A DNA stretch of 60,341 bases, from NCBI GenBank assembly GCA_015060225.1, contig SUYX01000011.1, positions 1 to 60,341 of the forward strand. Direction: 5' to 3'. The notes beneath the pieces are model-generated. The model was not told the origin of the DNA, did not search any database, and saw only the letters and a program-made list of their open reading frames with translations. Made by a program: the position numbers and the translations under genes. The stretch's first letter is position 1. Each line of letters starts with the position of its first letter. The stretch comes from Bacteroidales bacterium. GTDB lineage: Bacteria; Bacteroidota; Bacteroidia; Bacteroidales; UBA932. This document shows, piece by piece, positions 1 to 60,341 of the stretch.

Positions 1-64
1 ATTTTCAATGAACTTTCCCTATCAAACATCCGTCCGGTGTAACCGTTCTTCCGTTTTGGGACCG

Positions 65-95
65 CAAAGATACGCACTTTTTATTCACTTCCAAA
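65..95 (-). promoter_or_regulatory. Leftward promoter for a gene beyond the window
   Basis: On the minus strand a -7 box TATCTTTG (65-72) and a -33 box TTTG (92-95) are separated by 19 nt, an exact fit to the Bacteroidetes sigma-ABfr promoter. It would drive a gene to the left of the window with bases 1-58 as its leader. The AT-rich stretch 96-300 between this promoter and the arginine promoter shows no convincing gene. Confidence 0.65.
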
Positions 96-307
96 TATTT
101 TTACAAAAAAATTTGAAAGATTTTTTGCTGTATAAACGCAAAAACCTTATCGTCAACAAATTCCAATTGAAAAAAAATTTAAACAGTTTTCACTGGAAGA
201 TCCATTGAAGAAAACCGGACGTTTATCCAAAGATTGGCAACACTGCCAGAACAAAAACATAAATACAAAAAGATCCATAAAATAATACCTATATTAAAAA
301 AACTTAC

Positions 308-315
308 TATCTTTG
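308..315 (+). promoter_or_regulatory. Arginine operon promoter (-7 box)
   Basis: TATCTTTG matches the TAnnTTTG -7 consensus. No clear TTTG lies 19-21 nt upstream, so the -33 element is weak. A start site 6-7 nt downstream falls on or next to the ATG of the leader ORF at 321, so the leader peptide is probably translated from a leaderless message. Confidence 0.6.
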
Positions 316-320
316 CGGCG

Positions 321-383
321 ATGAAAAAATCAGGTCACATATTCAACCGCTACTTCAGTTTTGGTGTCCGACGACGCCGATAG
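321..383 (+). CDS. Arginine leader peptide (20 aa, ends in four Arg)
   Basis: A 20-codon ORF begins MKKSGHIF and ends FGVRRRR directly before TAG. The four terminal codons are CGA CGA CGC CGA, whereas neighbouring genes mostly use AGG/AGA. It lies between the operon promoter and the first arginine gene. Consecutive codons for the end product, directly before a region of alternative hairpins, is the layout of a translation-sensing attenuator: the ribosome stalls on the Arg codons when charged tRNA-Arg is scarce. No ribosome-binding site precedes the ATG, which agrees with the promoter-proximal, leaderless position. The function is inferred from position and codon content. Confidence 0.7.
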   Translation: MKKSGHIFNRYFSFGVRRRR

Positions 384-468
384 TGTGATCTGTGCCCTAT
401 ATTCCTATAGCGGCTCTGTTTTCCCGTATTATACAAGTATGAATTTATTATGGCCTGTCGGGGCCTTT
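376..468 (+). promoter_or_regulatory. Putative attenuator after the Arg leader peptide
   Basis: The last Arg codons and stop (GCCGATAG, 376-383) can pair with CTATAGCGGC (405-414) with a two-base bulge. Further on, GGCC at 452-455 pairs with GGCC at 462-465, followed by TTTA, a short terminator-like hairpin. CCCG at 423-426 can instead pair with CGGG at 459-462, which would disrupt that hairpin. A ribosome held on the Arg codons would cover the first strand and change the folding. The stems are short, so the exact switch is uncertain. Confidence 0.4.
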
Positions 469-487
469 ACTATAATTGTGAAAGAAG

Positions 488-1165
488 ATGAAAGTTGATG
501 TAATAGTTGCAGATGAATCCCATTTGGATTATGCAGAAAGAGTGTGTGAACTTATATATATATCGGCCCAGGAAAGGGGTACCGGAATTGCAAAAAGGAC
601 ACCGGAGTACATTAAGGAGAAGATGAGGGACGGCAAAGCAGTGATAGCAATTGCCGAAGACGGCACCCTTGCGGGCTACTCATACATCGAGACCTGGGGA
701 CACACCAAGTTTGTTGCCAACTCCGGCCTTATTGTAGCCCATGAGTTCAGAAAGACCGGCCTGGCAAGACGTATCAAGCACAAGACTTTTGAACTTTCTA
801 GAAAAATGTTCCCTTACGCCAAAATCTTCAGCATTACAACAGGCCTTGCTGTAATGAAAATTAACACAGAGATGGGATTCAAGCCAGTTACATTCTCTGA
901 ACTTACAGATGACAAGGAGTTCTGGGCAGGATGCGAAGGGTGCAGGAATATAGACATACTTAAAAGGAATGACTACAAGCTGTGCCTTTGCACAGGTCTT
1001 TTGTACGATCCTGCAAAAAGCGCAGCGGAAGAGATGAACCATCGGGAAGAGAAAGAAACAGAAAAAGAGAACAAAGGTTCCAATTTCATCTCCAAAATGG
1101 GGAAAGGGATAGCAATGCCCTTCAAGTCCATAAACAGAAAACTCAAGGAGAAGAAACAGGAATAA
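488..1165 (+). CDS. GNAT-family N-acyltransferase, first gene of arginine operon
   Basis: This 225-residue protein has a GNAT fold in its first 150 residues, with a hydrophobic strand pair around residues 55-80 and an acyl-CoA-binding loop HEFRKTGLARR near residue 85-95. A basic, charged tail follows residue 175. It heads an operon whose carbamoyltransferase uses succinylated substrates and that contains no classical argA or argJ. It is therefore a good candidate for the enzyme that acylates glutamate in the first step, probably with succinyl-CoA. The acyl donor is inferred from context only. The start at 488 follows AAAGAAG, a plausible ribosome-binding site. Confidence 0.7.
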   Translation: MKVDVIVADESHLDYAERVCELIYISAQERGTGIAKRTPEYIKEKMRDGKAVIAIAEDGTLAGYSYIETWGHTKFVANSGLIVAHEFRKTGLARRIKHKTFELSRKMFPYAKIFSITTGLAVMKINTEMGFKPVTFSELTDDKEFWAGCEGCRNIDILKRNDYKLCLCTGLLYDPAKSAAEEMNHREEKETEKENKGSNFISKMGKGIAMPFKSINRKLKEKKQE

Positions 1166-1201
1166 GCATATATAATGGTAATAACAGAAAAATATATTGA
1201 A

Positions 1202-2413
1202 ATGAAAGAGAAAGTAGTTTTGGCATTCAGCGGTGGATTGGACACTTCATTCTGCGTGCCTTATTTGAAAAACGAGAAAGGTTTTGAAGTACACACAATA
1301 ATGGTAAATACAGGCGGCTTTTCTGCAGAAGAGGTAAAGAGGATTGAGGAGAGGGCTCTGCAGTTGGGTGCAGCATCACATACCACAGTAGATGCAGTTG
1401 AAAGTTATTACAACAACGGCATCAAATACCTTATCTTTGGAAATATCCTTAAAAACAACACATATCCCCTTTCTGTAAGTTCAGAGAGAATTTTCCAGGC
1501 TCTTGAGGTTTTGAGGCATGTAAAGAAACTTGGTGCCACTAATGTAGCCCATGGAAGTACCGGTGCTGGAAACGACCAGGTGAGGTTTGACATTGTATTT
1601 GAGATTCTTGCACCTGAGGTAAACATCATTGCCCCTATCAGGGAATTGCAGTTGAGCAGAAAAGAGGAGATTGACTTCCTTGTAAAGAACGGCTTCAATT
1701 TCAGCTGGGAAAAGAGCAAATACTCAATCAACCAGGGTATCTGGGGTACTAGCATAGGTGGAGTTGAGACATTGTCTTCAAGCGGCTACCTTCCGGAGGA
1801 GGCATATCCGCATAAAGTTGTAAAGACAGGTGAGGAGAAAGTTTCAATAGAGTTCAGGAACGGTGAGCCGGTTGCCCTAAACGGCAAGGAGATGGCACCT
1901 GTAGCACTCATCCACGCACTGGCAGAGATTGCAAACGGATACGGTTGCGGAAGGGACATGCACATTGGTGATACAATAATTGGTATAAAAGGAAGGGTTG
2001 GCTTTGAGGCTGCAGCTCCACTTATTATAATTAAGGCGCACCATATGCTGGAGAAACACACTCTTGTAAAGGAGCAGTTGTACTGGAAAGAACTTATTGC
2101 AAACTACTACGGCCAACTTATGCACGAGGCCCAGTACCTTAACCCTGTAATGAGGGATATGGAGAAATTCCTTGAGAGCACCCAGAGCAGCGTTAACGGA
2201 ACTGTAGAGGTTCTTCTAAGGCCTTACAACTTCTTTGTTCTTGGATGCACAAGCAAATATGACCTGATGAGTTCAAAATTCGGAGAGTACGGCGAGATGA
2301 ACAAATCATACACAGGAAGGGATGTGATTGGATTCACCAAAGTTCTTGCAAACCCACTCAAGATTTACTACAGCCTTCATGAGGACGAGAAGGAGCAGGC
2401 AAGCAAAAACTAA
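1202..2413 (+). CDS. argG: Argininosuccinate synthase
   Basis: ArgG joins citrulline and aspartate with ATP to make argininosuccinate, the penultimate step of arginine synthesis. The ATP-pyrophosphatase P-loop AFSGGLDTS lies at residues 8-16, and SAG-type substrate motifs (GSTGAGNDQVRF near 117) are intact. At 403 residues it has the usual length. The frame is open from an ATG at 1175, but the ATG at 1202 starts at MKEKVVLAFSGG as in other Bacteroidetes and is preferred. It follows the GNAT gene by 36 nt and precedes argC by 9 nt. Confidence 0.95.
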   Translation: MKEKVVLAFSGGLDTSFCVPYLKNEKGFEVHTIMVNTGGFSAEEVKRIEERALQLGAASHTTVDAVESYYNNGIKYLIFGNILKNNTYPLSVSSERIFQALEVLRHVKKLGATNVAHGSTGAGNDQVRFDIVFEILAPEVNIIAPIRELQLSRKEEIDFLVKNGFNFSWEKSKYSINQGIWGTSIGGVETLSSSGYLPEEAYPHKVVKTGEEKVSIEFRNGEPVALNGKEMAPVALIHALAEIANGYGCGRDMHIGDTIIGIKGRVGFEAAAPLIIIKAHHMLEKHTLVKEQLYWKELIANYYGQLMHEAQYLNPVMRDMEKFLESTQSSVNGTVEVLLRPYNFFVLGCTSKYDLMSSKFGEYGEMNKSYTGRDVIGFTKVLANPLKIYYSLHEDEKEQASKN

Positions 2414-2422
2414 TCTGCATAC

Positions 2423-3430
2423 ATGAACATGAAAAAGATAAAAGCCGCCATTGCCGGCGGTACAGGATACACTGCAGGCGAGCTGTTGAGAATACTTATA
2501 TATCATCCGAATGTGGAGATTACAAGTGTCCTCAGCACCACCAGCGTAGGACAAAGCATCACCTCTGTGCACAGGGACCTTTTTGGTGAAACAGATTTGT
2601 GTTTTACAGACCAGATAGGTACTCCCGACGTGGTTTTCCTATGCCTTGGGCACGGACTTTCCAAAGAATTCATAGATACCACCCCTCTTCCCGACGGATG
2701 CAAGATTATTGATCTTGGAAATGACTTCCGTCTGGACCCCCACTACAAAGGGAGGGAATTCATCTATGGACTCACAGATACCTTTAAGGAGAAAATCCTC
2801 AAGGCAGACAACATTGCCAACCCGGGATGTTTTGCAACTGCCATACAGAGTGCAATTGCACCATTGGCAAAAGCAGATGCCATTACAGATGATGTGCATG
2901 TAACCGCCATCACAGGTTCTACCGGAGCCGGCAAGAAACCTGGGGAGAAGAGCCATTTCAGTTACCGCAACAATAACCTTTCCATTTACAAGAACTTCAC
3001 CCACCAGCATCTTGGGGAGATTGGAAGGACAATGAAGGAGTTGTCGGGAAAAGAACCTCAGATAAACTTTGTTCCTATGAGGGGTGATTTTGCAAGGGGA
3101 ATCTTTGCAAGTGTGCATACCAGATGGAACGGCATAAAGAAAAATGACGGTACCGTTGGAACAACTTTGGAAGATGCTGTAGAGTATTTTGAGCAGTATT
3201 ACAAAGATTCTCCTTTCATTCATGTATCAAAGGAGGATATAAGCCTTAAGGAGGTTGTGAATACAAACAAAGTGCTGCTGCATATAGAACTGCACAACGG
3301 CTATATACATATTGCCTCAATTATAGACAACCTTGTAAAGGGGGCAAGCGGCCAGGCGGTTGAGAACATGAACATGATATTCGGTCTTGAGCAGACTACA
3401 GGTCTGAGATTCAAGCCAAATGCATTTTAA
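2423..3430 (+). CDS. argC: N-acyl-gamma-glutamyl-phosphate reductase
   Basis: ArgC reduces acylglutamyl phosphate to the semialdehyde with NADPH. The N-terminal GGTGYTAGELLR (12-23) is the dinucleotide-binding loop, and NPGCFATA contains the catalytic cysteine at residue 136. Length is 335 aa. An alternative ATG lies two codons downstream (2429). In this operon the natural substrate is probably the N-succinyl derivative, because the downstream carbamoyltransferase is the succinyl type. Confidence 0.95.
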   Translation: MNMKKIKAAIAGGTGYTAGELLRILIYHPNVEITSVLSTTSVGQSITSVHRDLFGETDLCFTDQIGTPDVVFLCLGHGLSKEFIDTTPLPDGCKIIDLGNDFRLDPHYKGREFIYGLTDTFKEKILKADNIANPGCFATAIQSAIAPLAKADAITDDVHVTAITGSTGAGKKPGEKSHFSYRNNNLSIYKNFTHQHLGEIGRTMKELSGKEPQINFVPMRGDFARGIFASVHTRWNGIKKNDGTVGTTLEDAVEYFEQYYKDSPFIHVSKEDISLKEVVNTNKVLLHIELHNGYIHIASIIDNLVKGASGQAVENMNMIFGLEQTTGLRFKPNAF

Positions 3431-3440
3431 CAAAAAAGAA

Positions 3441-4580
3441 ATGAATTTATTTGACGTATATCCGTTATGGAATATTGAGCCAGTAAAGGGCTGCGGATGC
3501 AGAATCTGGGACAAGGATGGGAAAGAATACATGGATTTGTACGGAGGACACGCCGTAATAAGCATAGGCCACTCCCACCCTACCTACACCCAAATGGTTT
3601 CTGAGCAGGCCGGCAAATTGGGATTCTACTCAAATGCTGTACAGAACCCGCTCCAGAAACAGCTTGCAAAAGAGTTGGGTGAGGTATGCGGTTATCCCGA
3701 GTATAACCTTTTCCTTTGCAACAGCGGTGCCGAGGCAAACGAGAATGCAATGAAGGTTGCATCTTTCCATACAGGAAGGAAAAAAATACTTGCACTTAAG
3801 AAAGCTTTCCACGGACGCACCAGCGGTGCAGTGGAGGCAACTGACAACCCAAAGATACAGGCAGAGTTCAACAAGAACGGGAATATTGTCTTTATCCCGA
3901 TAAATGATCTTGAGGCAGCAGCCCAGCAGTTGCGCACAAAGGAGTTTGCAGCAATAATCATTGAGGGCATACAGGGAGTTGCAGGAATATACACACCTGA
4001 AGCCGAATACCTGAAAGGGGTGAGACAGTTGTGCGATGAAACAGGCACAGTACTTATCCTTGACGAGATACAGAGCGGATACGGCAGAAGCGGAAAATTC
4101 TTTGCCCACCAGCACAGCGGAGTAAAGGCTGACATTGTTTCAATGGCCAAAGGTATTGCCAACGGGTTCCCTGTTGGTGCAATAATCATCTCTCCTGAGA
4201 TAAAGGCTGAGTACGGTATGCTTGGAACCACATTTGGAGGAAACCACCTTGCCTGTGCTGCTGCATTGGCTGTGCTTAAAGTTATAAAGGAAGAGAAGCT
4301 TATTGCTAATGCAGCTGCAATGGGTGATTATTTTATGGCAGGATTGCAGAAATATGTTGGAGAAGGGAAACCTGTAAAGGAACTCAGGGGCAAAGGGCTC
4401 ATGATTGGAATAGAGGTGAACCCCGGTTATGAGGATTTGAGGAACAGGCTTCTGTTTGAGAAGGGTATATTTACCGGAGGTGCAGGAAAGACAATTATCA
4501 GGCTGCTTCCGCCATTGTGTGTGGGGAAAGAGGAGGCAGAGAGGTTCTTCAGCGCACTTGACGAACTGGTTGACATGTAA
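3441..4580 (+). CDS. argD: Acylornithine aminotransferase
   Basis: A class III PLP-dependent aminotransferase that converts acylglutamate semialdehyde to acylornithine using glutamate. The motifs CNSGAEANENAMK, LDEIQSGYGRSG and SMAKGIANGFPVGA (PLP lysine) are intact. The frame is open from an ATG at 3420 that overlaps argC. The ATG at 3441 gives MNLFDVYPL, the usual start in this group, and lies 10 nt after the argC stop behind AAAAAAGAA, so I chose it. Length is then 379 aa. Confidence 0.93.
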   Translation: MNLFDVYPLWNIEPVKGCGCRIWDKDGKEYMDLYGGHAVISIGHSHPTYTQMVSEQAGKLGFYSNAVQNPLQKQLAKELGEVCGYPEYNLFLCNSGAEANENAMKVASFHTGRKKILALKKAFHGRTSGAVEATDNPKIQAEFNKNGNIVFIPINDLEAAAQQLRTKEFAAIIIEGIQGVAGIYTPEAEYLKGVRQLCDETGTVLILDEIQSGYGRSGKFFAHQHSGVKADIVSMAKGIANGFPVGAIIISPEIKAEYGMLGTTFGGNHLACAAALAVLKVIKEEKLIANAAAMGDYFMAGLQKYVGEGKPVKELRGKGLMIGIEVNPGYEDLRNRLLFEKGIFTGGAGKTIIRLLPPLCVGKEEAERFFSALDELVDM

Positions 4581-4603
4581 TTTTAATTTATCGGGAAGAA
4601 GAG

Positions 4604-5560
4604 ATGAGAAATTTCATTACAGTTAAAGATATGGGCAATCTGAATGATGCCCTTGCAAAAGCAAAATTTGTAAAGGAGAACCCTTATGCAGATTGTGAAT
4701 TGGGTAAAAACAAGACAATGCTACTCATTTTCTTCAATTCAAGTCTCCGCACAAGGTTGAGTACCCAGAAGGCGGCCTTGAATCTTGGGATGAATGTGAT
4801 TGTACTTGACATTAACCAGGGGGCCTGGAAACTGGAGACAGAGAGAGGTGTTGTGATGGACGGTGACAAGCCTGAACACATCCTTGAAGCAATTCCTGTT
4901 ATGGGGAGCTATTGCGATATAATTGGGGTGAGGAGTTTTGCAAATTTTGCGAGCAAAGCTGATGATTACGGAGAGAAGATTCTCAACCAGTTCATAAAGT
5001 TGTCGGGAAAACCGGTAATAAGCATGGAGGCGGCTACAAGGCATCCTCTGCAGAGTTTTGCCGACCTCATTACAATAAATGAGTACAAGAGGGTTGAGAG
5101 GCCAAAAGTTGTTTTGAGTTGGGCACCACATCCAAAGGCATTGCCGCAGGCTGTTCCAAATTCTTTTGCAGAGTGGATGATTGCAGCAGGCTACGAGGTT
5201 GTGATTACACACCCCAAGGGGTATGAACTTGATCCTGAGTTTACCCGCGGTGCCACCATTGAGTATGACCAGGAGAAGGCTTTTGAGGGGGCAGATTTCA
5301 TTTACGGCAAAAACTGGAGCGCATATGCAGATCCAAACTACGGGAAAGTGCTTTGTACAGACAAGAACTGGACAATTGATGAGAGGAAAATGGCCCTTAC
5401 AAACAACGGCTACTTCATGCACTGCCTCCCTGTAAGGAGAAATATGATTGTTACAGACAATGTTATTGAGAGCGCCAACTCTCTGGTAATTCCGGAGGCT
5501 GCAAACAGGGTTGTTTCTGCCCAGACTGTAATTAAGGAGATTCTTTTGGGGTTGAAATAG
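4604..5560 (+). CDS. argF': N-succinylornithine carbamoyltransferase
   Basis: This 318-residue enzyme transfers a carbamoyl group to N-succinylornithine to give N-succinylcitrulline. The carbamoyl-phosphate loop SSLRTRLS is at 46-53 and HCLPVRR near 275. Proline is at residue 90 (GDKP90EH). The same proline in the Bacteroides fragilis enzyme is known to distinguish succinylornithine from acetylornithine transcarbamylases. Regions such as LNLGMNVIVLDINQGAWKLE closely match my memory of that enzyme. It is the strongest evidence that the whole operon runs on succinylated intermediates. Confidence 0.95.
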   Translation: MRNFITVKDMGNLNDALAKAKFVKENPYADCELGKNKTMLLIFFNSSLRTRLSTQKAALNLGMNVIVLDINQGAWKLETERGVVMDGDKPEHILEAIPVMGSYCDIIGVRSFANFASKADDYGEKILNQFIKLSGKPVISMEAATRHPLQSFADLITINEYKRVERPKVVLSWAPHPKALPQAVPNSFAEWMIAAGYEVVITHPKGYELDPEFTRGATIEYDQEKAFEGADFIYGKNWSAYADPNYGKVLCTDKNWTIDERKMALTNNGYFMHCLPVRRNMIVTDNVIESANSLVIPEAANRVVSAQTVIKEILLGLK

Positions 5561-5561
5561 T

Positions 5562-6344
5562 ATGAAAAAGGTAAAGATTGTAAAGATAGGCGGCAATATA
5601 GTTGACAATCCTCAGGCTCTTGAGAGGTTCTTGGGCAATTTCCACAAGTTGGAAGGGCCAAAAGTGCTTATTCATGGGGGAGGAAAGATTGCCAGCCAGC
5701 TTTCAAAGGAGTTGGGCATTGAGGTTAAGATGCACAACGGCCGGAGGATTACAGATTTTGAGACCCTAAAGCTGGTTACAATGGTTTATGCCGGCCTTAT
5801 AAACAAACAGATTGTTGCTGCGCTGCAGCAGATTGGCTGCAAGGCTGTTGGCCTTTCCGGGGCAGACGGCAATGCTGTCCCTGCCTCAAAGAGGGCTGCA
5901 AATCCAATTGACTGGGGTTTTGTAGGGGATGTTGAGCCGTCAAAGATAAATGTAGAGTTCCTGAAGATGCTGCTGGATGGAGGATATACACCTGTATTCT
6001 GCGCCATAACACACGACAACAATGGCTCCTTACTCAATACAAATGCAGACACAATGGCCTCCAGCATAGCAAGAGCCCTCTCTTCTGTAATGGAGAGCAC
6101 TCTTGTGTATTGTTTTGAGAAGGATGGTGTACTTGCCAACCCTGACGATGACAGTTCTGTAATTCCACTGATTACCCGTACAAGTTATAAGGAACTTCTG
6201 GAGAAAGGGATGATTGTTGGGGGGATGATACCAAAATTGGACAACGCTTTTGCAGCCCTTGAAGAGGGTGTTGCTGAGGTATTCATAAAACATGCAGACA
6301 ACCTGCTGAACAACAACAACAAGGAGACCCTTCTAAAACTATAA
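5562..6344 (+). CDS. argB: N-acyl-L-glutamate kinase
   Basis: An amino-acid kinase family member (260 aa) that phosphorylates acylglutamate. KIGGN is at 7-11, the IHGGGKIASQ loop follows near 38, NGRRIT (substrate contact) near 59, and GGMIPKLDNA near the C-terminus. The ATG begins one base after the argF' stop, indicating translational coupling. Succinylglutamate is the likely substrate by context. Confidence 0.93.
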   Translation: MKKVKIVKIGGNIVDNPQALERFLGNFHKLEGPKVLIHGGGKIASQLSKELGIEVKMHNGRRITDFETLKLVTMVYAGLINKQIVAALQQIGCKAVGLSGADGNAVPASKRAANPIDWGFVGDVEPSKINVEFLKMLLDGGYTPVFCAITHDNNGSLLNTNADTMASSIARALSSVMESTLVYCFEKDGVLANPDDDSSVIPLITRTSYKELLEKGMIVGGMIPKLDNAFAALEEGVAEVFIKHADNLLNNNNKETLLKL

Positions 6345-6346
6345 AG

Positions 6347-7471
6347 ATGGAATTGCTTCAGCAGATGACATACAGTGCGGTGGAGAACCTGAAAAGGATG
6401 CTCTGTATTCCTTCCGTTTCTTTTGAAGAGGAGAAGAGAAGCGTTTTTTTGTTTGCATCTCTGCAGGAGAGGGCAATGAGACTGGACAAACTCCAGAAAA
6501 GGAATGACAGGATAGTTGTCGGGAAGCTGGAGAACAATATAATATTGTACAGGGACAACTTTTCTGCAGAAAAGCAGACGCTTATGCTAAACTCCCATAT
6601 TGATACTGTGGCTCCTGCCCCAACCTATTCGTTTGACCCCTTTGCCCCTTTTGAAAAAGATGGATGCATTTATGGTCTGGGGAGCAATGATGACGGTGGA
6701 AGTGTGGTGAGCCAGATTGAGGCATTCTTCTATCTTAATGGTGAAAGGGATAATGATGCCGTTGCTCCTGAAAATCTGAATGTAAACCTTATGCTGGTAC
6801 TTACCGCAGAGGAAGAGAGGAGCGGGAGCAACGGTATGGCAAGATTTGTAGAGACATTTGAGCCAAAGCCCAATTGCGCCATTATTGGAGAGCCTACAGG
6901 AATGCAGGCTGCAGTTGCTGAGAGGGGATTGCTGGTTATTGACGGAACCGCACATGGTGTCAGCGGACATGCTGCAAGAAACGAAGGGGTAAATGCCCTA
7001 TATATTGCATTGGACGATATAAACACCTTACACAATTACAGATTTGAAAAGAAATCTCCCCTTATGGGTGATGTTAAGCTCAGTGTTACCCAGATGAATT
7101 GCGGAACAGCCCACAATGTTGTTCCGGCAGAAGCCAAATTTGTTGTAGATATAAGGCCTACAGAACAATACGGAAATGCTGAAATACTTGAACTGCTTCA
7201 GAAAGAGGTAAAAAGCACGTTGGTTGCAAGAAACCTGAAGAACCGTTCTTCCGCTACACCGTCTGAGCATTTCCTTATGGAAACTGTCAGGAAAATGGGC
7301 ATTGGAACACAAATTTCGGCAACAACTTCTGACTGGATGAAGATTCCATGGCCGGCAATAAAGATGGGGCCGGGAGACTCTGCAAGAAGCCATAAGGCAG
7401 ATGAGTTCATAAGAATTCAGGAGATTGAAGATGCTATTAAAGGATACATTAATTTTATAAAGAATATATAA
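6347..7471 (+). CDS. argE: Acylornithine/acylcitrulline deacylase, M20 family
   Basis: A zinc-dependent M20 amidohydrolase of 374 aa. The first metal motif NSHIDTV is near residue 83, GLGSNDDGGSV near 104, and the catalytic glutamate is in TAEEERSG. A dimerisation domain with HAARNEG follows. It removes the acyl group late in the pathway. With a succinylcitrulline-producing transcarbamylase upstream, the substrate is probably N-succinylcitrulline. It starts two bases after argB and ends 5 bases before argH. Confidence 0.88.
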   Translation: MELLQQMTYSAVENLKRMLCIPSVSFEEEKRSVFLFASLQERAMRLDKLQKRNDRIVVGKLENNIILYRDNFSAEKQTLMLNSHIDTVAPAPTYSFDPFAPFEKDGCIYGLGSNDDGGSVVSQIEAFFYLNGERDNDAVAPENLNVNLMLVLTAEEERSGSNGMARFVETFEPKPNCAIIGEPTGMQAAVAERGLLVIDGTAHGVSGHAARNEGVNALYIALDDINTLHNYRFEKKSPLMGDVKLSVTQMNCGTAHNVVPAEAKFVVDIRPTEQYGNAEILELLQKEVKSTLVARNLKNRSSATPSEHFLMETVRKMGIGTQISATTSDWMKIPWPAIKMGPGDSARSHKADEFIRIQEIEDAIKGYINFIKNI

Positions 7472-7476
7472 CAGGT

Positions 7477-8763
7477 ATGGGAACACTATGGAGCAAAGGG
7501 ACCAGTGCCACTCAAATTGTGGAGGATTTTACTGTAGGAAATGACAGAGTGTTGGATTTGAGGCTTGCAAAACATGATGTAATTGGTTCTAAAGCCCACA
7601 TAAAGATGCTGGCATCCATTGGATTGCTTGAGCAAGAGGAACTGGAAATACTTACAAAAGGTTTGGATGGGATTCTGGATGAGATTTCAAGAGGAGAATT
7701 TTCACTCGGAGATGATGTGGAGGATATCCACTCACAAGTTGAATTCCTCCTTACACAAAGATTGGGTGAGGTTGGTAAAAAAATCCATTCCGGCAGATCC
7801 CGCAATGACCAGGTTCTGGTAGATTTGAAACTGTTTTTAAGAGAAGAGCTTGAGATTATAAGGGATGAAATGATATCCCTTTTCAATACCCTCCAGCAAT
7901 TGAGCGAAAAGTACAAGGATGTACTTATGCCAGGTTATACCCATGCCCAGATAGCCATGCCATCATCTTTTGGTCTGTGGTTTGGAGCATACGCAGAAGC
8001 CCTCGTTGATGATATGTACATGCTCAGAGGGGCATACAATATTGTAAACCAGAACCCTCTTGGTTCTGCTGCAGGATACGGCAGTTCTTTCCCTTTGGAC
8101 AGGGATATGACAACAGAACTGTTGGGATTTGACACCCTTAACTACAATGTTGTAGCAGCGCAGTTGAGCCGTGGAAAGAGTGAAAAGGCAGTAGCATCTG
8201 CCATCTCACAACTTGCACTTACCCTCAACAAATTTGCGGCAGACTGCTGCATGTATATGTGTCCCAACTTCGGGTTCATCAAATTTCCCGACGAGCTTAC
8301 AACCGGTTCGAGCATAATGCCCCACAAAAAGAATCCGGATGTATGGGAGATCTTGAGGGGAACCTGCAACAGGATACAGAGCCTTCCTAACGAGATAAGC
8401 CTTATGACCACCAATATGGCCCATGGCTATCACAGGGATTACCAGCTCCTTAAAGATGTATTGTTCCCCGGCCTGGAGCAGATGCACAAATGCCTGTTCA
8501 TGGCAAAATATATGCTGGAGAACATATCTGTAAATGAGCATATTCTGGAAGATGAGAAATACATGTACCTCTTTACTGTAGAAGAGGTGAACAGAAGAGT
8601 CCTTGAAGGGATGCCTTTCAGGGATGCTTACAAGAGTGTTGGAATTGAGGTGAATGAAGGTAAATTCTCTTTCAATGGGGAACTCAACCACACACATAAA
8701 GGAAGTATAGGAAACCTCTGCAATGCAGAGATAGCGGATAAAATGAAAAAAGCAGCTTTCTAA
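7477..8763 (+). CDS. argH: Argininosuccinate lyase
   Basis: ArgH splits argininosuccinate into arginine and fumarate. The fumarase/aspartase superfamily signature GSSIMPHKKNPD is at about 277-288, with GRSRNDQV and YTHAQIAMPSS upstream. Length 428 aa is normal. It is the last gene of the operon, and its final codons form the left arm of the terminator. Confidence 0.95.
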   Translation: MGTLWSKGTSATQIVEDFTVGNDRVLDLRLAKHDVIGSKAHIKMLASIGLLEQEELEILTKGLDGILDEISRGEFSLGDDVEDIHSQVEFLLTQRLGEVGKKIHSGRSRNDQVLVDLKLFLREELEIIRDEMISLFNTLQQLSEKYKDVLMPGYTHAQIAMPSSFGLWFGAYAEALVDDMYMLRGAYNIVNQNPLGSAAGYGSSFPLDRDMTTELLGFDTLNYNVVAAQLSRGKSEKAVASAISQLALTLNKFAADCCMYMCPNFGFIKFPDELTTGSSIMPHKKNPDVWEILRGTCNRIQSLPNEISLMTTNMAHGYHRDYQLLKDVLFPGLEQMHKCLFMAKYMLENISVNEHILEDEKYMYLFTVEEVNRRVLEGMPFRDAYKSVGIEVNEGKFSFNGELNHTHKGSIGNLCNAEIADKMKKAAF

Positions 8764-8774
8764 GCTGCTTTTTT
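8746..8774. terminator. Bidirectional terminator between argH and rng
   Basis: AGCAGCTT (8751-8758) pairs with AAGCTGCT (8762-8769) around a three-base loop, flanked by A-run and T-run on the two sides. It can stop transcription from both converging operons and overlaps the argH stop codon. Confidence 0.85.
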
Positions 8775-8776
8775 CA

Positions 8777-10330
8777 TTACTCATCTATTCTTTCTCCATT
8801 ATTGCGGAACCATTCTGCCTGCAAAAGTGTATACTCAGTATTGTTCTTCACTTTAATGCTGCATCCATATTTTCTGCACCATTTGCTCTTGATACTTGTA
8901 AACCATCCTTTTGTAAGGTAGGCTCCTAAAATTGGATTAGTCTGCAAGATAAAGGACTTGATATTTCTCTCTTTAACGTAATAGGCCAACTGCCTTTCCA
9001 GGGTTTCATCAATGATGATGCTCGATGCAATCTCCCCTGTACCGTTGCACATAGGACACTTTTCGTTAACATTAATTTCAGTAGCGGGCCTTACCCTCTG
9101 CCTTGTTATCTGCATAAGGCCAAACTTGGTAAGGGGGAGGACATTATGTTTTGCCCTGTCTGTAGAGAGGAGCTCCTGCATATACTTGTGGAGCCTGTTC
9201 TTGTTCTCATTGGTCTCCATATCAATGAAGTCCACAATGATGATTCCTCCCATATCCCTCAACCTCAACTGCCTTGCAATCTCTTCAGCCGCATGCATAT
9301 TGACTTCCAAAGTATTCTGCTCCTGATCAACTCCCTGTTTTGCCCTTATTCCGCTGTTTACATCTACAACGTGCAGTGCCTCCGTATGCTCAATTACAAT
9401 ATAGGCACCCTGCTTAAGTGGAACTACACGGCCAAAAGCACCCTTTATCTGCCTGGTGACATCAAAATGGTCAAATATCGGGTTGTCACCTCTGTAAAGC
9501 TTTACAATCTTCTCCTGCTCCGGAGCAATAGTTGAGATATACTCCTTCACCTCTTCATAAACGCCCTCATCGTTTACATAGATATTTGAGAACGAATCAT
9601 TCAGCAAATCCCTTAAGATTGTTGTGGTTCTGCTGTTCTCTGTAAACAGAAGCTGGGGCGGTTTGCAGGAAACAAGCTTTGTCCAGCAGTCTTCCCATTT
9701 CTTTATGAGCATTTTGAGTTCCGCATCCAGAACTGCAGCCTTCTTGCCCTCTGCGGCTGTTCTGATAATAACACCGTAATTTCTTGGCAAGATGCTGTAA
9801 ACCAGGCGCTCAAGCCTTCTTTTCTCTTCTTTGGAAGAAATCTTCTGCGAAACGCTTACTTTGTCTGCAAAAGGCAATAATACAACGTTTCTTCCCGCTA
9901 TGGATATTTCTGCTGTGAGCCTTGACCCTTTAGTGGAGATCGGTTCCTTTACAATCTGCACTACTATAGGTTGGCCCGGCTGTAAAACATCCCCTATCTT
10001 ACCCTCTTTTTCGAGGATACTACCAATTTTAATATTGGAGTAGAAGGTTCTCAAATCCCTGTTGGGATTCACTTGCTTGGCAAAATAATCAAAAGCCCTG
10101 AAATTGAAACCAAGATCCAGATAGTGGATAAAAGCATCCTTGTTGTCACCTATATCTACAAACGCTGCATTAAGTGCCGGCATGATTTTCTTAACCTTGC
10201 CCAGATATACATCGCCTACAGAATAGGATCCGTTGTTCTGCTCCTTGTTCAACTCCACAAGCCTGTGATTGTCCAACAGTGCAATTGAAATCTCTGTTGA
10301 ACTTACATCAATTATCAGATCCTTCTCCAT
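8777..10330 (-). CDS. rng: Ribonuclease G/E family endoribonuclease
   Basis: A 517-residue RNase G. It opens with MEKDLIIDVSSTEISIALL, followed by an S1 RNA-binding segment (GDVYLGKVKKIMPALNAAFVDIG, about 38-60). The catalytic Asp pair lies in HVVDVNSG and IIVDFIDM, and a CPMCNGTG zinc-link motif is near residue 430. It matures 16S rRNA and cleaves single-stranded RNA. It lies downstream of the HU gene on the same strand and converges with argH. Confidence 0.92.
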   Translation of the reverse strand: MEKDLIIDVSSTEISIALLDNHRLVELNKEQNNGSYSVGDVYLGKVKKIMPALNAAFVDIGDNKDAFIHYLDLGFNFRAFDYFAKQVNPNRDLRTFYSNIKIGSILEKEGKIGDVLQPGQPIVVQIVKEPISTKGSRLTAEISIAGRNVVLLPFADKVSVSQKISSKEEKRRLERLVYSILPRNYGVIIRTAAEGKKAAVLDAELKMLIKKWEDCWTKLVSCKPPQLLFTENSRTTTILRDLLNDSFSNIYVNDEGVYEEVKEYISTIAPEQEKIVKLYRGDNPIFDHFDVTRQIKGAFGRVVPLKQGAYIVIEHTEALHVVDVNSGIRAKQGVDQEQNTLEVNMHAAEEIARQLRLRDMGGIIIVDFIDMETNENKNRLHKYMQELLSTDRAKHNVLPLTKFGLMQITRQRVRPATEINVNEKCPMCNGTGEIASSIIIDETLERQLAYYVKERNIKSFILQTNPILGAYLTKGWFTSIKSKWCRKYGCSIKVKNNTEYTLLQAEWFRNNGERIDE

Positions 10331-10400
10331 CCTATTAAAAAAGATAAGAGAGTGGATATGGCCACTCTCTCAATAATTCTTCAGACCAAATGCCTACAAA

Positions 10401-10493
10401 CTATTTACGCTTCTTATGTCTGTTCTTACGAAGACGTTTTTTACGTTTGTGAGTAGCCATCTTATGTCTCTTTCTTTTCTTTCCGCTTGGCAT
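10401..10493 (-). CDS. AURKAIP1/COX24-domain small ribosomal protein (30 aa)
   Basis: A 30-codon gene starting MPSGKKRKRHKMATHKRKK, almost entirely basic. Bacteroidetes carry this conserved mini-protein, related to mitochondrial mS38 (AURKAIP1/COX24 domain) and thought to be a ribosomal small-subunit protein. It sits between HU and rng, 70 nt upstream of rng. Confidence 0.9.
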   Translation of the reverse strand: MPSGKKRKRHKMATHKRKKRLRKNRHKKRK

Positions 10494-10553
10494 AATCGTA
10501 AATTTTAAAAATATCTAGTTAATAATAATTGTCAAAACTTATTGGAACATCAA

Positions 10554-10838
10554 TTATTTAACGTTGCCTTTAACTTTGTTCATGAAAACCTTTGCAGGTT
10601 TGAACGAAGGAATATTGTGCTCAGGAATAATCAAAGTAGTGTTCTTTGAAATATTTCTTGCAGTCTTTTTAGCACGTTTCTTAACAATAAAGCTGCCGAA
10701 TCCACGCAAATACACATTATTATCCTTAGCCAATGAATCTTTTACACTCTCCATGAAAGACTCAATCACATTCTGCACTGCAATCTTCTCAATACCTGTC
10801 GCCTTCGCAACCTCATTAACGATATCTGCTTTAGTCAT
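10554..10838 (-). CDS. HU/IHF-family DNA-binding protein
   Basis: A 94-residue histone-like protein. It has the HU fold with MTKADIVNEVAKATGI at the N-terminus and the DNA-arm motif RGFGSF followed by KKRAKKTARN and IPSFKPAK. The open frame extends upstream to 10916, but those residues overlap the promoter, so the ATG at 10838 is the start. It probably acts in nucleoid architecture and recombination. Confidence 0.93.
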   Translation of the reverse strand: MTKADIVNEVAKATGIEKIAVQNVIESFMESVKDSLAKDNNVYLRGFGSFIVKKRAKKTARNISKNTTLIIPEHNIPSFKPAKVFMNKVKGNVK

Positions 10839-10880
10839 AATTATCTGTATAATTAAAAGGTTAGTTATTTTTTGGGACAA

Positions 10881-10911
10881 CAAAAGTAGAGTATTTTTTC
10901 TGAATTTCAAT
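10881..10911 (-). promoter_or_regulatory. HU gene promoter
   Basis: On the minus strand TACTTTTG (10881-10888) is the -7 box, with a TTG 19 nt upstream (908-910 of this 10-kb block). The position sets the translation start at 10838 rather than further upstream. Confidence 0.6.
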
Positions 10912-11069
10912 AACAAATGTTAAAAATTAGCACTTTTTTTTAGTTTACCCCAAAAAATGTCCCAAGCGCAAGTTTGGCATATATATTGACCTTATATATT
11001 TCCCCCTTGGGAAAGGGGATGTTTGACAACAAATACTGACATTTTGACATATTATACAATAAACAGAAC

Positions 11070-13472
11070 ATGAAGATTCCAAAATTTTCTATAAATCAGA
11101 TGGAGAGCGGAGAGATAAACATCATTCCGGTACTTGACATAAACGGAAGTGCCAATATGGATGAAGTTGATATGCCAAACACCCTGCCGATTCTGGCATT
11201 AAGGGATGCCGTGCTGTTCCCGGGAACAATACTTCCCATAACAGTGGGGCGTGAAAAATCACTTAAACTTGTAAAGGCGCTGCATAAGTCAAGCAATATC
11301 ATAGGAACGGTAACCCAAAAGGATGCCGTTGTGGAAGAGCCTGTAAAGGACGACCTGTTCCACATTGGCACAAGTGCCAGGATTGTGAGGATACTGGAGA
11401 TGCCTGACGGGGCATTTACGGTAATTCTTCAGGGAATAAAAAGATTCACCCTTGATACAATTATCGCGGAGGAACCGTATCTGATAGGTACAGTAACATA
11501 CAGGGAAGATATACTCAATGACCAGCATAATGTGGTTGAGCCACTGATGAGCTCAATCAAGGATGCTGCGCTGTATGTAATAAAGATGACTCCGCACATG
11601 CCACAGGAGACGGCAGTTGCCATAAAGGGAATTGGGGATCCAAAATTCCTGATAAACATGATTGCAACCAACCTGGACAATGACCTTACTCCCGACAAGC
11701 TTGACATCCTCTCTGCAGATGACATAATCACAAGGGGATACAAACTTCTGGCGGCATTGAACAAGCATGTGGAGATATTGAAGATAAAGGATGACATACA
11801 GCAGAAGGTAAAGAGCGAAATTGACCAGCAGCAAAGGGAATATTACCTCAACAACCAGTTGAAGACCATCCAGGAGGAGCTTGGAATGGACGGCAACGGA
11901 AAGGATGTGGCAGATTTGCGCCAGAGGGCTAAGACTAAAGAGTGGCCTGAATGGGTTGCAAAAGCATTTGAAAAGGAGATGGCAAGGCTTGAAAGGTCAA
12001 ACCCGAACTCTCCTGAGTACGGTGTGCAGATGAACTATGTAGAGTTCATTCTTGATCTTCCATGGAATCATGTAACCAAGGATAATCTTGACATGAAACA
12101 TGCACAGAAAGTGCTTGACAAGGACCACTTCGGACTTGAAACAGTAAAAGAGAGGATTATTGAATACCTTGCAGTGCTCAAGCTGAAAGGGGACATGAAA
12201 TCCCCTATACTGTGCCTTTACGGCCCTCCGGGTGTTGGAAAGACATCGTTGGGAAAATCAATTGCCAAGGCTCTGGGGAGGAAATACGGAAGAATCTCTT
12301 TGGGAGGGTTGCATGACGAATCTGAAATAAGGGGACACAGGAAGACATACATTGGCGCCATGGCGGGAAGAATCATGCAGACAATTAGCAAAGCAGGAAG
12401 TTCAAACCCTGTAATTGTGCTGGATGAGATAGACAAGGTGAGTGCAGACTACAAGGGCGATCCCGCATCTGCATTGCTTGAGGCTCTGGATCCTGAACAG
12501 AACACCACATTCCATGACAACTATCTGGACATGGATTATGATTTGTCACAGGTTCTGTTCATAACAACAGCCAACAACATAAGCACAATACACCCTGCCC
12601 TCAAGGACAGGATGGAGATGATACCTGTAAGCGGATACCTTGCAGAGGAAAAATACCATATAGCTAAAGATTATCTTATTCCAAAACAGCGCGAAGCCCA
12701 TGGCCTTACTGCCGGTAACTTTAAAATAAACAAAAGCGGCATTGAGACCATCATTGACAAATACACCAGGGAATCAGGTGTAAGGACACTGGACAAGCAG
12801 ATTGCAAAACTTGCCAGAAACATGGCAAAAAGGATTGCACTTGAGGAAGAATTGCCTGCACATCTGGATGCAAAACTTGTACAGGAAATACTGGGACTCC
12901 CAACCAACAGCCATGATATGCAGAAGGGAAATGAGGCTGCAGGTGTTGTAACCGGCCTGGCATGGACTGAGATGGGGGGAGAGATACTGTTTGTAGAGAC
13001 AAGTCTGAGCAAAGGTAAAGGGGCACTTACCACCACAGGCAATTTGGGAGATGTAATGAAAGAGTCTGCCATGATTGCATACCAGTACATAAAGGCACAT
13101 CCCGAGCTTCTTGGGCTGAAACCTGAAGATATACAGGAGAAGGATGTACACCTTCATGTACCTGAAGGGGCAATTCCAAAGGACGGTCCTTCAGCCGGAA
13201 TTACAATGGTAAGCTCCATGGCCTCTGCCTTTATGGAGAGACCGGTAAAGAAAGCAATAGCAATGACGGGAGAGATGACACTCAGGGGCAAAGTACTCCC
13301 TGTGGGTGGAATTAAAGAGAAAATCCTTGCTGCAAAAAGGGCCGGCATTACAACCATAATCCTCTCACAGGAGAATGAAAAGGATATAAAGGACATTAAG
13401 GAGATATACATAAAAGGGCTTGATTTCCATTATGTGCAGACAATGGAAGATGTCCTGAAATTCATTTTCTGA
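11070..13472 (+). CDS. lon: ATP-dependent protease Lon
   Basis: Lon is a cytosolic AAA+ serine protease for damaged and regulatory proteins. The 800-residue product has a LonB-type substrate domain (LPILALRDAVLFPGTILP, about 40), a coiled region around 250-290, Walker A GPPGVGKTS near 385, and the Ser/Lys dyad in PKDGPSAG (Ser about 708) and GGIKEKILAAKRAG (Lys about 750). All key residues are present. Three TGACA-like words lie at 11023-11050 upstream. No TAnnTTTG promoter is obvious, so a different sigma factor is possible. Confidence 0.95.
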   Translation: MKIPKFSINQMESGEINIIPVLDINGSANMDEVDMPNTLPILALRDAVLFPGTILPITVGREKSLKLVKALHKSSNIIGTVTQKDAVVEEPVKDDLFHIGTSARIVRILEMPDGAFTVILQGIKRFTLDTIIAEEPYLIGTVTYREDILNDQHNVVEPLMSSIKDAALYVIKMTPHMPQETAVAIKGIGDPKFLINMIATNLDNDLTPDKLDILSADDIITRGYKLLAALNKHVEILKIKDDIQQKVKSEIDQQQREYYLNNQLKTIQEELGMDGNGKDVADLRQRAKTKEWPEWVAKAFEKEMARLERSNPNSPEYGVQMNYVEFILDLPWNHVTKDNLDMKHAQKVLDKDHFGLETVKERIIEYLAVLKLKGDMKSPILCLYGPPGVGKTSLGKSIAKALGRKYGRISLGGLHDESEIRGHRKTYIGAMAGRIMQTISKAGSSNPVIVLDEIDKVSADYKGDPASALLEALDPEQNTTFHDNYLDMDYDLSQVLFITTANNISTIHPALKDRMEMIPVSGYLAEEKYHIAKDYLIPKQREAHGLTAGNFKINKSGIETIIDKYTRESGVRTLDKQIAKLARNMAKRIALEEELPAHLDAKLVQEILGLPTNSHDMQKGNEAAGVVTGLAWTEMGGEILFVETSLSKGKGALTTTGNLGDVMKESAMIAYQYIKAHPELLGLKPEDIQEKDVHLHVPEGAIPKDGPSAGITMVSSMASAFMERPVKKAIAMTGEMTLRGKVLPVGGIKEKILAAKRAGITTIILSQENEKDIKDIKEIYIKGLDFHYVQTMEDVLKFIF

Positions 13473-13473
13473 G

Positions 13474-14142
13474 ATGGATGTAAAAATTGAACAGCAGTGG
13501 AAAGAGAGACTCAGCGGAGAATTTGACAAGGAGTATTTTACAAACCTTGTCAGATTCCTCCATGCAGAGAAAGCTGCGGGGAAAACCATTTACCCCCCGG
13601 GGAGCCTTATATTCAACGCATTTGCCCTTACCCCATTCAATGATGTAAAGGTGGTAATATTGGGGCAGGATCCATATCATGGCCCCAACCAGGCCCACGG
13701 ACTCTCTTTCTCTGTTCCCGACAATGTAACCCCTCCCCCATCGCTGAAAAATATCTACAAGGAGATTGAAAGCGATTTGGGGATAAAGCTCAACAAGAAC
13801 GGCAACCTTGAGGGATGGGCAAAGCAGGGGGTATTCCTCCTGAACGCTGTTCTTACAGTGGAGGCCGCAAAGCCAACCTCGCACAGCAAAATTGGGTGGG
13901 CTGAATTTACCGACGCCGTTATAAATGCAATCTCAGACAATTCACAAGGTGTGGTGTTTATGCTTTGGGGAAGTTTTGCAAAGAGCAAGAAAGAGCTGAT
14001 AGACAGCACAAAACACTATATCCTTGAGGCTGCACACCCCTCTCCTCTCGCCCGTGGCGCGTTTTTTGGATGCAGACATTTCTCAAAATGCAACAACATA
14101 CTCACCTCGCTTGGCAAAACCCCAATAGACTGGAGTTTATAG
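13474..14142 (+). CDS. ung: Uracil-DNA glycosylase
   Basis: A family 1 UDG that removes uracil from DNA. The catalytic motif GQDPYHG is at about 64-70 (Asp 66), the Leu-loop motif HPSPLARG near 188, and FNAF and GVFLLNAVLTV in between. It has 222 aa and starts one base after the lon stop, so it is co-transcribed. Confidence 0.96.
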   Translation: MDVKIEQQWKERLSGEFDKEYFTNLVRFLHAEKAAGKTIYPPGSLIFNAFALTPFNDVKVVILGQDPYHGPNQAHGLSFSVPDNVTPPPSLKNIYKEIESDLGIKLNKNGNLEGWAKQGVFLLNAVLTVEAAKPTSHSKIGWAEFTDAVINAISDNSQGVVFMLWGSFAKSKKELIDSTKHYILEAAHPSPLARGAFFGCRHFSKCNNILTSLGKTPIDWSL

Positions 14143-14175
14143 AGCAGGCGGGATGGGCAATAAAACGGGAGAATT

Positions 14176-14607
14176 ATGAAAAAATCAGTTTACACTTTTG
14201 CGATTGCACTAATTTCAATGACTTTTGCCATAACATCATGCAGCTCTTCCATTCCGGTAGAAAGCCACTGGTGTGTAGAGACACTTTATGCAAACGGGGA
14301 CACCATTGCAATTCCTGCAGGGCATAATCCGGGCATTTCATTCCTTAAGGGAAACAAGATAGCCGGCGAGACAGGATGCAACATTTTCTTTGGCGATTTT
14401 GAAGCAGACGGGGATAAAATTACATTTACCAATATGGGATCTACAAGAATGATGTGCCCACAGATGGAGTTTGAAAATTCATATATGAATGCCTTGAACG
14501 ACATTTCATCGTTCACAATCGTACAGGATACCCTCACTTTTAAAGACAAAGAAGGAAATATTGTTGCCATTCTGAAGAAGAGTGAACCTAACGCATTGGA
14601 AAATTGA
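14176..14607 (+). CDS. META-domain lipoprotein
   Basis: A 143-residue protein with a signal peptide and lipobox (ITSC, Cys 22), followed by a META domain. Typical features are W near the start, GNKIAGETGCNIFFGDF and MGSTRMMCPQMEFENSYMNAL. META/HslJ-like lipoproteins are envelope proteins of unclear function. It lies between ung and coaD in the same direction. Confidence 0.85.
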   Translation: MKKSVYTFAIALISMTFAITSCSSSIPVESHWCVETLYANGDTIAIPAGHNPGISFLKGNKIAGETGCNIFFGDFEADGDKITFTNMGSTRMMCPQMEFENSYMNALNDISSFTIVQDTLTFKDKEGNIVAILKKSEPNALEN

Positions 14608-14634
14608 TTACATTTGTTGAAAATTGGTTTCATA

Positions 14635-15108
14635 ATGCGTACAGCTTTATTTCCAGGATCTTTTGATCCGTTTACTATAGGACATTACGAGGTGCTTCTG
14701 TCTGCCCTGCAGCTATTTGACAAAGTAATTGTAGCAGTGGGATACAACAGTTCCAAAAAAGGATTCTTCACACCTCAGACAAGGAGTGATATAATTAAGG
14801 ATGCTGTGGCACACCTTTCAAATGTGGAGGTGTGCAGCTACAGCGGCCTTACCATAGATGCATGCAGGGAACATGGGGCAAGCCACATTATCAGGGGATT
14901 GAGGACAACTGCAGACTTTGAGATGGAGAGTGTCATTGCCCAGGCAAATACTAAACTTGCACCTGAAATTTCAACCGTATTCATACCGGCTTATGGCGAA
15001 TATTCATTCGTCTCTTCTACAATTGTAAGGGATCTGCTTATCCATAAAGGGGATGCTTCACAATTCCTCCCTAAAGGGGTTGACATCAGCAAATTCATCA
15101 ACGGCTAA
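14635..15108 (+). CDS. coaD: Phosphopantetheine adenylyltransferase
   Basis: CoaD makes dephospho-CoA from 4'-phosphopantetheine and ATP. The nucleotidyltransferase motif FPGSFDPFTIGH is at 5-16 and the ISTVFIP / SSTIVRDL signature is near the C-terminus. A longer frame opens at 14614, but ATG 14635 (MRTALFPGSFDP) is the family start. Length is 157 aa. Confidence 0.95.
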   Translation: MRTALFPGSFDPFTIGHYEVLLSALQLFDKVIVAVGYNSSKKGFFTPQTRSDIIKDAVAHLSNVEVCSYSGLTIDACREHGASHIIRGLRTTADFEMESVIAQANTKLAPEISTVFIPAYGEYSFVSSTIVRDLLIHKGDASQFLPKGVDISKFING

Positions 15109-15112
15109 CTTC

Positions 15113-17107
15113 ATGGGACGGTTCCGCAACATATTTGCCGCCGTTGCACTGTTGTTCCTTGCGGAGTTCTCTTTTGCCGCTGCAGGGTACAAGGTTTCCA
15201 TTAAGGGGGATCTTAAGGGGAGTTATATACTCCAAGGGTGGCATTGGGGCCAAAAATATTCTATCGACACAGTATCTGCAGCAAAAGGAAAAGTGGTTTT
15301 CAAAGGGAAACAGGATTTGGAGTGCGGCACCTATGCCATAAGCGGTGCGGACGGGAAGAGGGTTGTAGAATTCATTGTCCCGACAGAAAATGAGGGGTTC
15401 AGATGTATGTTGGAATTGTCGGGAAGAGAAATTTCAATAAAAAAGGGAAATGGGGAGAACACCCTTTTTGTGGAGTTCCAGAACCTCATAAACTGGGAAT
15501 GGGAACAGATAAAGGGTAAAGAAGGGTTCCTTGCAAAGATACGGGAGCTGCAGGAGAGGGCATCATCCCAGTTTGGGGGGACACTGGTTGATATAATCTT
15601 AAGCAACAATCTCTTTGCCCCTGAAAGCAACCTGCAGATGAGGGAGAGTTTCCCTTTTGACAATCCTGCAATAACAAATACTTATTTTGTAAAAGAGAAG
15701 ATTGTCCAGTATCTGGAATTGTTGCAGGAGAGCAGATATGATTTTATAATTAAGGAGGTCAACAGCCTTATTGGAAGCATACAGGACAAGAATCTCCAGA
15801 GCAAAGTTGCCCATACGGCATACGAATTCTTTTACAACTCAAAAATTATGGGGTATGAGGGGATTGCAGTAGAGATTGCCCGGGAGTGGTTCCTCAATGA
15901 CAAATTGGAGTGGCCGAATGAGGAGGGAAAATTCATGCTCCGCACATTTGTAGAGTTCAACAAAAACTCCTTGCTTGGAATGGAGGCACCTGAGCTGAAT
16001 CTTACAGACACATCGGGCACTGCCATACCGCTCCACTCTCTCGATTCTGAATACACCATTGTTTATTTCTATACGGACGAATGCCGCAGCTGCATGAATG
16101 AGACACCAAAGCTTGTTGATTTTGTGAACGGATATGACAGAGGGGTACTATCCGTATATGCCGTATATGCCGAGGGGAACAGGGAGAAATGGCTCAAATA
16201 TATAGATGACAATCTGTATATCTACAACCCTTTCCTCAATTGGGTAAATGTGTATGACCCCGATTACTCCAGCGGATTCCAGATGCTGTACAATGTAATA
16301 AAGACTCCTCAGATGTTCCTTCTTGACAAAGAGATGAAAATTGTTGGGAGAGGGCTTTCTGTGGATATGCTCAGGAATATGCTTGAAGAGAGGAACAACA
16401 TGAGGGACCTGGCAAGGGATCTCCTTGAGAAAAGTTTTGCTACCATGGCCGGTGACTCAGCCTCAATAAGGGCGGTTATAAATGCAGTTCTGAAAAATTA
16501 TGGAGATGATGGTGCAACAAGCAAGGAATTCATTTGGGACTGTTATACCACACTTGGGCACAGCAGCACCTACTCCCTGCAGGAGGAGGCAATATGGCTT
16601 GCAGAAAAGTACATCATAGGGATGCCGGAACTCTGGAGCAAAAAACTGCTGGATAAAGTACATGGGGAGGTTCAAAGGTTCAACATGAACAGATTGGGCT
16701 CCAAAGCTGCAGAAATTACTTTGGAAATGGTGGACGGATCATCAATTGGGCTTTCTGATGTTACAACCAAATATAAAGTTTTGTATTTTTACAGACCGAA
16801 TTGCGGCATGTGCTCTGCAGTCACACCCAAGATGGCACAACTGTACAACAGGTTCAAGGGGAAACTGGACATTGAGTTCATTGCCATAAATCTTGGAGGA
16901 AGCTTTGGTGAGTGGGTTGGATATATGCAGCAAACCGGAGCTGGATGGATTGATGCAAGGGGGACAGATGGCGACAGCTCCCCTATTTACAAAAAATACT
17001 GGCTACAGAATATCCCTGCCATATATCTGCTGGAAAACGGCATTGTTGTGGCAAAAGATATAAATGATATTGACCTTGAAGAAATTCTAAATACTATTAC
17101 AAAATGA
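15113..17107 (+). CDS. Secreted protein with two TlpA-like thioredoxin domains
   Basis: A 664-residue exported protein with a signal peptide (FAAVALLFLAEFSFAAAG) and no lipobox. An N-terminal beta-rich region typical of Bacteroidetes TlpA-like proteins (about 25-110) is followed by a helical region. There are two thioredoxin-fold domains with redox motifs CRSC (about 324) and CGMC (about 564). It is expected to exchange disulfides in the periplasm. Two active thioredoxin domains in one chain are less common than one. The frame is open into coaD, and ATG 15113 just after the coaD stop is chosen because the signal peptide begins there. Confidence 0.8.
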   Translation: MGRFRNIFAAVALLFLAEFSFAAAGYKVSIKGDLKGSYILQGWHWGQKYSIDTVSAAKGKVVFKGKQDLECGTYAISGADGKRVVEFIVPTENEGFRCMLELSGREISIKKGNGENTLFVEFQNLINWEWEQIKGKEGFLAKIRELQERASSQFGGTLVDIILSNNLFAPESNLQMRESFPFDNPAITNTYFVKEKIVQYLELLQESRYDFIIKEVNSLIGSIQDKNLQSKVAHTAYEFFYNSKIMGYEGIAVEIAREWFLNDKLEWPNEEGKFMLRTFVEFNKNSLLGMEAPELNLTDTSGTAIPLHSLDSEYTIVYFYTDECRSCMNETPKLVDFVNGYDRGVLSVYAVYAEGNREKWLKYIDDNLYIYNPFLNWVNVYDPDYSSGFQMLYNVIKTPQMFLLDKEMKIVGRGLSVDMLRNMLEERNNMRDLARDLLEKSFATMAGDSASIRAVINAVLKNYGDDGATSKEFIWDCYTTLGHSSTYSLQEEAIWLAEKYIIGMPELWSKKLLDKVHGEVQRFNMNRLGSKAAEITLEMVDGSSIGLSDVTTKYKVLYFYRPNCGMCSAVTPKMAQLYNRFKGKLDIEFIAINLGGSFGEWVGYMQQTGAGWIDARGTDGDSSPIYKKYWLQNIPAIYLLENGIVVAKDINDIDLEEILNTITK

Positions 17108-19962
17108 TTACCGGCAAATACAAGGAGTTTCACGACAAACTCAACACAATAATTCCTAAAGAGAGGCTGTTGCACGATGCTTTGAGCACTCTTGCCTTTG
17201 GTACAGATGCATCCTTTTACCGCCTGATACCAAAACTGGTTGTAAGGGCGCAATCTGCAGATGAGATAAAGTTCATCATGCGCACTGCATACGAAATGGG
17301 AATTGCCGTTACCTACAGGGCGGCAGGTACATCATTGTCGGGACAAGGAATTTCTGATTCCGTGCTGGTAATTGCAACTCACGGGTTCAAGGATTACAAT
17401 ATTCTGGACAACGGTTTGAAAATAGAGTTGCAGCCCGGTATCAGAGGTGGTGCGGCGAACAGGTATCTTGTGAAATACGGACGCAAGATTGGACCGGATC
17501 CCGCTTCAATTGATTCTGCCATGATTGGCGGTATTGCGGCAAACAATGCCAGTGGAATGTGCTGCGGCACCAGCGAGAACTCCTACAAGACAATTGCCGA
17601 TATAAAACTTATTCTTGCAGACGGAACAGAACTGGACACTGCAAGCGAAGAGTCACGCAAAAACTTTGCGGCTACCCATGGTAAAATGCTTGAGCAACTG
17701 GAGGATATAGCCCGTAGAATTGAGGCCGACCAGACTCTTAAAGAGAGAATACAGAGAAAATACAAGATTAAGAATACCACCGGATACAGCCTTAATGCCT
17801 TTGTGGATTATAAAGATGGTTTTGACATCCTCAAGCATATTATCATTGGCTCTGAGGGTACTTTGGCATTCATCTCTTCTATTACATACAATACAGTTGT
17901 GGAGCATCCGCACAAGGGGTTGGCATTGATGATTTTCCCTACAATAAAAGAGGCATGCGAGGCAGTACAGATCCTCAAGCAGCAGCCTGTTTCGGCAGTG
18001 GAGATGATGGACCGTGCCAGTATCAGGTCAGTGGAGAATGCATCGGGAGTACCTGAATACATAAAGACTTTGTCGGGAGGAGCAGCAGGATTGCTGGTTG
18101 AAGTGCGTGGCGAGGATGATGCTGCAGTAGATGCAAAATGTGCGCAGATTGCGGCAAGCATAAAGGATATTCCAACCGAGTTGCCATATGCATTTACAAA
18201 GGATGCCAAAGAGCAGGCAATTCTGTGGAAGATAAGGAAGGAGACCCTCCCTACAGTTGCAGGTATGAGAAAAGCCGGAACAACTGCAATTATTGAGGAT
18301 ATCTGTTTCCCTGTGCCACAGTTGGCAGATGCAGTGCTGGATTTGAGGGAGATTTTTGAGAAGGACGGATATGCGGATGCTGTAATATTCGGACATGCAC
18401 TGGAGGGGAACCTGCATTTCATGTTCAACCAGGATTTTGGAACAGAGAGCGAAGTTGAAAAGTACAGCAAGTTTATGGATGACATTGCAGACCTTGTTGT
18501 AAACAAATATGACGGCTCACTTAAGGCCGAGCATGGTACCGGCCGCAATATGGCTCCATATGTGGAGAAAGAGTGGGGAGAGCAGGCTTACGCCCTCATG
18601 AAGGAGGTAAAACAGATTTTTGACCCTAAAGGGATACTGAACCCAGGTGTCATTTTGAACAATGACCACAAGGCTCACATAAAGAACCTGAAACCTTGCC
18701 CTGACGTTAAGGAGGGGATAAACAAATGTATGGAGTGCGGTTTCTGTGAGGGTGGATGCGTTGCAGAGGGACTCACACTGTCACCTCGCCAGAGGGTGGC
18801 ATCATTCCGTGAGATGGAGAGGCTGAAGGCTACCGGAGAGGCACCGCATATTGCTGCAGAGATGCAGAAACAGTACAAATATTGGGGCATGGACACCTGT
18901 GCAACAGACAGCCTGTGTTCAATAAAATGTCCTGTAAAAGTGGATACAGGAAAACTTATAAAGGAACTGCGTCATGCAGGACACTCTGCAAAAGCAGAGG
19001 CAAATGCCGTTAAACTGGCATCCAATATGGATAAGGTTACCTCCGGAATGCGCGCCGGCCTGAACATCACCTACGCAATGCGGGTGGCAATGGGCAAAAA
19101 GGTGTTCGGCACACTTGCCATGGCAGCCCGCAAGATAACCTGCGGAGCAATTCCAATGTGGAACGAGCATTTCCCTAAAGCTGCCCACAAGATAAACTAC
19201 ACAAGCGTATCACCTGCTCCTGAGGTTACCCCTGCTGGGACAGTTGTATATTTCCCTTCATGCATTACCCGTTCTATGGGTGTAAGCAAAGTTTACAGTA
19301 ACGAGGTGGAGATTACCCGTCTCACAGAGAAACTTCTTCTTAAAGCAGGATACAAGGTTATTTATCCCGACAATCTCAACAAATTATGCTGCGGAATGGC
19401 ATTCAGCAGCAAAGGATATGTGGAGGCCGGCAAGAAGGCATCAGATGAACTGGAGGGAGCATTGCTCAAGGCATCCGAGAACGGCAAATACCCTGTTCTA
19501 TGCGATATGAGCCCATGCCTTTACACCATGCATACCAATATGGATGGAGGAGCATTGAAACTGTATGAACCTGCAGAATTCATACTGAAATTCCTGAAGG
19601 ACAAACTCAAGATAAAGAAATTGGACAAGAGGGTTGCAGTGTTTGCAGTATGCTCTACCAAGAAACTTGGGGTTGACAATATGCTCTTTGATGTGGCAAG
19701 GCTTTGCGCCAAGGAGGTTACAGTAATTGAGAGCAACTGCTGCGGTTTTGCCGGCGACAGAGGCTTCACCCTCCCACAACTCAACACCCACGGACTGAGG
19801 ATGCTCCGCAGCCAGGTGGAAGGAACCCTTGCAGACGGCACAAAGACCTCCCCTTGCGTGGAAGGTTACGCCACCAGCCGCACCTGCGAGATTGGCCTCA
19901 GCCGCAACAGCGGAATCACATTCAAGTCTATATTGTACTTGCTTGATGAAGCGAGTGAATAG
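17104..19962 (+). CDS. FAD-linked oxidase / Fe-S dehydrogenase fusion (GlcD-GlcF-like)
   Basis: A 952-residue fusion. Residues about 1-480 form an FAD-binding PCMH domain (RAAGTSLSGQG near 75) and FAD oxidase C-terminal domain. Two 4Fe-4S motifs follow: CMECGFCEGGC near 542, and CATDSLCSIKCP near 598. Two CCG domains contain CCGM (about 761) and CCGF (about 878). Such fusions oxidise D-2-hydroxyacids such as D-lactate or glycolate and pass electrons to quinone. The substrate cannot be told from sequence. Its ATG overlaps the upstream TGA. Confidence 0.85.
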   Translation: MITGKYKEFHDKLNTIIPKERLLHDALSTLAFGTDASFYRLIPKLVVRAQSADEIKFIMRTAYEMGIAVTYRAAGTSLSGQGISDSVLVIATHGFKDYNILDNGLKIELQPGIRGGAANRYLVKYGRKIGPDPASIDSAMIGGIAANNASGMCCGTSENSYKTIADIKLILADGTELDTASEESRKNFAATHGKMLEQLEDIARRIEADQTLKERIQRKYKIKNTTGYSLNAFVDYKDGFDILKHIIIGSEGTLAFISSITYNTVVEHPHKGLALMIFPTIKEACEAVQILKQQPVSAVEMMDRASIRSVENASGVPEYIKTLSGGAAGLLVEVRGEDDAAVDAKCAQIAASIKDIPTELPYAFTKDAKEQAILWKIRKETLPTVAGMRKAGTTAIIEDICFPVPQLADAVLDLREIFEKDGYADAVIFGHALEGNLHFMFNQDFGTESEVEKYSKFMDDIADLVVNKYDGSLKAEHGTGRNMAPYVEKEWGEQAYALMKEVKQIFDPKGILNPGVILNNDHKAHIKNLKPCPDVKEGINKCMECGFCEGGCVAEGLTLSPRQRVASFREMERLKATGEAPHIAAEMQKQYKYWGMDTCATDSLCSIKCPVKVDTGKLIKELRHAGHSAKAEANAVKLASNMDKVTSGMRAGLNITYAMRVAMGKKVFGTLAMAARKITCGAIPMWNEHFPKAAHKINYTSVSPAPEVTPAGTVVYFPSCITRSMGVSKVYSNEVEITRLTEKLLLKAGYKVIYPDNLNKLCCGMAFSSKGYVEAGKKASDELEGALLKASENGKYPVLCDMSPCLYTMHTNMDGGALKLYEPAEFILKFLKDKLKIKKLDKRVAVFAVCSTKKLGVDNMLFDVARLCAKEVTVIESNCCGFAGDRGFTLPQLNTHGLRMLRSQVEGTLADGTKTSPCVEGYATSRTCEIGLSRNSGITFKSILYLLDEASE

Positions 19963-20010
19963 ATATTGAGGGCACTCTGGGCAGTTTGAATACAATTGGG
20001 CACAAAGTAA

Positions 20011-20042
20011 ATTGTATCCTAAATTTAAAAGATATACTTTTG
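20011..20042 (+). promoter_or_regulatory. Promoter of small RNA 1
   Basis: TACTTTTG at 20035-20042 is the -7 box, with ATTG at 20011-20014 twenty nt upstream. It lies directly before a short structured transcript and not before a gene. Confidence 0.65.
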
Positions 20043-20047
20043 CAAAG

Positions 20048-20145
20048 TCAAAGGGGAATTCGCAGAAGGGATGACAACCCTTATCGCTCAAGCGGTTTCG
20101 AGCCCCAAAGTCTAGCCACCGCCATTAAACAGCGGTGGTTTTTTA
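20048..20145 (+). ncRNA. Small structured RNA, copy 1 (unknown family)
   Basis: About 98 nt with its own promoter and terminator. GGGG (20053-20056) pairs with CCCC (20103-20106), enclosing two hairpins: AAGGG/CCCTT (loop ATGACAA) and CGC/GCG. This makes a three-way junction. A terminator stem CCACCGC/GCGGTGG (20116-20122 and 20132-20138) ends in TTTTTT. A second copy lies at 57408-57500 with a nearly identical core but a differing third hairpin and an unrelated terminator. No ORF runs through it. I do not recognise the family. Confidence 0.75.
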
Positions 20146-20212
20146 TTGCTGACTATTCCCATATTTTCCATAGAATAAATATATCAAATTAATAGTAGCA
20201 GACAGAAATAAC

Positions 20213-20243
20213 TTGGAGAATCTGTATTGCATCTGTATATTTG
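20213..20243 (+). promoter_or_regulatory. Promoter upstream of the nuclease/M28 pair
   Basis: TATATTTG at 20236-20243 with TTG at 20213-20215, a 20-nt spacer, 42 nt before the ATG at 20285. Confidence 0.55.
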
Positions 20244-20284
20244 TAAGGAAATGATATCCTATGAATTAAACTGATCCAACATCC

Positions 20285-21253
20285 ATGATAAAATCCGAGC
20301 CATACCCGTATGATACCCATTTTGTGGCGGAGTGCAGACAGATGCAGTCCCGGTATAGGGAGGAGCTAGGTTTGCCGCTGAGGCCATATACTGTACAGAA
20401 CCGCAGAAGCAAGGATTTTGGCAAAGTTTACAATTTGGGTAATTATATTTCCTCAGGCAAAGAAGACGGAGCAAATTTTCTTTCAGATTATATATTTGTG
20501 CACGCTAAAGACAGATTAAACAACCGCGAGCCTTACGAGACGTTTGATGAAGACAGGATGTTCAATAATCTGCTTTCCAGCCAGCCTATGGCCTTCAACC
20601 TGTTCTGTCCATTGAGAAAGCTGCTTGAAGAAAACCGGATTGCAGCCACAAAGGCAATCCAGGCAGCCCTCCCCTACTACTCCATTGCCATGGTTACAGC
20701 GGTTGAACTGGAATTTATTCCCAGCAATTACCAAAGTCTCACAGGAGACAAAAGTGCGATGGATGCCATTATAAAATACAGGAACTTTGAGGGGAAAGAG
20801 TGCTTCATTGCCATTGAAACCAAATACTCAGAGAACCTGGGGAGCAACGCCGCATCATTCATGAAATTGTCGGGAGAAAAATATGAAGAAAAACGGCAAA
20901 AGTATTTTGAGACCATCAAAATACTTAACTTGTTTCTTCCCGACATAGAAGATAAAATACGAAATAGGCCAAGCAAACTTACACAATTGTACAGAAACTT
21001 CATTTTAAGCGAAGCCTATGGCAATCATGAAGGGATGGCCTCCAATTCAATAGTTCTGGCCCCTGCAAAGCATCCTTCCACTGAAAGGGAAATTGAATCA
21101 TTACAGAAAGAATTGCTTCCACAGGCAAAAGATAAAATACGGGGAGTTACTCTTGAAGCGTTTGTAGATGCCCTGATTGAGGCATGTGATGGTGAATACA
21201 AACAAATTTTTGAAAGATTTAAGAAAAGATACCTTAACTTTAAGGAAAATTAA
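20285..21253 (+). CDS. PGN_0703-like putative restriction endonuclease
   Basis: A 322-residue protein resembling the PGN_0703 family of PD-(D/E)XK nucleases. A nuclease core can be seen around residues 155-185: an acidic residue in SAMDAIIKYRN, then CFIAIETKYSE supplying the E-x-K pair. No methyltransferase gene is adjacent, so a role in restriction is not shown. It has its own promoter and is followed 9 nt later by the M28 peptidase gene. Confidence 0.65.
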   Translation: MIKSEPYPYDTHFVAECRQMQSRYREELGLPLRPYTVQNRRSKDFGKVYNLGNYISSGKEDGANFLSDYIFVHAKDRLNNREPYETFDEDRMFNNLLSSQPMAFNLFCPLRKLLEENRIAATKAIQAALPYYSIAMVTAVELEFIPSNYQSLTGDKSAMDAIIKYRNFEGKECFIAIETKYSENLGSNAASFMKLSGEKYEEKRQKYFETIKILNLFLPDIEDKIRNRPSKLTQLYRNFILSEAYGNHEGMASNSIVLAPAKHPSTEREIESLQKELLPQAKDKIRGVTLEAFVDALIEACDGEYKQIFERFKKRYLNFKEN

Positions 21254-21262
21254 CTGATCTAT

Positions 21263-22549
21263 ATGAAAAAACTGTTTGCTATTGTTTTGGCATTTTGTGC
21301 CATATCTTGTACACAGGACAATTTTAACCATGTACAGGAATTTGAAAATATTGTAGCGGATCTGGCTTCACCAGAGTTTGCCGGGAGGAGCCTGTACCAG
21401 GATGGCGAGCTGCGTGCAGCAAATTACATTGTGGAGAAATTCAATGAATTCTGCACATCTGATTTTGTAGTAAAGCCATTTTTCCAGCCATTCAAATATC
21501 CATTGAACACTACCCGCGGGGATATGTTCTTTGCAGTTGACGGCAAGGAGTACAAGCCATTTGAGGATTATGTTGTGAAGGAGTTCTCTACCGGAGCAGA
21601 CCGCACAATGCCAATTATTTATGCATTGGAGGAGAAATTCTATACTCCCGACAAATTTGCGGCAAACATTGCAGCCCTTAAAGCAGAAAATGCCTTTGTA
21701 GTACTTGATTATGACAAGTTCCACACTTTGCCTTCTGAGGGAGACAGATATTTCAAATACCTGAAGGATCTGAACCTTGGAGGAGTAATCTTCAAGTGGA
21801 GCAAGAAACCCAACTATTTCAAGGCGCGTGCTTTCTTTACCACACCCTATCCTGTGGTTTGTGTGGGTCCGGAGTTCCCTGCAGATGCAAAGGAGGCTTC
21901 GGTGAAGTTCCAGAACGAGTTCATTGAGGATTATACTGCCAACAATGTTATTGCATGGGTACGCGGTACGTCGGGAAGCGACAGCTGCTACACTTTCATT
22001 GCCCATTATGACCATCTGGGACTTATGGGGATTGACAATTTCTGCCTTGGAGCCAATGACAATGCATCGGGAACAGCAGCGTTGCTTACCCTTGCACAGT
22101 ATTACTCCCAGCCGGAGAACCGTCCTGAACTGGATATGATGTTCATGTGGGTTGGCGGTGAGGAGGCAAACCTTCTGGGTTCCAAATATTATGTGAACAA
22201 CCCTGTTTACCCTCTTGAGAATATCAAATATCTCATTAACCTTGATATGATTGGTGATACTCCGGATATGCTTTATTATGAAGGGGGGCCTGAAGCTGAC
22301 AAGGGCCTGGAACTCTTTATGGAGATAAACAGGGCACACGGATATTTCCCTAATCCTCACAGGGGTGAACTTGTTGACAACTCAGACCATTATTATTTTG
22401 CAATGGCCGGTGTCCCTGCAATGTATTTTGAGTCCAAAGGGGAATTCTACAAGTATTACCATTCTCCCGACGATAATCTTGAGCACTTTACCAGCGAGAG
22501 TTACAAGAGGATATTTGAGATGGTAAAGGAGTTTGTTGAAAGATACTGA
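21263..22549 (+). CDS. M28-family zinc peptidase lipoprotein
   Basis: A 428-residue exported aminopeptidase-like protein with lipobox AISC (Cys 16). All five M28 zinc/catalytic elements are visible: IAHYDHLG (about 245), GANDNASG (about 262), GEEANLLG (about 299), LDMIGD (about 327) and DNSDHYYF (about 373). It probably trims peptides in the periplasm or at the cell surface. The gene ends before a hairpin repeat shared with the convergent beta-barrel gene. Confidence 0.88.
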   Translation: MKKLFAIVLAFCAISCTQDNFNHVQEFENIVADLASPEFAGRSLYQDGELRAANYIVEKFNEFCTSDFVVKPFFQPFKYPLNTTRGDMFFAVDGKEYKPFEDYVVKEFSTGADRTMPIIYALEEKFYTPDKFAANIAALKAENAFVVLDYDKFHTLPSEGDRYFKYLKDLNLGGVIFKWSKKPNYFKARAFFTTPYPVVCVGPEFPADAKEASVKFQNEFIEDYTANNVIAWVRGTSGSDSCYTFIAHYDHLGLMGIDNFCLGANDNASGTAALLTLAQYYSQPENRPELDMMFMWVGGEEANLLGSKYYVNNPVYPLENIKYLINLDMIGDTPDMLYYEGGPEADKGLELFMEINRAHGYFPNPHRGELVDNSDHYYFAMAGVPAMYFESKGEFYKYYHSPDDNLEHFTSESYKRIFEMVKEFVERY

Positions 22550-22572
22550 TAAGGAGTGAAAGGAATATAGGG

Positions 22573-22686
22573 ATAGAAAGAAATATAAGGGCCGCCTGCA
22601 TAATTCGACGGTTGCGAGTTATTCCACAGGAATGACGAAGCAGAGGAGACTTCGAGCAGGTGGTCCTTAATATTTATTTCTATCTT
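22573..22686. repeat. Hairpin repeat family H, copy 1 (inverted)
   Basis: About 76 bp of core (22592-22668 on the minus strand: ACCTGCTCGAAGTCTCC to TTATGCAGGC) shared with copies at 25.8 and 31.6 kb. Outside the core this copy has its own arms, GATAGAAA (22573-22580) pairing with TTTCTATC (22677-22684). It sits between two convergent genes and can serve as their terminator. Confidence 0.75.
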
Positions 22687-22711
22687 TTATTATTTCATTA
22701 TAAAAGAGGAT

Positions 22712-25684
22712 TTACATCATTCTCAGCATGCTTCTGGTGGCAGCCCTGCTCTTGGCAGAATTCATTTTTCCAAAGTTGAGGGTTATTCCAAAGAGGAACC
22801 TTCTCCCTATTATACCGGTGTATCTGTCCTCAACATAGTTTGCACTTTTAATGCGGCTGAATGTAACAGTCTGGTTGAGGAGATCATTCACTTTAAGGCT
22901 CAATGTTACAGCCTTAATGCTCTTGTGCACCTCAAAATTCCAGAGCATGTGCGACTTGCCGTAACCGGCAGAATAGCCGTCATACCATTTATAATCCAAT
23001 TTGTTGATTATATTGAAGTTGTTGTTTGTCTTGATTTCCAGCATACCATCCAGTTCATAATCCCAGGTATTCGTATTGGCCTTCCTGTTAATGGAATATT
23101 TCCTTATTCCATGCCTTGCATTTCCGCCAAATGAAATCTCAAGAAAATCACTTTCATAGTAGAGGTTTCCGCCAAAGCCAAAGGAGCCGGAGGTTGTACT
23201 GCTCTCCTTGAACCCGCTCTGTCCGCTGTAGAACAGGTCTCCATCTGCATTACCCCAGAACTTCTCCATAAACTTGCCATAATCGAAGTTATCCATATCT
23301 ATGCTCTCCCCCTGGGCTACACTCTGGTAAGTATAACTTTTTGTAAAACTCATGTCTGTACTCAGATTCAATCTGAAAGATCTCTCCTTGTTCAACGGTA
23401 TTGCATTCAGATAACTGTAGAGAGTCAAGTTGGTGACACCTTTTCTGGAATTTACAGGTACGTTGTACTGTACACCCTCAGTATCAAACCAGTTGGCATT
23501 TACAATACCGTTTGTAGAACGTGAACCGCTCAATACGGCACTTATAAAACTGAAATTCTTCTTGCTGTTGTAGTTTGTATAAATGCTGAAGCGGTGTGTT
23601 GCAGTAGGCTCAAGATATATGTTTCCAAAAGTTATGTAGGCAGGATTGGAAATGTTTGGAACAGGTGACAACTGGCTGTTGCTTACATTCTCCACATAGC
23701 CCGAGTAATTTACATTGTAACTGGCACCCTTTTTACCCTGAAAACCCAATCTTACAAACGGAGCCCAATTCCACAGCCACTCCCCTTTTCCTGTAGTTTG
23801 GGAAATGCCGTATGTCTTGCTGTAGGTTTCATTGTTCACTACAATTGCAGATCCTCCAAACTGTATTCTGGTTGTCCCTTTGTTATACTGGGCAAGCAAC
23901 TGTCCGGAGTTCTGGAAATACCTGTTTTCAGAGACTGAAGAGTAATAGTCATCATACTCAGTATATCTGTCTTTGTCGGGAAAACCGGCAATAAAAGAGT
24001 GTTCTGGGCCTGTATATTTGTATGCATCTGTGGTAACATTGCTATGCGTAAGGGAACTGCTAAATTCGGTACTCAGTCTCCAGTTCTTTCCCAAAGGCTC
24101 TACATAGGCAATGGTTGCAGAGTAGCCACCCCCCTCCGTTTTGCTTTTATAATAAAGGTCCCGTGTATCGGAATTGGCTGCAGAGAGGAAGGAGATATCT
24201 GAAAACTCTTTCCGCTGTCTGTCTTCTCCAGCAATGTTGTAAGAACCGGAGAAGGTAACACTCCTGTTCTTTTTGCCCCAATTGGAACGTCCCAGAACTA
24301 TGGATGTGCTGTGGGTAAAATTGTCGTACTCAGAGTAATCCTTTGCAGATGATGTATTGAGCAAAGCGCTCTCACTGCTGTAGTCGGGAATCTCCCTGGA
24401 TGTGGCAATATCCTTATAAGACTCGCTTGACCCTTTTCTGTAAACAAATTTTGGTGATATCCTTACAGTATATTTCTTCTTGTCCTGCTTGTTGAGTTCC
24501 AAAGAGACATTCACCCTGTCCTGCACCGTTTCTCCAAGATATTTTGTATCTGTAAGGATTGAAGAGGCATTTTCCTGCGCTGTTGTACGCTTGGTAAGGG
24601 TTTGGAACTCAGTCTCAGTACCATTATAGTTCACTGAAGAGGTAAAATCAAACCCCTTTATTCTTGATGAGTTATAGTTTGCCCCCAACTGGCGGCTTGT
24701 AGAAAGGCCGCTGTCGGGAAGAAGATCACCGGCACCAAACGAAACTATTATCATATCATTGGCACCATAATCATCCACATTCTTTGCATTTGCCACAAAT
24801 GTAACCTGTTCCTTCTCATTGTATCCCGACAGCATCACACTTCCGTTATACAAGACATCCCGGTTTATAATTACAGGCTGGTTCTTGTTGTCACCGGCTG
24901 AAAGAGGGGAACCTCCGGCAAGTTTGGCGTTTCCGAACCACCCCTTCTCATACTCCTTCTTAAGGGCAATGTCCATCTCCTTCTCCTGGCTCACCATATT
25001 GGTTATTCCGGTGGCCTTCTCCTCATCACTCTTGTAGTCTGTAATCTTTATCTTGTCAACAATCTTGGCCGGAAGATTCTTTACGGCCATTGAAGGGTCA
25101 TCAAAGAAGAAGGTTTTGCCGTTTACTGTAATCTTTGAGACCGCCTGGCCATTTACCTTTACCTCTCCGCTGCTGGAGACCTCAAAACCGGGCATTTTCT
25201 TGAGCAGTTCACCCAATACCGCATTATCTGCAGTGCGGAACATTGTAGCATTATATACAATTGTATCCTTTATAATCTCCACAGGATTCCCGACAGCCGA
25301 AACTGTTGCAGCCTCAAGCAGAACAGCATCCTCCACCATCTTTATAGTTCCAAGATCTTCCTTTTTCTTGCGGAAATAGAACTCCTTTACAAAAGGTCTG
25401 TAACCGAGGAACTCTGCCGTAAGTCTGTAACTGCCCCTCACGACACCGTCCAGCACAGCAGTACCGCTGGTATCTGAAAGGTTGAAATACATTATTGTGG
25501 TGTCACCCTTTGGTTGCAGATACACCGTTGCCATAGGGAGCGGCTGTTGTGTAAGGGAATCAACCAATTTGATTTTCACCTCCGATTCAGGATAGCCGAA
25601 TGTATCCGAGGAGAGAATAATGACCTGGGCCTGTGCAAGTGAACAAATGGTCAGCCCCAGGAAAAGGAGAAACAGTTTTCGCAT
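22712..25684 (-). CDS. Outer-membrane beta-barrel protein (TonB-receptor-like)
   Basis: A 990-residue outer-membrane protein. A signal peptide (LFLLFLGLTICSLAQAQ) is followed by a carboxypeptidase-regulatory-like domain (about 30-110) and a plug-like segment (GELLKKMPGFEVSSSGEVKVNG, about 145-170). A long beta-barrel rich in alternating aromatic strands completes it, as in the Bacteroidetes OMP_b-brl_3 group. It has a basic tail ending LRMM and not the usual terminal aromatic residue. No SusD-like partner is adjacent, so a substrate cannot be suggested. Confidence 0.85.
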   Translation of the reverse strand: MRKLFLLFLGLTICSLAQAQVIILSSDTFGYPESEVKIKLVDSLTQQPLPMATVYLQPKGDTTIMYFNLSDTSGTAVLDGVVRGSYRLTAEFLGYRPFVKEFYFRKKKEDLGTIKMVEDAVLLEAATVSAVGNPVEIIKDTIVYNATMFRTADNAVLGELLKKMPGFEVSSSGEVKVNGQAVSKITVNGKTFFFDDPSMAVKNLPAKIVDKIKITDYKSDEEKATGITNMVSQEKEMDIALKKEYEKGWFGNAKLAGGSPLSAGDNKNQPVIINRDVLYNGSVMLSGYNEKEQVTFVANAKNVDDYGANDMIIVSFGAGDLLPDSGLSTSRQLGANYNSSRIKGFDFTSSVNYNGTETEFQTLTKRTTAQENASSILTDTKYLGETVQDRVNVSLELNKQDKKKYTVRISPKFVYRKGSSESYKDIATSREIPDYSSESALLNTSSAKDYSEYDNFTHSTSIVLGRSNWGKKNRSVTFSGSYNIAGEDRQRKEFSDISFLSAANSDTRDLYYKSKTEGGGYSATIAYVEPLGKNWRLSTEFSSSLTHSNVTTDAYKYTGPEHSFIAGFPDKDRYTEYDDYYSSVSENRYFQNSGQLLAQYNKGTTRIQFGGSAIVVNNETYSKTYGISQTTGKGEWLWNWAPFVRLGFQGKKGASYNVNYSGYVENVSNSQLSPVPNISNPAYITFGNIYLEPTATHRFSIYTNYNSKKNFSFISAVLSGSRSTNGIVNANWFDTEGVQYNVPVNSRKGVTNLTLYSYLNAIPLNKERSFRLNLSTDMSFTKSYTYQSVAQGESIDMDNFDYGKFMEKFWGNADGDLFYSGQSGFKESSTTSGSFGFGGNLYYESDFLEISFGGNARHGIRKYSINRKANTNTWDYELDGMLEIKTNNNFNIINKLDYKWYDGYSAGYGKSHMLWNFEVHKSIKAVTLSLKVNDLLNQTVTFSRIKSANYVEDRYTGIIGRRFLFGITLNFGKMNSAKSRAATRSMLRMM

Positions 25685-25749
25685 AAAAATAGATTTTCTT
25701 GTACCAGTTCAATATCTATGCCATAATAATCACAACGCGTTAACATATC

Positions 25750-25866
25750 TATGTTGAAACAGGAGCATCTCTACCTGCTCGATATCTCCTCTGCTTCGTC
25801 ATTCCTGCAGAATAACTCGCAACCGTCGAATTATGCAGGCAGAAATGCTTCTGTTTCAACATTCCA
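25750..25866. repeat. Hairpin repeat family H, copy 2
   Basis: The conserved core runs from CTACCTGCTCG (25770) to ATGCAGGCAG (25852). Arms TGTTGAAACAG (25751-25761) and CTGTTTCAACA (25851-25862) pair with each other but do not match those of copy 1. It lies just after the stop of the S41 gene. Confidence 0.8.
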
Positions 25867-25870
25867 AATA

Positions 25871-27199
25871 TTACCTGTGCCGGCGGTGTCTCATGGCTAC
25901 CAGCCAGGCGCAGCCTGCCAATGCTGTACCTATGGCTACATAAGTGAGGAGATTCCCATCACTCTCTCCACTGCGTCCCTCCACAAAAGAGTCCTCACCA
26001 AGGTATTTTCCTTGAGATATCAGTTCCAGTGCCTTATCCAAAATAATGTCATTTTCTGCAGTGTAAACCTCCTCATAACTGAGCGGCACATGATAATCGG
26101 GGATAAGGCCCCTCCCCTTTGGTGTCCTTGTAGTAACCATATCATCAAACACATCCTTTACCAGAGGAATTCTCAACTGGATTTTTGAGTTGGGCAGCAT
26201 AAGGTTCACAAACTTGTATGCAGTCATATAGTGGTATCCCGACAAGGTCTCCCTTCCTACTGTAACTGCCCTGCGGTTTCTAACCAGCAATGCAGGGAAC
26301 ATTGTAGCAGCGGAAACAGATGTTTCATCGGTGAGGAGATAGAGTTTGCCTCCATATTGGACCAGAGAATCGGGTTGCACAGGGGCATCATAATAGTCTG
26401 AAGCGGCATAGAATCCATCTTTACCCTCCACTGCCTTATAGTCAGGGAATACCTCGTAATCTGGAAGATAGTTCATGGCATATCTGAAACTCTCATATTT
26501 GCCGTTCTTGTTCACCATCAGATAAGAGTTCAACTTTTTGGTTGGCTTGTCCATAAAATATGACACCAGTTTGTTGATTATCCTAACGTCTCCACCAGGG
26601 TTGTTCCTTACATCTATGACCATATACGGCACATTTGAAAAACTCTTAAGAGAATCTGCAATCCTCTCCATCTCCACCTGGTTAAGTACAAATGAATGGA
26701 GGGAGAACAATACTGTACTGTCATTAAGCCTCCTGAAATCAAAGGATTTTGTACGGCTCATGTACTGGTTCTTTATATAACTCACCTTAAGTGTAGTAAA
26801 CGGAAGATACTGCACCTTGTTGTATTTCATCCATACATCCTTATACTCAGTTCCATCCGCAAATTTCACATTGGTTGTACGGGCCCCTGCAACACTGTTC
26901 CCGTAAATATAGTTCCAAGCAGTAAGTTTGAGGTTGTCCCTGTGGCTCCTGTTGTCACCGTCATACCCCAACATCATCCTGTTTACCCTGGCAACAATAT
27001 CTGCAGCACTCTCCCCGTCAACTGATTCAATTTTCTTCCCGATAAATCCTGCACATCCCCTCTCCGCTTTTGTAACCATTACACTGTCACCCAGAATACC
27101 CAACATCAGGTGAGGGACATAGATATCTGTACCTTTTCCCAGTCCCGGATTTGGAGTAAGTAGGCCTATATGTGAATCGTGCACCAGTTCTGCCGACAT
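25871..27199 (-). CDS. S41-family peptidase (C-terminal part of a frameshifted protein)
   Basis: C-terminal processing-protease domain. A tail-end substrate groove precedes TDETSVSAATMF, which carries the catalytic Ser, about 300 residues in. Conserved YMVIDVRNNPGGD lies upstream, and a hydrophobic C-terminal anchor with basic tail ends the protein. The same frame is open upstream of the ATG at 27199 and encodes KGISYADFYNVVRAS, which reads naturally into this protein and joins the preceding gene if one base is added near 27242. The true product is probably a single M23-like/S41 protein of about 720 aa. Confidence 0.75.
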   Translation of the reverse strand: MSAELVHDSHIGLLTPNPGLGKGTDIYVPHLMLGILGDSVMVTKAERGCAGFIGKKIESVDGESAADIVARVNRMMLGYDGDNRSHRDNLKLTAWNYIYGNSVAGARTTNVKFADGTEYKDVWMKYNKVQYLPFTTLKVSYIKNQYMSRTKSFDFRRLNDSTVLFSLHSFVLNQVEMERIADSLKSFSNVPYMVIDVRNNPGGDVRIINKLVSYFMDKPTKKLNSYLMVNKNGKYESFRYAMNYLPDYEVFPDYKAVEGKDGFYAASDYYDAPVQPDSLVQYGGKLYLLTDETSVSAATMFPALLVRNRRAVTVGRETLSGYHYMTAYKFVNLMLPNSKIQLRIPLVKDVFDDMVTTRTPKGRGLIPDYHVPLSYEEVYTAENDIILDKALELISQGKYLGEDSFVEGRSGESDGNLLTYVAIGTALAGCAWLVAMRHRRHR

Positions 27200-27207
27200 T
27201 GAAGCCC

Positions 27208-28014
27208 TTACAACATTGTAGAAATCTGCGTAGGAGATGCCTTTTTCATTGCTGCCCTCTGTTTCTTGTCAAAAGCATCAAACTGTTCCGGGGTTACTAT
27301 CTCCTCCAAAGAGGGGTAACACTCCCTGTAGGCATTCATAAGCACTGTAAAATCTTCATTTGCCTGCTCTGCCGAAAGATACTCTGGAAGTACAAGCTCC
27401 CCGGCCTCCTTGAATGTTGTTTTAAGGCCGAACGGGGTCATTGGGTCTGCCGGCCTGCTGTCGGGAGTAGAAACGGACAACATTATTGACGGTGAGGTGA
27501 TTTTGTGGTAACAGTATGAAACGTTGCCCAACTGGTCACCCTTTTTCACTTTCATCCCGGTTTTGAGTTCTACATCACCCTTCAATCCGGAAATGTATAT
27601 TTTCCGGCCGTCATCCAAAGTTATACCTGCACATCCCTGAAGATACTGCCCCTTTACAGGCAAGGTTTTGTACTTTGCCCTGTAATCTGCAATAGCAGAA
27701 TCAAATGAGCCCTGGGTAAAATGGGTGGTATAGGTTGAAGCGAGTGATGTATAGATGCCTACCGAGAGGAACCTTATCTCTCCGTCTGCAGGTGCTATAA
27801 CCTTTGTCCCCTCTGGTGCAGCAATTATTATATCGTCAAAATTATGCTCTGTGTCCAAATATTGCTGTGGAACCAGCAACATGTTCTCTCCGGCCTTGGC
27901 CCCATCTACCGGCCACAGCCATTGCCCCTGGAGTGTAAAGTTTGTGGCAAAGAGTACCACAGCAACAAGAAACGCTCTTGCCGCAAAATGTTTTCTCACA
28001 TTCATAACAAACAA
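27208..28014 (-). CDS. M23-like N-terminal part of the frameshifted S41 protein
   Basis: A 268-residue frame with a signal peptide, then a LytM/M23-like beta fold (PVDGAKAG, IIAAPEGTKVIAPADGEI, KTGMKVKKGDQLGNV). The HxxxD and HxH zinc ligands of active M23 enzymes are not obvious, so it may be a binding domain. The last codons, after GCA ATG AAAAA, drift out of frame with the S41 domain, and the reading frame stops at 27208. This looks like a one-base loss in an A-run, a sequencing error or a rare recoding event. It begins 9 nt after the M56 gene. Confidence 0.7.
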   Translation of the reverse strand: MFVMNVRKHFAARAFLVAVVLFATNFTLQGQWLWPVDGAKAGENMLLVPQQYLDTEHNFDDIIIAAPEGTKVIAPADGEIRFLSVGIYTSLASTYTTHFTQGSFDSAIADYRAKYKTLPVKGQYLQGCAGITLDDGRKIYISGLKGDVELKTGMKVKKGDQLGNVSYCYHKITSPSIMLSVSTPDSRPADPMTPFGLKTTFKEAGELVLPEYLSAEQANEDFTVLMNAYRECYPSLEEIVTPEQFDAFDKKQRAAMKKASPTQISTML

Positions 28015-28023
28015 TTTTTAGGA

Positions 28024-29010
28024 TTACTTTACTATCATAAGAACTTGCTCATCTGGTTCCGGAACAGATTTTATCTTATTATCTATGAATTTTTCTTTGT
28101 CGGGAGTATAAAGATGCATCTTACCCGCCTGTTCAAGGGAATCTGCATCTGCCCCAATATGCGGTATAATTATCTCTGTATTGGGTATAAGGCAGTTTGC
28201 CTGTATGGTAAAAAGTACCGCAACTGCCAGAAAGATTGCAAACGGCACAACGGCAATTCCTCTGCTGTTGCGTGGAGGGTTGAGCATCCAGTTGAACCTG
28301 TTTTTGGTAAAATAACTGTAGAATTTGGACCCCACCGGCAATGCCGAAGTGATTACCTGCTCCACTATTAGGGAAACATACTCCTTTTTGTCTGCCCCAC
28401 TTGCAAGGACATCATAATCTGCCTCATACTCCTGCAGTTCCTCTATATGTATGGCCGCAATATATACAAACGGGTTGAACCACATCACCACCTTGAGTAA
28501 CCCCATAAACACCTTCTCCAGAGAGTGGTTGTGTCTCACATGACTCAACTCATGCTCCAGGATGAGGGCCTTCTCCTTTTGGGTGAGGCTGCTGGAGATT
28601 GAAATCTTCCCGAAAAACGAGAATTCATCCCCTTTTGCCCTTTCACACTCAAATACCCGGGCCCCTTTATGGCTGTAACTGCATTTGACATTGGCAGCCA
28701 TCTTCTTCTTTATGGATAACAACTGCAAAACAAATACAACACCCATAACTATTGTTCCAACCCCATAAATCCATGGCAACAGATGGGAGTACCCTTCTGT
28801 GCCATGAGGTGTATACTGCAATACCCGATATATCTCCTCCGTTACAGATACCTCAACCGGAAGGTTGATGAAAGGTATTATTCCCGATGCAGCAATGCTT
28901 AGCAAAAGGTATCTCCTCTTTACTGCATAAGAGACATTCTTTCCCATACACAAGGCGTATATGAGATAAGAGACTCCGCTGAGAATGAATATTTCAAGTA
29001 TTGCTGTCAT
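28024..29010 (-). CDS. M56-family (BlaR1-like) membrane metallopeptidase
   Basis: A 328-residue integral-membrane protein with about four N-terminal transmembrane segments. The zinc motif HELSH is near residue 151, with the following LEKVFMGLLKVVMWFNPFVY. A hydrophobic segment (VPFAIFLAVAVLFTI) is near 255. BlaR1 proteins cleave the paired BlaI repressor on signal. The penicillin-binding sensor domain of classical BlaR1 is missing, so the signal is unknown. It overlaps the regulatory unit with BlaI 2 nt upstream. Confidence 0.9.
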   Translation of the reverse strand: MTAILEIFILSGVSYLIYALCMGKNVSYAVKRRYLLLSIAASGIIPFINLPVEVSVTEEIYRVLQYTPHGTEGYSHLLPWIYGVGTIVMGVVFVLQLLSIKKKMAANVKCSYSHKGARVFECERAKGDEFSFFGKISISSSLTQKEKALILEHELSHVRHNHSLEKVFMGLLKVVMWFNPFVYIAAIHIEELQEYEADYDVLASGADKKEYVSLIVEQVITSALPVGSKFYSYFTKNRFNWMLNPPRNSRGIAVVPFAIFLAVAVLFTIQANCLIPNTEIIIPHIGADADSLEQAGKMHLYTPDKEKFIDNKIKSVPEPDEQVLMIVK

Positions 29011-29012
29011 TA

Positions 29013-29402
29013 TTACTCCTCCTTGTCCATTATCTGTTGCGCCAGGCGGAGCAACTCCTGCTTCTCTTCCTTGGAAAGTTGTCTCTCCTTATTGAAATAA
29101 GAGACCATTTGCATGAGCGATCCTCCAAAAAAATTGTCCAGCATGCTGCTGGCTACAGAACCTGCATACTCCGCCTTCTCCACCAGCGGATAATACATAT
29201 TGCTCTTGCCCTGCTGCAGATGACCTACATACCCCTTATCCTCCAGAAGTTTGAGAAAAGTTGCTACTGTGGTGTATTTGGGTTTCTCCTGGCCATATCT
29301 CTCAAGGATATCATTTACCGTACCTTTTCCCAACTCCCACAAGAGTTGCATCACCTCCTCTTCCCCCTTTGTAAGGGTAACCTTATTATCTTTTTGTCCC
29401 AT
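29013..29402 (-). CDS. BlaI/MecI-family repressor
   Basis: A 129-residue winged-helix regulator of the BlaI/MecI/CopY family: LTKGEEEVMQLLWELGKGTVNDI, then YTTVATFLKLLEDKGYV, with a C-terminal dimerisation helix. It heads the operon BlaI-M56-M23/S41 and probably represses it through the palindromes just upstream. Confidence 0.92.
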   Translation of the reverse strand: MGQKDNKVTLTKGEEEVMQLLWELGKGTVNDILERYGQEKPKYTTVATFLKLLEDKGYVGHLQQGKSNMYYPLVEKAEYAGSVASSMLDNFFGGSLMQMVSYFNKERQLSKEEKQELLRLAQQIMDKEE

Positions 29403-29451
29403 ATAATTTCTGTTTGAGTGCAGAACAATTCCTAATTTGAGTGCAAACTTA

Positions 29452-29498
29452 CTACTAAATTTTTAGAAGAACAAATATTTCTACTAAAATTTTAGTAG
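29452..29498. promoter_or_regulatory. Paired BlaI-type operators
   Basis: A perfect 18-bp palindrome CTACTAAAATTTTAGTAG (29481-29498) and a degenerate copy CTACTAAATTTTTAGAAG (29452-29469), 29 bp between centres, lie upstream of the repressor gene. This resembles the tandem TACTA-type dyads bound by BlaI/MecI proteins. Confidence 0.75.
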
Positions 29499-29521
29499 AC
29501 ATGTCAAAAAAAAGAGATTCA

Positions 29522-29827
29522 TTAATCTCTTTTTCTTGCCCAGGTGTATCTGAGAATCTCCTCAATAATCAATAAAGGGACCAATATCCACGGCAATACA
29601 TATATATTGTCACAGAAATAAGTTATTGCCAGCAATATTGAACAAATGACCAACATCCCTCCCTGCAGAAACCTGAGTTTGTATATATTGTATTTTTCTA
29701 TATTGAAAGGGATAATGGAATTGTGCTTGGAGATGATGATCTTGTCGCATTTTCCCATAAGGGTGAGCAACCCATAGCATAACACCGCTACGGAAATCAA
29801 TGTAACAATTATTTGGTCTTCATTCAT
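29522..29827 (-). CDS. Small DUF3784-like membrane protein
   Basis: A 101-residue protein with three hydrophobic segments (ISVAVLCYGLLTLMG, FLQGGMLVICSILLAIT, LPWILVPLLIIEEI). A GKCDKII...FNIEKYNIYKLR motif sits between the first two. It resembles the product at 42514-42804, including the EKYN pair and a closing YTWARK/NTWAKK. The frame runs further upstream, but ATG 29827 gives the natural start. Function unknown. Confidence 0.6.
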   Translation of the reverse strand: MNEDQIIVTLISVAVLCYGLLTLMGKCDKIIISKHNSIIPFNIEKYNIYKLRFLQGGMLVICSILLAITYFCDNIYVLPWILVPLLIIEEILRYTWARKRD

Positions 29828-29858
29828 AATGGTAATTTTAGTACTGTTTAAAAGTGGA

Positions 29859-30377
29859 TTATTGGTACATTCTCCTGCGACGGCTCTGCATTCGGATATT
29901 GTATATCTGGTCTGCTGCACGGCGCCTAACCTGCCTGTATTTGAAGAGGGAAAATGCCGCCATCAGCCACATTGTTATTGAGAGGCCGCTCGCTACGAGA
30001 TTGGACTGCAGATCTCTGGTGGCAGTATCCTCACACCAGTATAGTATGAGTGGTATTATAGTCCATGCAAAGGCACCCAAAACCAAGCCCCAGGAGAGTC
30101 TGCCCCATCTGCTCCTTGGTGGTAATTTTATGAAGTAGAGCATCTGCCCTATCATATAGATTACCGCGGAGGCAATGTAGATATACTCCGCTGGCCAGTT
30201 GTCGGGAAGAGAACGCTGGTTTACAATTAAGATGAAGGAGATAAAGGTGAAGATATCTCCCCATTGGAACTTTTTGGACAATGGCCCTCCAAATCCATTC
30301 TTGCGTTCTGCCATTTTCTTTGCATAGGCATAGTTGGCCCTGTAGTTTGCCCAACTGAATTTACCGAAGTTCATCAT
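29859..30377 (-). CDS. Hypothetical four-helix membrane protein
   Basis: A 172-residue protein with about four hydrophobic segments (IFTFISFILIV, IYIASAVIYMIGQML, LGAFAWTIIPLILYW, SITMWLMAAFSLF) and a very basic tail (RRRAAD to SRRRR). It overlaps the end of the Arc-like gene by 17 nt and forms a unit with it and the SPFH gene. No family recognised. Confidence 0.6.
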   Translation of the reverse strand: MMNFGKFSWANYRANYAYAKKMAERKNGFGGPLSKKFQWGDIFTFISFILIVNQRSLPDNWPAEYIYIASAVIYMIGQMLYFIKLPPRSRWGRLSWGLVLGAFAWTIIPLILYWCEDTATRDLQSNLVASGLSITMWLMAAFSLFKYRQVRRRAADQIYNIRMQSRRRRMYQ

Positions 30378-30570
30378 TTACCTCCCCTTTATTGGTTTTA
30401 CCTTTAGCCTTAGGCTTGCGCCCGCTGCGGCGCAAAGCCTCGGCTATTATCCATTGCAGCTGACCGTTGGTACTGCGGAATTCATCGGCAGCCCATTTCT
30501 CAATGGCATCCATTGTCTCTGCATCTATACGCAGTACAAAACTTTTTGTATTGGACTCTTTTGCCGCCAT
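30361..30570 (-). CDS. Arc-like ribbon-helix-helix protein
   Basis: A 69-residue basic protein: SFVLRIDAETMDAIEKWAADEFRSTNGQLQWIIAEALRRSG is a ribbon-helix-helix fold as in Arc. The strand SFVLRI would contact DNA. It lies 10 nt after the SPFH gene. In Bacteroidetes such Arc genes often follow SPFH-domain genes. Confidence 0.85.
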   Translation of the reverse strand: MAAKESNTKSFVLRIDAETMDAIEKWAADEFRSTNGQLQWIIAEALRRSGRKPKAKGKTNKGEVNDELR

Positions 30571-30580
30571 AATAAATTGT

Positions 30581-31522
30581 TTAGTTATGAAGTGTACCTG
30601 TATTTACCACCGGCTGCGCTGCTTCATCAGCACAAAGTACTACAAGAAGATTGCTTACCATTGCAGCCTTACGCTCCTCATCCAACTCCACAACCTCCTC
30701 AGTAGAGAGTCTTTCAAGGGCAATCTTAACCATTGACACAGCTCCCTCAACAATCTTCTCGCGGGCTGAGATGATTGCATCTGCCTGCTGGCGGCGCAAC
30801 ATTGCTGCAGCAATCTCAGGTGCGTATGCAAGGTAGTTCAAGCGTGCCTCCATCACCTCAATGCCGGCCATTGAGAGACGGTCGTTGAGTTCATCCTTCA
30901 ATCTCTCATTTATCTCCTCACCACCTGAACGGAGGGTAACTTCTCCTGCATCGTTATTTGAGTTCTCATCATACGCATACATTCCTGCAACCTGTCTGAG
31001 GGCGGAGTCACTCTGTACTGCCACAAAGTTCTCAAGAACATTCATACGGCTGGTAGCAGCACCGGTTACAACCTCTGGCGAGTCAATCTCAAATACTGCC
31101 TTGTAAGCGCCATCCTCCTTAATCTTCCACACAAGCACAAGACCAATAAGGATTGGGTTACCGGCCTTATCATTAACCTTTATAGGATTCACATTAAGGT
31201 TACGTGCTCTCAAAGAGAGTTTCTTGGCACTCATAAAAGGATTTACCCACCAGTAACCTGTATCATAGAAGGTACCCCTGTAATTTCCAAAGAAAAGAAG
31301 TACTCTTGCCTCGTTTGGCTCAAGCATTATAAAACCGCATGCCATGATGATTGCACCTATAAGAAGTACAATGGCTGTAATAAGGAAGATAGGTTCAAAT
31401 TCTTCAGCATTGCCAAGAAGGACAAAATTCCATACAGAACCTGCCAATACAAGCAAATTCAGCAAAAGGGCAAGGAAACCGTTGAGTTTCCATCCTGAAT
31501 AAGTGTAGTTTTCGTTTTTCAT
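30581..31522 (-). CDS. SPFH-domain membrane protein
   Basis: A 313-residue stomatin/prohibitin-like protein with two N-terminal transmembrane segments (residues about 12-35 and 45-68). The SPFH domain follows ([17 protein letters not shown] to [26 protein letters not shown]). It is likely an inner-membrane scaffold that recruits or regulates proteases. It heads the trio SPFH-Arc-membrane protein and has its own promoter. Confidence 0.85.
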
Positions 31523-31555
31523 AAGATCTGTTATTTTGATATCGTTTTGATATCA

Positions 31556-31586
31556 CAAAGATATATACAATTTCTATAATTCCAAA
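31556..31586 (-). promoter_or_regulatory. SPFH operon promoter
   Basis: On the minus strand TATCTTTG (31556-31563) and TTTG (31583-31586) are 19 nt apart, an exact consensus. The leader carries a direct repeat of GATATCGTTTT/GATATC (31538-31555). Confidence 0.7.
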
Positions 31587-31618
31587 TTTTTCTATAATCA
31601 CGTCGCAATTTTGTACAT

Positions 31619-31735
31619 ATGTTGCGACAAGAGCATTTCCACCTGCTCGAAGTCTCCTCTGCTTCGTCATTCCTGTGGAATAACTCGCAACCGTCGAATT
31701 ATGCAGGCAGAAATGCTCTTGTCGTAACATTCTGC
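31619..31735. repeat. Hairpin repeat family H, copy 3
   Basis: The same core as copies 1 and 2 (31640-31711). Arms TGTTGCGACAAGAGCATTT (31620-31638) and AAATGCTCTTGTCGTAACA (31711-31729) pair over 19 positions with a single mismatch. It lies downstream of lnt. Confidence 0.8.
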
Positions 31736-31768
31736 ATCTGAACAATTATTCCGATAAATATTCTGATG

Positions 31769-33376
31769 TTATCGGGAAAATATATGTTTTTTAGCAATTT
31801 TTCTGGCAACTCCCATGAGCAGGAAGAGGAAGGCGAGGAAGCGGCTAAGGCGGCCTATAATGTCGCTGTGGGTGGTGAAGATGGTTTTTTCTTCGTTGAG
31901 ATTGAGGGTACCGGTGAGGTATCCCCTCTCCCACCATGCGGTGCGCTGCAGAATGTCACCTCTCTGGTTTATGAAGGCACTTATACCGGTGTTGGCACTG
32001 CGGGCAATGCTGCGGCGGGTCTCAATTGCCCTCAGACGGGCATAATTGAGGTGCTGTTTGTGACCGGGAGTATCGCGCCACCAGCCGTCGTTGGTAATGA
32101 TGGCCATCACATTGGCTCCGTTGTTGGCCCACTCACGGTAGAAATCGCCAAATACCGATTCGTAGCAGATTGCGGTTCCTATCCTGGCACCGCCCCTGGT
32201 TTCAAACAGGGTACGCTCTTCCTGGGTACCGAAATCACCTATTCCGCCGGCCATACCCCTTACCAGTTTATCCATAAACTTGAACGGCCCGCTCTTGAAC
32301 GGATTGCTCTCGGCCAGAATCACAAGTTTGGATTTGTGGTAATACTCTGGCGAAACTGCGACTGCCGAATCTCCTTGCGGCTCCATAAAAACGGCAGTAT
32401 TGAAATAACGTTTCCCGTCATATGATACAGCCCCCACAATAAACGGTTCTTGCTTCTGTGCTATTCTCTCCCCTGCAACCCACTGTGATATTGCCCTGTA
32501 TGCAGGATTGGACTGGGGAGCCTCCTCCCTCAGTCTGGTATTCCACGACTCCGTAAAGATGAATGTCTCCGGTGCCACTACTATCTGCTCCTCTCCTGCA
32601 CTGTTCTGTGCAGATGCCTTCCCAGCAAGTTCCAGAAGCTCTGCAGTCTGCTGCATCTGGGTCATCCCTCCGAATTTGTCGGTATATGGGTCAATATTCG
32701 GCTGCAGAACTGCAAATTGTGCAGGATTTTCTCCTTCCCGATAATTATAATACATGATATGGGAAAGGATTGTCGGGAAGAGGACAATAACTGCCAGGGA
32801 GACAACCGAGATTTTAATGGGTTTGTGTCTCAGTTTGAGGAGTATTATCCTGTAAAGGAGGAGATTGGTGAGGAGAATCCACAATGTTCCTCCCAGGGAG
32901 CCGGTAAATTCATACCACTGGATATGTTTTATTGAGGTGGCAAAACTGTTGCCCAGAACCAGCCATGGCCAGGTTACCTGCCAGGTCTGGTAAGAGTGTT
33001 CCCACGCCAGCCAAATGACTATGAAGAAAATATACGGAAGGAATCCGTTGGTAAACTTGCGCATCCAGCGGAAAAGGGTGAACAGGACTGCCATCTGAAG
33101 GGTGTTGAGCAGGAATGCCGCTACTGCCCCGGGAGGGGTGGCAAACCATACCCAATAGGTTGCAATAAGGTTCCATACAAGGAAACTTGTGTATGCAATA
33201 TGGAAAAAGTGCTTCTTGCCGTTATTGTACGCTATCTGTTCGGCTGCAAACAACGGTATAAAGGCCACAAGGGAAACAAGGCCGCAATGGGGTATAATGT
33301 ACGGTATTGAAAGAAGAATAGAACTGAGCAGGGACAAGCCCCATATCTGAAGATTTATTTTACTTTTTTGAGACAT
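31769..33376 (-). CDS. lnt: Apolipoprotein N-acyltransferase
   Basis: Lnt adds the third acyl chain to lipoproteins. About eight N-terminal transmembrane segments are followed by a nitrilase domain. The catalytic triad is visible as Glu in VVAPETFIF (about 270), Lys in HKSKLVILAES (about 349) and Cys in GTAICYESVFGDF (about 401). The frame is open from 33421, but ATG 33376 (MSQKSKINLQ) fits the family length better (535 aa). It diverges from the LysE gene. Confidence 0.9.
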   Translation of the reverse strand: MSQKSKINLQIWGLSLLSSILLSIPYIIPHCGLVSLVAFIPLFAAEQIAYNNGKKHFFHIAYTSFLVWNLIATYWVWFATPPGAVAAFLLNTLQMAVLFTLFRWMRKFTNGFLPYIFFIVIWLAWEHSYQTWQVTWPWLVLGNSFATSIKHIQWYEFTGSLGGTLWILLTNLLLYRIILLKLRHKPIKISVVSLAVIVLFPTILSHIMYYNYREGENPAQFAVLQPNIDPYTDKFGGMTQMQQTAELLELAGKASAQNSAGEEQIVVAPETFIFTESWNTRLREEAPQSNPAYRAISQWVAGERIAQKQEPFIVGAVSYDGKRYFNTAVFMEPQGDSAVAVSPEYYHKSKLVILAESNPFKSGPFKFMDKLVRGMAGGIGDFGTQEERTLFETRGGARIGTAICYESVFGDFYREWANNGANVMAIITNDGWWRDTPGHKQHLNYARLRAIETRRSIARSANTGISAFINQRGDILQRTAWWERGYLTGTLNLNEEKTIFTTHSDIIGRLSRFLAFLFLLMGVARKIAKKHIFSR

Positions 33377-33444
33377 CTCTGGTATATTTAAAAAGTAAAT
33401 TGCTATTTTTGTCCATTGCAAATATAATAAATATCCTGCATTAA

Positions 33445-34089
33445 ATGATTACAGCGCTGCTTAAAGGTATTATAGTGGGTCTTGGTGCGTCAATTCCGCT
33501 GGGACCGCTCGGTGTTTTGTGCGTACAGAAGACACTTGGCAGCGGACGCAATTCGGGCTTCATTACAGGGCTTGGAGCATCGGTATCAGATACTTTCTAC
33601 GCAGCCATCTCCCTTATGGGTCTGGCATTCATACAGAACCTTATAGATGAGAATATCGATTGGGTAATGCTGGTTGGAGGACTGGTAATCATGTATATTG
33701 GAGCTAAGATATACCTTACCAATCCAATCAAGCAGATAAAACAGAAAAACAAGAACAAGAAACACTTTGAAGATTTCTTTGAAGCGCTGTTCATGACAGT
33801 GACCAACCCTGGAGCAATCTTCCTTATCCTGGGCCTTTTTGCGGCTGTCGGGATAAACGTTGGAGAAAATGTCTCTACCGGAGACCTGATAACTACTCTA
33901 TGGGGTGTCTTTGCAGGATCTGCACTATGGTGGTTCATTCTCAGCACAACCATAAATGTATTCAGGAAGAAATTCCGTATCAAACAGCTGATGATGATAA
34001 ACAGGATATCGGGGATAGTGATATTTGTGCTGGGTCTGATATCCATGTTCAACGGTGCGTTTGAACTTATCCTCAAGGCCATAAGATAA
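33445..34089 (+). CDS. LysE-family amino-acid exporter
   Basis: A 214-residue membrane protein with about six transmembrane segments and the LysE/RhtB features GASIPLGPLGVLCVQKTL near the N-terminus and TVTNPGAIFLILGLF in the middle. LysE proteins export basic or other amino acids. With an arginine operon in the same window a link to arginine is possible but not shown. Confidence 0.85.
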   Translation: MITALLKGIIVGLGASIPLGPLGVLCVQKTLGSGRNSGFITGLGASVSDTFYAAISLMGLAFIQNLIDENIDWVMLVGGLVIMYIGAKIYLTNPIKQIKQKNKNKKHFEDFFEALFMTVTNPGAIFLILGLFAAVGINVGENVSTGDLITTLWGVFAGSALWWFILSTTINVFRKKFRIKQLMMINRISGIVIFVLGLISMFNGAFELILKAIR

Positions 34090-34128
34090 GGCAGCTCTCC
34101 AATTGCAACTTTATTCAACAAAAATTGT

Positions 34129-34136
34129 TACATTTG
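34129..34136 (+). promoter_or_regulatory. tmRNA promoter (-7 box)
   Basis: TACATTTG fits TAnnTTTG and lies 15 nt before the mature 5' end of the tmRNA. No clear -33 box. Confidence 0.5.
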
Positions 34137-34150
34137 CACCCACATACTAA

Positions 34151-34549
34151 GGGGATGTTTTGGTTTTGACATCAGATTAATTGGTATGTAAGCATGCAGA
34201 GCATTGGCAGCCAAGCTCTTTAATCTCCAACTGCACGCCTATAACTGGCAACAATAACTATGCACTTGCTGCGTAATCAGCCAAGCTGGTACGCTTAATC
34301 CGCCCCGCCAAGGTGCCCGGTGGACAAGTATCCCGCCAACTCTTTAATCCCGCTATGGGTATGGCATATGGGGTATCATCTAAAGCGGGATGCGGATGTG
34401 GACTCCTTTAAAACATCCCAAGACCTAAAGGATAAGGTTAAGGTAGCCTGTCTTTCGGCAGCCTTTTACCGACAACCAAAGAAAGAATAAGCATGTAGAA
34501 AGCATATTGATGGTTTGGTTGGACGGCGGTTCGAGTCCGCCCATCTCCA
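34151..34549 (+). tRNA. ssrA: tmRNA (ssrA)
   Basis: tmRNA rescues stalled ribosomes. The 5' GGGGATG pairs with 3' CATCTCC to make the acceptor stem. A T-arm GGTTCGAGTCC lies just before it (34529-34539). The tag frame GGC AAC AAT AAC TAT GCA CTT GCT GCG TAA (34247-34276) encodes GNNNYALAA, close to the Bacteroides tag. CCA is not encoded. The 3' end is the integration site of the element that follows. Typed here as tRNA because it is a tRNA-like RNA. Confidence 0.92.
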
Positions 34550-34550
34550 C
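34538..34550 (+). repeat. attL core (13-bp repeat in tmRNA 3' end)
   Basis: CGCCCATCTCCAC is repeated in the same orientation at 57197-57209. The core is inside the acceptor and T-arm side of the tmRNA, so the gene stays whole after insertion. Confidence 0.85.
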
Positions 34551-34554
34551 TTTC

Positions 34555-34584
34555 ACCCTCTCTATACGTCATTATAGAGAGGGT
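34555..34584. terminator. Element-supplied terminator for tmRNA
   Basis: ACCCTCTCTATA (34555-34566) pairs perfectly with TATAGAGAGGGT (34573-34584), followed by TTATTATTT. It takes the place of the tmRNA terminator displaced to the far side of the element. Confidence 0.8.
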
Positions 34585-34606
34585 TTATTATTTCAAAACG
34601 CCAAAA

Positions 34607-34629
34607 TGTGCCCACATTGTACCCACATT
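34607..34629 (+). repeat. Left arm sites, two tandem 12-mers
   Basis: TGTGCCCACATT (34607-34618) and TGTACCCACATT (34618-34629), 11 bp apart. The same pair occurs at the right end in the same orientation, as expected for integrase arm-type sites. Confidence 0.6.
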
Positions 34630-34641
34630 TTTAAATAAAAA

Positions 34642-34670
34642 CCCTGAAGCCATATTGAACAGCTTCAGGG
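34642..34670 (-). terminator. Leftward terminator at element left end
   Basis: CCCTGAAGC (34642-34650) pairs with GCTTCAGGG (34662-34670). On the minus strand it is followed by TTTTTATTT. Confidence 0.6.
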
Positions 34671-34777
34671 CGTGACGTAAATAAGAATTGCTTTGTAGCA
34701 ATCTTATCACAAAGATAAAATATTTCTCAACTTTTCTCCCTACCTTTACCCCAGGAATTGGCACATAAACTACAACT

Positions 34778-35218
34778 ATGTCCAGATCCAAAACTATCAC
34801 AGCACTCAAGCAATATTTTAAAGTAAAAGAACTAGTTTGTCCGCACACATACCAAAGGTATGGAGAAAATGCTTGGCAATTCCTATCTACCTGCTACCTG
34901 GAAACACTACTTGTTATCAGAGAACAAATCTTAGCAGCTCCAATGTATTGCAACACCTCCAACCTCAACCAACGCGGACTCCGATGCAATCTTTGCCCCA
35001 TTGTGTCCAACAAACAAAGCCTTTACCTCTCGGCTCACATCTTAGGTAAAGCCGGCGATTTCACAGTCCGTGGACTCACTGCTGAGGAAGCCAGAAATAA
35101 AATCATCCAAAATGCATATCTGCTGCCATACCCAATAAGAATGGAAAAGAATGTAACCTGGCTGCATATAGATACGCTACCACAACACAGCATAACCGAA
35201 AAGATTCATCTATTTTAG
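34778..35218 (+). CDS. Phage-type M15 peptidase (endolysin-like)
   Basis: A 146-residue D-Ala-D-Ala carboxypeptidase-like protein. SAHILGKAGDF (about 85-95) is the SxHxxGxAxDF zinc motif, and WLHID (about 127) supplies the last ligand. NQRGLRCNLC matches related phage and prophage proteins of Bacteroidetes. No signal peptide is present, as for an endolysin released by a holin. It is far from the holin/spanin-like genes at 46.6-47.3 kb but is probably part of the same lysis set. Confidence 0.8.
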   Translation: MSRSKTITALKQYFKVKELVCPHTYQRYGENAWQFLSTCYLETLLVIREQILAAPMYCNTSNLNQRGLRCNLCPIVSNKQSLYLSAHILGKAGDFTVRGLTAEEARNKIIQNAYLLPYPIRMEKNVTWLHIDTLPQHSITEKIHLF

Positions 35219-35715
35219 AATATAAAATGTTCCTCCCGACAAAATTTGTGCAACATTTCACTTATCATTACGTCTCGATAATACAGAGACTAAAAATTTA
35301 GTCTATCTTTGTTGCATAGAAAGGAAACTTTCAAATGAAATAGAAAAATAGCGTTTTACTATTGTAATTGCTCTAAGAAACTGCCAATTTCATTCGCAAC
35401 AATACAATAGGCACAAAACGCCTGCGCTTAGCGTGGGTTGTGCTTATATGTTGCGTGGGTATGGCAGTACCTTTAGAGCGTATAACCACCCACGCTATTT
35501 TTGTGTTAAACTCAACAATATAAAGGCTAAATAGCGTTACAATAACTTGAGTTTAACGTAATTTATGTAAAGACATTTTACACCTGTAAAGGAATCTTAC
35601 AAGTATGTATTGGTTATATTTATATAACCAATTGAAATACAATTAGATTGCACGTTTGGCATATAGGTTGTACCAGATGGTGATAAACAAGGATTTTACA
35701 CAAAAAAAGCGCAGA
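35219..35715. promoter_or_regulatory. Noncoding leader before the beta-barrel gene: operator, promoter, hairpins
   Basis: No gene is seen. TATCTTTG (35304-35311) is a -7 box. Immediately upstream is a 16-bp palindrome GACTAAAAATTTAGTC (35288-35303) in the spacer, where a repressor would block. Downstream are GCGTGGGT/ACCCACGC, enclosing the 35.45-kb loop, and a perfect 11-bp inverted repeat GTTAAACTCAA (35505-35515) with TTGAGTTTAAC (35548-35558). A near-palindrome TTGGTTATA/TATAACCAA precedes the gene. The leader may be a structured regulatory RNA. Confidence 0.55.
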
Positions 35716-38046
35716 ATGAGAAAACTATTTTCAGTGGCAATAATCATTGTAGCCACAATGTTTGCAAACATAGCAATTGCACAGAATATTACCGGAAAAG
35801 TTACAGATGAGCAGAACAATCCATTCCCATATGTGAATGTATTGCTCCAAAGGGTAGATTCATCATACATTGCAGGAACAATTACAGCAGAGGATGGTAC
35901 ATTTACTATAAAAGCAGAGCCGGGAGGTAAATTCCTGAACCTCTCATTTGTGGGATATCAAACTATCTGCAAAGAAATTGAGGTAGCAGATATGGGTACA
36001 ATCCAACTTCTTCCCAGCAATCTTCTCCTTGCTGAGGTGGTTGTAAAAGCTGAGCTTCCAAAACCTGAGTATAAAGGGGATGCCCTTGTAACCCCAATTC
36101 AGGGTACTGTACTTGAGAAAGCAGGTACTGCAGAGAACCTTTTGGACAAGATTCCAAATGTAACAGCGCAAGATGGTAATGTGGAGGTATTTGGGAGGGG
36201 AGCTCCAGAGATTTACATTAATGGCCGTAAGATGAGAGATGCATCGGAGCTGGAACAGCTATCATCAGATCAGGTGAAATCTGTAGAGGTAGTTTCCAAT
36301 CCAGGAGCCAGGTATGATGCATCTGTAAAGGCTGTTATCCGAATAATTACCAAGAAGGTTGTAGGTGATGGATTTGGTTTGGACAACAGAGCAGTGATTA
36401 CTCATCGGGAAAAATATGGATTTTCCTATTATGACCAGTTGGAGCTCAAATACAGGAAGAATGGGTTTGACTTGAGTGGAATGTTGCTTCCCGGGAAATA
36501 CCGCAATGGGAATGACCAGACTGTTGTTACAGATATGTACTTGGACAAGCACTGGCAGCAGGATATGGATCTTACAAATCAGACATCAGATGCCACCAAT
36601 GTTGAGGCTACCCTTACTCTAAATTATCAGGTTAATGAAAACCACACATTTGGAGCCCGCTACAATTTTGAACGTTATCCGGAGTCTTATTGGCTAGTAA
36701 ACCAGTATGCCAACACTTATTGCAATGATGAGCTGCAGGAGAGCCTTTACAGTTACCTGGCAGATAATGAACCTGAAACATACCACAGAAGCAACCTCTA
36801 TTATAGTGGAAAAGTGAAGAATTGGAGTATAGATTTTAATGCAGACGGACTTTGGAGTGATGCAAAAAGTACTCAAATTGCCGATGAGAAAATATTGGAT
36901 GGGGCAAATGGTAACCAGGAGCGTTCTGTAACAACTGTAGATACCAAGCAGAATGAATTGTATGCAGCCAAATTGGTTCTTTCGCGCTCTTTTGCAAAGG
37001 GTAATCTTTCATTTGGAGCGGAGTATTCACACAATAACCGCAATACTACCTATTTTAATGAGGAGGGGATTATAGAGAATGACCAGGCACAGATAAAGGA
37101 GGGGGCAACTTCTGCTTTTGTAGAATATTCCCGACAGTTGGGGAATCTGCAGATGCAGGCGGGATTGCGTTATGAAAATGTAGGGTTTGACTATTATGAC
37201 TCCGGAAAATATATGAAGGAGCAGAGCAAGACCTACAACAATCTATTCCCTTCAATAACTTTCAGCTTCCCGATAAATAAAGTGCAGATAATGTTGGGAT
37301 ATGCGAATGACATAGACCGCCCTTCATACTGGAACCTCAGAAGCAACATCACATATGTGAACCGTTATATGTACGATATGGGAAACCCTTTCCTTATGCC
37401 TTCATTGAGCCACAATATAACTTTAGGGGCATCATACAAATGGGTAAATTTATATGTGGGATATTCACGCGTATTGGATGAGATGATTAATGAAACTGTA
37501 GCATATTCAGAAGATAATCCTTCCATTGCATTGCTCACAATGAGCAATGCCCCTGCATACGATAAACTGGCTGCTTCTGTTAATATTTCCCCAACCATTG
37601 GGCTCTGGAGACCTCAGTTGAGTTTGGCACTGCAGCAACAATGGTATAATGCCAATACTCCGCAGGGAATAGAAAAATTCAATAATCCCTTGGGGAGTAT
37701 AACCCTAAGGAATAACTTCAAATTGCCTAAAGGTTTTGTATTGGATGTGAGTGGTAATTTTACAACAAAAGGACATTCTACCAATGTTTATCTGAATGAG
37801 GCAAAATTTGATATGAGTGCTTCGTTATACAAAAGTTTCTTGAAAGAGAGTCTTATCCTGCAATTGAGGGCAAACGATCTCCTTGAATCCAAACAGAATA
37901 TAACCATGTATAGTGGAAAGAGGGTTATGCAGCAGACTCAGGTATTTCACAGGCAGATTTCCCTTACCCTCCGCTACAAATTCAACACCAGCAAGAGCAA
38001 ATACAAGGGAACAGGTGCCGGAGAGAGCCAAAAAAACAGGATGTAG
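35716..38046 (+). CDS. Outer-membrane beta-barrel protein
   Basis: A 776-residue relative of the 22.7-kb gene, with a signal peptide (LFSVAIIIVATMFANIAIAQ), a carboxypeptidase-regulatory-like domain (ITGKVTDEQNNPFPYVNVLLQ to NLSFVGYQT), and a plug (DKIPNVTAQDGNVEVFGRGAPEIYINGRKM). The barrel ends in a basic tail. The start at 35716 is chosen for the signal peptide, although the frame opens at 35656. It has no SusD-like partner. Expression is probably under the operator described upstream. Confidence 0.85.
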   Translation: MRKLFSVAIIIVATMFANIAIAQNITGKVTDEQNNPFPYVNVLLQRVDSSYIAGTITAEDGTFTIKAEPGGKFLNLSFVGYQTICKEIEVADMGTIQLLPSNLLLAEVVVKAELPKPEYKGDALVTPIQGTVLEKAGTAENLLDKIPNVTAQDGNVEVFGRGAPEIYINGRKMRDASELEQLSSDQVKSVEVVSNPGARYDASVKAVIRIITKKVVGDGFGLDNRAVITHREKYGFSYYDQLELKYRKNGFDLSGMLLPGKYRNGNDQTVVTDMYLDKHWQQDMDLTNQTSDATNVEATLTLNYQVNENHTFGARYNFERYPESYWLVNQYANTYCNDELQESLYSYLADNEPETYHRSNLYYSGKVKNWSIDFNADGLWSDAKSTQIADEKILDGANGNQERSVTTVDTKQNELYAAKLVLSRSFAKGNLSFGAEYSHNNRNTTYFNEEGIIENDQAQIKEGATSAFVEYSRQLGNLQMQAGLRYENVGFDYYDSGKYMKEQSKTYNNLFPSITFSFPINKVQIMLGYANDIDRPSYWNLRSNITYVNRYMYDMGNPFLMPSLSHNITLGASYKWVNLYVGYSRVLDEMINETVAYSEDNPSIALLTMSNAPAYDKLAASVNISPTIGLWRPQLSLALQQQWYNANTPQGIEKFNNPLGSITLRNNFKLPKGFVLDVSGNFTTKGHSTNVYLNEAKFDMSASLYKSFLKESLILQLRANDLLESKQNITMYSGKRVMQQTQVFHRQISLTLRYKFNTSKSKYKGTGAGESQKNRM

Positions 38047-38109
38047 GTGCAGTAATCGCAGCTTTTGCACGTTTATTGCAAATGAATGGGAATTAAACAG
38101 ACTGACATT

Positions 38110-39174
38110 ATGAAACAATTTACTCAAATCTTATTATTGGCAATAGCCTTCATCTTCACAAGCTGCTTTGAAAAAGAGGCAAAAGACAAGATTGAAGAGG
38201 TTACAATGTATGTTTCACACGAAACAGGTATATATTATGGAATGTTGTCCTCACCTGTAGAAGGAATGCTCATAAAAGAAGAAGGATGGCAAGATTGGGA
38301 AAGCAGACCGTTTCAGGAGATTAGTGGTTTTGAATATATAAAGGGGCACAAATACACATTGCTGGTAGAGAAAACAACGCTGGTCAATCCTCCAATGGAT
38401 GCTTCCAGCGTAAAATATAAACTCATTTCTATAGTGGAACAGAGGCCTGTTGCATTTCCACAATTGGCAGTAAAAGGATTAGCACAGACAGAGGCCAATG
38501 GCTACGAAGCCAACATCTTTGATCCGGTGCATTTTTATCTGGATGGAGATGAATATATGCAAGAAAATTTAAGGGAATTGTGTGATTCGCTGGTATTTGA
38601 TATTATGGGTAGTAAAGATGGTACCGCAAAAGTATATTACCAAAAAACAGGAGAAGCCAAATTAACCTCTTCATGGGCCCACTGTTTCTATATTCCAATG
38701 AGTGCTATGTGTAGGATACAGGGATATAAAAATGGAGAAATTGTATATACAGACAGCAAACAGATAAAATTGCATAACAACAAGGATTTCCTTATGTATA
38801 ATTGGAATGAAATCACACAAAATTCTTCAAGCAGTATAGGTTATGTGAATTTCTTGAACCCAAGTCTTGAAATAATCAGTACCCATTACATAAATCAAAA
38901 TACTCCTGTAGCAAAGATTTCAATACCTGATTATCCTGCCGAAGACCAATGGTTGTACGAATATATGTGTCAAGTATACAACTCTTCACCACTATATGAT
39001 GAGAATACAGGAGTGGCAGAGAAATATTCAGAACTTTTTGCCGGCACAGACAATAGGGAAACTGTAAAATATATCTGGGTTACTGACAAATTTGTAGCAG
39101 CTTTGGTAAATTGGTTTGATTCCGAAGTGGAGATTTCAAAGACATATATTATTGCGCAGCCTGTGCAAAAATAA
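38110..39174 (+). CDS. DUF4377-like lipoprotein
   Basis: A 354-residue lipoprotein (lipobox FTSC, Cys 19). EISGFEYIKGHKYTLLVEKTTL with KYKLISIVEQ is a DUF4377-like segment near residues 75-115. The remainder shows no family I know. Second gene of a 35.7-40.8-kb unit. Confidence 0.6.
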   Translation: MKQFTQILLLAIAFIFTSCFEKEAKDKIEEVTMYVSHETGIYYGMLSSPVEGMLIKEEGWQDWESRPFQEISGFEYIKGHKYTLLVEKTTLVNPPMDASSVKYKLISIVEQRPVAFPQLAVKGLAQTEANGYEANIFDPVHFYLDGDEYMQENLRELCDSLVFDIMGSKDGTAKVYYQKTGEAKLTSSWAHCFYIPMSAMCRIQGYKNGEIVYTDSKQIKLHNNKDFLMYNWNEITQNSSSSIGYVNFLNPSLEIISTHYINQNTPVAKISIPDYPAEDQWLYEYMCQVYNSSPLYDENTGVAEKYSELFAGTDNRETVKYIWVTDKFVAALVNWFDSEVEISKTYIIAQPVQK

Positions 39175-39198
39175 ATTTAACATGTAAAATTTTGAGGT

Positions 39199-39849
39199 AT
39201 GAATAAGATTTTTTGTGTATTGGCATTGATGGTGGTAATGCTTTCAAGTTGTGAAAAGATCAACATCCTGGATATAAAGACAACATATTGTACAGCAACA
39301 ATAAACGGTGAAGAATATAAAGACGTCACAACAGTAAGGGAAGAATTGGGGAGAAGAGGATATCCTTTTGCTACTAATGGGAGAATTTTTATAGGCACGA
39401 GCAACAATCTTGCGTACATACAGTTTCAGCTATCTGATGCTAATGGCAAAATCTGTTATTACCTGTTTGGAGGTATTCCGTTTGGAAAAGAGGAAAACTT
39501 TCCAATTTTGAACAAAGAGTACCATATATATTGTCATCCATGTTTTGATATTTCAGATAAGCCAGCAGAAAAGATTGCTGATAACTATATGGAATTTCAG
39601 GCAAAAGAAACTTCTTCAATGTATCCATCGGGAATACTGGTACTTAAAAAGTATTCTGATATTATAAGCAGTTCTTATGAAATGCCATGTCCCCTATCGG
39701 GAACATTGATATTTACAGAATATAACAAGACAAATCATAAGTATAGCGGCAGCTTTAAGTTACAGAACATGAAATCATCTGGTAGTCTGTCTTATGATGT
39801 AAAAGGTGAATTTAAAGTATTAGTGTCATTTCGTACATATTCAGAATAA
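39199..39849 (+). CDS. Hypothetical lipoprotein
   Basis: A 216-residue protein with signal peptide and lipobox LSSC (Cys 18). It is beta-rich, with no recognised domain. It lies 24 nt after the DUF4377-like gene and 11 nt before the hydrolase, so all three are probably co-transcribed. Confidence 0.55.
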   Translation: MNKIFCVLALMVVMLSSCEKINILDIKTTYCTATINGEEYKDVTTVREELGRRGYPFATNGRIFIGTSNNLAYIQFQLSDANGKICYYLFGGIPFGKEENFPILNKEYHIYCHPCFDISDKPAEKIADNYMEFQAKETSSMYPSGILVLKKYSDIISSSYEMPCPLSGTLIFTEYNKTNHKYSGSFKLQNMKSSGSLSYDVKGEFKVLVSFRTYSE

Positions 39850-39860
39850 CTTATAAAAAC

Positions 39861-40769
39861 ATGAGACGTTTTATATTATTACTTTTGGCAGTACTGATTA
39901 CTTTGCAATCATACAGTATTATTCCCGACAGAAAATATATCAGGTTACCTCAAGAAAGGGGACTTGTATACAAAAACTTGCCGGTGGAAACCAAAGACGG
40001 CTACAAGATAGAGACCTGGTTCTTCCCTGCACAAGATATGCCCGATTACAAGGCTGGGCAAAAAGAGATGTTACCATATAAGACCAAAGACAACAAAAAA
40101 AGGCCAACTCTCATCATATGCAATGGAGATGCCGGTAATATGTCCTATATGCAAATAGATTTGGCTGCTGTATATGCTGCAAACGGGTATAATGTTGTCA
40201 CATTTGACTGGCGTGGCTTTGGAAACAGTTCTCAATTTGAGATGAACAAGGATTATCTCTGCTATACAGAAATGCTCCTTGACTACGAGGCTATTATCAA
40301 AACCGCAGTACAACAGCCGGAAGTGGACAAAAAGGAAATCTACCTGCTTGGATGGTCCACTGGAGCGTATTTAAGCATGATAACATCCCACAATAATAAA
40401 AATGTAAAAGGATGTATTTTGCTGGGGACTCCATCATCATTTGAAGATGTAATTCCACAACTTATAAAAGTTCATCCAAAAGGAAAAACTGCAGACAACC
40501 TTATTGTTCCCGATAATTTCCCAAAAGATAAGATGCCTTTTCATATTGCCCCAAAATTCAGGAAATCTGTATTGTTGATTGTCGGGAAGAATGACGACAG
40601 GACCCCTGTATGGATGTCTGAAAAGATCTACAACGCATTGCCGGAAAAGGTAAATAAAAAGCTATCTGTTTATGATAAAGCCGGGCATGGTGGCAATCAG
40701 TCTCCCATGGTTGTGGATTTTGAGCGGTGGATGAATGAGACATTGGATTTTATGGAAGGAAAAATCTGA
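39861..40769 (+). CDS. Alpha/beta hydrolase (secreted)
   Basis: A 302-residue alpha/beta hydrolase with a signal peptide (LLLLAVLITLQSYS). The nucleophile elbow GWSTG is near 163, acidic GKNDDRTP near 245 and His in AGHGG near 274. Related proteins cleave acyl esters or peptides, but the substrate is unknown. The gene ends 72 nt before a strong terminator. Confidence 0.8.
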   Translation: MRRFILLLLAVLITLQSYSIIPDRKYIRLPQERGLVYKNLPVETKDGYKIETWFFPAQDMPDYKAGQKEMLPYKTKDNKKRPTLIICNGDAGNMSYMQIDLAAVYAANGYNVVTFDWRGFGNSSQFEMNKDYLCYTEMLLDYEAIIKTAVQQPEVDKKEIYLLGWSTGAYLSMITSHNNKNVKGCILLGTPSSFEDVIPQLIKVHPKGKTADNLIVPDNFPKDKMPFHIAPKFRKSVLLIVGKNDDRTPVWMSEKIYNALPEKVNKKLSVYDKAGHGGNQSPMVVDFERWMNETLDFMEGKI

Positions 40770-40840
40770 TATCACCTGAACTTTTTGCTGCAACACTTGT
40801 TTACATAAGTGAAATAGTTTTTTAAGTTAGGTTAAGTAGA

Positions 40841-40884
40841 ACAAGCCCTGTAGTCTCGGGATGAGGTTGCAGGGCTTGTTTTTC
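40841..40884 (+). terminator. Rho-independent terminator after the hydrolase
   Basis: ACAAGCCCTG (40841-40850) pairs with CAGGGCTTGT (40870-40879), followed by TTTTTCTT. Confidence 0.85.
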
Positions 40885-40913
40885 TTATATCACAACAAAT
40901 GTTTGAATATTTA

Positions 40914-40944
40914 TTTGGAGGGATAAATATTTATACTACCTTTG
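40914..40944 (+). promoter_or_regulatory. Promoter of the PadR operon
   Basis: TTTG (40914-40917) and TACCTTTG (40937-40944) with an exact 19-nt spacer. A good textbook example of the organism's consensus. Confidence 0.7.
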
Positions 40945-40987
40945 TATTATACAAGATGTTTAATACATAAAGAGTAATACTATTGTT

Positions 40988-41353
40988 ATGGCAAAAGATA
41001 CTATGATTGAAGAATTGCTTGATGCATGGGAAGAGACTTACAAGAAAGGTCAGCTTACATTTTGGGTATTCCTGGCATTACAAGAGAGCAACAAATGTAT
41101 GGAAGAGATAAAAGAGTTTGTGGAGAAGGCATCTGAGGGGACAATGACCTGTGAAGAACAGAGCCTTTATCGCAATCTGAGGAAATTCCAAAATCTGGAT
41201 ATAGTTGCATATGACAGTAAGAAGGTAAGTAAAGGTCCCGACAGGAAGTACTATTATCTTACTCCAACCGGCAAGGAACTGTTCAAGCGTTTTGTGGAAC
41301 GCAATATCATGATATTTACAAAAGAATCAATTATTAACCTTTTAACACAGTAA
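40988..41353 (+). CDS. PadR-family transcriptional regulator
   Basis: A 121-residue winged-helix protein with a PadR-type fold: TFWVFLALQESNKC, then LYRNLRKFQNLDIVAYDSKK and KYYYLTPTGKELFKRF. It probably represses its own operon with the membrane protein gene that follows after 3 nt. Confidence 0.75.
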   Translation: MAKDTMIEELLDAWEETYKKGQLTFWVFLALQESNKCMEEIKEFVEKASEGTMTCEEQSLYRNLRKFQNLDIVAYDSKKVSKGPDRKYYYLTPTGKELFKRFVERNIMIFTKESIINLLTQ

Positions 41354-41356
41354 ATT

Positions 41357-41770
41357 ATGAGAGTATTTACACAAAGATTAGGACAATTTGCAATTAGCGC
41401 ATTGATATTTACCGTTGCATTCAGATATGCGCTTGATTTATCTGTCGGGATGAAAAGCATTCCTGCAGCTTTGGTGTGTTCAATTGTATATTTTGGGTTG
41501 ATGTTTTTTGCAGGTTGGTACTACGGAAGTAAAGATGCAGTTGAAAATGAAATCCATGATATAGGATTCCGTTTCCATTTTATTACATATGTATTGTGTA
41601 TTGCGTTGGGATACTCATCATATTTTATAGGATGGAATACCGAGCCGTTGAGATCATTGAATATTGGCGCAATGAGTTGGGGTATAGGACTTGCTTTGCA
41701 TTTTGCATTCTTCTTGTTTGCGCAAAAGAACGCAATAAGGGGATATGCAAAGGAGGAGATATTTCAGTAG
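41357..41770 (+). CDS. Hypothetical membrane protein
   Basis: A 137-residue protein with four hydrophobic segments (ISALIFTVAFRYAL, ALVCSIVYFGLMFFAG, FITYVLCIALGYS, GIGLALHFAFFLFA). It is the partner of the PadR gene. PadR-membrane-protein pairs often respond to envelope stress, but no function is shown here. Confidence 0.6.
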   Translation: MRVFTQRLGQFAISALIFTVAFRYALDLSVGMKSIPAALVCSIVYFGLMFFAGWYYGSKDAVENEIHDIGFRFHFITYVLCIALGYSSYFIGWNTEPLRSLNIGAMSWGIGLALHFAFFLFAQKNAIRGYAKEEIFQ

Positions 41771-42011
41771 AATTCAATAAATTGGCGTTGCTCAGCTTAT
41801 GTTGTTTCACTCCCTTCGCACTAAAGTGCTCCGTTCATTGTACAACAACACTCAGCAACCTGTTATATATTTGGTGGAGGGCAAGAGTGTTGTTGCTCCC
41901 GTGGTACTCATTTGGGAGAAGACCGACAAAGGCGGTCTCTCCCTTATCACTCGCACCACTCTCACAAAACAACACACTTGCCTACAGTTCTCCGTAGCAA
42001 AATGAGTGGAT
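41771..42011 (+). other. Hairpin-rich noncoding region before repeat A
   Basis: No gene. Stems seen: GCACTAAAGTGC, AACAACACTC (41840-41849) with GAGTGTTGTT (41887-41896), and AGACCG with CGGTCT. It may extend the structured repeat at its 5' side. Confidence 0.4.
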
Positions 42012-42441
42012 TGAAATTGTCTCAGCAGTGCTGAGAGTTTTATAAACGCCCGGTCAAGACTTCAGCCGGCAAGCCGTCAGAAGACTTGCCCTTGATGGGC
42101 AGAGAGGTATCAGAAGTGTGTTTTCAATCTGCAAGCAGGTTGCAAACACACCTCTTCATTTTTAATAGCATCTCCGGTGCGGAGTAGCCTATGGTAACAG
42201 AATGTTTATCAGACGCCACAATTTCTCAGTATTTCAAAGGAATGCCACCCAGCATGCACATAATATTGGCGTGGAGACTTAACCTGTTATCCTGCATAAA
42301 AATGCGGCCACTGCATACTTTTGCCCTATGAATGGGGCAAAAGTCCTCCGTTCTCCTCCGCATTTTTACTCCGTCAAATCAGTTTAAGACTCAACCTTGT
42401 GTCCAGTGCGCTTTGCGCACATAAACGTCTCTGCTGACATA
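42012..42441 (+). repeat. Structured repeat family L, copy A (truncated)
   Basis: About 430 bp that match copies B (42818) and C (58950, inverted). Strong stems are GTGTGTTTTCAA/TTGCAAACACAC, CTTTTGCCC/GGGGCAAAAG nested in AAAATGCGG/CCGCATTTT, and GTGCGC/GCGCAC. Copy A lacks the second half that follows CTCTGCTG in B and C. No ORF of interest. Confidence 0.8.
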
Positions 42442-42513
42442 GGTGCACTAGTTTGCAGACAGTATCATATCTATCCTGAGACCAAGCTAATCAAATAATC
42501 ACTATATTTGTGT

Positions 42514-42804
42514 ATGGCTGCAAAATTTATATTACTACTGATAATATCACTGATAGTTCTTGTTTTTGCAATTATTATCTTAACTGGCAAAAGTGATAAC
42601 TTAATTGCCGGATATAACACATCAACTGAAGAGGAGAAAGAGAAATATAACATAAAAAGAGTCCGTATCTGCATAGGAGGAATGTTATTGATTTTGTCTC
42701 CTATTATGCTGATGTTTGCTGATAATTTTATTATCCTGATAGCAATTGTTCCACCTTTATCAATTTTATCAGTCATATTGACCAATACTTGGGCCAAGAA
42801 ATAA
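42514..42804 (+). CDS. DUF3784-family small membrane protein
   Basis: A 96-residue protein with an N-terminal hydrophobic helix, the motif GKSDNLIAGYNTSTEEEKEKYNIKRV and two further helices. GYNT...EKYN is typical of DUF3784. The ATG at 42514 lies 4 nt after a TATATTTG box (42503-42510), so the message is leaderless or nearly so. It is trapped between repeat copies A and B. Confidence 0.75.
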   Translation: MAAKFILLLIISLIVLVFAIIILTGKSDNLIAGYNTSTEEEKEKYNIKRVRICIGGMLLILSPIMLMFADNFIILIAIVPPLSILSVILTNTWAKK

Positions 42805-42817
42805 TGCAACCAAAATA

Positions 42818-43590
42818 ACCGCCCGATCAAGACTTCAGCCAGCAGGCCGTCAGAAGACTTGCCCTTGATGGGCAGAGAGGTATCAGAAGTGTGTTTTCAA
42901 TCTGCAGGCAGGTTGCAAACACACCTCTTCTTTTTTAATAGCACCTTCGGTGCAGAGTTGCCTACAACCTCAGAATGTTTATAAGCTGCCACAAATTCTC
43001 AGTGTTTCGGAGAAATGTCACCCTGCATGCACATAATGATGGCGTGGAGACTTAACCTGTTCTCCTACATAAAAATGCGGCCACTGCAAACTTTTGCCCT
43101 ATGAATGGGGCAAAAGTCCTCCGTTCTCCTCCGCATTTTTACTCCGTCAAATCAGTTTAAGACTCCACCTTGTGTTCAGTGCGCATTGCGCACATAAACG
43201 TCTCTGCTGGCCTCGATGGAAAGGGAGCTGCATCACTTTGTATTCCGCTATATTAACATAATCTTCCTGGTAGTTGTGTGATTCCCGGCAAGAGCTTCGC
43301 TATGCCTTCATCACACAACCAAGATTATGTATAAATAGCGGGTACGGTGGTAGAGTGAACTTTTGTGGTTCTATATCGCAGAGACGAGGCGGCTGTCAAG
43401 CAGTCGCTTCCCTCAGGGGCCTACGGCCTCCAGGCCCGTCGGGAAGCTCCATACTTTTGGTGTGGCAAATGGGAACCTTTGTGCCGGAATGGAGGCCAAA
43501 AGTATTTTGGCTTGCCATCCTTAGCAGCACAGCTGCGGGCCTGAGTGTACCCTTTTACCTTGCATCCACAAGTGGCTGCAAAGAAAAAGT
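42818..43590 (+). repeat. Structured repeat family L, copy B (longest)
   Basis: About 770 bp. The first 390 bp match copy A. Bases after 43210 match copy C, including ACATAATCTT/AAGATTATGT and GTTGTGTGAT/ATCACACAAC nested in CCGCTAT/ATAGCGG, and GCTTCCC/GGGAAGC. Copy B has about 98 bp (43459-43556) that C lacks, between two CTTTT words. Bases 43591-43893 continue with hairpins such as ACTGGC/GCCAGT and GATATTTTG/CAAAATATC. They carry no credible gene. Confidence 0.8.
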
Positions 43591-43893
43591 GCAACTCCGG
43601 CTCGGTACTGGCTTCGCCAGTGGGGTTACTTGGGGCTTTTTCCCGTTTTGTCAGGTCAGCTGCCGCTTCCCTCACAAACCGGCGCCCCAAGGGCGGGGAG
43701 ATTGTTCCCTTCGGTCACAAACTCCCCTGGCTGCCGCGCCCCTGTGGGGCTTGCCTGCTCGATATTTTGTCTGTCAACAAAATATCCAAGCCTGTGGAAG
43801 AATCTCCCGCTTCTTCATAGATGGTTATTCAGCATTATCTCACGCATACCGATTTGTTCCGATATAAATACTCTTAAAATGTTATCCATCTCC

Positions 43894-44625
43894 CTATAAA
43901 CTAACTATGTGTTTAAGACTTGAGGATGTGGTTATGCTTGTATACGATTCTAGTGTTCTATATCCAGTTGGATTGTGTATCAGAAAATATTTGATGTGTA
44001 CGCTATAGCCATTTGTCAACATTTGGGATGTGTTTTGATTAGAAATAATGAATTCTATGTATGCGCTTTTTCCCTTTCTTGTAATTGTTGATGTGAAATT
44101 ACGGTATTTGCCACTGTTGGGTCTGTAGCCTGGCTTTGTTGTCTGTAGTTTTCCTATCAGTGTGTAGTTGTTGAATGTGTCAATTGGAGAGCCTGATTCA
44201 AATGTTATTTGCAGATCTGTTCCGTTAATGAGTGTTGAGGTTTTGTATTGCAGGTTTATCAATGGGAAGGTAGGCATTGGAGATGGTGAGGGGATGGATT
44301 CTTTTCCTATGGCTGCAAGACCATGGTATGCGGATACGAATAGGTTATATCCGCTTATGTGGGTGTCGGCGTTGAAGGGTGGACGTTTGGATTTTACATT
44401 TTTTGCCAATGCATTCCATTGGAGCTGTGTTTCGTGTGTTAGTTCTCCCCAGGCTTTGATGGCTCTTCTGTGTACGCATAGTTGGTCTATCTGGTTTGGG
44501 GTGCCAGGGAAGGTTGGGTTAGGTTTTGTCTTGTAGTAGCATTCTCCATTTCTGTGGTAGAATGTGATGTTGCCTACTGATGAGTAGCAATCGGAAAATC
44601 TGCTGTTAGGGTAGTATTTTGGCAT
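43894..44625 (-). CDS. Phage-associated protein with W..L...Q...WN motif
   Basis: A 243-residue protein. An N-terminal segment (QLCVHRRAIKAWGELTHETQLQWNALAK, then ISGYNLFVSAYHGLAAIG) is shared with the products at 44752 and 47302. Such proteins occur near structural genes in many phages. The C-terminal half is Ser/Thr-rich and beta-like. It is transcribed away from its two relatives from a shared promoter region. Confidence 0.5.
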   Translation of the reverse strand: MPKYYPNSRFSDCYSSVGNITFYHRNGECYYKTKPNPTFPGTPNQIDQLCVHRRAIKAWGELTHETQLQWNALAKNVKSKRPPFNADTHISGYNLFVSAYHGLAAIGKESIPSPSPMPTFPLINLQYKTSTLINGTDLQITFESGSPIDTFNNYTLIGKLQTTKPGYRPNSGKYRNFTSTITRKGKSAYIEFIISNQNTSQMLTNGYSVHIKYFLIHNPTGYRTLESYTSITTSSSLKHIVSL

Positions 44626-44644
44626 GATAAATCTCTGTTTTTAT

Positions 44645-44715
44645 GCAAATTTACATAAAGTATTACTTTAGGTAAATTGTTTATTATGCAAATACACAAA
44701 TAATTACTATATTTG
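44645..44715. promoter_or_regulatory. Divergent promoters with a central palindrome
   Basis: Minus strand TAAATTTG (44646-44653) faces the 43.9-kb gene and TATATTTG (44708-44715) faces the 44.75-kb gene. Between them AATTTAC-a-TAAAGT pairs with ACTTTA-g-GTAAATT (44648-44678). This is a likely operator for one regulator controlling both directions. Confidence 0.55.
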
Positions 44716-44751
44716 TAGTGGAATCAGAGGCTGCTAAGCATATACGTGAAT

Positions 44752-45813
44752 ATGATAGTAAAGCCTTCAATAGCATTTAACGATTTTGCCGGTACTGCAA
44801 AGGATGTTACCGCAAGAAATGTTAATGGTAGAAATATACTCTCCCATAGAGCTCAGCATAGCAAGATAGTGACTCCTGCTCAGGCTGTCACACGAAATAA
44901 ATTGTCTAAAATCTCCCGGGCATATAAGCAGCTTTCTGATTCCCAAATAACGGCTTGGGAGGTTTTGGCCAGTCATCTTAAAGGTGCTTCTTCTTTAGGC
45001 CAATCTGCAACTCTTACCGCCCATAATGCATTTGTGAAAATCAATTCCAACCGTGCAATGCTTGGTTTGCCATTGCTGGAGGATGCACCTGTTTACAAAG
45101 CGGATGTTCCAGCAGTGGTGTATGATGAGTTGTGGGTTTATTCCGACGTGGTGATATTCACCGGTCTTGAGGTCCCTTCTGATTCTTATAGGTTGGTTGT
45201 GAAGATGTCCACAGCCCAGAGTCCCGGCACTTCTAACGGATGGAGCAAAACAGTTGTGGTTGCTCCGGGGATTTTACCTGATTGGGGTGATGCGGATATT
45301 ACTGCCCTCTATACGGATACTTTCGGGATTACACCTGTTGCCGGACAGAAGTACTATTTGGAATGCTGGTTTCTGGATGTGAATACCGGTTTTACCGGAG
45401 AGAGTCTTAAAGTTTCTTCAGTTTGTAAGAGTGGCCCTGCGCAGTATGTTCCAAGAGTGCAGTTTAAGGAATCCCGTTATGAAGGTGGGGCAAATGAGGG
45501 GTATATAGAGGAGTTGGATTTTGAGCTTATTCCGGGTTCTGTGATTGTTTCCAATAATATGAAAGTGCATTGTACGGGATTCAGTTCTGGAGTGGTAATG
45601 CAATTTGCCAAATATCCTAAAAATATGATAAACGCCTGCAGGTGTCTTCATCCTGTCCGCAGCTTGGATGGAAAGTATAGGGTAATGCTGATAGAGAATT
45701 ATATCTCATTGGATAAGTATCGTGGGTATGTACAAGTAACTACATCTGCCAGAGGTGGACAGATGGGAATCAGACATTATGAAATTTTCTCAACCGCTTT
45801 GGCGGGTAATTAA
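44752..45813 (+). CDS. Phage-associated protein, paralogue 2
   Basis: A 353-residue protein. Its N-terminal 100 residues carry SIAFNDFAGTAKDVTARN, then ISRAYKQLSDSQITAWEVLASHL and LTAHNAFVKINSN, the same layout as its relatives. The remaining 250 residues are beta-rich with no recognised domain. ATG 44752 is preferred to the GTG at 44746. Confidence 0.5.
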   Translation: MIVKPSIAFNDFAGTAKDVTARNVNGRNILSHRAQHSKIVTPAQAVTRNKLSKISRAYKQLSDSQITAWEVLASHLKGASSLGQSATLTAHNAFVKINSNRAMLGLPLLEDAPVYKADVPAVVYDELWVYSDVVIFTGLEVPSDSYRLVVKMSTAQSPGTSNGWSKTVVVAPGILPDWGDADITALYTDTFGITPVAGQKYYLECWFLDVNTGFTGESLKVSSVCKSGPAQYVPRVQFKESRYEGGANEGYIEELDFELIPGSVIVSNNMKVHCTGFSSGVVMQFAKYPKNMINACRCLHPVRSLDGKYRVMLIENYISLDKYRGYVQVTTSARGGQMGIRHYEIFSTALAGN

Positions 45814-45824
45814 TTGATTGGATT

Positions 45825-46553
45825 ATGATTACTGCATTGTCAAATAATTTTGGAGCTGGTGAAATTAAGCTTATGGATTTCCAGAAAGATGGTCTTGTAG
45901 TCCTTAATGGGGCATTTGAGTTTAATCCTGCAAATGCTGCATACCTGGCAGCACAGGTGCTGGAGATAAAGGTGCCAAGGCTTATGATAAACAAGAGTAC
46001 AAATGCTGTGGTGTATCTGGTGGATATAGAGAACCAGATGCCGCATGCCACATTGCTCAAGGCTTGGGTAAAGGATTGTAATACCATTTGTATTGAGCCT
46101 TGCAGGTGCTTTGATTCGAGTGCACGTTTGCAGATAATCTTCTGCAGTGGGTTTGTGGTAAAGGGACAGCGTTCAGATATGGTTCTGGATGAGGTTGTAC
46201 GCCCAACAGTGGAGGCAGAGAGTGGAAATTTTAAGCTTGATTCTTTTGGCTACTATCAGCAGCTGATCATTAAGGATAATAGATGGGGATTCATGACACT
46301 TTTGTTTGAGAAGTTCCAGGCTCCCAATATCGGTGAGGAGTTTTCGTTCACTATTCCTCAGTTGCCGGATTCAATGGATTGTTATGCAGTGCTGGCTATT
46401 CCAGAGAATTCTCAGGAGGTGGGTTCTCCAGTTTGTGTTTGTCATATTGTTGGACAGGGAGTCAATTGCACCCCTGTCCAGGATGATTACAATTCTGCCA
46501 ATGAAGGCAGATTCCTTACAGGATGGTTTGTATTGGATGATATAACCGAATAA
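45825..46553 (+). CDS. Hypothetical phage-like protein
   Basis: A 242-residue soluble protein with no signal peptide and no recognised family. It is in the same direction and within 12 nt of its neighbours, so it belongs to the same operon and may be a structural or accessory part of it. Confidence 0.45.
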   Translation: MITALSNNFGAGEIKLMDFQKDGLVVLNGAFEFNPANAAYLAAQVLEIKVPRLMINKSTNAVVYLVDIENQMPHATLLKAWVKDCNTICIEPCRCFDSSARLQIIFCSGFVVKGQRSDMVLDEVVRPTVEAESGNFKLDSFGYYQQLIIKDNRWGFMTLLFEKFQAPNIGEEFSFTIPQLPDSMDCYAVLAIPENSQEVGSPVCVCHIVGQGVNCTPVQDDYNSANEGRFLTGWFVLDDITE

Positions 46554-46555
46554 AA

Positions 46556-46822
46556 ATGGATGATATGCCAAAGATGTCCCACATACAGATTACAAGGTTG
46601 CAGGGTGGTCTTGCAATAGCGAGTTTCAGTTTTGGAGTTCTGATAGCTATGGTGTGCCTGTTCTTCATTGAGCCGCTTGGAGAGATTACATATTCGGCAG
46701 TTTCCATTGTGAGTGAACTGCTGGTGCTGTGTGGGGCAATCTTAGGTGTTAAAGCTTCATATGATGTGAAGTTCCACAGGTTTGAAGCGGAGTTGCATAA
46801 GAAAGCAGATAAACAGGATTAG
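46556..46822 (+). CDS. Holin-like small membrane protein
   Basis: An 88-residue protein with two hydrophobic segments (GLAIASFSFGVLIAMVCLFF and SIVSELLVLCGAILGV) and a charged tail (KFHRFEAELHKKADKQD). Size, two helices and position before a spanin-like gene suggest a holin. It begins 2 nt after the preceding gene. Confidence 0.55.
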   Translation: MDDMPKMSHIQITRLQGGLAIASFSFGVLIAMVCLFFIEPLGEITYSAVSIVSELLVLCGAILGVKASYDVKFHRFEAELHKKADKQD

Positions 46823-46825
46823 ACT

Positions 46826-47305
46826 ATGAAACACTTCCTTCTTTTTATATTCTCTGCATTGTGTGTGGCATGCTCTGTTGCAAGGCAGGCTGCACCATCT
46901 GAGAAGCTTTCCACCAGGGTTGAGGTGGTTACAGTGTTTGAAAAGGATACTGTACTGGTGGAGATTCCCCAAATTGTGGAGAAAGTGCAGACTATGGATA
47001 CAGTATCGTTTCTGGAGAATGAGTTTGCAAAATCTTCTGCAGAGGTCTCGGATGGGATTCTGTCACATTCATTGGAGACCAAGCCGGTTCAGAAGCCGGT
47101 AGAGATTCAGAAAGAGATTGTTTACAGAGATAGTATTGTATTCAGAGACAGAACAATTATAGAGACTGTTGAGGTTGAGAAACCTCTCACAGGTTGGCAG
47201 CAGTTCAAGATTAAGACCGGTGGATATGCCATCGGGATGATTATAGGAATGATAGTATATTCAGTACTATATATTGTTAAACCCTTAAAATTTATTAAAC
47301 TATGA
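46826..47305 (+). CDS. Unimolecular-spanin-like lipoprotein
   Basis: A 159-residue lipoprotein with lipobox VACS (Cys 16). A charged, Val/Glu-rich stalk follows, then a C-terminal transmembrane helix (GYAIGMIIGMIVYSVLYIVK). An outer-membrane lipid anchor plus an inner-membrane helix is the u-spanin design used to fuse the two membranes in the last step of lysis. The ends of the gene overlap its neighbours (ATGA). Confidence 0.6.
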   Translation: MKHFLLFIFSALCVACSVARQAAPSEKLSTRVEVVTVFEKDTVLVEIPQIVEKVQTMDTVSFLENEFAKSSAEVSDGILSHSLETKPVQKPVEIQKEIVYRDSIVFRDRTIIETVEVEKPLTGWQQFKIKTGGYAIGMIIGMIVYSVLYIVKPLKFIKL

Positions 47306-48009
47306 AGTACGTTCCTTCAATTGCCTTTGACGAAATGTCGGGCTCAGCAAAGGGTGTAACCGCAGCTAAGAGCCGTGGTAGAAAGTACATCCGTAATCGT
47401 GGCTATGGTGGAGCAGTCCGCACTGCTGCACAGTCATCAGTTAAAGCGGTATTCAAACAGCTTACCCAGGCTTGGAAGAATCTTTCCAATGCTCAGATTC
47501 TTGCTTGGAATGCGCTAGCTCTTACTCAGGCAGGTAAGTCTGTACTGGGTACTGCATCAAAAATCTCTGGTGCTAACCTTTTCACCCGTTTGAACTATTG
47601 GGTGGTTACTTGTGGTGGTGACATCATGCAGAACCCTCCAACTCTTCAGGGTGTTGAGGCTCCAGCAGAGGCTATGATCAGTCTTACTCCAACCAAGTTT
47701 ACATTTGAGCTTGAGAGTGAGCCAGCAGAGCCAGAAAACCTTAAACTGATTGTGCAGGCATCTGCCCCACAATCAAACGGTATCAGCCGTGCATACAGCA
47801 AGGCTTCACAGATTGGAGAGCCGCTTGAGGCTGCCATTGAGGAGTATGATCTTAAGGCTGCATTTGATGCCAAGCATGGAGTTCCTACCTCTGCAGCGCC
47901 TAAAGTGTTCATGAAGTATTTCTTTGTGAATACAGTTACCGGTGAAAAATCTGGTGAGATGATGGCTATTGCCACTCTAACACCGGATGAGGCAAATCAG
48001 GAAGGCTAA
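47302..48009 (+). CDS. Phage-associated protein, paralogue 3
   Basis: A 235-residue protein: SIAFDEMSGSAKGVTAAK, then FKQLTQAWKNLSNAQILAWNALAL and ISGANLFTRLNYW. It shares the N-terminal layout with the other two. It is the last gene of the phage-like run, with its ATG overlapping the spanin-like TGA. Confidence 0.5.
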   Translation: MKYVPSIAFDEMSGSAKGVTAAKSRGRKYIRNRGYGGAVRTAAQSSVKAVFKQLTQAWKNLSNAQILAWNALALTQAGKSVLGTASKISGANLFTRLNYWVVTCGGDIMQNPPTLQGVEAPAEAMISLTPTKFTFELESEPAEPENLKLIVQASAPQSNGISRAYSKASQIGEPLEAAIEEYDLKAAFDAKHGVPTSAAPKVFMKYFFVNTVTGEKSGEMMAIATLTPDEANQEG

Positions 48010-48081
48010 AACTTCCGTATTCATACTAATTTATAGCAGGCCTATCTAACCCGCCAATTCCTATTTGGTCTGCTTAAAAAG

Positions 48082-48107
48082 CCGCCACTCTCAAAGAAGG
48101 GTGGCGG
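48082..48107. terminator. Bidirectional terminator
   Basis: CCGCCAC (48082-48088) pairs with GTGGCGG (48101-48107). On the minus strand it is followed by CTTTTTA, so it stops the defence operon and also the phage-like operon from the other side. Confidence 0.75.
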
Positions 48108-48113
48108 TAAATT

Positions 48114-49838
48114 TTACAAATTCTTTTCTTTGGGGGCAAATTTTGCCAATCTTATTAGAGCCAAAAATGATATTAATGCAATCTTCCAATTGTAATGTTT
48201 GGGCAGGTAAAAAGAGTGTGCAACATTATTCCTTATATTCAAGCAATGCCCGTTGCTAGAAAAAGCATATCTAAACAAATTCAAATCATCCTCATTAAAA
48301 CTAGCATAAAAGGCCTTTGAAATACTTGATTTATTCATTTTTAAGATTTCATCTAAAGTTATTTCACTTGTATTTCCATTTTGCAACTTTGTTGTCACGC
48401 CACCATTAATTTGAATCATATCACGTAAAATACCTTCAAATTTAATTGATAAGGAATCTACGCATTGGCTCCAATTTACCTGCTTACCTGCTATTACTCT
48501 ATTATATTGTTTTATAAAAGATTCTATCCCAAACCGTACTTGCTCTAACCAAGTATATTCATATTTCTTTCCTCCAATTTCTTTACAGTATGTCACTCCA
48601 AACATGGTTTTAGTGTAGAAAAAATCAACAATTTTACGCGTAGTAATTTTCTTGGTTTTACAGCTCTTTACAATTATATCTGAAACTAGATCACAGACTA
48701 TATCCATTCCATAATTATAAGCCTCATATTTGGAAGCATCATCCTTCATTTCTCTATGATTACCATTAACATCCTCCTGAACTGATTTAAACATCAATAA
48801 AGACTCAGATTTTTCTTCCAAATATTTGATTAACACATCATTCGACAGATAAGGCAATCCCGCACCTGTAACTAGAGCAACACAAATCATTTCTGTATTA
48901 CTCTTTGTTATAGATTCATATATAGCATTTAAGAACTTAATCTTTTCATCATTCTGAGGAATAGTAACACGTAAGGGTATGTATTGCTTCTTCTCTTTGA
49001 ATTTATTCTGCATCAACCAAACATTTTGTATTTTCTCATCACATTTAGCAATTTTATAGTATGCAATAGCTTCTTCGCATCTCTTCTCATTATGAAATGG
49101 AACATATAAATTAGATGGATCATCAGCCATTAGCAATGTCATTTTATAATCCCCCAAGAGTTCATATACATATTTCAGTTTTTCACTCTCTGTCGCCTGG
49201 GCATAATACTCTGCTAATTTCAAGTTATGTTCCTTCCATATATTATCTACAGAATTTAGAGCTAAAGCAATAAAGCGTTCATCAAAATTAACAGCTTCAG
49301 GACTTCTAAAAAATTTTTCTTCTTTTGCTTCTAAAAATATTCTGGTTTTAGTCAAATCCTCAACTTTTGTAGAATTAAGCGCATATGTCAATATTGATTT
49401 AATATCTTCAACCCTATACTTTTGATTCATTGCTAATTTTATTGTATGTTTTGCCAGCATACCAATATTAGGGCTATTATTATCTATACTCGTTTTTAAA
49501 CACTCAATATATTCATCAATAGCCGCCTTTTTATACGTATTACTCTTAGTAATATATGACATACATTCATTATATTTTGCCTTAGCAAGAGCATTTCTTG
49601 TCTCGCTGATTCTCTGTGATAAATATAACATTATTTGCTCTTTACCATCAGCAAACTTTTCAGGAATTTCTGGTATGAAATTAAGAGATGTGTGAATATG
49701 CCATTCCACTCTTAACAAAGCCTTACTACTATCTGTAAGAATATCTTCATACGATGGAAATTTTATTGTATCACTTACCCCTGTTATCTTCTCTATTTGC
49801 TTATGAACGTTTTTAAGTAATTCAGAATACTGTGCCAT
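48114..49838 (-). CDS. HEPN-like (DUF4209-type) protein of Septu-like operon
   Basis: A 574-residue protein, no signal or membrane segments. Near the C-terminus GHCLNIRNNVAHSFY (about 531-545) contains R-N-x3-H, the HEPN RNase-type motif seen in DUF4209 and related proteins. The bulk is alpha-helical with repeated Lys/Glu-rich helices. The start at 49838 (MAQYSELLK) follows a plausible site. The frame opens at 49874. The gene is 53 nt downstream of the HNH gene in the same direction and may be an RNA-cutting effector. The family assignment is tentative. Confidence 0.55.
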   Translation of the reverse strand: MAQYSELLKNVHKQIEKITGVSDTIKFPSYEDILTDSSKALLRVEWHIHTSLNFIPEIPEKFADGKEQIMLYLSQRISETRNALAKAKYNECMSYITKSNTYKKAAIDEYIECLKTSIDNNSPNIGMLAKHTIKLAMNQKYRVEDIKSILTYALNSTKVEDLTKTRIFLEAKEEKFFRSPEAVNFDERFIALALNSVDNIWKEHNLKLAEYYAQATESEKLKYVYELLGDYKMTLLMADDPSNLYVPFHNEKRCEEAIAYYKIAKCDEKIQNVWLMQNKFKEKKQYIPLRVTIPQNDEKIKFLNAIYESITKSNTEMICVALVTGAGLPYLSNDVLIKYLEEKSESLLMFKSVQEDVNGNHREMKDDASKYEAYNYGMDIVCDLVSDIIVKSCKTKKITTRKIVDFFYTKTMFGVTYCKEIGGKKYEYTWLEQVRFGIESFIKQYNRVIAGKQVNWSQCVDSLSIKFEGILRDMIQINGGVTTKLQNGNTSEITLDEILKMNKSSISKAFYASFNEDDLNLFRYAFSSNGHCLNIRNNVAHSFYLPKHYNWKIALISFLALIRLAKFAPKEKNL

Positions 49839-49855
49839 TATTTCTATAATTAAAA

Positions 49856-49880
49856 AGGGAATCGGCACTACCAATTCCCT
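49856..49880 (-). terminator. Intrinsic terminator-like hairpin between ptuB and HEPN genes
   Basis: AGGGAAT (49856-49862) pairs with ATTCCCT (49874-49880). Read on the minus strand it ends in CTTTTT. It lies between the HNH and HEPN genes and could make HEPN expression depend on read-through. Confidence 0.55.
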
Positions 49881-49891
49881 ATATTAAAAAT

Positions 49892-50614
49892 CTATCTTCT
49901 TACCGGCTCGTAATGATTACCAGCATCAAAACATTCTGCGCAAGTCCCGGGAGTATTTTCAATCAAAGCTTTTCTAACCTCATCCTTTCCCTTAAATACC
50001 GTAAACCATACAGACCAATTTCCTTTCAGATTAGCGTAGTAAACAATATCCTCAACAGAATGCTTCTTATCCTCATACTCTACCAATAGTTTCTCCGCAA
50101 GCTCCCAAGATTCATATCTGTGCCTCCATCTAAAATCTTGTTCAGACGTTGCCTCTTCACCAAATGGGTCCCTACCCAATTTTGCTAAATTGTAAAGGCC
50201 TTCTGCACCTTCTTTTAAATCTGCAGGAAGGGTCGGATTCAACTTTACCCTTCCAGATGCTTCATATACAAAATCAAGGAATGTATTATCCTTATGAGGA
50301 AAATGAGTTTTATTGTAGTCAACATCTGTTTCTCCTTTTACGGAATTGCAAATATTGCACGCCAATAGGAAGTTATTCCACTTTGTTTTCAGCTCTTTAT
50401 ATACATCTTTAGGCTTTACATGTTCAACATGCATATCTCCAATACTTCTTGGTTCTTCGCAATATGAGCAAAATGAACCTAAATTGGCTATCAGAGGGGC
50501 CTTAGCTGTTCCATATGGATCATAATCCTCCTTGATTGTATGAATAACCTTCCGGTTCATAGAAGTAATAAACTCTACTTCATCACCAGGTTTCTTCTTA
50601 CTTACCGGTCTCAT
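49892..50614 (-). CDS. ptuB: HNH endonuclease, PtuB-like
   Basis: A 240-residue HNH nuclease. CSYC (about 51), HVEHVKPK (about 65) and NFLLACNICNSVKG (about 85-98) make the CxxC...HxxH...CxxC zinc-HNH site. PtuB nucleases act with PtuA ATPases against phages. It overlaps the PtuA gene end by 17 nt. The name follows the pairing and motif. Related HNH proteins also occur in retron systems. Confidence 0.75.
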   Translation of the reverse strand: MRPVSKKKPGDEVEFITSMNRKVIHTIKEDYDPYGTAKAPLIANLGSFCSYCEEPRSIGDMHVEHVKPKDVYKELKTKWNNFLLACNICNSVKGETDVDYNKTHFPHKDNTFLDFVYEASGRVKLNPTLPADLKEGAEGLYNLAKLGRDPFGEEATSEQDFRWRHRYESWELAEKLLVEYEDKKHSVEDIVYYANLKGNWSVWFTVFKGKDEVRKALIENTPGTCAECFDAGNHYEPVRR

Positions 50615-51950
50615 ATTTCACACTTTTAGAATTATACTCCATCTTAATCAAAGCCACATATGCAGGATCATCGCTAAACTCAGCCTCAATCTCATTTAGT
50701 TTATCTTTCAGTTCTTTGGCCTTTTTAGGATTCCCCTCATCCAATTCCTTAAAGTATGCTGTTGCCGTAGCAACCATTTCGTTATAGCGCTTACTTCTTA
50801 TCTCATTTACCATACCCATTCTGCCACTGGCAATATCCTCCAAACCCTCTTTATACGGAGCGCCTTCTATTGAAGTATTCTCATCAAAACTAATCAATTC
50901 ACCCTCTCTCAAGCTCTGCACAATAAACGGAGAGTGCGTTGTAACTATAAACTGGATATTTGGAAAAGCTTCTTTCATATCAGCTAGTACATGTTGCTGC
51001 CATTTTGGATGTAAATACAAATCCACCTCATCAATCAATACAACACCAGGAGTCTTACGTATAGCATCTTTACCCAAAAATCCATTCAACTCAATACATC
51101 TATAAGCAATCTCTGAAACAATGTTAATCATAGATTTCAAGCCATCACTCATATACGAATAATGATGTCTCTCCGGTTTTTTACCTTTAATGGAAACAAC
51201 TGCTTCAATCTCTCCATTGTCTATATCAATCTCGCTTAAAGATGGTATTGCCTTTGTTAAAGCTTCATAAAATGCATCTCTTGTCCCTTCAAACTCTCTT
51301 TCATCTCGTATATTCTTATCATATCTCCTCAACCAGTCCAAAGCACTTGCAAAGTCAACTCTATTATCGGCCAACGCTGCTTTATAAGCCTTTTCAATTC
51401 TTTGCTGTCTTTCCTTGGTCTTCCTCACTGTCTTAACTTGAGCATCTATTCGGTTTGTACCAAATGATAAAACGACAGGCAAGACAGAAGCCGCATCAAT
51501 AGTTTCTCTCTGCTTCTCCATCTTACCCACAACTTCAATCAATTCACCGGCACAAACACTATTATGCGTTGTAGTTCCAGCTTTAGTAAATTCTCTGTAC
51601 CAATGAATGGGGCGCGTTGCTAATTCAATATGATCACCATTTCCATATGTCTCTGTAAACTCAGCTTCAATGGATATTCGTGGCAATTCTACATTAGGAA
51701 AATAATCCTTTTTCTCACTATCATACCTAAGGAATCTATCAGATTCTGCAAAATTTCTCCTAAAAGCCTTTCCACCTCTCAACGAACGCAACGATTGCAG
51801 ATAAGCACCTAAACCTATCTGTACAGCCTGCAGCAAAGTAGTCTTACCTGCTGTATTATTACCAATTGCAACTGTAAGATTTCCATTAAATTGAATTTCC
51901 TTATCCTCAAATCCCTTGAAATTCAACATATGTATTTTTGTGATCCTCAT
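50598..51950 (-). CDS. ptuA: AAA ATPase, PtuA-like
   Basis: A 450-residue SMC/OLD-like ATPase: Walker A GNNTAGKTTLL (about 32), signature YSYMSDGLKS, Walker B VVLIDEVDLYLHP (about 304-316) and TTHSPFIV. A promoter box TAAATTTG on the minus strand (51981-51988) fits a start at 51950 (MRITKIHMLNF) and not the longer frame from 52013. It is the ATPase partner of the HNH nuclease. Confidence 0.8.
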   Translation of the reverse strand: MRITKIHMLNFKGFEDKEIQFNGNLTVAIGNNTAGKTTLLQAVQIGLGAYLQSLRSLRGGKAFRRNFAESDRFLRYDSEKKDYFPNVELPRISIEAEFTETYGNGDHIELATRPIHWYREFTKAGTTTHNSVCAGELIEVVGKMEKQRETIDAASVLPVVLSFGTNRIDAQVKTVRKTKERQQRIEKAYKAALADNRVDFASALDWLRRYDKNIRDEREFEGTRDAFYEALTKAIPSLSEIDIDNGEIEAVVSIKGKKPERHHYSYMSDGLKSMINIVSEIAYRCIELNGFLGKDAIRKTPGVVLIDEVDLYLHPKWQQHVLADMKEAFPNIQFIVTTHSPFIVQSLREGELISFDENTSIEGAPYKEGLEDIASGRMGMVNEIRSKRYNEMVATATAYFKELDEGNPKKAKELKDKLNEIEAEFSDDPAYVALIKMEYNSKSVKYETGK

Positions 51951-52109
51951 ACCCCCACAATTTATAGTGTACATTTTTCGCAAATTTAAACAATTATTAT
52001 TAATCTTTTTCACAACTTTCTCATATTTGCATTCTCTGCACTTTCTGCACTTTTACATTGGCATATGCTACAGTCTATGCAAAGAATGCAGAGTATGCAA
52101 AATATCATC

Positions 52110-54359
52110 TCATTTATACTTCTTTTCATAGGAACCATAATCCAGTTTCCTGAAATATGGACTCTTAATCCAATCTTTAAAGGTTCGTTCACTCATTGAG
52201 TGCATTTTGGCAACATCCACACCCTCCCTTGTAGAAAATGTAATCGGCAAATCCATATAAACACTTTTTTGCTTCTCATTTAATCCACTTAAAGGATCTG
52301 CATAAAAGCGTTTTTGAGCCTTCTGTGCCCCCGCAATGAAATAATAACATAGCTTAAACGCCATCCTCAAACTATCAGATGTTACACAACTCAAATCAGA
52401 TTCTCCGCATGCAAATTTTATAACCTCTATAACCAAAGCAAATCTTGCACAATAACGTTCCATCTTGGTATTTACCCCTACAAAACTTGCACTGGAGCGC
52501 TCCATAATATCACGGCCACTATTAAACCAATGTCTGTACATTTGGTAAGCACTATCTGTAAACCTGATTACTTTCGTTTTTCCATTATATTTTATAGATC
52601 TGATTTTGGAAATTACCTCACTCCAAGCCTTAACTGTCTCGTCTCCTATTTCCTCATCCTGGAATCTTGCAAAACTTCTTCTATCCGGAAAAGCAAAAAG
52701 CCACCTGTAGATAAATCCACTCTCTATTTTCCCATCAGCAAATTTCTTCAGTAATGCAGGTTGCACACCACCTATAACACCCACAAAAGGGCTATCAACA
52801 GTAAATGATTCCGAATGAAGCCTATTGACAATAATCGGAACACCTGTAAACAGCTGTGTCCAGATCTCTTCATCATTACCACTACGGTATCGGCTAAAAC
52901 TCTTAAAGAATCCCATCAATTCATCGGCATAAATCGCAACACCTCTGGGCGTATTCAAATGCTGCTTCAAAAATCCTTCAACGGTAATATCACTAAGAAC
53001 TACTTGTCCATACACCGGAGGCTCTTCAAATGATTTTGATTTCAACTCTGCAGAATTCTTTTCAGCTTCATATACTTTCAGCTTCTTCTTATAAGCCTTC
53101 AGATTGTCTCTGTCCATCTTTCGCAAAGGCTCTATTGCAAATTCTAAACAGCTACTTTTATTTGTTCCAGGCTCTCCAACAATGGCTATATAAAATATCG
53201 CTTTCTCATGCCAACCCCGTTTAATCTCCAATGACAAAGCATTTCCAAGAGCAATGCTAGCTGTAAACAACATTGCTGGTCCAATATAGTCAGCTGGGAA
53301 ATTTAAGCATCTATGGGTGGTACATATTATGTCTCTCACTTGAATAGGGAATATCTCTATCGGGAATGGAATACATTCATAATTTGGACACCTATCACTC
53401 CTCACTCCATGCATATGACATACATAGAAAAATGATCCAATAGAAATATCCTTAGTCGTCTTGAGATAGTTATCAAAGGCAATCGCAACATCGTCCGCTG
53501 CATATTTTGAAGAGAACCTTGACACTCTATCAAAAAAATCTCTTCCTGGCTCTCCCAAGGAACTCAGTGCCATCCCAACAGTCCTCCACTCATCATAATC
53601 ATCCAGTACAATCTCCATATCCTCCCAAGCCTTCACATATGCTTCAACTTTTTCCAGATCCAAAGAATTGTCTGTAATACATTCTTCTAACTCTTCCTCA
53701 TTATTATAATCTTGAATACAAAAGGGAATACACGATTCATTAAAATATGCATTATCATCATAGCTCAAAACTCTCAATCTTGTCACATCTTTACAAGCTG
53801 AATCAACTTTGAGTCCCTTACCCTCCAGTAAAGCCACTAATGATGTGAAGTAATCTAAATGCCCGGTATAATCAATGTTATCAATAAGTACAATCGCAAA
53901 CAATCCATTACCACTTACTGACAACCCGCAATAATAAACAAAATCAAACTTTTGAATAATCTTCCTGGCAAAATCTATATCTTCCACGTTATCAAAATCC
54001 ATCACAACCAAAGGATTATAGTTTACCATTTTCTCTACCAATGGAATTTTAGAATCGCGGGTAGATAAGTTTGCAGAAATGGTGGCTGCAGGAAGTTTGG
54101 TAACTTTTGCATGATTCCGCGCTTTCTTATCTTCTATCGTACGGATTGAATCAATCACATCTCTGTATTTCTCACCCATACATAAAAAATCCTTAAGCTT
54201 GCACACAAGTTTTGGTCGCAATACAGACTGTAAAGAATTTTCATTAGAGGAAATAAGATGCACAGCAGACACATTATTAGGCACAATACTTGAAAATACG
54301 CTCACCAGCATATCTCCAGGACAGAGCATTGCACTCTGCCTTAAATCAGACTTTAGCAT
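52110..54359 (-). CDS. Primase/helicase-type protein (BT4734-like N-terminus plus DUF3987)
   Basis: A 749-residue replication protein. The N-terminal part (MVNYNPLVVMDFDNVEDID, SVSGNGLFAIVLID, DVTRLRVLSYD) is a BT4734/VirE-N primase-like region. A C-terminal DUF3987 domain has Walker A-like GEPGTNKSS (about 393) and IYADELMGFF. Such proteins replicate mobile elements. Start uncertain, since an internal Met lies 16 residues in. Confidence 0.75.
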   Translation of the reverse strand: MLKSDLRQSAMLCPGDMLVSVFSSIVPNNVSAVHLISSNENSLQSVLRPKLVCKLKDFLCMGEKYRDVIDSIRTIEDKKARNHAKVTKLPAATISANLSTRDSKIPLVEKMVNYNPLVVMDFDNVEDIDFARKIIQKFDFVYYCGLSVSGNGLFAIVLIDNIDYTGHLDYFTSLVALLEGKGLKVDSACKDVTRLRVLSYDDNAYFNESCIPFCIQDYNNEEELEECITDNSLDLEKVEAYVKAWEDMEIVLDDYDEWRTVGMALSSLGEPGRDFFDRVSRFSSKYAADDVAIAFDNYLKTTKDISIGSFFYVCHMHGVRSDRCPNYECIPFPIEIFPIQVRDIICTTHRCLNFPADYIGPAMLFTASIALGNALSLEIKRGWHEKAIFYIAIVGEPGTNKSSCLEFAIEPLRKMDRDNLKAYKKKLKVYEAEKNSAELKSKSFEEPPVYGQVVLSDITVEGFLKQHLNTPRGVAIYADELMGFFKSFSRYRSGNDEEIWTQLFTGVPIIVNRLHSESFTVDSPFVGVIGGVQPALLKKFADGKIESGFIYRWLFAFPDRRSFARFQDEEIGDETVKAWSEVISKIRSIKYNGKTKVIRFTDSAYQMYRHWFNSGRDIMERSSASFVGVNTKMERYCARFALVIEVIKFACGESDLSCVTSDSLRMAFKLCYYFIAGAQKAQKRFYADPLSGLNEKQKSVYMDLPITFSTREGVDVAKMHSMSERTFKDWIKSPYFRKLDYGSYEKKYK

Positions 54360-54385
54360 ATCAGTAACATTAAGATAACAGTATG

Positions 54386-54685
54386 CTATTTCTTAGTACC
54401 ATGCTTATATCTGACAAGCTTCTTACTCCGTATCTTGGCATCAAACTCATCTGCATCCAACAATGTTCTTCCCTCAATTTTCTTAAACTCAACAACGCCG
54501 CCGGTGCTCCACCTATAAATAGTCGCAATACTCACATGAGCTAATTTTGCCGCCTGTATTACAGTATAATACCTCTTTTCTTCTGCTGTAATCTCCTGTT
54601 TAGGCAAAGCCTCATTAACTGCATCCTTAATAATAGGCCTTAACACATTATTGCAAAAATCCTGGAATATTTCAGTAACATCCAT
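54386..54685 (-). CDS. Helix-turn-helix (excisionase-like) protein
   Basis: A 99-residue protein with a MerR/HTH_17-type motif: YYTVIQAAKLAHVSIATIYRWSTGGVVEFKKIEGRTLLDADEF. In Bacteroidetes elements this family is close to the integrase and primase and acts as excisionase or activator. Confidence 0.75.
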   Translation of the reverse strand: MDVTEIFQDFCNNVLRPIIKDAVNEALPKQEITAEEKRYYTVIQAAKLAHVSIATIYRWSTGGVVEFKKIEGRTLLDADEFDAKIRSKKLVRYKHGTKK

Positions 54686-54838
54686 AATAACATCAATAAT
54701 TAATAGTTAATAACAGGAGTGGCCACTCTTAAAATGATAATTATCTTCTCACAAAAATAGAATCCAATAAACTGATTTTCAAATCACAACACAGGATATG
54801 GCCAATGTGCCATTTTCGGTGTACCCATTACAATATAC

Positions 54839-54865
54839 AAAAAGCGGCTCCTGACGGAAGCCGCT
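54839..54865 (-). terminator. Terminator of the integrase operon
   Basis: AGCGGCT (54843-54849) pairs with AGCCGCT (54859-54865). The T-run lies on the minus strand at 54839-54843, after the 253-aa gene. Confidence 0.75.
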
Positions 54866-54911
54866 CAACAATAAGTCATTCGGTGGAATTTCGGTCAATA
54901 TTCAATATAAA

Positions 54912-55673
54912 TCAGATAGAATACTTGCTTAAAATTGGCCAAATTCTGTAAGACTCCTTCTCATTGCAACATTTATCCTTGCTAAATTGCACAATGGAGC
55001 AAGAGCCATTTCTGCCATAAAAAATAAAAGCATCATTCATAATCTTCTGTGAAAGCATATACTTTTGCGCAAACAAAGTTGCCTCATTCTTTGGACCAAT
55101 CCATTCGGCTTTTCCGCCAACTATAATGTGGTCATGAATCAACCTATCCAAAAACTCATCGTTTGCCCCTTTAATATACTGTTTCAAATCTTTTGCCATC
55201 CCCCTAAACCTGGTCCTTCTTGCGCTATGCATATCACAAACCTGCGGAATTCTATCTATAACCTCAGAAAACCTACTTTTAGAACTATTCAAAAGGGCAA
55301 AATATTCATATACAATAAACCCGTCTGTATAAGCACTTTCCAAACATCCAGCATTCTTGTCCATAAGATTACCCAATGAATTTAGAGCCTCATCAAATAT
55401 CTGAAAGCTTTTCACAAAGGAAAGAACTTCACGGCAAAAAATAGGATTACTTTCAATATTACCCCAATTATCACATACGAAATAATATACCGAACTCAAT
55501 TTTTCGGATAAATCACTGAAAGCCATCCATAACCTTTCAATTGAAAATTTCCCTATTACGTGAGAACACTTAGACTTAAGGGATTCTTCTATTGAGAAAA
55601 TATCAGCACTTATCATCTGCAAAGAAGATATGCTCTGATCAATAATCGTTCTACCTGGTCCCATAATTACCAT
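54912..55673 (-). CDS. Unknown protein encoded with the integrase
   Basis: A 253-residue helical, soluble protein with no family I recognise. It overlaps the integrase stop by 7 nt and is closed by a terminator, so it is translated with the integrase and may take part in excision or its control. Confidence 0.55.
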   Translation of the reverse strand: MVIMGPGRTIIDQSISSLQMISADIFSIEESLKSKCSHVIGKFSIERLWMAFSDLSEKLSSVYYFVCDNWGNIESNPIFCREVLSFVKSFQIFDEALNSLGNLMDKNAGCLESAYTDGFIVYEYFALLNSSKSRFSEVIDRIPQVCDMHSARRTRFRGMAKDLKQYIKGANDEFLDRLIHDHIIVGGKAEWIGPKNEATLFAQKYMLSQKIMNDAFIFYGRNGSCSIVQFSKDKCCNEKESYRIWPILSKYSI

Positions 55674-57010
55674 TTCATGAAAGCCTCATCACTTAGAATA
55701 GTCTCAGCTTTCTGCAGTGAATCCGCTTTAATATATTTCTTGAGAGACTTAATACTAGTATGCCCAGTTACAGCACATATATTAAAAACATTCATACCGG
55801 CCAAATACATTAAAGTTGCTCCTGTTCTGCGTGCTGTATGAGTTTGAATAAGTTTGTATTTAGGAATTCTCTCTGTACCAAACACACCGGATTTAGACGT
55901 TTCAACCTCCACCATCTCATCTATTTTGGCCAACTTTCCAATCTCCTTTATATACATATTAATCTTCTGATCAACCAAATGCGGCAACTTATAATCATAC
56001 TTCTCAAGAATTTTCACCAATTCAGGTTTTGCTGGAATATATACAGCAACTCCCGTCTTTTGTTGCCTAATCTGAATAATAACTTTACCATCATCATAAA
56101 CACGAATATCATCCATTACAATATTGTTGTAATCAGAAACACGTTGAGCTGTATAAACTCCCACCATAAAAATATCTCTGGCAATCTCATGACCTTTAGA
56201 CAAACCAGACAAATCCACCTCACACATACGCCTAAGTTCATCCTTGGTCAAGTAAATAGAATCAACATCCACCCTAACACCTCTAAATCTTCTATCGTGG
56301 AATTTATTATTAGATGTATATCCCTCTGCTTCTGCACAGCCCAAAATTGTTATTAAATTATTCAGACACTTTGCAACAGTATTCGCACTATACTTCTTTT
56401 GGGTATATAGAAATGTCTGAAACCTATTCCTGAAATTCAAATCAATATCATCAAAATCATAATGCTTCTTTGAATACTTCTCAAAAGCCTCAAACTGTCT
56501 CACAATAGTCTTAATAGTCTTAATACTTTGTTCAGTAAAAATCTTACCTCTCGAATTTGCTCTTTGCCCAGCAGAAATCTGAGACACATACAACTTTAAA
56601 TACTTATCCAAGGTCATTCTATTCTCCGCCTCAATACGCTGCCTTTCAGCTTCAGCTTTAGCCTCTTCCTCCAAAAGCCTGCGTTCCTCCTCCTCACGAA
56701 CCTCCTTATACATCACATCCTCAACAATCTTTCTAGCAATATCCGGAGTAATAACATCCCCAGCATCCAACCTTGCATTAATAGAAGTTTCCAGAATATC
56801 AAGTTTAGAAAACAACTTTGATCCCTCCGCAGACTTGCGGAACTTTCGAAGATTATCAGCAGAACTCTGAGCTTTCTTCCACTGCTCAATATCAACCTCA
56901 ACAAGGGTATCCACCTTAAAATCAATCTTTAACTTCCTCGACCTCACCCTGGCAAACAAAGTTGCCATACCCTTATCATGCGAGGTCCTCAGCACAAAAT
57001 TCACAGCCAT
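55667..57010 (-). CDS. int: Tyrosine site-specific recombinase (integrase)
   Basis: A 447-residue phage-integrase-family protein. An arm-binding/SAM-like N-terminal part contains a Lys/Glu-rich coiled segment (about 100-130). Catalytic residues are Arg in YTAQRVSDY (about 287), His-x-x-Arg in HTARR (about 391), His in GHTS (about 414) and Tyr in KKYIKAD (about 423). It sits just inside attR and is transcribed inward. It should recombine the 13-bp tmRNA core. Confidence 0.93.
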   Translation of the reverse strand: MAVNFVLRTSHDKGMATLFARVRSRKLKIDFKVDTLVEVDIEQWKKAQSSADNLRKFRKSAEGSKLFSKLDILETSINARLDAGDVITPDIARKIVEDVMYKEVREEEERRLLEEEAKAEAERQRIEAENRMTLDKYLKLYVSQISAGQRANSRGKIFTEQSIKTIKTIVRQFEAFEKYSKKHYDFDDIDLNFRNRFQTFLYTQKKYSANTVAKCLNNLITILGCAEAEGYTSNNKFHDRRFRGVRVDVDSIYLTKDELRRMCEVDLSGLSKGHEIARDIFMVGVYTAQRVSDYNNIVMDDIRVYDDGKVIIQIRQQKTGVAVYIPAKPELVKILEKYDYKLPHLVDQKINMYIKEIGKLAKIDEMVEVETSKSGVFGTERIPKYKLIQTHTARRTGATLMYLAGMNVFNICAVTGHTSIKSLKKYIKADSLQKAETILSDEAFMKW

Positions 57011-57060
57011 AAAAACAATCTTAAATTACGTCAACACAAAGATAATCATAATTTAAGAAA

Positions 57061-57083
57061 TGTACCCACATTGTACCCACATT
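57061..57083 (+). repeat. Right arm sites, two tandem 12-mers
   Basis: TGTACCCACATT at 57061-57072 and 57072-57083, the same repeat unit and 11-bp period as at the left end, about 114 bp from the core. Confidence 0.6.
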
Positions 57084-57196
57084 TTTGCAAAACAATAAGA
57101 AATCATAAGAATCATATCTTCACGATATTCCTTATTATTAACACTTTAAGAAATTTAACTTCTTATACTATCTCAGATTTTAAGCAGAAAGTGGTG

Positions 57197-57209
57197 CGCC
57201 CATCTCCAC
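57197..57209 (+). repeat. attR core
   Basis: CGCCCATCTCCAC, identical to 34538-34550 and in the same orientation. The flanking bases differ from those of the tmRNA. Confidence 0.85.
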
Positions 57210-57251
57210 GAGAAAGGGGTTCACAATTGTGAACCCCTTTCTCGTGGAGAT
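57202..57251. terminator. 50-bp perfect palindrome at attR (displaced tmRNA terminator)
   Basis: Two 25-base arms meet without a loop, running from ATCTCCACGAG to CTCGTGGAGAT. Its left arm holds most of the attR core. In the uninterrupted chromosome it would follow the tmRNA directly and probably be its terminator. Confidence 0.7.
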
Positions 57252-57371
57252 AAGTCCAACCCCCTCCGTCACTACGTGACACCACACTTGATTGTTTTTC
57301 GTGGTTTAGGTGGAATTTCAATTACTATCTACAATTAGGTATCCGGAGAGACGTAAAATTTTAGTACAGAT

Positions 57372-57402
57372 TTTGTTAATCAGGAAATTATATCTACATT
57401 TG
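57372..57402 (+). promoter_or_regulatory. Promoter of small RNA 2
   Basis: TTTG (57372-57375) and TACATTTG (57395-57402), 19-nt spacer. Just upstream a half palindrome (57352-57366, GTAAAATTTTAGTAC) resembles the BlaI-type operator. Confidence 0.65.
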
Positions 57403-57407
57403 CAGAG

Positions 57408-57500
57408 TCAAGGGGAATTCGCGTAAGGGATGACAACCCTTTCTGCTTCGGCAGTTTCGAGCCCCAAAGTATAACAGCCACTCTTCGGAGTGGCTGTGTT
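57408..57500 (+). ncRNA. Small structured RNA, copy 2
   Basis: Matches 20048-20145: AGTCAAGGGGAATTCGC, a hairpin AAGGG/CCCTT (loop ATGACAA) and GTTTCGAGCCCCAAAGT are shared. The third hairpin has CTGC/GCAG with a TTCG loop instead of CGC/GCG. The terminator is CAGCCACTC/GAGTGGCTG (57475-57483, 57488-57496) followed by T-rich sequence. It ends against the convergent gene at 57503. Confidence 0.75.
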
Positions 57501-57502
57501 GT

Positions 57503-57889
57503 TTATAAGGCTGTGATGCAATATTGCACTTTGTCACCTGTTGACTTCTGGAGTCCGACTGTCATCTTTATGTTGTCAAGTTGCATTATGTACATCTTCA
57601 AGAATGGTTTCTGATTCTTAGTACCTTTCTTTGGTGGCACCTCTGCAACTTTCTTGGATTTGGTCAAAAGTTCTGACAGCCTCATCACGGCTAATGTGGA
57701 CTCGTACTGCCTTGCAGCTTTTTCTGCAGTCTCGGTAATTGAAAGGTATTTCACCAAGATATAATCCTGAAGATCTTCGTTCCACATTTTCTTTTCAGGG
57801 TTTTCTGCTATCCACCCTGCATAGAAGTCTTTAATGATCTGATCTCTCAACTTGACTTCTTCTCTACTGTTTCCCTGAGGTATTTCCAT
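57503..57889 (-). CDS. Conserved Bacteroidales hypothetical protein
   Basis: A 128-residue soluble protein (MEIPQGNSREEVKLRDQII to GDKVQYCITAL). Similar proteins are, from memory, frequent in Bacteroides genomes and mobile regions, but their function is unknown. It converges with small RNA 2. Confidence 0.6.
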   Translation of the reverse strand: MEIPQGNSREEVKLRDQIIKDFYAGWIAENPEKKMWNEDLQDYILVKYLSITETAEKAARQYESTLAVMRLSELLTKSKKVAEVPPKKGTKNQKPFLKMYIMQLDNIKMTVGLQKSTGDKVQYCITAL

Positions 57890-58002
57890 ATATACATTAT
57901 ATTTTTAGTTCTACTAAGATACATAGTATTTAGAAGAACCAACTGCAATTTACTACAATTTAAATCAAAATTTTCTAAACACAATTTCAAACACAATAAT
58001 GA

Positions 58003-58206
58003 CTAACATAAAATTCCACCTTCACGACGTATGATACCCTTATCTGACAACTCTTTAACATATCTAACCATTTGTATTCTTGATATTCTTGTCAAGCCAA
58101 CCAACTCATCTATTGTCACTTGAGGGTTATTAAGCATGTGCTCAACAATAATACCAAACACTTTAGTGCCATCTTCTTCTTTTATGATATACTGCAGATT
58201 CGGCAA
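58003..58206 (-). pseudogene. Winged-helix remnant, truncated by repeat C
   Basis: A 67-residue frame with a winged-helix segment: TIDELVGLTRISRIQMVRYVKELSDKGIIRR. It starts only at TTG. This is the kind of C-terminal domain found in ATP-binding (AAA_4) proteins. Upstream, copy C of the long repeat begins within 30 nt, so the rest of the gene is probably lost. Confidence 0.5.
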
Positions 58207-58234
58207 AGTGATAAAAAATGAACTATGCTCTTAC

Positions 58235-58950
58235 CTGAATAATGGTTTTTCTTTGCAGCCACTTGTGGATGCAAGGTAAAAGTATGGAGCTTCCCGACGG
58301 GCCTGGAGGCCGTAGGCCCCTGAGGGAAGCGACTGCTTGACAGCCGCCTCGTCCCTGCGATACAGAACCACAAAGTTCACTCTACCACCGCACCCGCTAT
58401 TTATACATAATCTTAGTTGTGTGATGAAGGCACAGCGAAGCTCTTGCCGGAATCACACAATTACCGGGAAGATTATGTTAATATAGCGGAATACAAAGTG
58501 ATGCAGCTCCCTTCCCCACCGAGGCCAGCAGAGACGTTTATGTGCGCAAAGCGCACTGAATACAATGTGGAGTCTTAAACTGATTTGACGGAGTAAAAAT
58601 GCGGAGGAGAACGGAGGACTTTTACCCCATTCATAGGGCAAAAGTATGCAGTGGCCGCATTTTTATGCAGGAGAACAGGTTAAGTCTCCACGCCATCTAT
58701 TGTGAGCATGCTGGGTAGCATTCCTCCGAAATGTCGGTAGGCTTGTGGCGCAAACAGAGTATTCAATGTGCAAGGCTACTCCGCACCGAAGGTGCCATAA
58801 AAAAAGAAGAGGTGTGTTTTCAACCTGCTTGCAGATTGAAAACACACTTCTGATATCTCTCTGCCCATTAAGGGCAAGTCTTCTGACGGCCTGCCGACTG
58901 AAGTCTTGACCGGGCGTATTAAAACTCTCAGCAGTGGTGAGCAATTTCTA
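58235..58950 (-). repeat. Structured repeat family L, copy C (inverted)
   Basis: About 715 bp on the minus strand matching copy B, with the same stems, but lacking the 98 bp between CTTTT words. The 5' edge includes CTGCTGAGAG as in copy A. Ends near GCAAAGAAAAA at 58248. Confidence 0.8.
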
Positions 58951-59025
58951 CCAACTCATATGAATCCCAATCAGTTTTAAAACTATAATCGAGGTCGTGT
59001 TTAATATTAACATATTGGTACAATA

Positions 59026-60341
59026 TTAAAACTCAACCTTATAGCTGATACTAGGCATTATAGGGAAGACATACACCTTTTTCCAGATATCTTCATCTAC
59101 ATCATAGTACAAACTGAAGATATTGTGCCTATTAGTAAGGTTATATATTCCCAGTTGCAGATTATGAATAGCTTTTGGCTTTTTCCATTTGGCATATGCA
59201 CCTACATCAACGCGCATATAATGCTCAAGACGTTTATTGTTGAAGCCGCTATAGTAGTCAAGCGAAACATCATAACCCGGAACAAATCCTGGATAAGTCC
59301 CGGATTTCACACTTTCCATATTGCCGCTCTGATAACTCAACAGCAGGTTGGCGCCATACTCTTTGTTGTCTTTTAAATAGAAAAGGTAATCTGCTGTTAC
59401 ATTCAACACATGAGGTCTGTCAAATTTTGCCTTGAACTCCTTGCCATCATTCAATTCAGGGAAGAATCTGGTAGTCTCAGAAAAAGTATAGGCTACTTTA
59501 TAATTCAGTTTTTTGCCGCTCTTCTGATACAGGAACTCTATTCCCTGACTCTTGCCATCTCCCACATTTATAAAATCTTTCCATCCGCTCATTGCCTGTT
59601 GTCCAAAGAACTCGCTAGCCTTTTCAAAGTAAATAAGATTTGTCATTTCCTTATAATATGCACCTACAGAAAGTCTGTGGTCCTTTGCCAACTTGAAGTA
59701 TAATCCACCGTAATATTGGATTCCAGTTTCTGGATGGAGCTGCCTGGAAGATGGCACAATCATATCCAAAGACCATCCCAAAGGGATACCCTCCAAGGTG
59801 TGATAATACTGCACCAGTCTGTCATAGGTTGCCTCAATACCCATCCATTTTGTAAGTCTTGCACTTGCATTGAAGCTCACCTCCGGCTCAAATCCTTTAT
59901 ACTCATCATATTTGAATTTCTCCCCTATAAAATAACTACCCCTTAAAGACAAAGCCATTTGCAGTCTGTCTTTATTGCTGTATTTGAGTTCTGAATACAG
60001 ATTTCCCAAAAAGTTCTCCGTTTTATTTGATTTCCCTGCAGGCTCAGCTGATGCTGATGCATATTCTTGGGATGATCCCGGGTTAAAAGTGCTGGTTGTT
60101 ACCCTCATTCCCATTTTCAAATTCCATTTGTCAGATATCTTATATCTGAACGCTGTATTCAATGATAGTTCCTCTATGCTGGAAGTTATAGAAAGCTTAT
60201 TGTACTTATCCTGTATAATCCTCTCCTGTGTCTGCCCACTCTGGTAACTGTTGTATGAAGCATTTGTTTTCACACTCCATTTAGGAGATATATTGCAGTT
60301 CCATTCCAAGTTGCCTATCATATTATGCCAATTCATCTTGT
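59026..60341 (-). CDS. TonB-dependent receptor, C-terminal part
   Basis: A receptor fragment of at least 436 residues that runs out of the window at its N-terminal side. Alternating aromatic beta strands (MALSLRGSYFIGEKF, LSVGAYYKEMTNLIYF, YGANLLLSYQSGNM) end in SYKVEF, with the terminal Phe expected for outer-membrane barrels. The ligand cannot be assigned. Confidence 0.85.
   Translation of the reverse strand, partial: KMNWHNMIGNLEWNCNISPKWSVKTNASYNSYQSGQTQERIIQDKYNKLSITSSIEELSLNTAFRYKISDKWNLKMGMRVTTSTFNPGSSQEYASASAEPAGKSNKTENFLGNLYSELKYSNKDRLQMALSLRGSYFIGEKFKYDEYKGFEPEVSFNASARLTKWMGIEATYDRLVQYYHTLEGIPLGWSLDMIVPSSRQLHPETGIQYYGGLYFKLAKDHRLSVGAYYKEMTNLIYFEKASEFFGQQAMSGWKDFINVGDGKSQGIEFLYQKSGKKLNYKVAYTFSETTRFFPELNDGKEFKAKFDRPHVLNVTADYLFYLKDNKEYGANLLLSYQSGNMESVKSGTYPGFVPGYDVSLDYYSGFNNKRLEHYMRVDVGAYAKWKKPKAIHNLQLGIYNLTNRHNIFSLYYDVDEDIWKKVYVFPIMPSISYKVEF

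Follow-up and report, generated by a model that had tools for sequence, protein, structure and literature searches.

Does a gene that directly follows a Septu pair belong to the Septu system, or is it an addition with a function of its own? The question is raised by a locus in the window, the stretch of 60,341 nucleotides from a Bacteroidales bacterium (contig SUYX01000011.1) analysed in this study. The initial annotation had described a PtuA-like ATPase and a PtuB-like HNH nuclease followed by a gene with an RNNVAH motif, and had proposed that this third gene extends Septu by an RNA-targeting step. As things stand, our data describe an add-on gene and not a new system.

The Septu pair and its island

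50598..51950, minus strand: ptuA, Septu ATPase, 450 aa, ATG at 51950, stop at 50598
49892..50614, minus strand: ptuB, HNH nuclease, 240 aa
52110..54359, minus strand: primase-like gene by Pfam (BT4734-like N, PriCT_2, DUF3987), an island gene upstream of ptuA
54386..54685, minus strand: small gene with an HTH_17-like match (25 bits, below the cut-off of 27)
55667..57010, minus strand: tyrosine integrase of the island (Pfam Phage_integrase and Phage_int_SAM_5)

The description of the first two genes is borne out by the Septu models of PADLOC: PtuA matched PDLC00267 with 517 bits (E 1.2e-155, model positions 1-429 of 438) and PtuB matched PDLC00315 with 234 bits (E 3.8e-70), and ptuB lies directly downstream of ptuA with the overlap of 17 nt given by the initial annotation (50598-50614). 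The mechanical open reading frame of ptuA begins at GTG 52013, and the PADLOC match starts at its residue 22, which is ATG 51950. PtuB also matched Pfam HNH (31.3 bits). Read by eye, the translations contain intact Walker A (GNNTAGKTT) and Walker B (VVLIDEVD) motifs in PtuA and intact HNH-type residues (HVEH, CxxC, N) in PtuB. The nearest solved chain for PtuA is 8ee4_A, a PtuA (E 3e-36), and PtuB has PtuB chains among its PDB relatives, such as 22bv_F (E 0.0009-0.003). To judge from these matches, the pair is an ordinary two-gene Septu system. Assignment to the effector pair of retron Ec78/Eco7 (type I-A) was rejected, as both proteins missed the NCBIfam equivalog cut-offs (PtuA 174.4 of 500 bits, PtuB 44.9 of 150 bits).

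Homology to the sister genome RGIG9123 stops at 57209, on the integrase side of the island; the other end was not found by this comparison. The N-terminal part of the primase-like gene also matches the PADLOC model RTasVirE-PriCT2 (76 bits).

The third gene encodes a DUF4209 protein of the HEPN class

48114..49838, minus strand: DUF4209/HEPN gene, 574 aa from ATG 49838; the open reading frame reaches TTG 49874
48216..48233, minus strand: RNNVAH in translation, the HEPN-domain motif R-x4-H (R548-H553 in 586-aa numbering)

A gene with the RNNVAH motif does follow ptuAB on the same strand and in the same order, and its product belongs to a HEPN family: it matches Pfam DUF4209 (PF13910) with 29 bits, above the cut-off of 22.3, and its R-x4-H is intact. 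All four alignments made, of 7, 7, 8 and 5 sequences with overlapping membership, show R-N-x-x-A-H with its R, N, A and H unchanged throughout, and at the sequence level the motif is family homology rather than a chance hexamer. The available text of PMC3710099 files DUF4209 as HEPN and states that the family "occurs in R-M related operons". No sequence relative of the third protein was found in the PDB (best E 0.44). The gene is probably RNA-cutting, its predicted RNase activity being that of the family to which it belongs.

The proposal that a HEPN protein would add an RNA-targeting step to Septu needs qualifying, since the PtuAB proteins of Septu EcB88 and of retron-Eco7 are themselves reported, in the available portions of PMC13096335 and PMC11555353, to cause tRNA-Tyr cleavage or degradation. 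Nor is the general concept new, as the available text of PMC3710099, from 2013, proposed coupling of HEPN proteins to R-M, with suicide RNases backing DNA defences, and tRNA cleavage has been reported for some PtuAB. Among the papers listed by literature searches, none was found to pair Septu with DUF4209, judged by titles and abstract openings.

Linkage to ptuAB in other genomes

Across 393 Bacteroidales genomes, searched genome-wide for DUF4209, this family occurred in 10 genomes (12 places) and ptuB-model matches in 95; among the ptuB matches listed, the window was the only case with both on one contig. The genome samples are limited, with 393 and 395 genomes drawn from larger groups. Recognisable ptuAB was seen in none of 19 other DUF4209 neighbourhoods. 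Seven of these contained R-M genes, one HipAB and three a PIN gene (one domain-scanned, two judged by sequence); six had no recognised defence gene. HSDR_N lay within 6 kb of DUF4209 in three cases against 0.15 expected (22 places in 20 genomes), with the 6-kb limit set after the neighbourhoods had been viewed, and this excess suggests that a place near DNA defence genes is to some extent selected for.

The reverse comparison, from ptuB outwards, found no DUF4209 open reading frame at 29 other ptuB loci; this test is weak, because the 24 loci measured have just 202-1509 nt downstream of ptuB, so that the conserved C-terminal domain of a gene of this kind would lie out of range. Nine ptuB loci read in longer stretches, which extend 674-6399 nt beyond ptuB and exceed 2 kb in six cases, had no such frame either. 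The genome-wide search for DUF4209 described above is the stronger test. Among mobile elements, the third protein had no tblastn match at 1e-5 in plasmid and phage records; plasmid records gave no match for PtuB and, for PtuA, matches in 97 records, all below 60% identity. Viral contigs yielded nothing with the single third protein, PtuB or alignment A3, one locus with alignment A1 and four with A2, the A1 locus sharing its contig with one of the A2 loci. DUF4209 genes occur on virus-type contigs too.

The only other carrier of the trio among the genomes examined is RGIG9123, in which what looks like an insertion interrupts the third gene and ptuAB is undamaged. Being a sister genome with a broken third gene, it is not independent evidence for linkage. 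After the break, the two copies of the third gene differ at 7 positions in 1434 nt (three codons synonymous, three not), too few to judge selection. The trio is real and was seen only in one lineage among the genomes examined. A conserved three-gene Septu system is rejected, as independent linkage of ptuA, ptuB and DUF4209 is lacking in the 393 Bacteroidales genomes among the matches listed. What the initial annotation had named as counter-evidence, a HEPN gene unlinked from ptuAB in other genomes, is largely what we observe.

The junction between ptuB and the third gene

49856..49880, minus strand: terminator-like hairpin that parts ptuB from the third gene, 11-bp stem, loop of 3, then a T run
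54752..54783, minus strand: promoter-like match to TTTG-N18-23-TAnnTTTG upstream of the HTH gene, the sole one on this strand in 47900-54800

The hairpin, which the initial annotation does not mention, has the longest stem of six terminator-like sites found in 47900-54800, where shuffled sequences gave 3.1 on average. Its centroid energy is -15.7 kcal/mol (z -3.16), with none of 200 shuffles as good. RGIG9123 retains it, with a single base altered close to the loop. Behind six other ptuB genes folded, the best 45-mers ranged from -5.7 to -14.3 kcal/mol; one of these loci (L060) has, like the window, a hairpin and T run right after ptuB, the strongest of the six (L062) starts about 100 nt beyond, and no shared hairpin sequence was seen among them. 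The element need not act as a terminator in this organism. TTG 49874 sits within it, and ATG 49838 is the likelier start of the third gene.

TTTG-N18-23-TAnnTTTG is the Bacteroidetes promoter consensus. It matched eight times in the whole window against 2.9 expected, and none of the matches lies just before the third gene. A sigma-70-type scan gave promoter-like sites near the third-gene start (e.g. 49962-49933) at chance level, 32 against 28 expected. The two genes are adjacent on the same strand, with 53 nt from ptuB to the third-gene ATG; this arrangement and its sharing with the sister genome fit one operon and count against the reading of the third gene as an add-on. With no independent linkage seen among the genomes and matches covered and the hairpin separating ptuB from the third gene, the proposal that this gene belongs to Septu is not supported.

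Possible roles of the third gene

The explanation that we favour, and consider reasonably probable, is that a conventional two-gene Septu system on an integrase-bearing island has an independent DUF4209 HEPN RNase added behind it, which is not a Septu subunit and is probably a second-line abortive effector. PtuA and PtuB would assemble into an ATPase-gated HNH nuclease, as is known of Septu, and would not depend on the third gene for their action. The third protein may sense failure or damage via its long N-terminal region and would then cleave RNA as a dimer through R-x4-H, so that growth of the infected cell stops. It would be a second line complete in itself, perhaps with weak expression from transcripts that run through the hairpin. 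Besides the arrangement that fits one operon, the six DUF4209 neighbourhoods with no recognised defence gene and the limited genome samples count against this explanation.

A genuine Septu variant of three genes, with the HEPN RNase as the killing effector and PtuAB holding it back or setting it off, is rather unlikely. It would account for the gene order and spacing, and it has parallels in the published ptuXYZ operon with its PtuA-like ATPase, nuclease and RNase (available text of PMC11980606) and in the proposed HEPN coupling to R-M mentioned above. It is opposed by the missing independent recurrence among the matches listed for 393 Bacteroidales genomes, the hairpin, the DUF4209 relatives found without recognisable ptuAB, and the sister genome, which retains ptuAB with a broken third gene.

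We also regard it as unlikely that two unrelated defences have simply gathered in the island and that the third gene is a PDC-S39-like defence consisting of one gene and functionally unconnected with Septu. PADLOC lists the DUF4209 family as candidate defence PDC-S39, which was matched by all nine DUF4209 proteins scanned (two of them full-length, 441 and 452 bits), and the presence of the family on virus-type contigs points the same way. However, the window protein does not match the model along its length: its best stretch, near the C-terminus, covers model positions 487-572 of 615 with 26.3 bits. The proximity to HsdR, above the simple chance estimate, also argues against mere neighbourhood.

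It is quite unlikely that the trio is a three-gene Septu peculiar to this lineage, with the HEPN RNase as a fail-safe. The hairpin after ptuB would then limit this RNase until read-through, or the loss of PtuAB under phage attack, set it free and RNA cleavage stopped the cell. Finally, a third gene that is inactive or decaying, and hence without any contribution, is very improbable: DUF4209 is broken in the sister genome, split into two frames in G539 and, by eye, probably split in G176, but the window copy has an open frame of 574 codons with the motif retained, and the sister differences are too few to tell.

The defence systems that have a DUF4209 HEPN gene as neighbour (R-M, HipAB and PIN pairs) now include Septu, and the full trio in one lineage beside a sister with a broken third gene offers a natural comparison. 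If coupling were true, the idea of "immunity plus suicide RNase" would become testable in Septu.

Comparison with known systems

The window pair shares with Septu type I both proteins, their order, overlap and motifs; it differs in the DUF4209 gene that trails it and in the divergence of its proteins from the solved ones (PtuA against 8ee4, E 3e-36). PtuAB of retron Ec78/Eco7 likewise comprises an ATPase and an HNH protein related to those of the window, whereas the gene upstream of the window pair is primase-like by Pfam. The ptuXYZ operon, reported in the available text of PMC11980606 as conserved and widespread, encodes a DUF262 nuclease, a PtuA-like ATPase and a PIN-YoeB RNase. The window resembles it in having a PtuA-type ATPase, a nuclease and a predicted RNase in a row, but both the nuclease and the RNase fold differ; membership was rejected, as no DUF262 or PIN-YoeB domain occurs in the eight window proteins scanned. 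In HEPN RNases coupled to R-M, such as PrrC, an RNase adjoins a DNA-cutting defence, as a predicted one does here; for PrrC the coupling is known (cited in the available text of PMC3710099), whereas in the window it would be hypothetical. With the DUF4209/C6orf70 HEPN family and PDC-S39 the third gene has in common the C-terminal domain, R-x4-H and defence neighbourhoods. The PDC-S39 models leave its N-terminal region unmatched, and its partner is Septu and not R-M.

The three-gene locus

The three genes that the initial annotation described as a Septu-like pair followed by a HEPN-like gene lie at the positions claimed, all on the minus strand, and the 17-nt overlap of ptuA and ptuB is borne out by their coordinates.

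51950-50598, minus: ptuA (PADLOC model PDLC00267, 517 bits)
50614-49892, minus: ptuB (PADLOC model PDLC00315, 234 bits)
49838-48114, minus: third gene, DUF4209 (29 bits against a cut-off of 22.3); its ORF extends to a TTG at 49874
Upstream of ptuA, minus: primase-like gene (BT4734-like N, PriCT_2, DUF3987)
Upstream, minus: small HTH-like gene
Upstream, minus: 253-aa gene without a family
Upstream, minus: tyrosine integrase

These surroundings are an integrase-bearing island. The nearest solved chain to PtuA is PtuA 8ee4 (E 3e-36), and those nearest to PtuB are PtuB chains (E 0.0009-0.003). By analogy with other Septu pairs, PtuAB would most likely work as an HNH nuclease gated by the ATPase. 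Identity with the retron Ec78 pair was rejected, both proteins falling below the NCBIfam equivalog cut-offs. Elsewhere in the window, genes at 43894 (minus), 44746 (plus) and 47302 (plus), within 43894-48009, look alike by eye; the last of them, convergent with the third gene, has no Pfam family. ARAGORN calls a single gene in the window, a tmRNA at 34151-34552, which is also the one match to reach the gathering score of Rfam.

The RNNVAH motif noticed in the third gene is present at 48216-48233, and all four DUF4209 alignments, which overlap in membership (7, 7, 8 and 5 sequences), keep R-N-x-x-A-H without exception. Anantharaman et al. 2013 (PMC3710099) assign DUF4209 (C6orf70 family) to the HEPN superfamily as predicted active, state that it "occurs in R-M related operons", and propose a second-layer role for HEPN genes adjoining R-M systems. 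The PADLOC family covering DUF4209, PDC-S39, matches two relatives over their full length (441 and 452 bits), and its match to the third protein of the window is confined to near the C-terminus. Judged from its sequence, this protein is most likely a HEPN RNase that would stop the infected cell, forming a second layer behind PtuAB.

A probable add-on to Septu

We argue that the third gene was added beside Septu and does not encode one of its subunits, because of the hairpin that precedes it, its rarity beside ptuAB, the other partners of its family, and its break in the sister genome.

The hairpin between ptuB and the third gene has an 11-bp stem, the longest among six terminator-like sites in the region scanned (3.1 expected), and is followed by a T run. 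Its energy is -15.7 kcal/mol (centroid; z -3.16), with none of 200 shuffles as good, and the sister genome retains it, save for one base changed near the loop. We infer that it terminates transcription. Since the TTG start falls within the hairpin, translation of the third gene more likely begins at ATG 49838. The Bacteroidetes-type promoter consensus is TTTG/TAnnTTTG; the window holds eight full matches (2.9 expected), and the minus strand of 47900-54800 holds one, ahead of the HTH gene. Taken by itself, the second hexamer is found five times on that strand in the same interval, once 38 nt before the ptuA ATG, and never immediately before the third gene. Sigma-70-type matches near the third gene mean little, because the total for the scan (32 sites) is close to expectation (28).

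The initial annotation took the third gene as part of Septu, and this was not upheld when 393 Bacteroidales genomes were searched for the three-gene layout. Of these genomes, 95 match the ptuB model and 10 match DUF4209, the latter at 12 places (the third protein as query matches in 11). Six genomes (G000, G136, G263, G300, G367, G379) have both families; among the ptuB places listed, which leave out those of G136 and G263, a contig is shared with DUF4209 in the window only. The G136 match is weak (E 2.2e-4) and may be an HNH ORF two genes away from its DUF4209 gene, a locus with no recognisable ptuA. Thirty ptuB loci were fetched, that of the window among them; 26 of the remaining 29 have a PtuA match, and none has a DUF4209 ORF within flanks too short to reach the domain. 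Nine loci read as longer stretches, six extending more than 2 kb downstream, also contained none. It is the whole-genome search that carries the argument against linkage, not the short-flanked loci.

Across sets of 393 and 395 genomes, DUF4209 was located at 23 distinct places, one of them in the window. We fetched 20 of the other 22, leaving out two fragments (G367:C10, G749:C94); G379, a contig-end fragment, had no DUF4209 ORF called, so that 19 neighbourhoods were counted. No recognisable ptuA or ptuB adjoins DUF4209 in any of the 19; in G564, at a distance of 3.5 kb, a fragment of an ATPase scores 19.5 bits against PtuA. Two places matched by the third protein alone (G400, G438) showed no ptuAB on inspection. 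R-M genes occur in 7 of the 19 neighbourhoods, and 6 had no recognised neighbour in a scan that took in part of the neighbouring genes.

Genes near DUF4209 in the other genomes (G handles)
G367: NgoPII with C5 methylase
G729: HsdM
G621, G575: HsdR
G590: HsdR, HsdS, HsdM
G539: Eco57I/ResIII
G736: MmeI
G405: HipAB (1/19)
G245, G263, G300:C6: small gene and PIN gene (3/19; one Pfam-scanned, two by sequence)
G564: Ymh gene, itself of a HEPN family (1/19)
G136: DUF2971 and HNH (1/19)

Of 22 DUF4209 places in 20 genomes, 3 have HSDR_N no more than 6 kb away, against 0.15 expected (Poisson p 0.0005), the 6-kb limit having been set after the neighbourhoods had been seen. N6_Mtase lies within that distance at two places (G590, G729) and is present in all 20 genomes. 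Among four Hymenobacter plasmids with DUF4209, BREX genes, HipA and MmeI occur in one stretch each, and the fourth has no R-M or toxin gene among its labels.

On these plasmids the DUF4209 gene is directly followed by a hypothetical gene of 173-194 aa, a possible partner, which overlaps it in three of four (loci L103, 7185-7706; L104, 7008-7592; L105, 6794-7351; L106, 6578-7135). Behind DUF4209 genes of about 650 aa lie a small overlapping gene and then one of PIN type, confirmed by Pfam in one case (L052, 437-1107; L053, 7464-8134; L055, 2420-3081), possibly a conserved toxin-antitoxin-like trio. DUF4209-family ORFs of 583-603 aa also occur on IMG/VR contigs (L067, 4030-5838; L108, 1393-3171; L109, 4564-6315; L110, 4528-6339).

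The sister genome

Our searches found the element of the window in one other genome, the Bacteroidales MAG RGIG9123 (water deer rectum), with DNA identity of 98.7% over 7661 nt and 95.3% over 5470 nt. Outside the element, a 12-kb window stretch is matched over 3.9 kb at 98% and 0.7 kb at 97%, and by eight further pieces at 66 to 97%. As a sister genome, RGIG9123 is not an independent second carrier. Full-length ptuA is found in 2 of 39 genomes of the genus, these two, beside two weak matches of 23 and 18.6 bits. RGIG9123 keeps both Septu genes unbroken, and its copy of the third gene is split across two contig ends sharing a 4-nt target (window 49549-49552). These ends (L006 1-134, L007 8327-8472) carry 134 and 146 nt unmatched in the genome of the window, which is estimated to be 86% complete. 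The sequence at the break points to a likely transposable insertion, its inner part unassembled. Where homology to RGIG9123 stops (57209), the window has a perfect 25-nt inverted repeat without spacer (57202-57251), which may mark the end of an element or be an artefact of assembly.

Comparison with known systems

The proposal that a HEPN protein adds an RNA-targeting step to Septu holds in part: the HEPN RNase role is the most likely one, but an RNA step is not exclusive to HEPN, because tRNA-Tyr degradation or cleavage is reported for retron-Eco7 and Septu EcB88 (PMC11555353, PMC13096335). The former paper leaves open whether PtuAB itself makes the cut, and cites DNA as the target of Septu from E. 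coli ATCC 25922. The published ptuXYZ joins a nuclease and a different RNase to a PtuA-like ATPase (PMC11980606), and retron type IX, Kva2, is described as having a HEPN effector (PMC13405049). Our literature searches, most papers being judged by title or the start of the abstract, found none combining Septu with DUF4209. What is new at this locus is the combination of two known parts, seen in one lineage.
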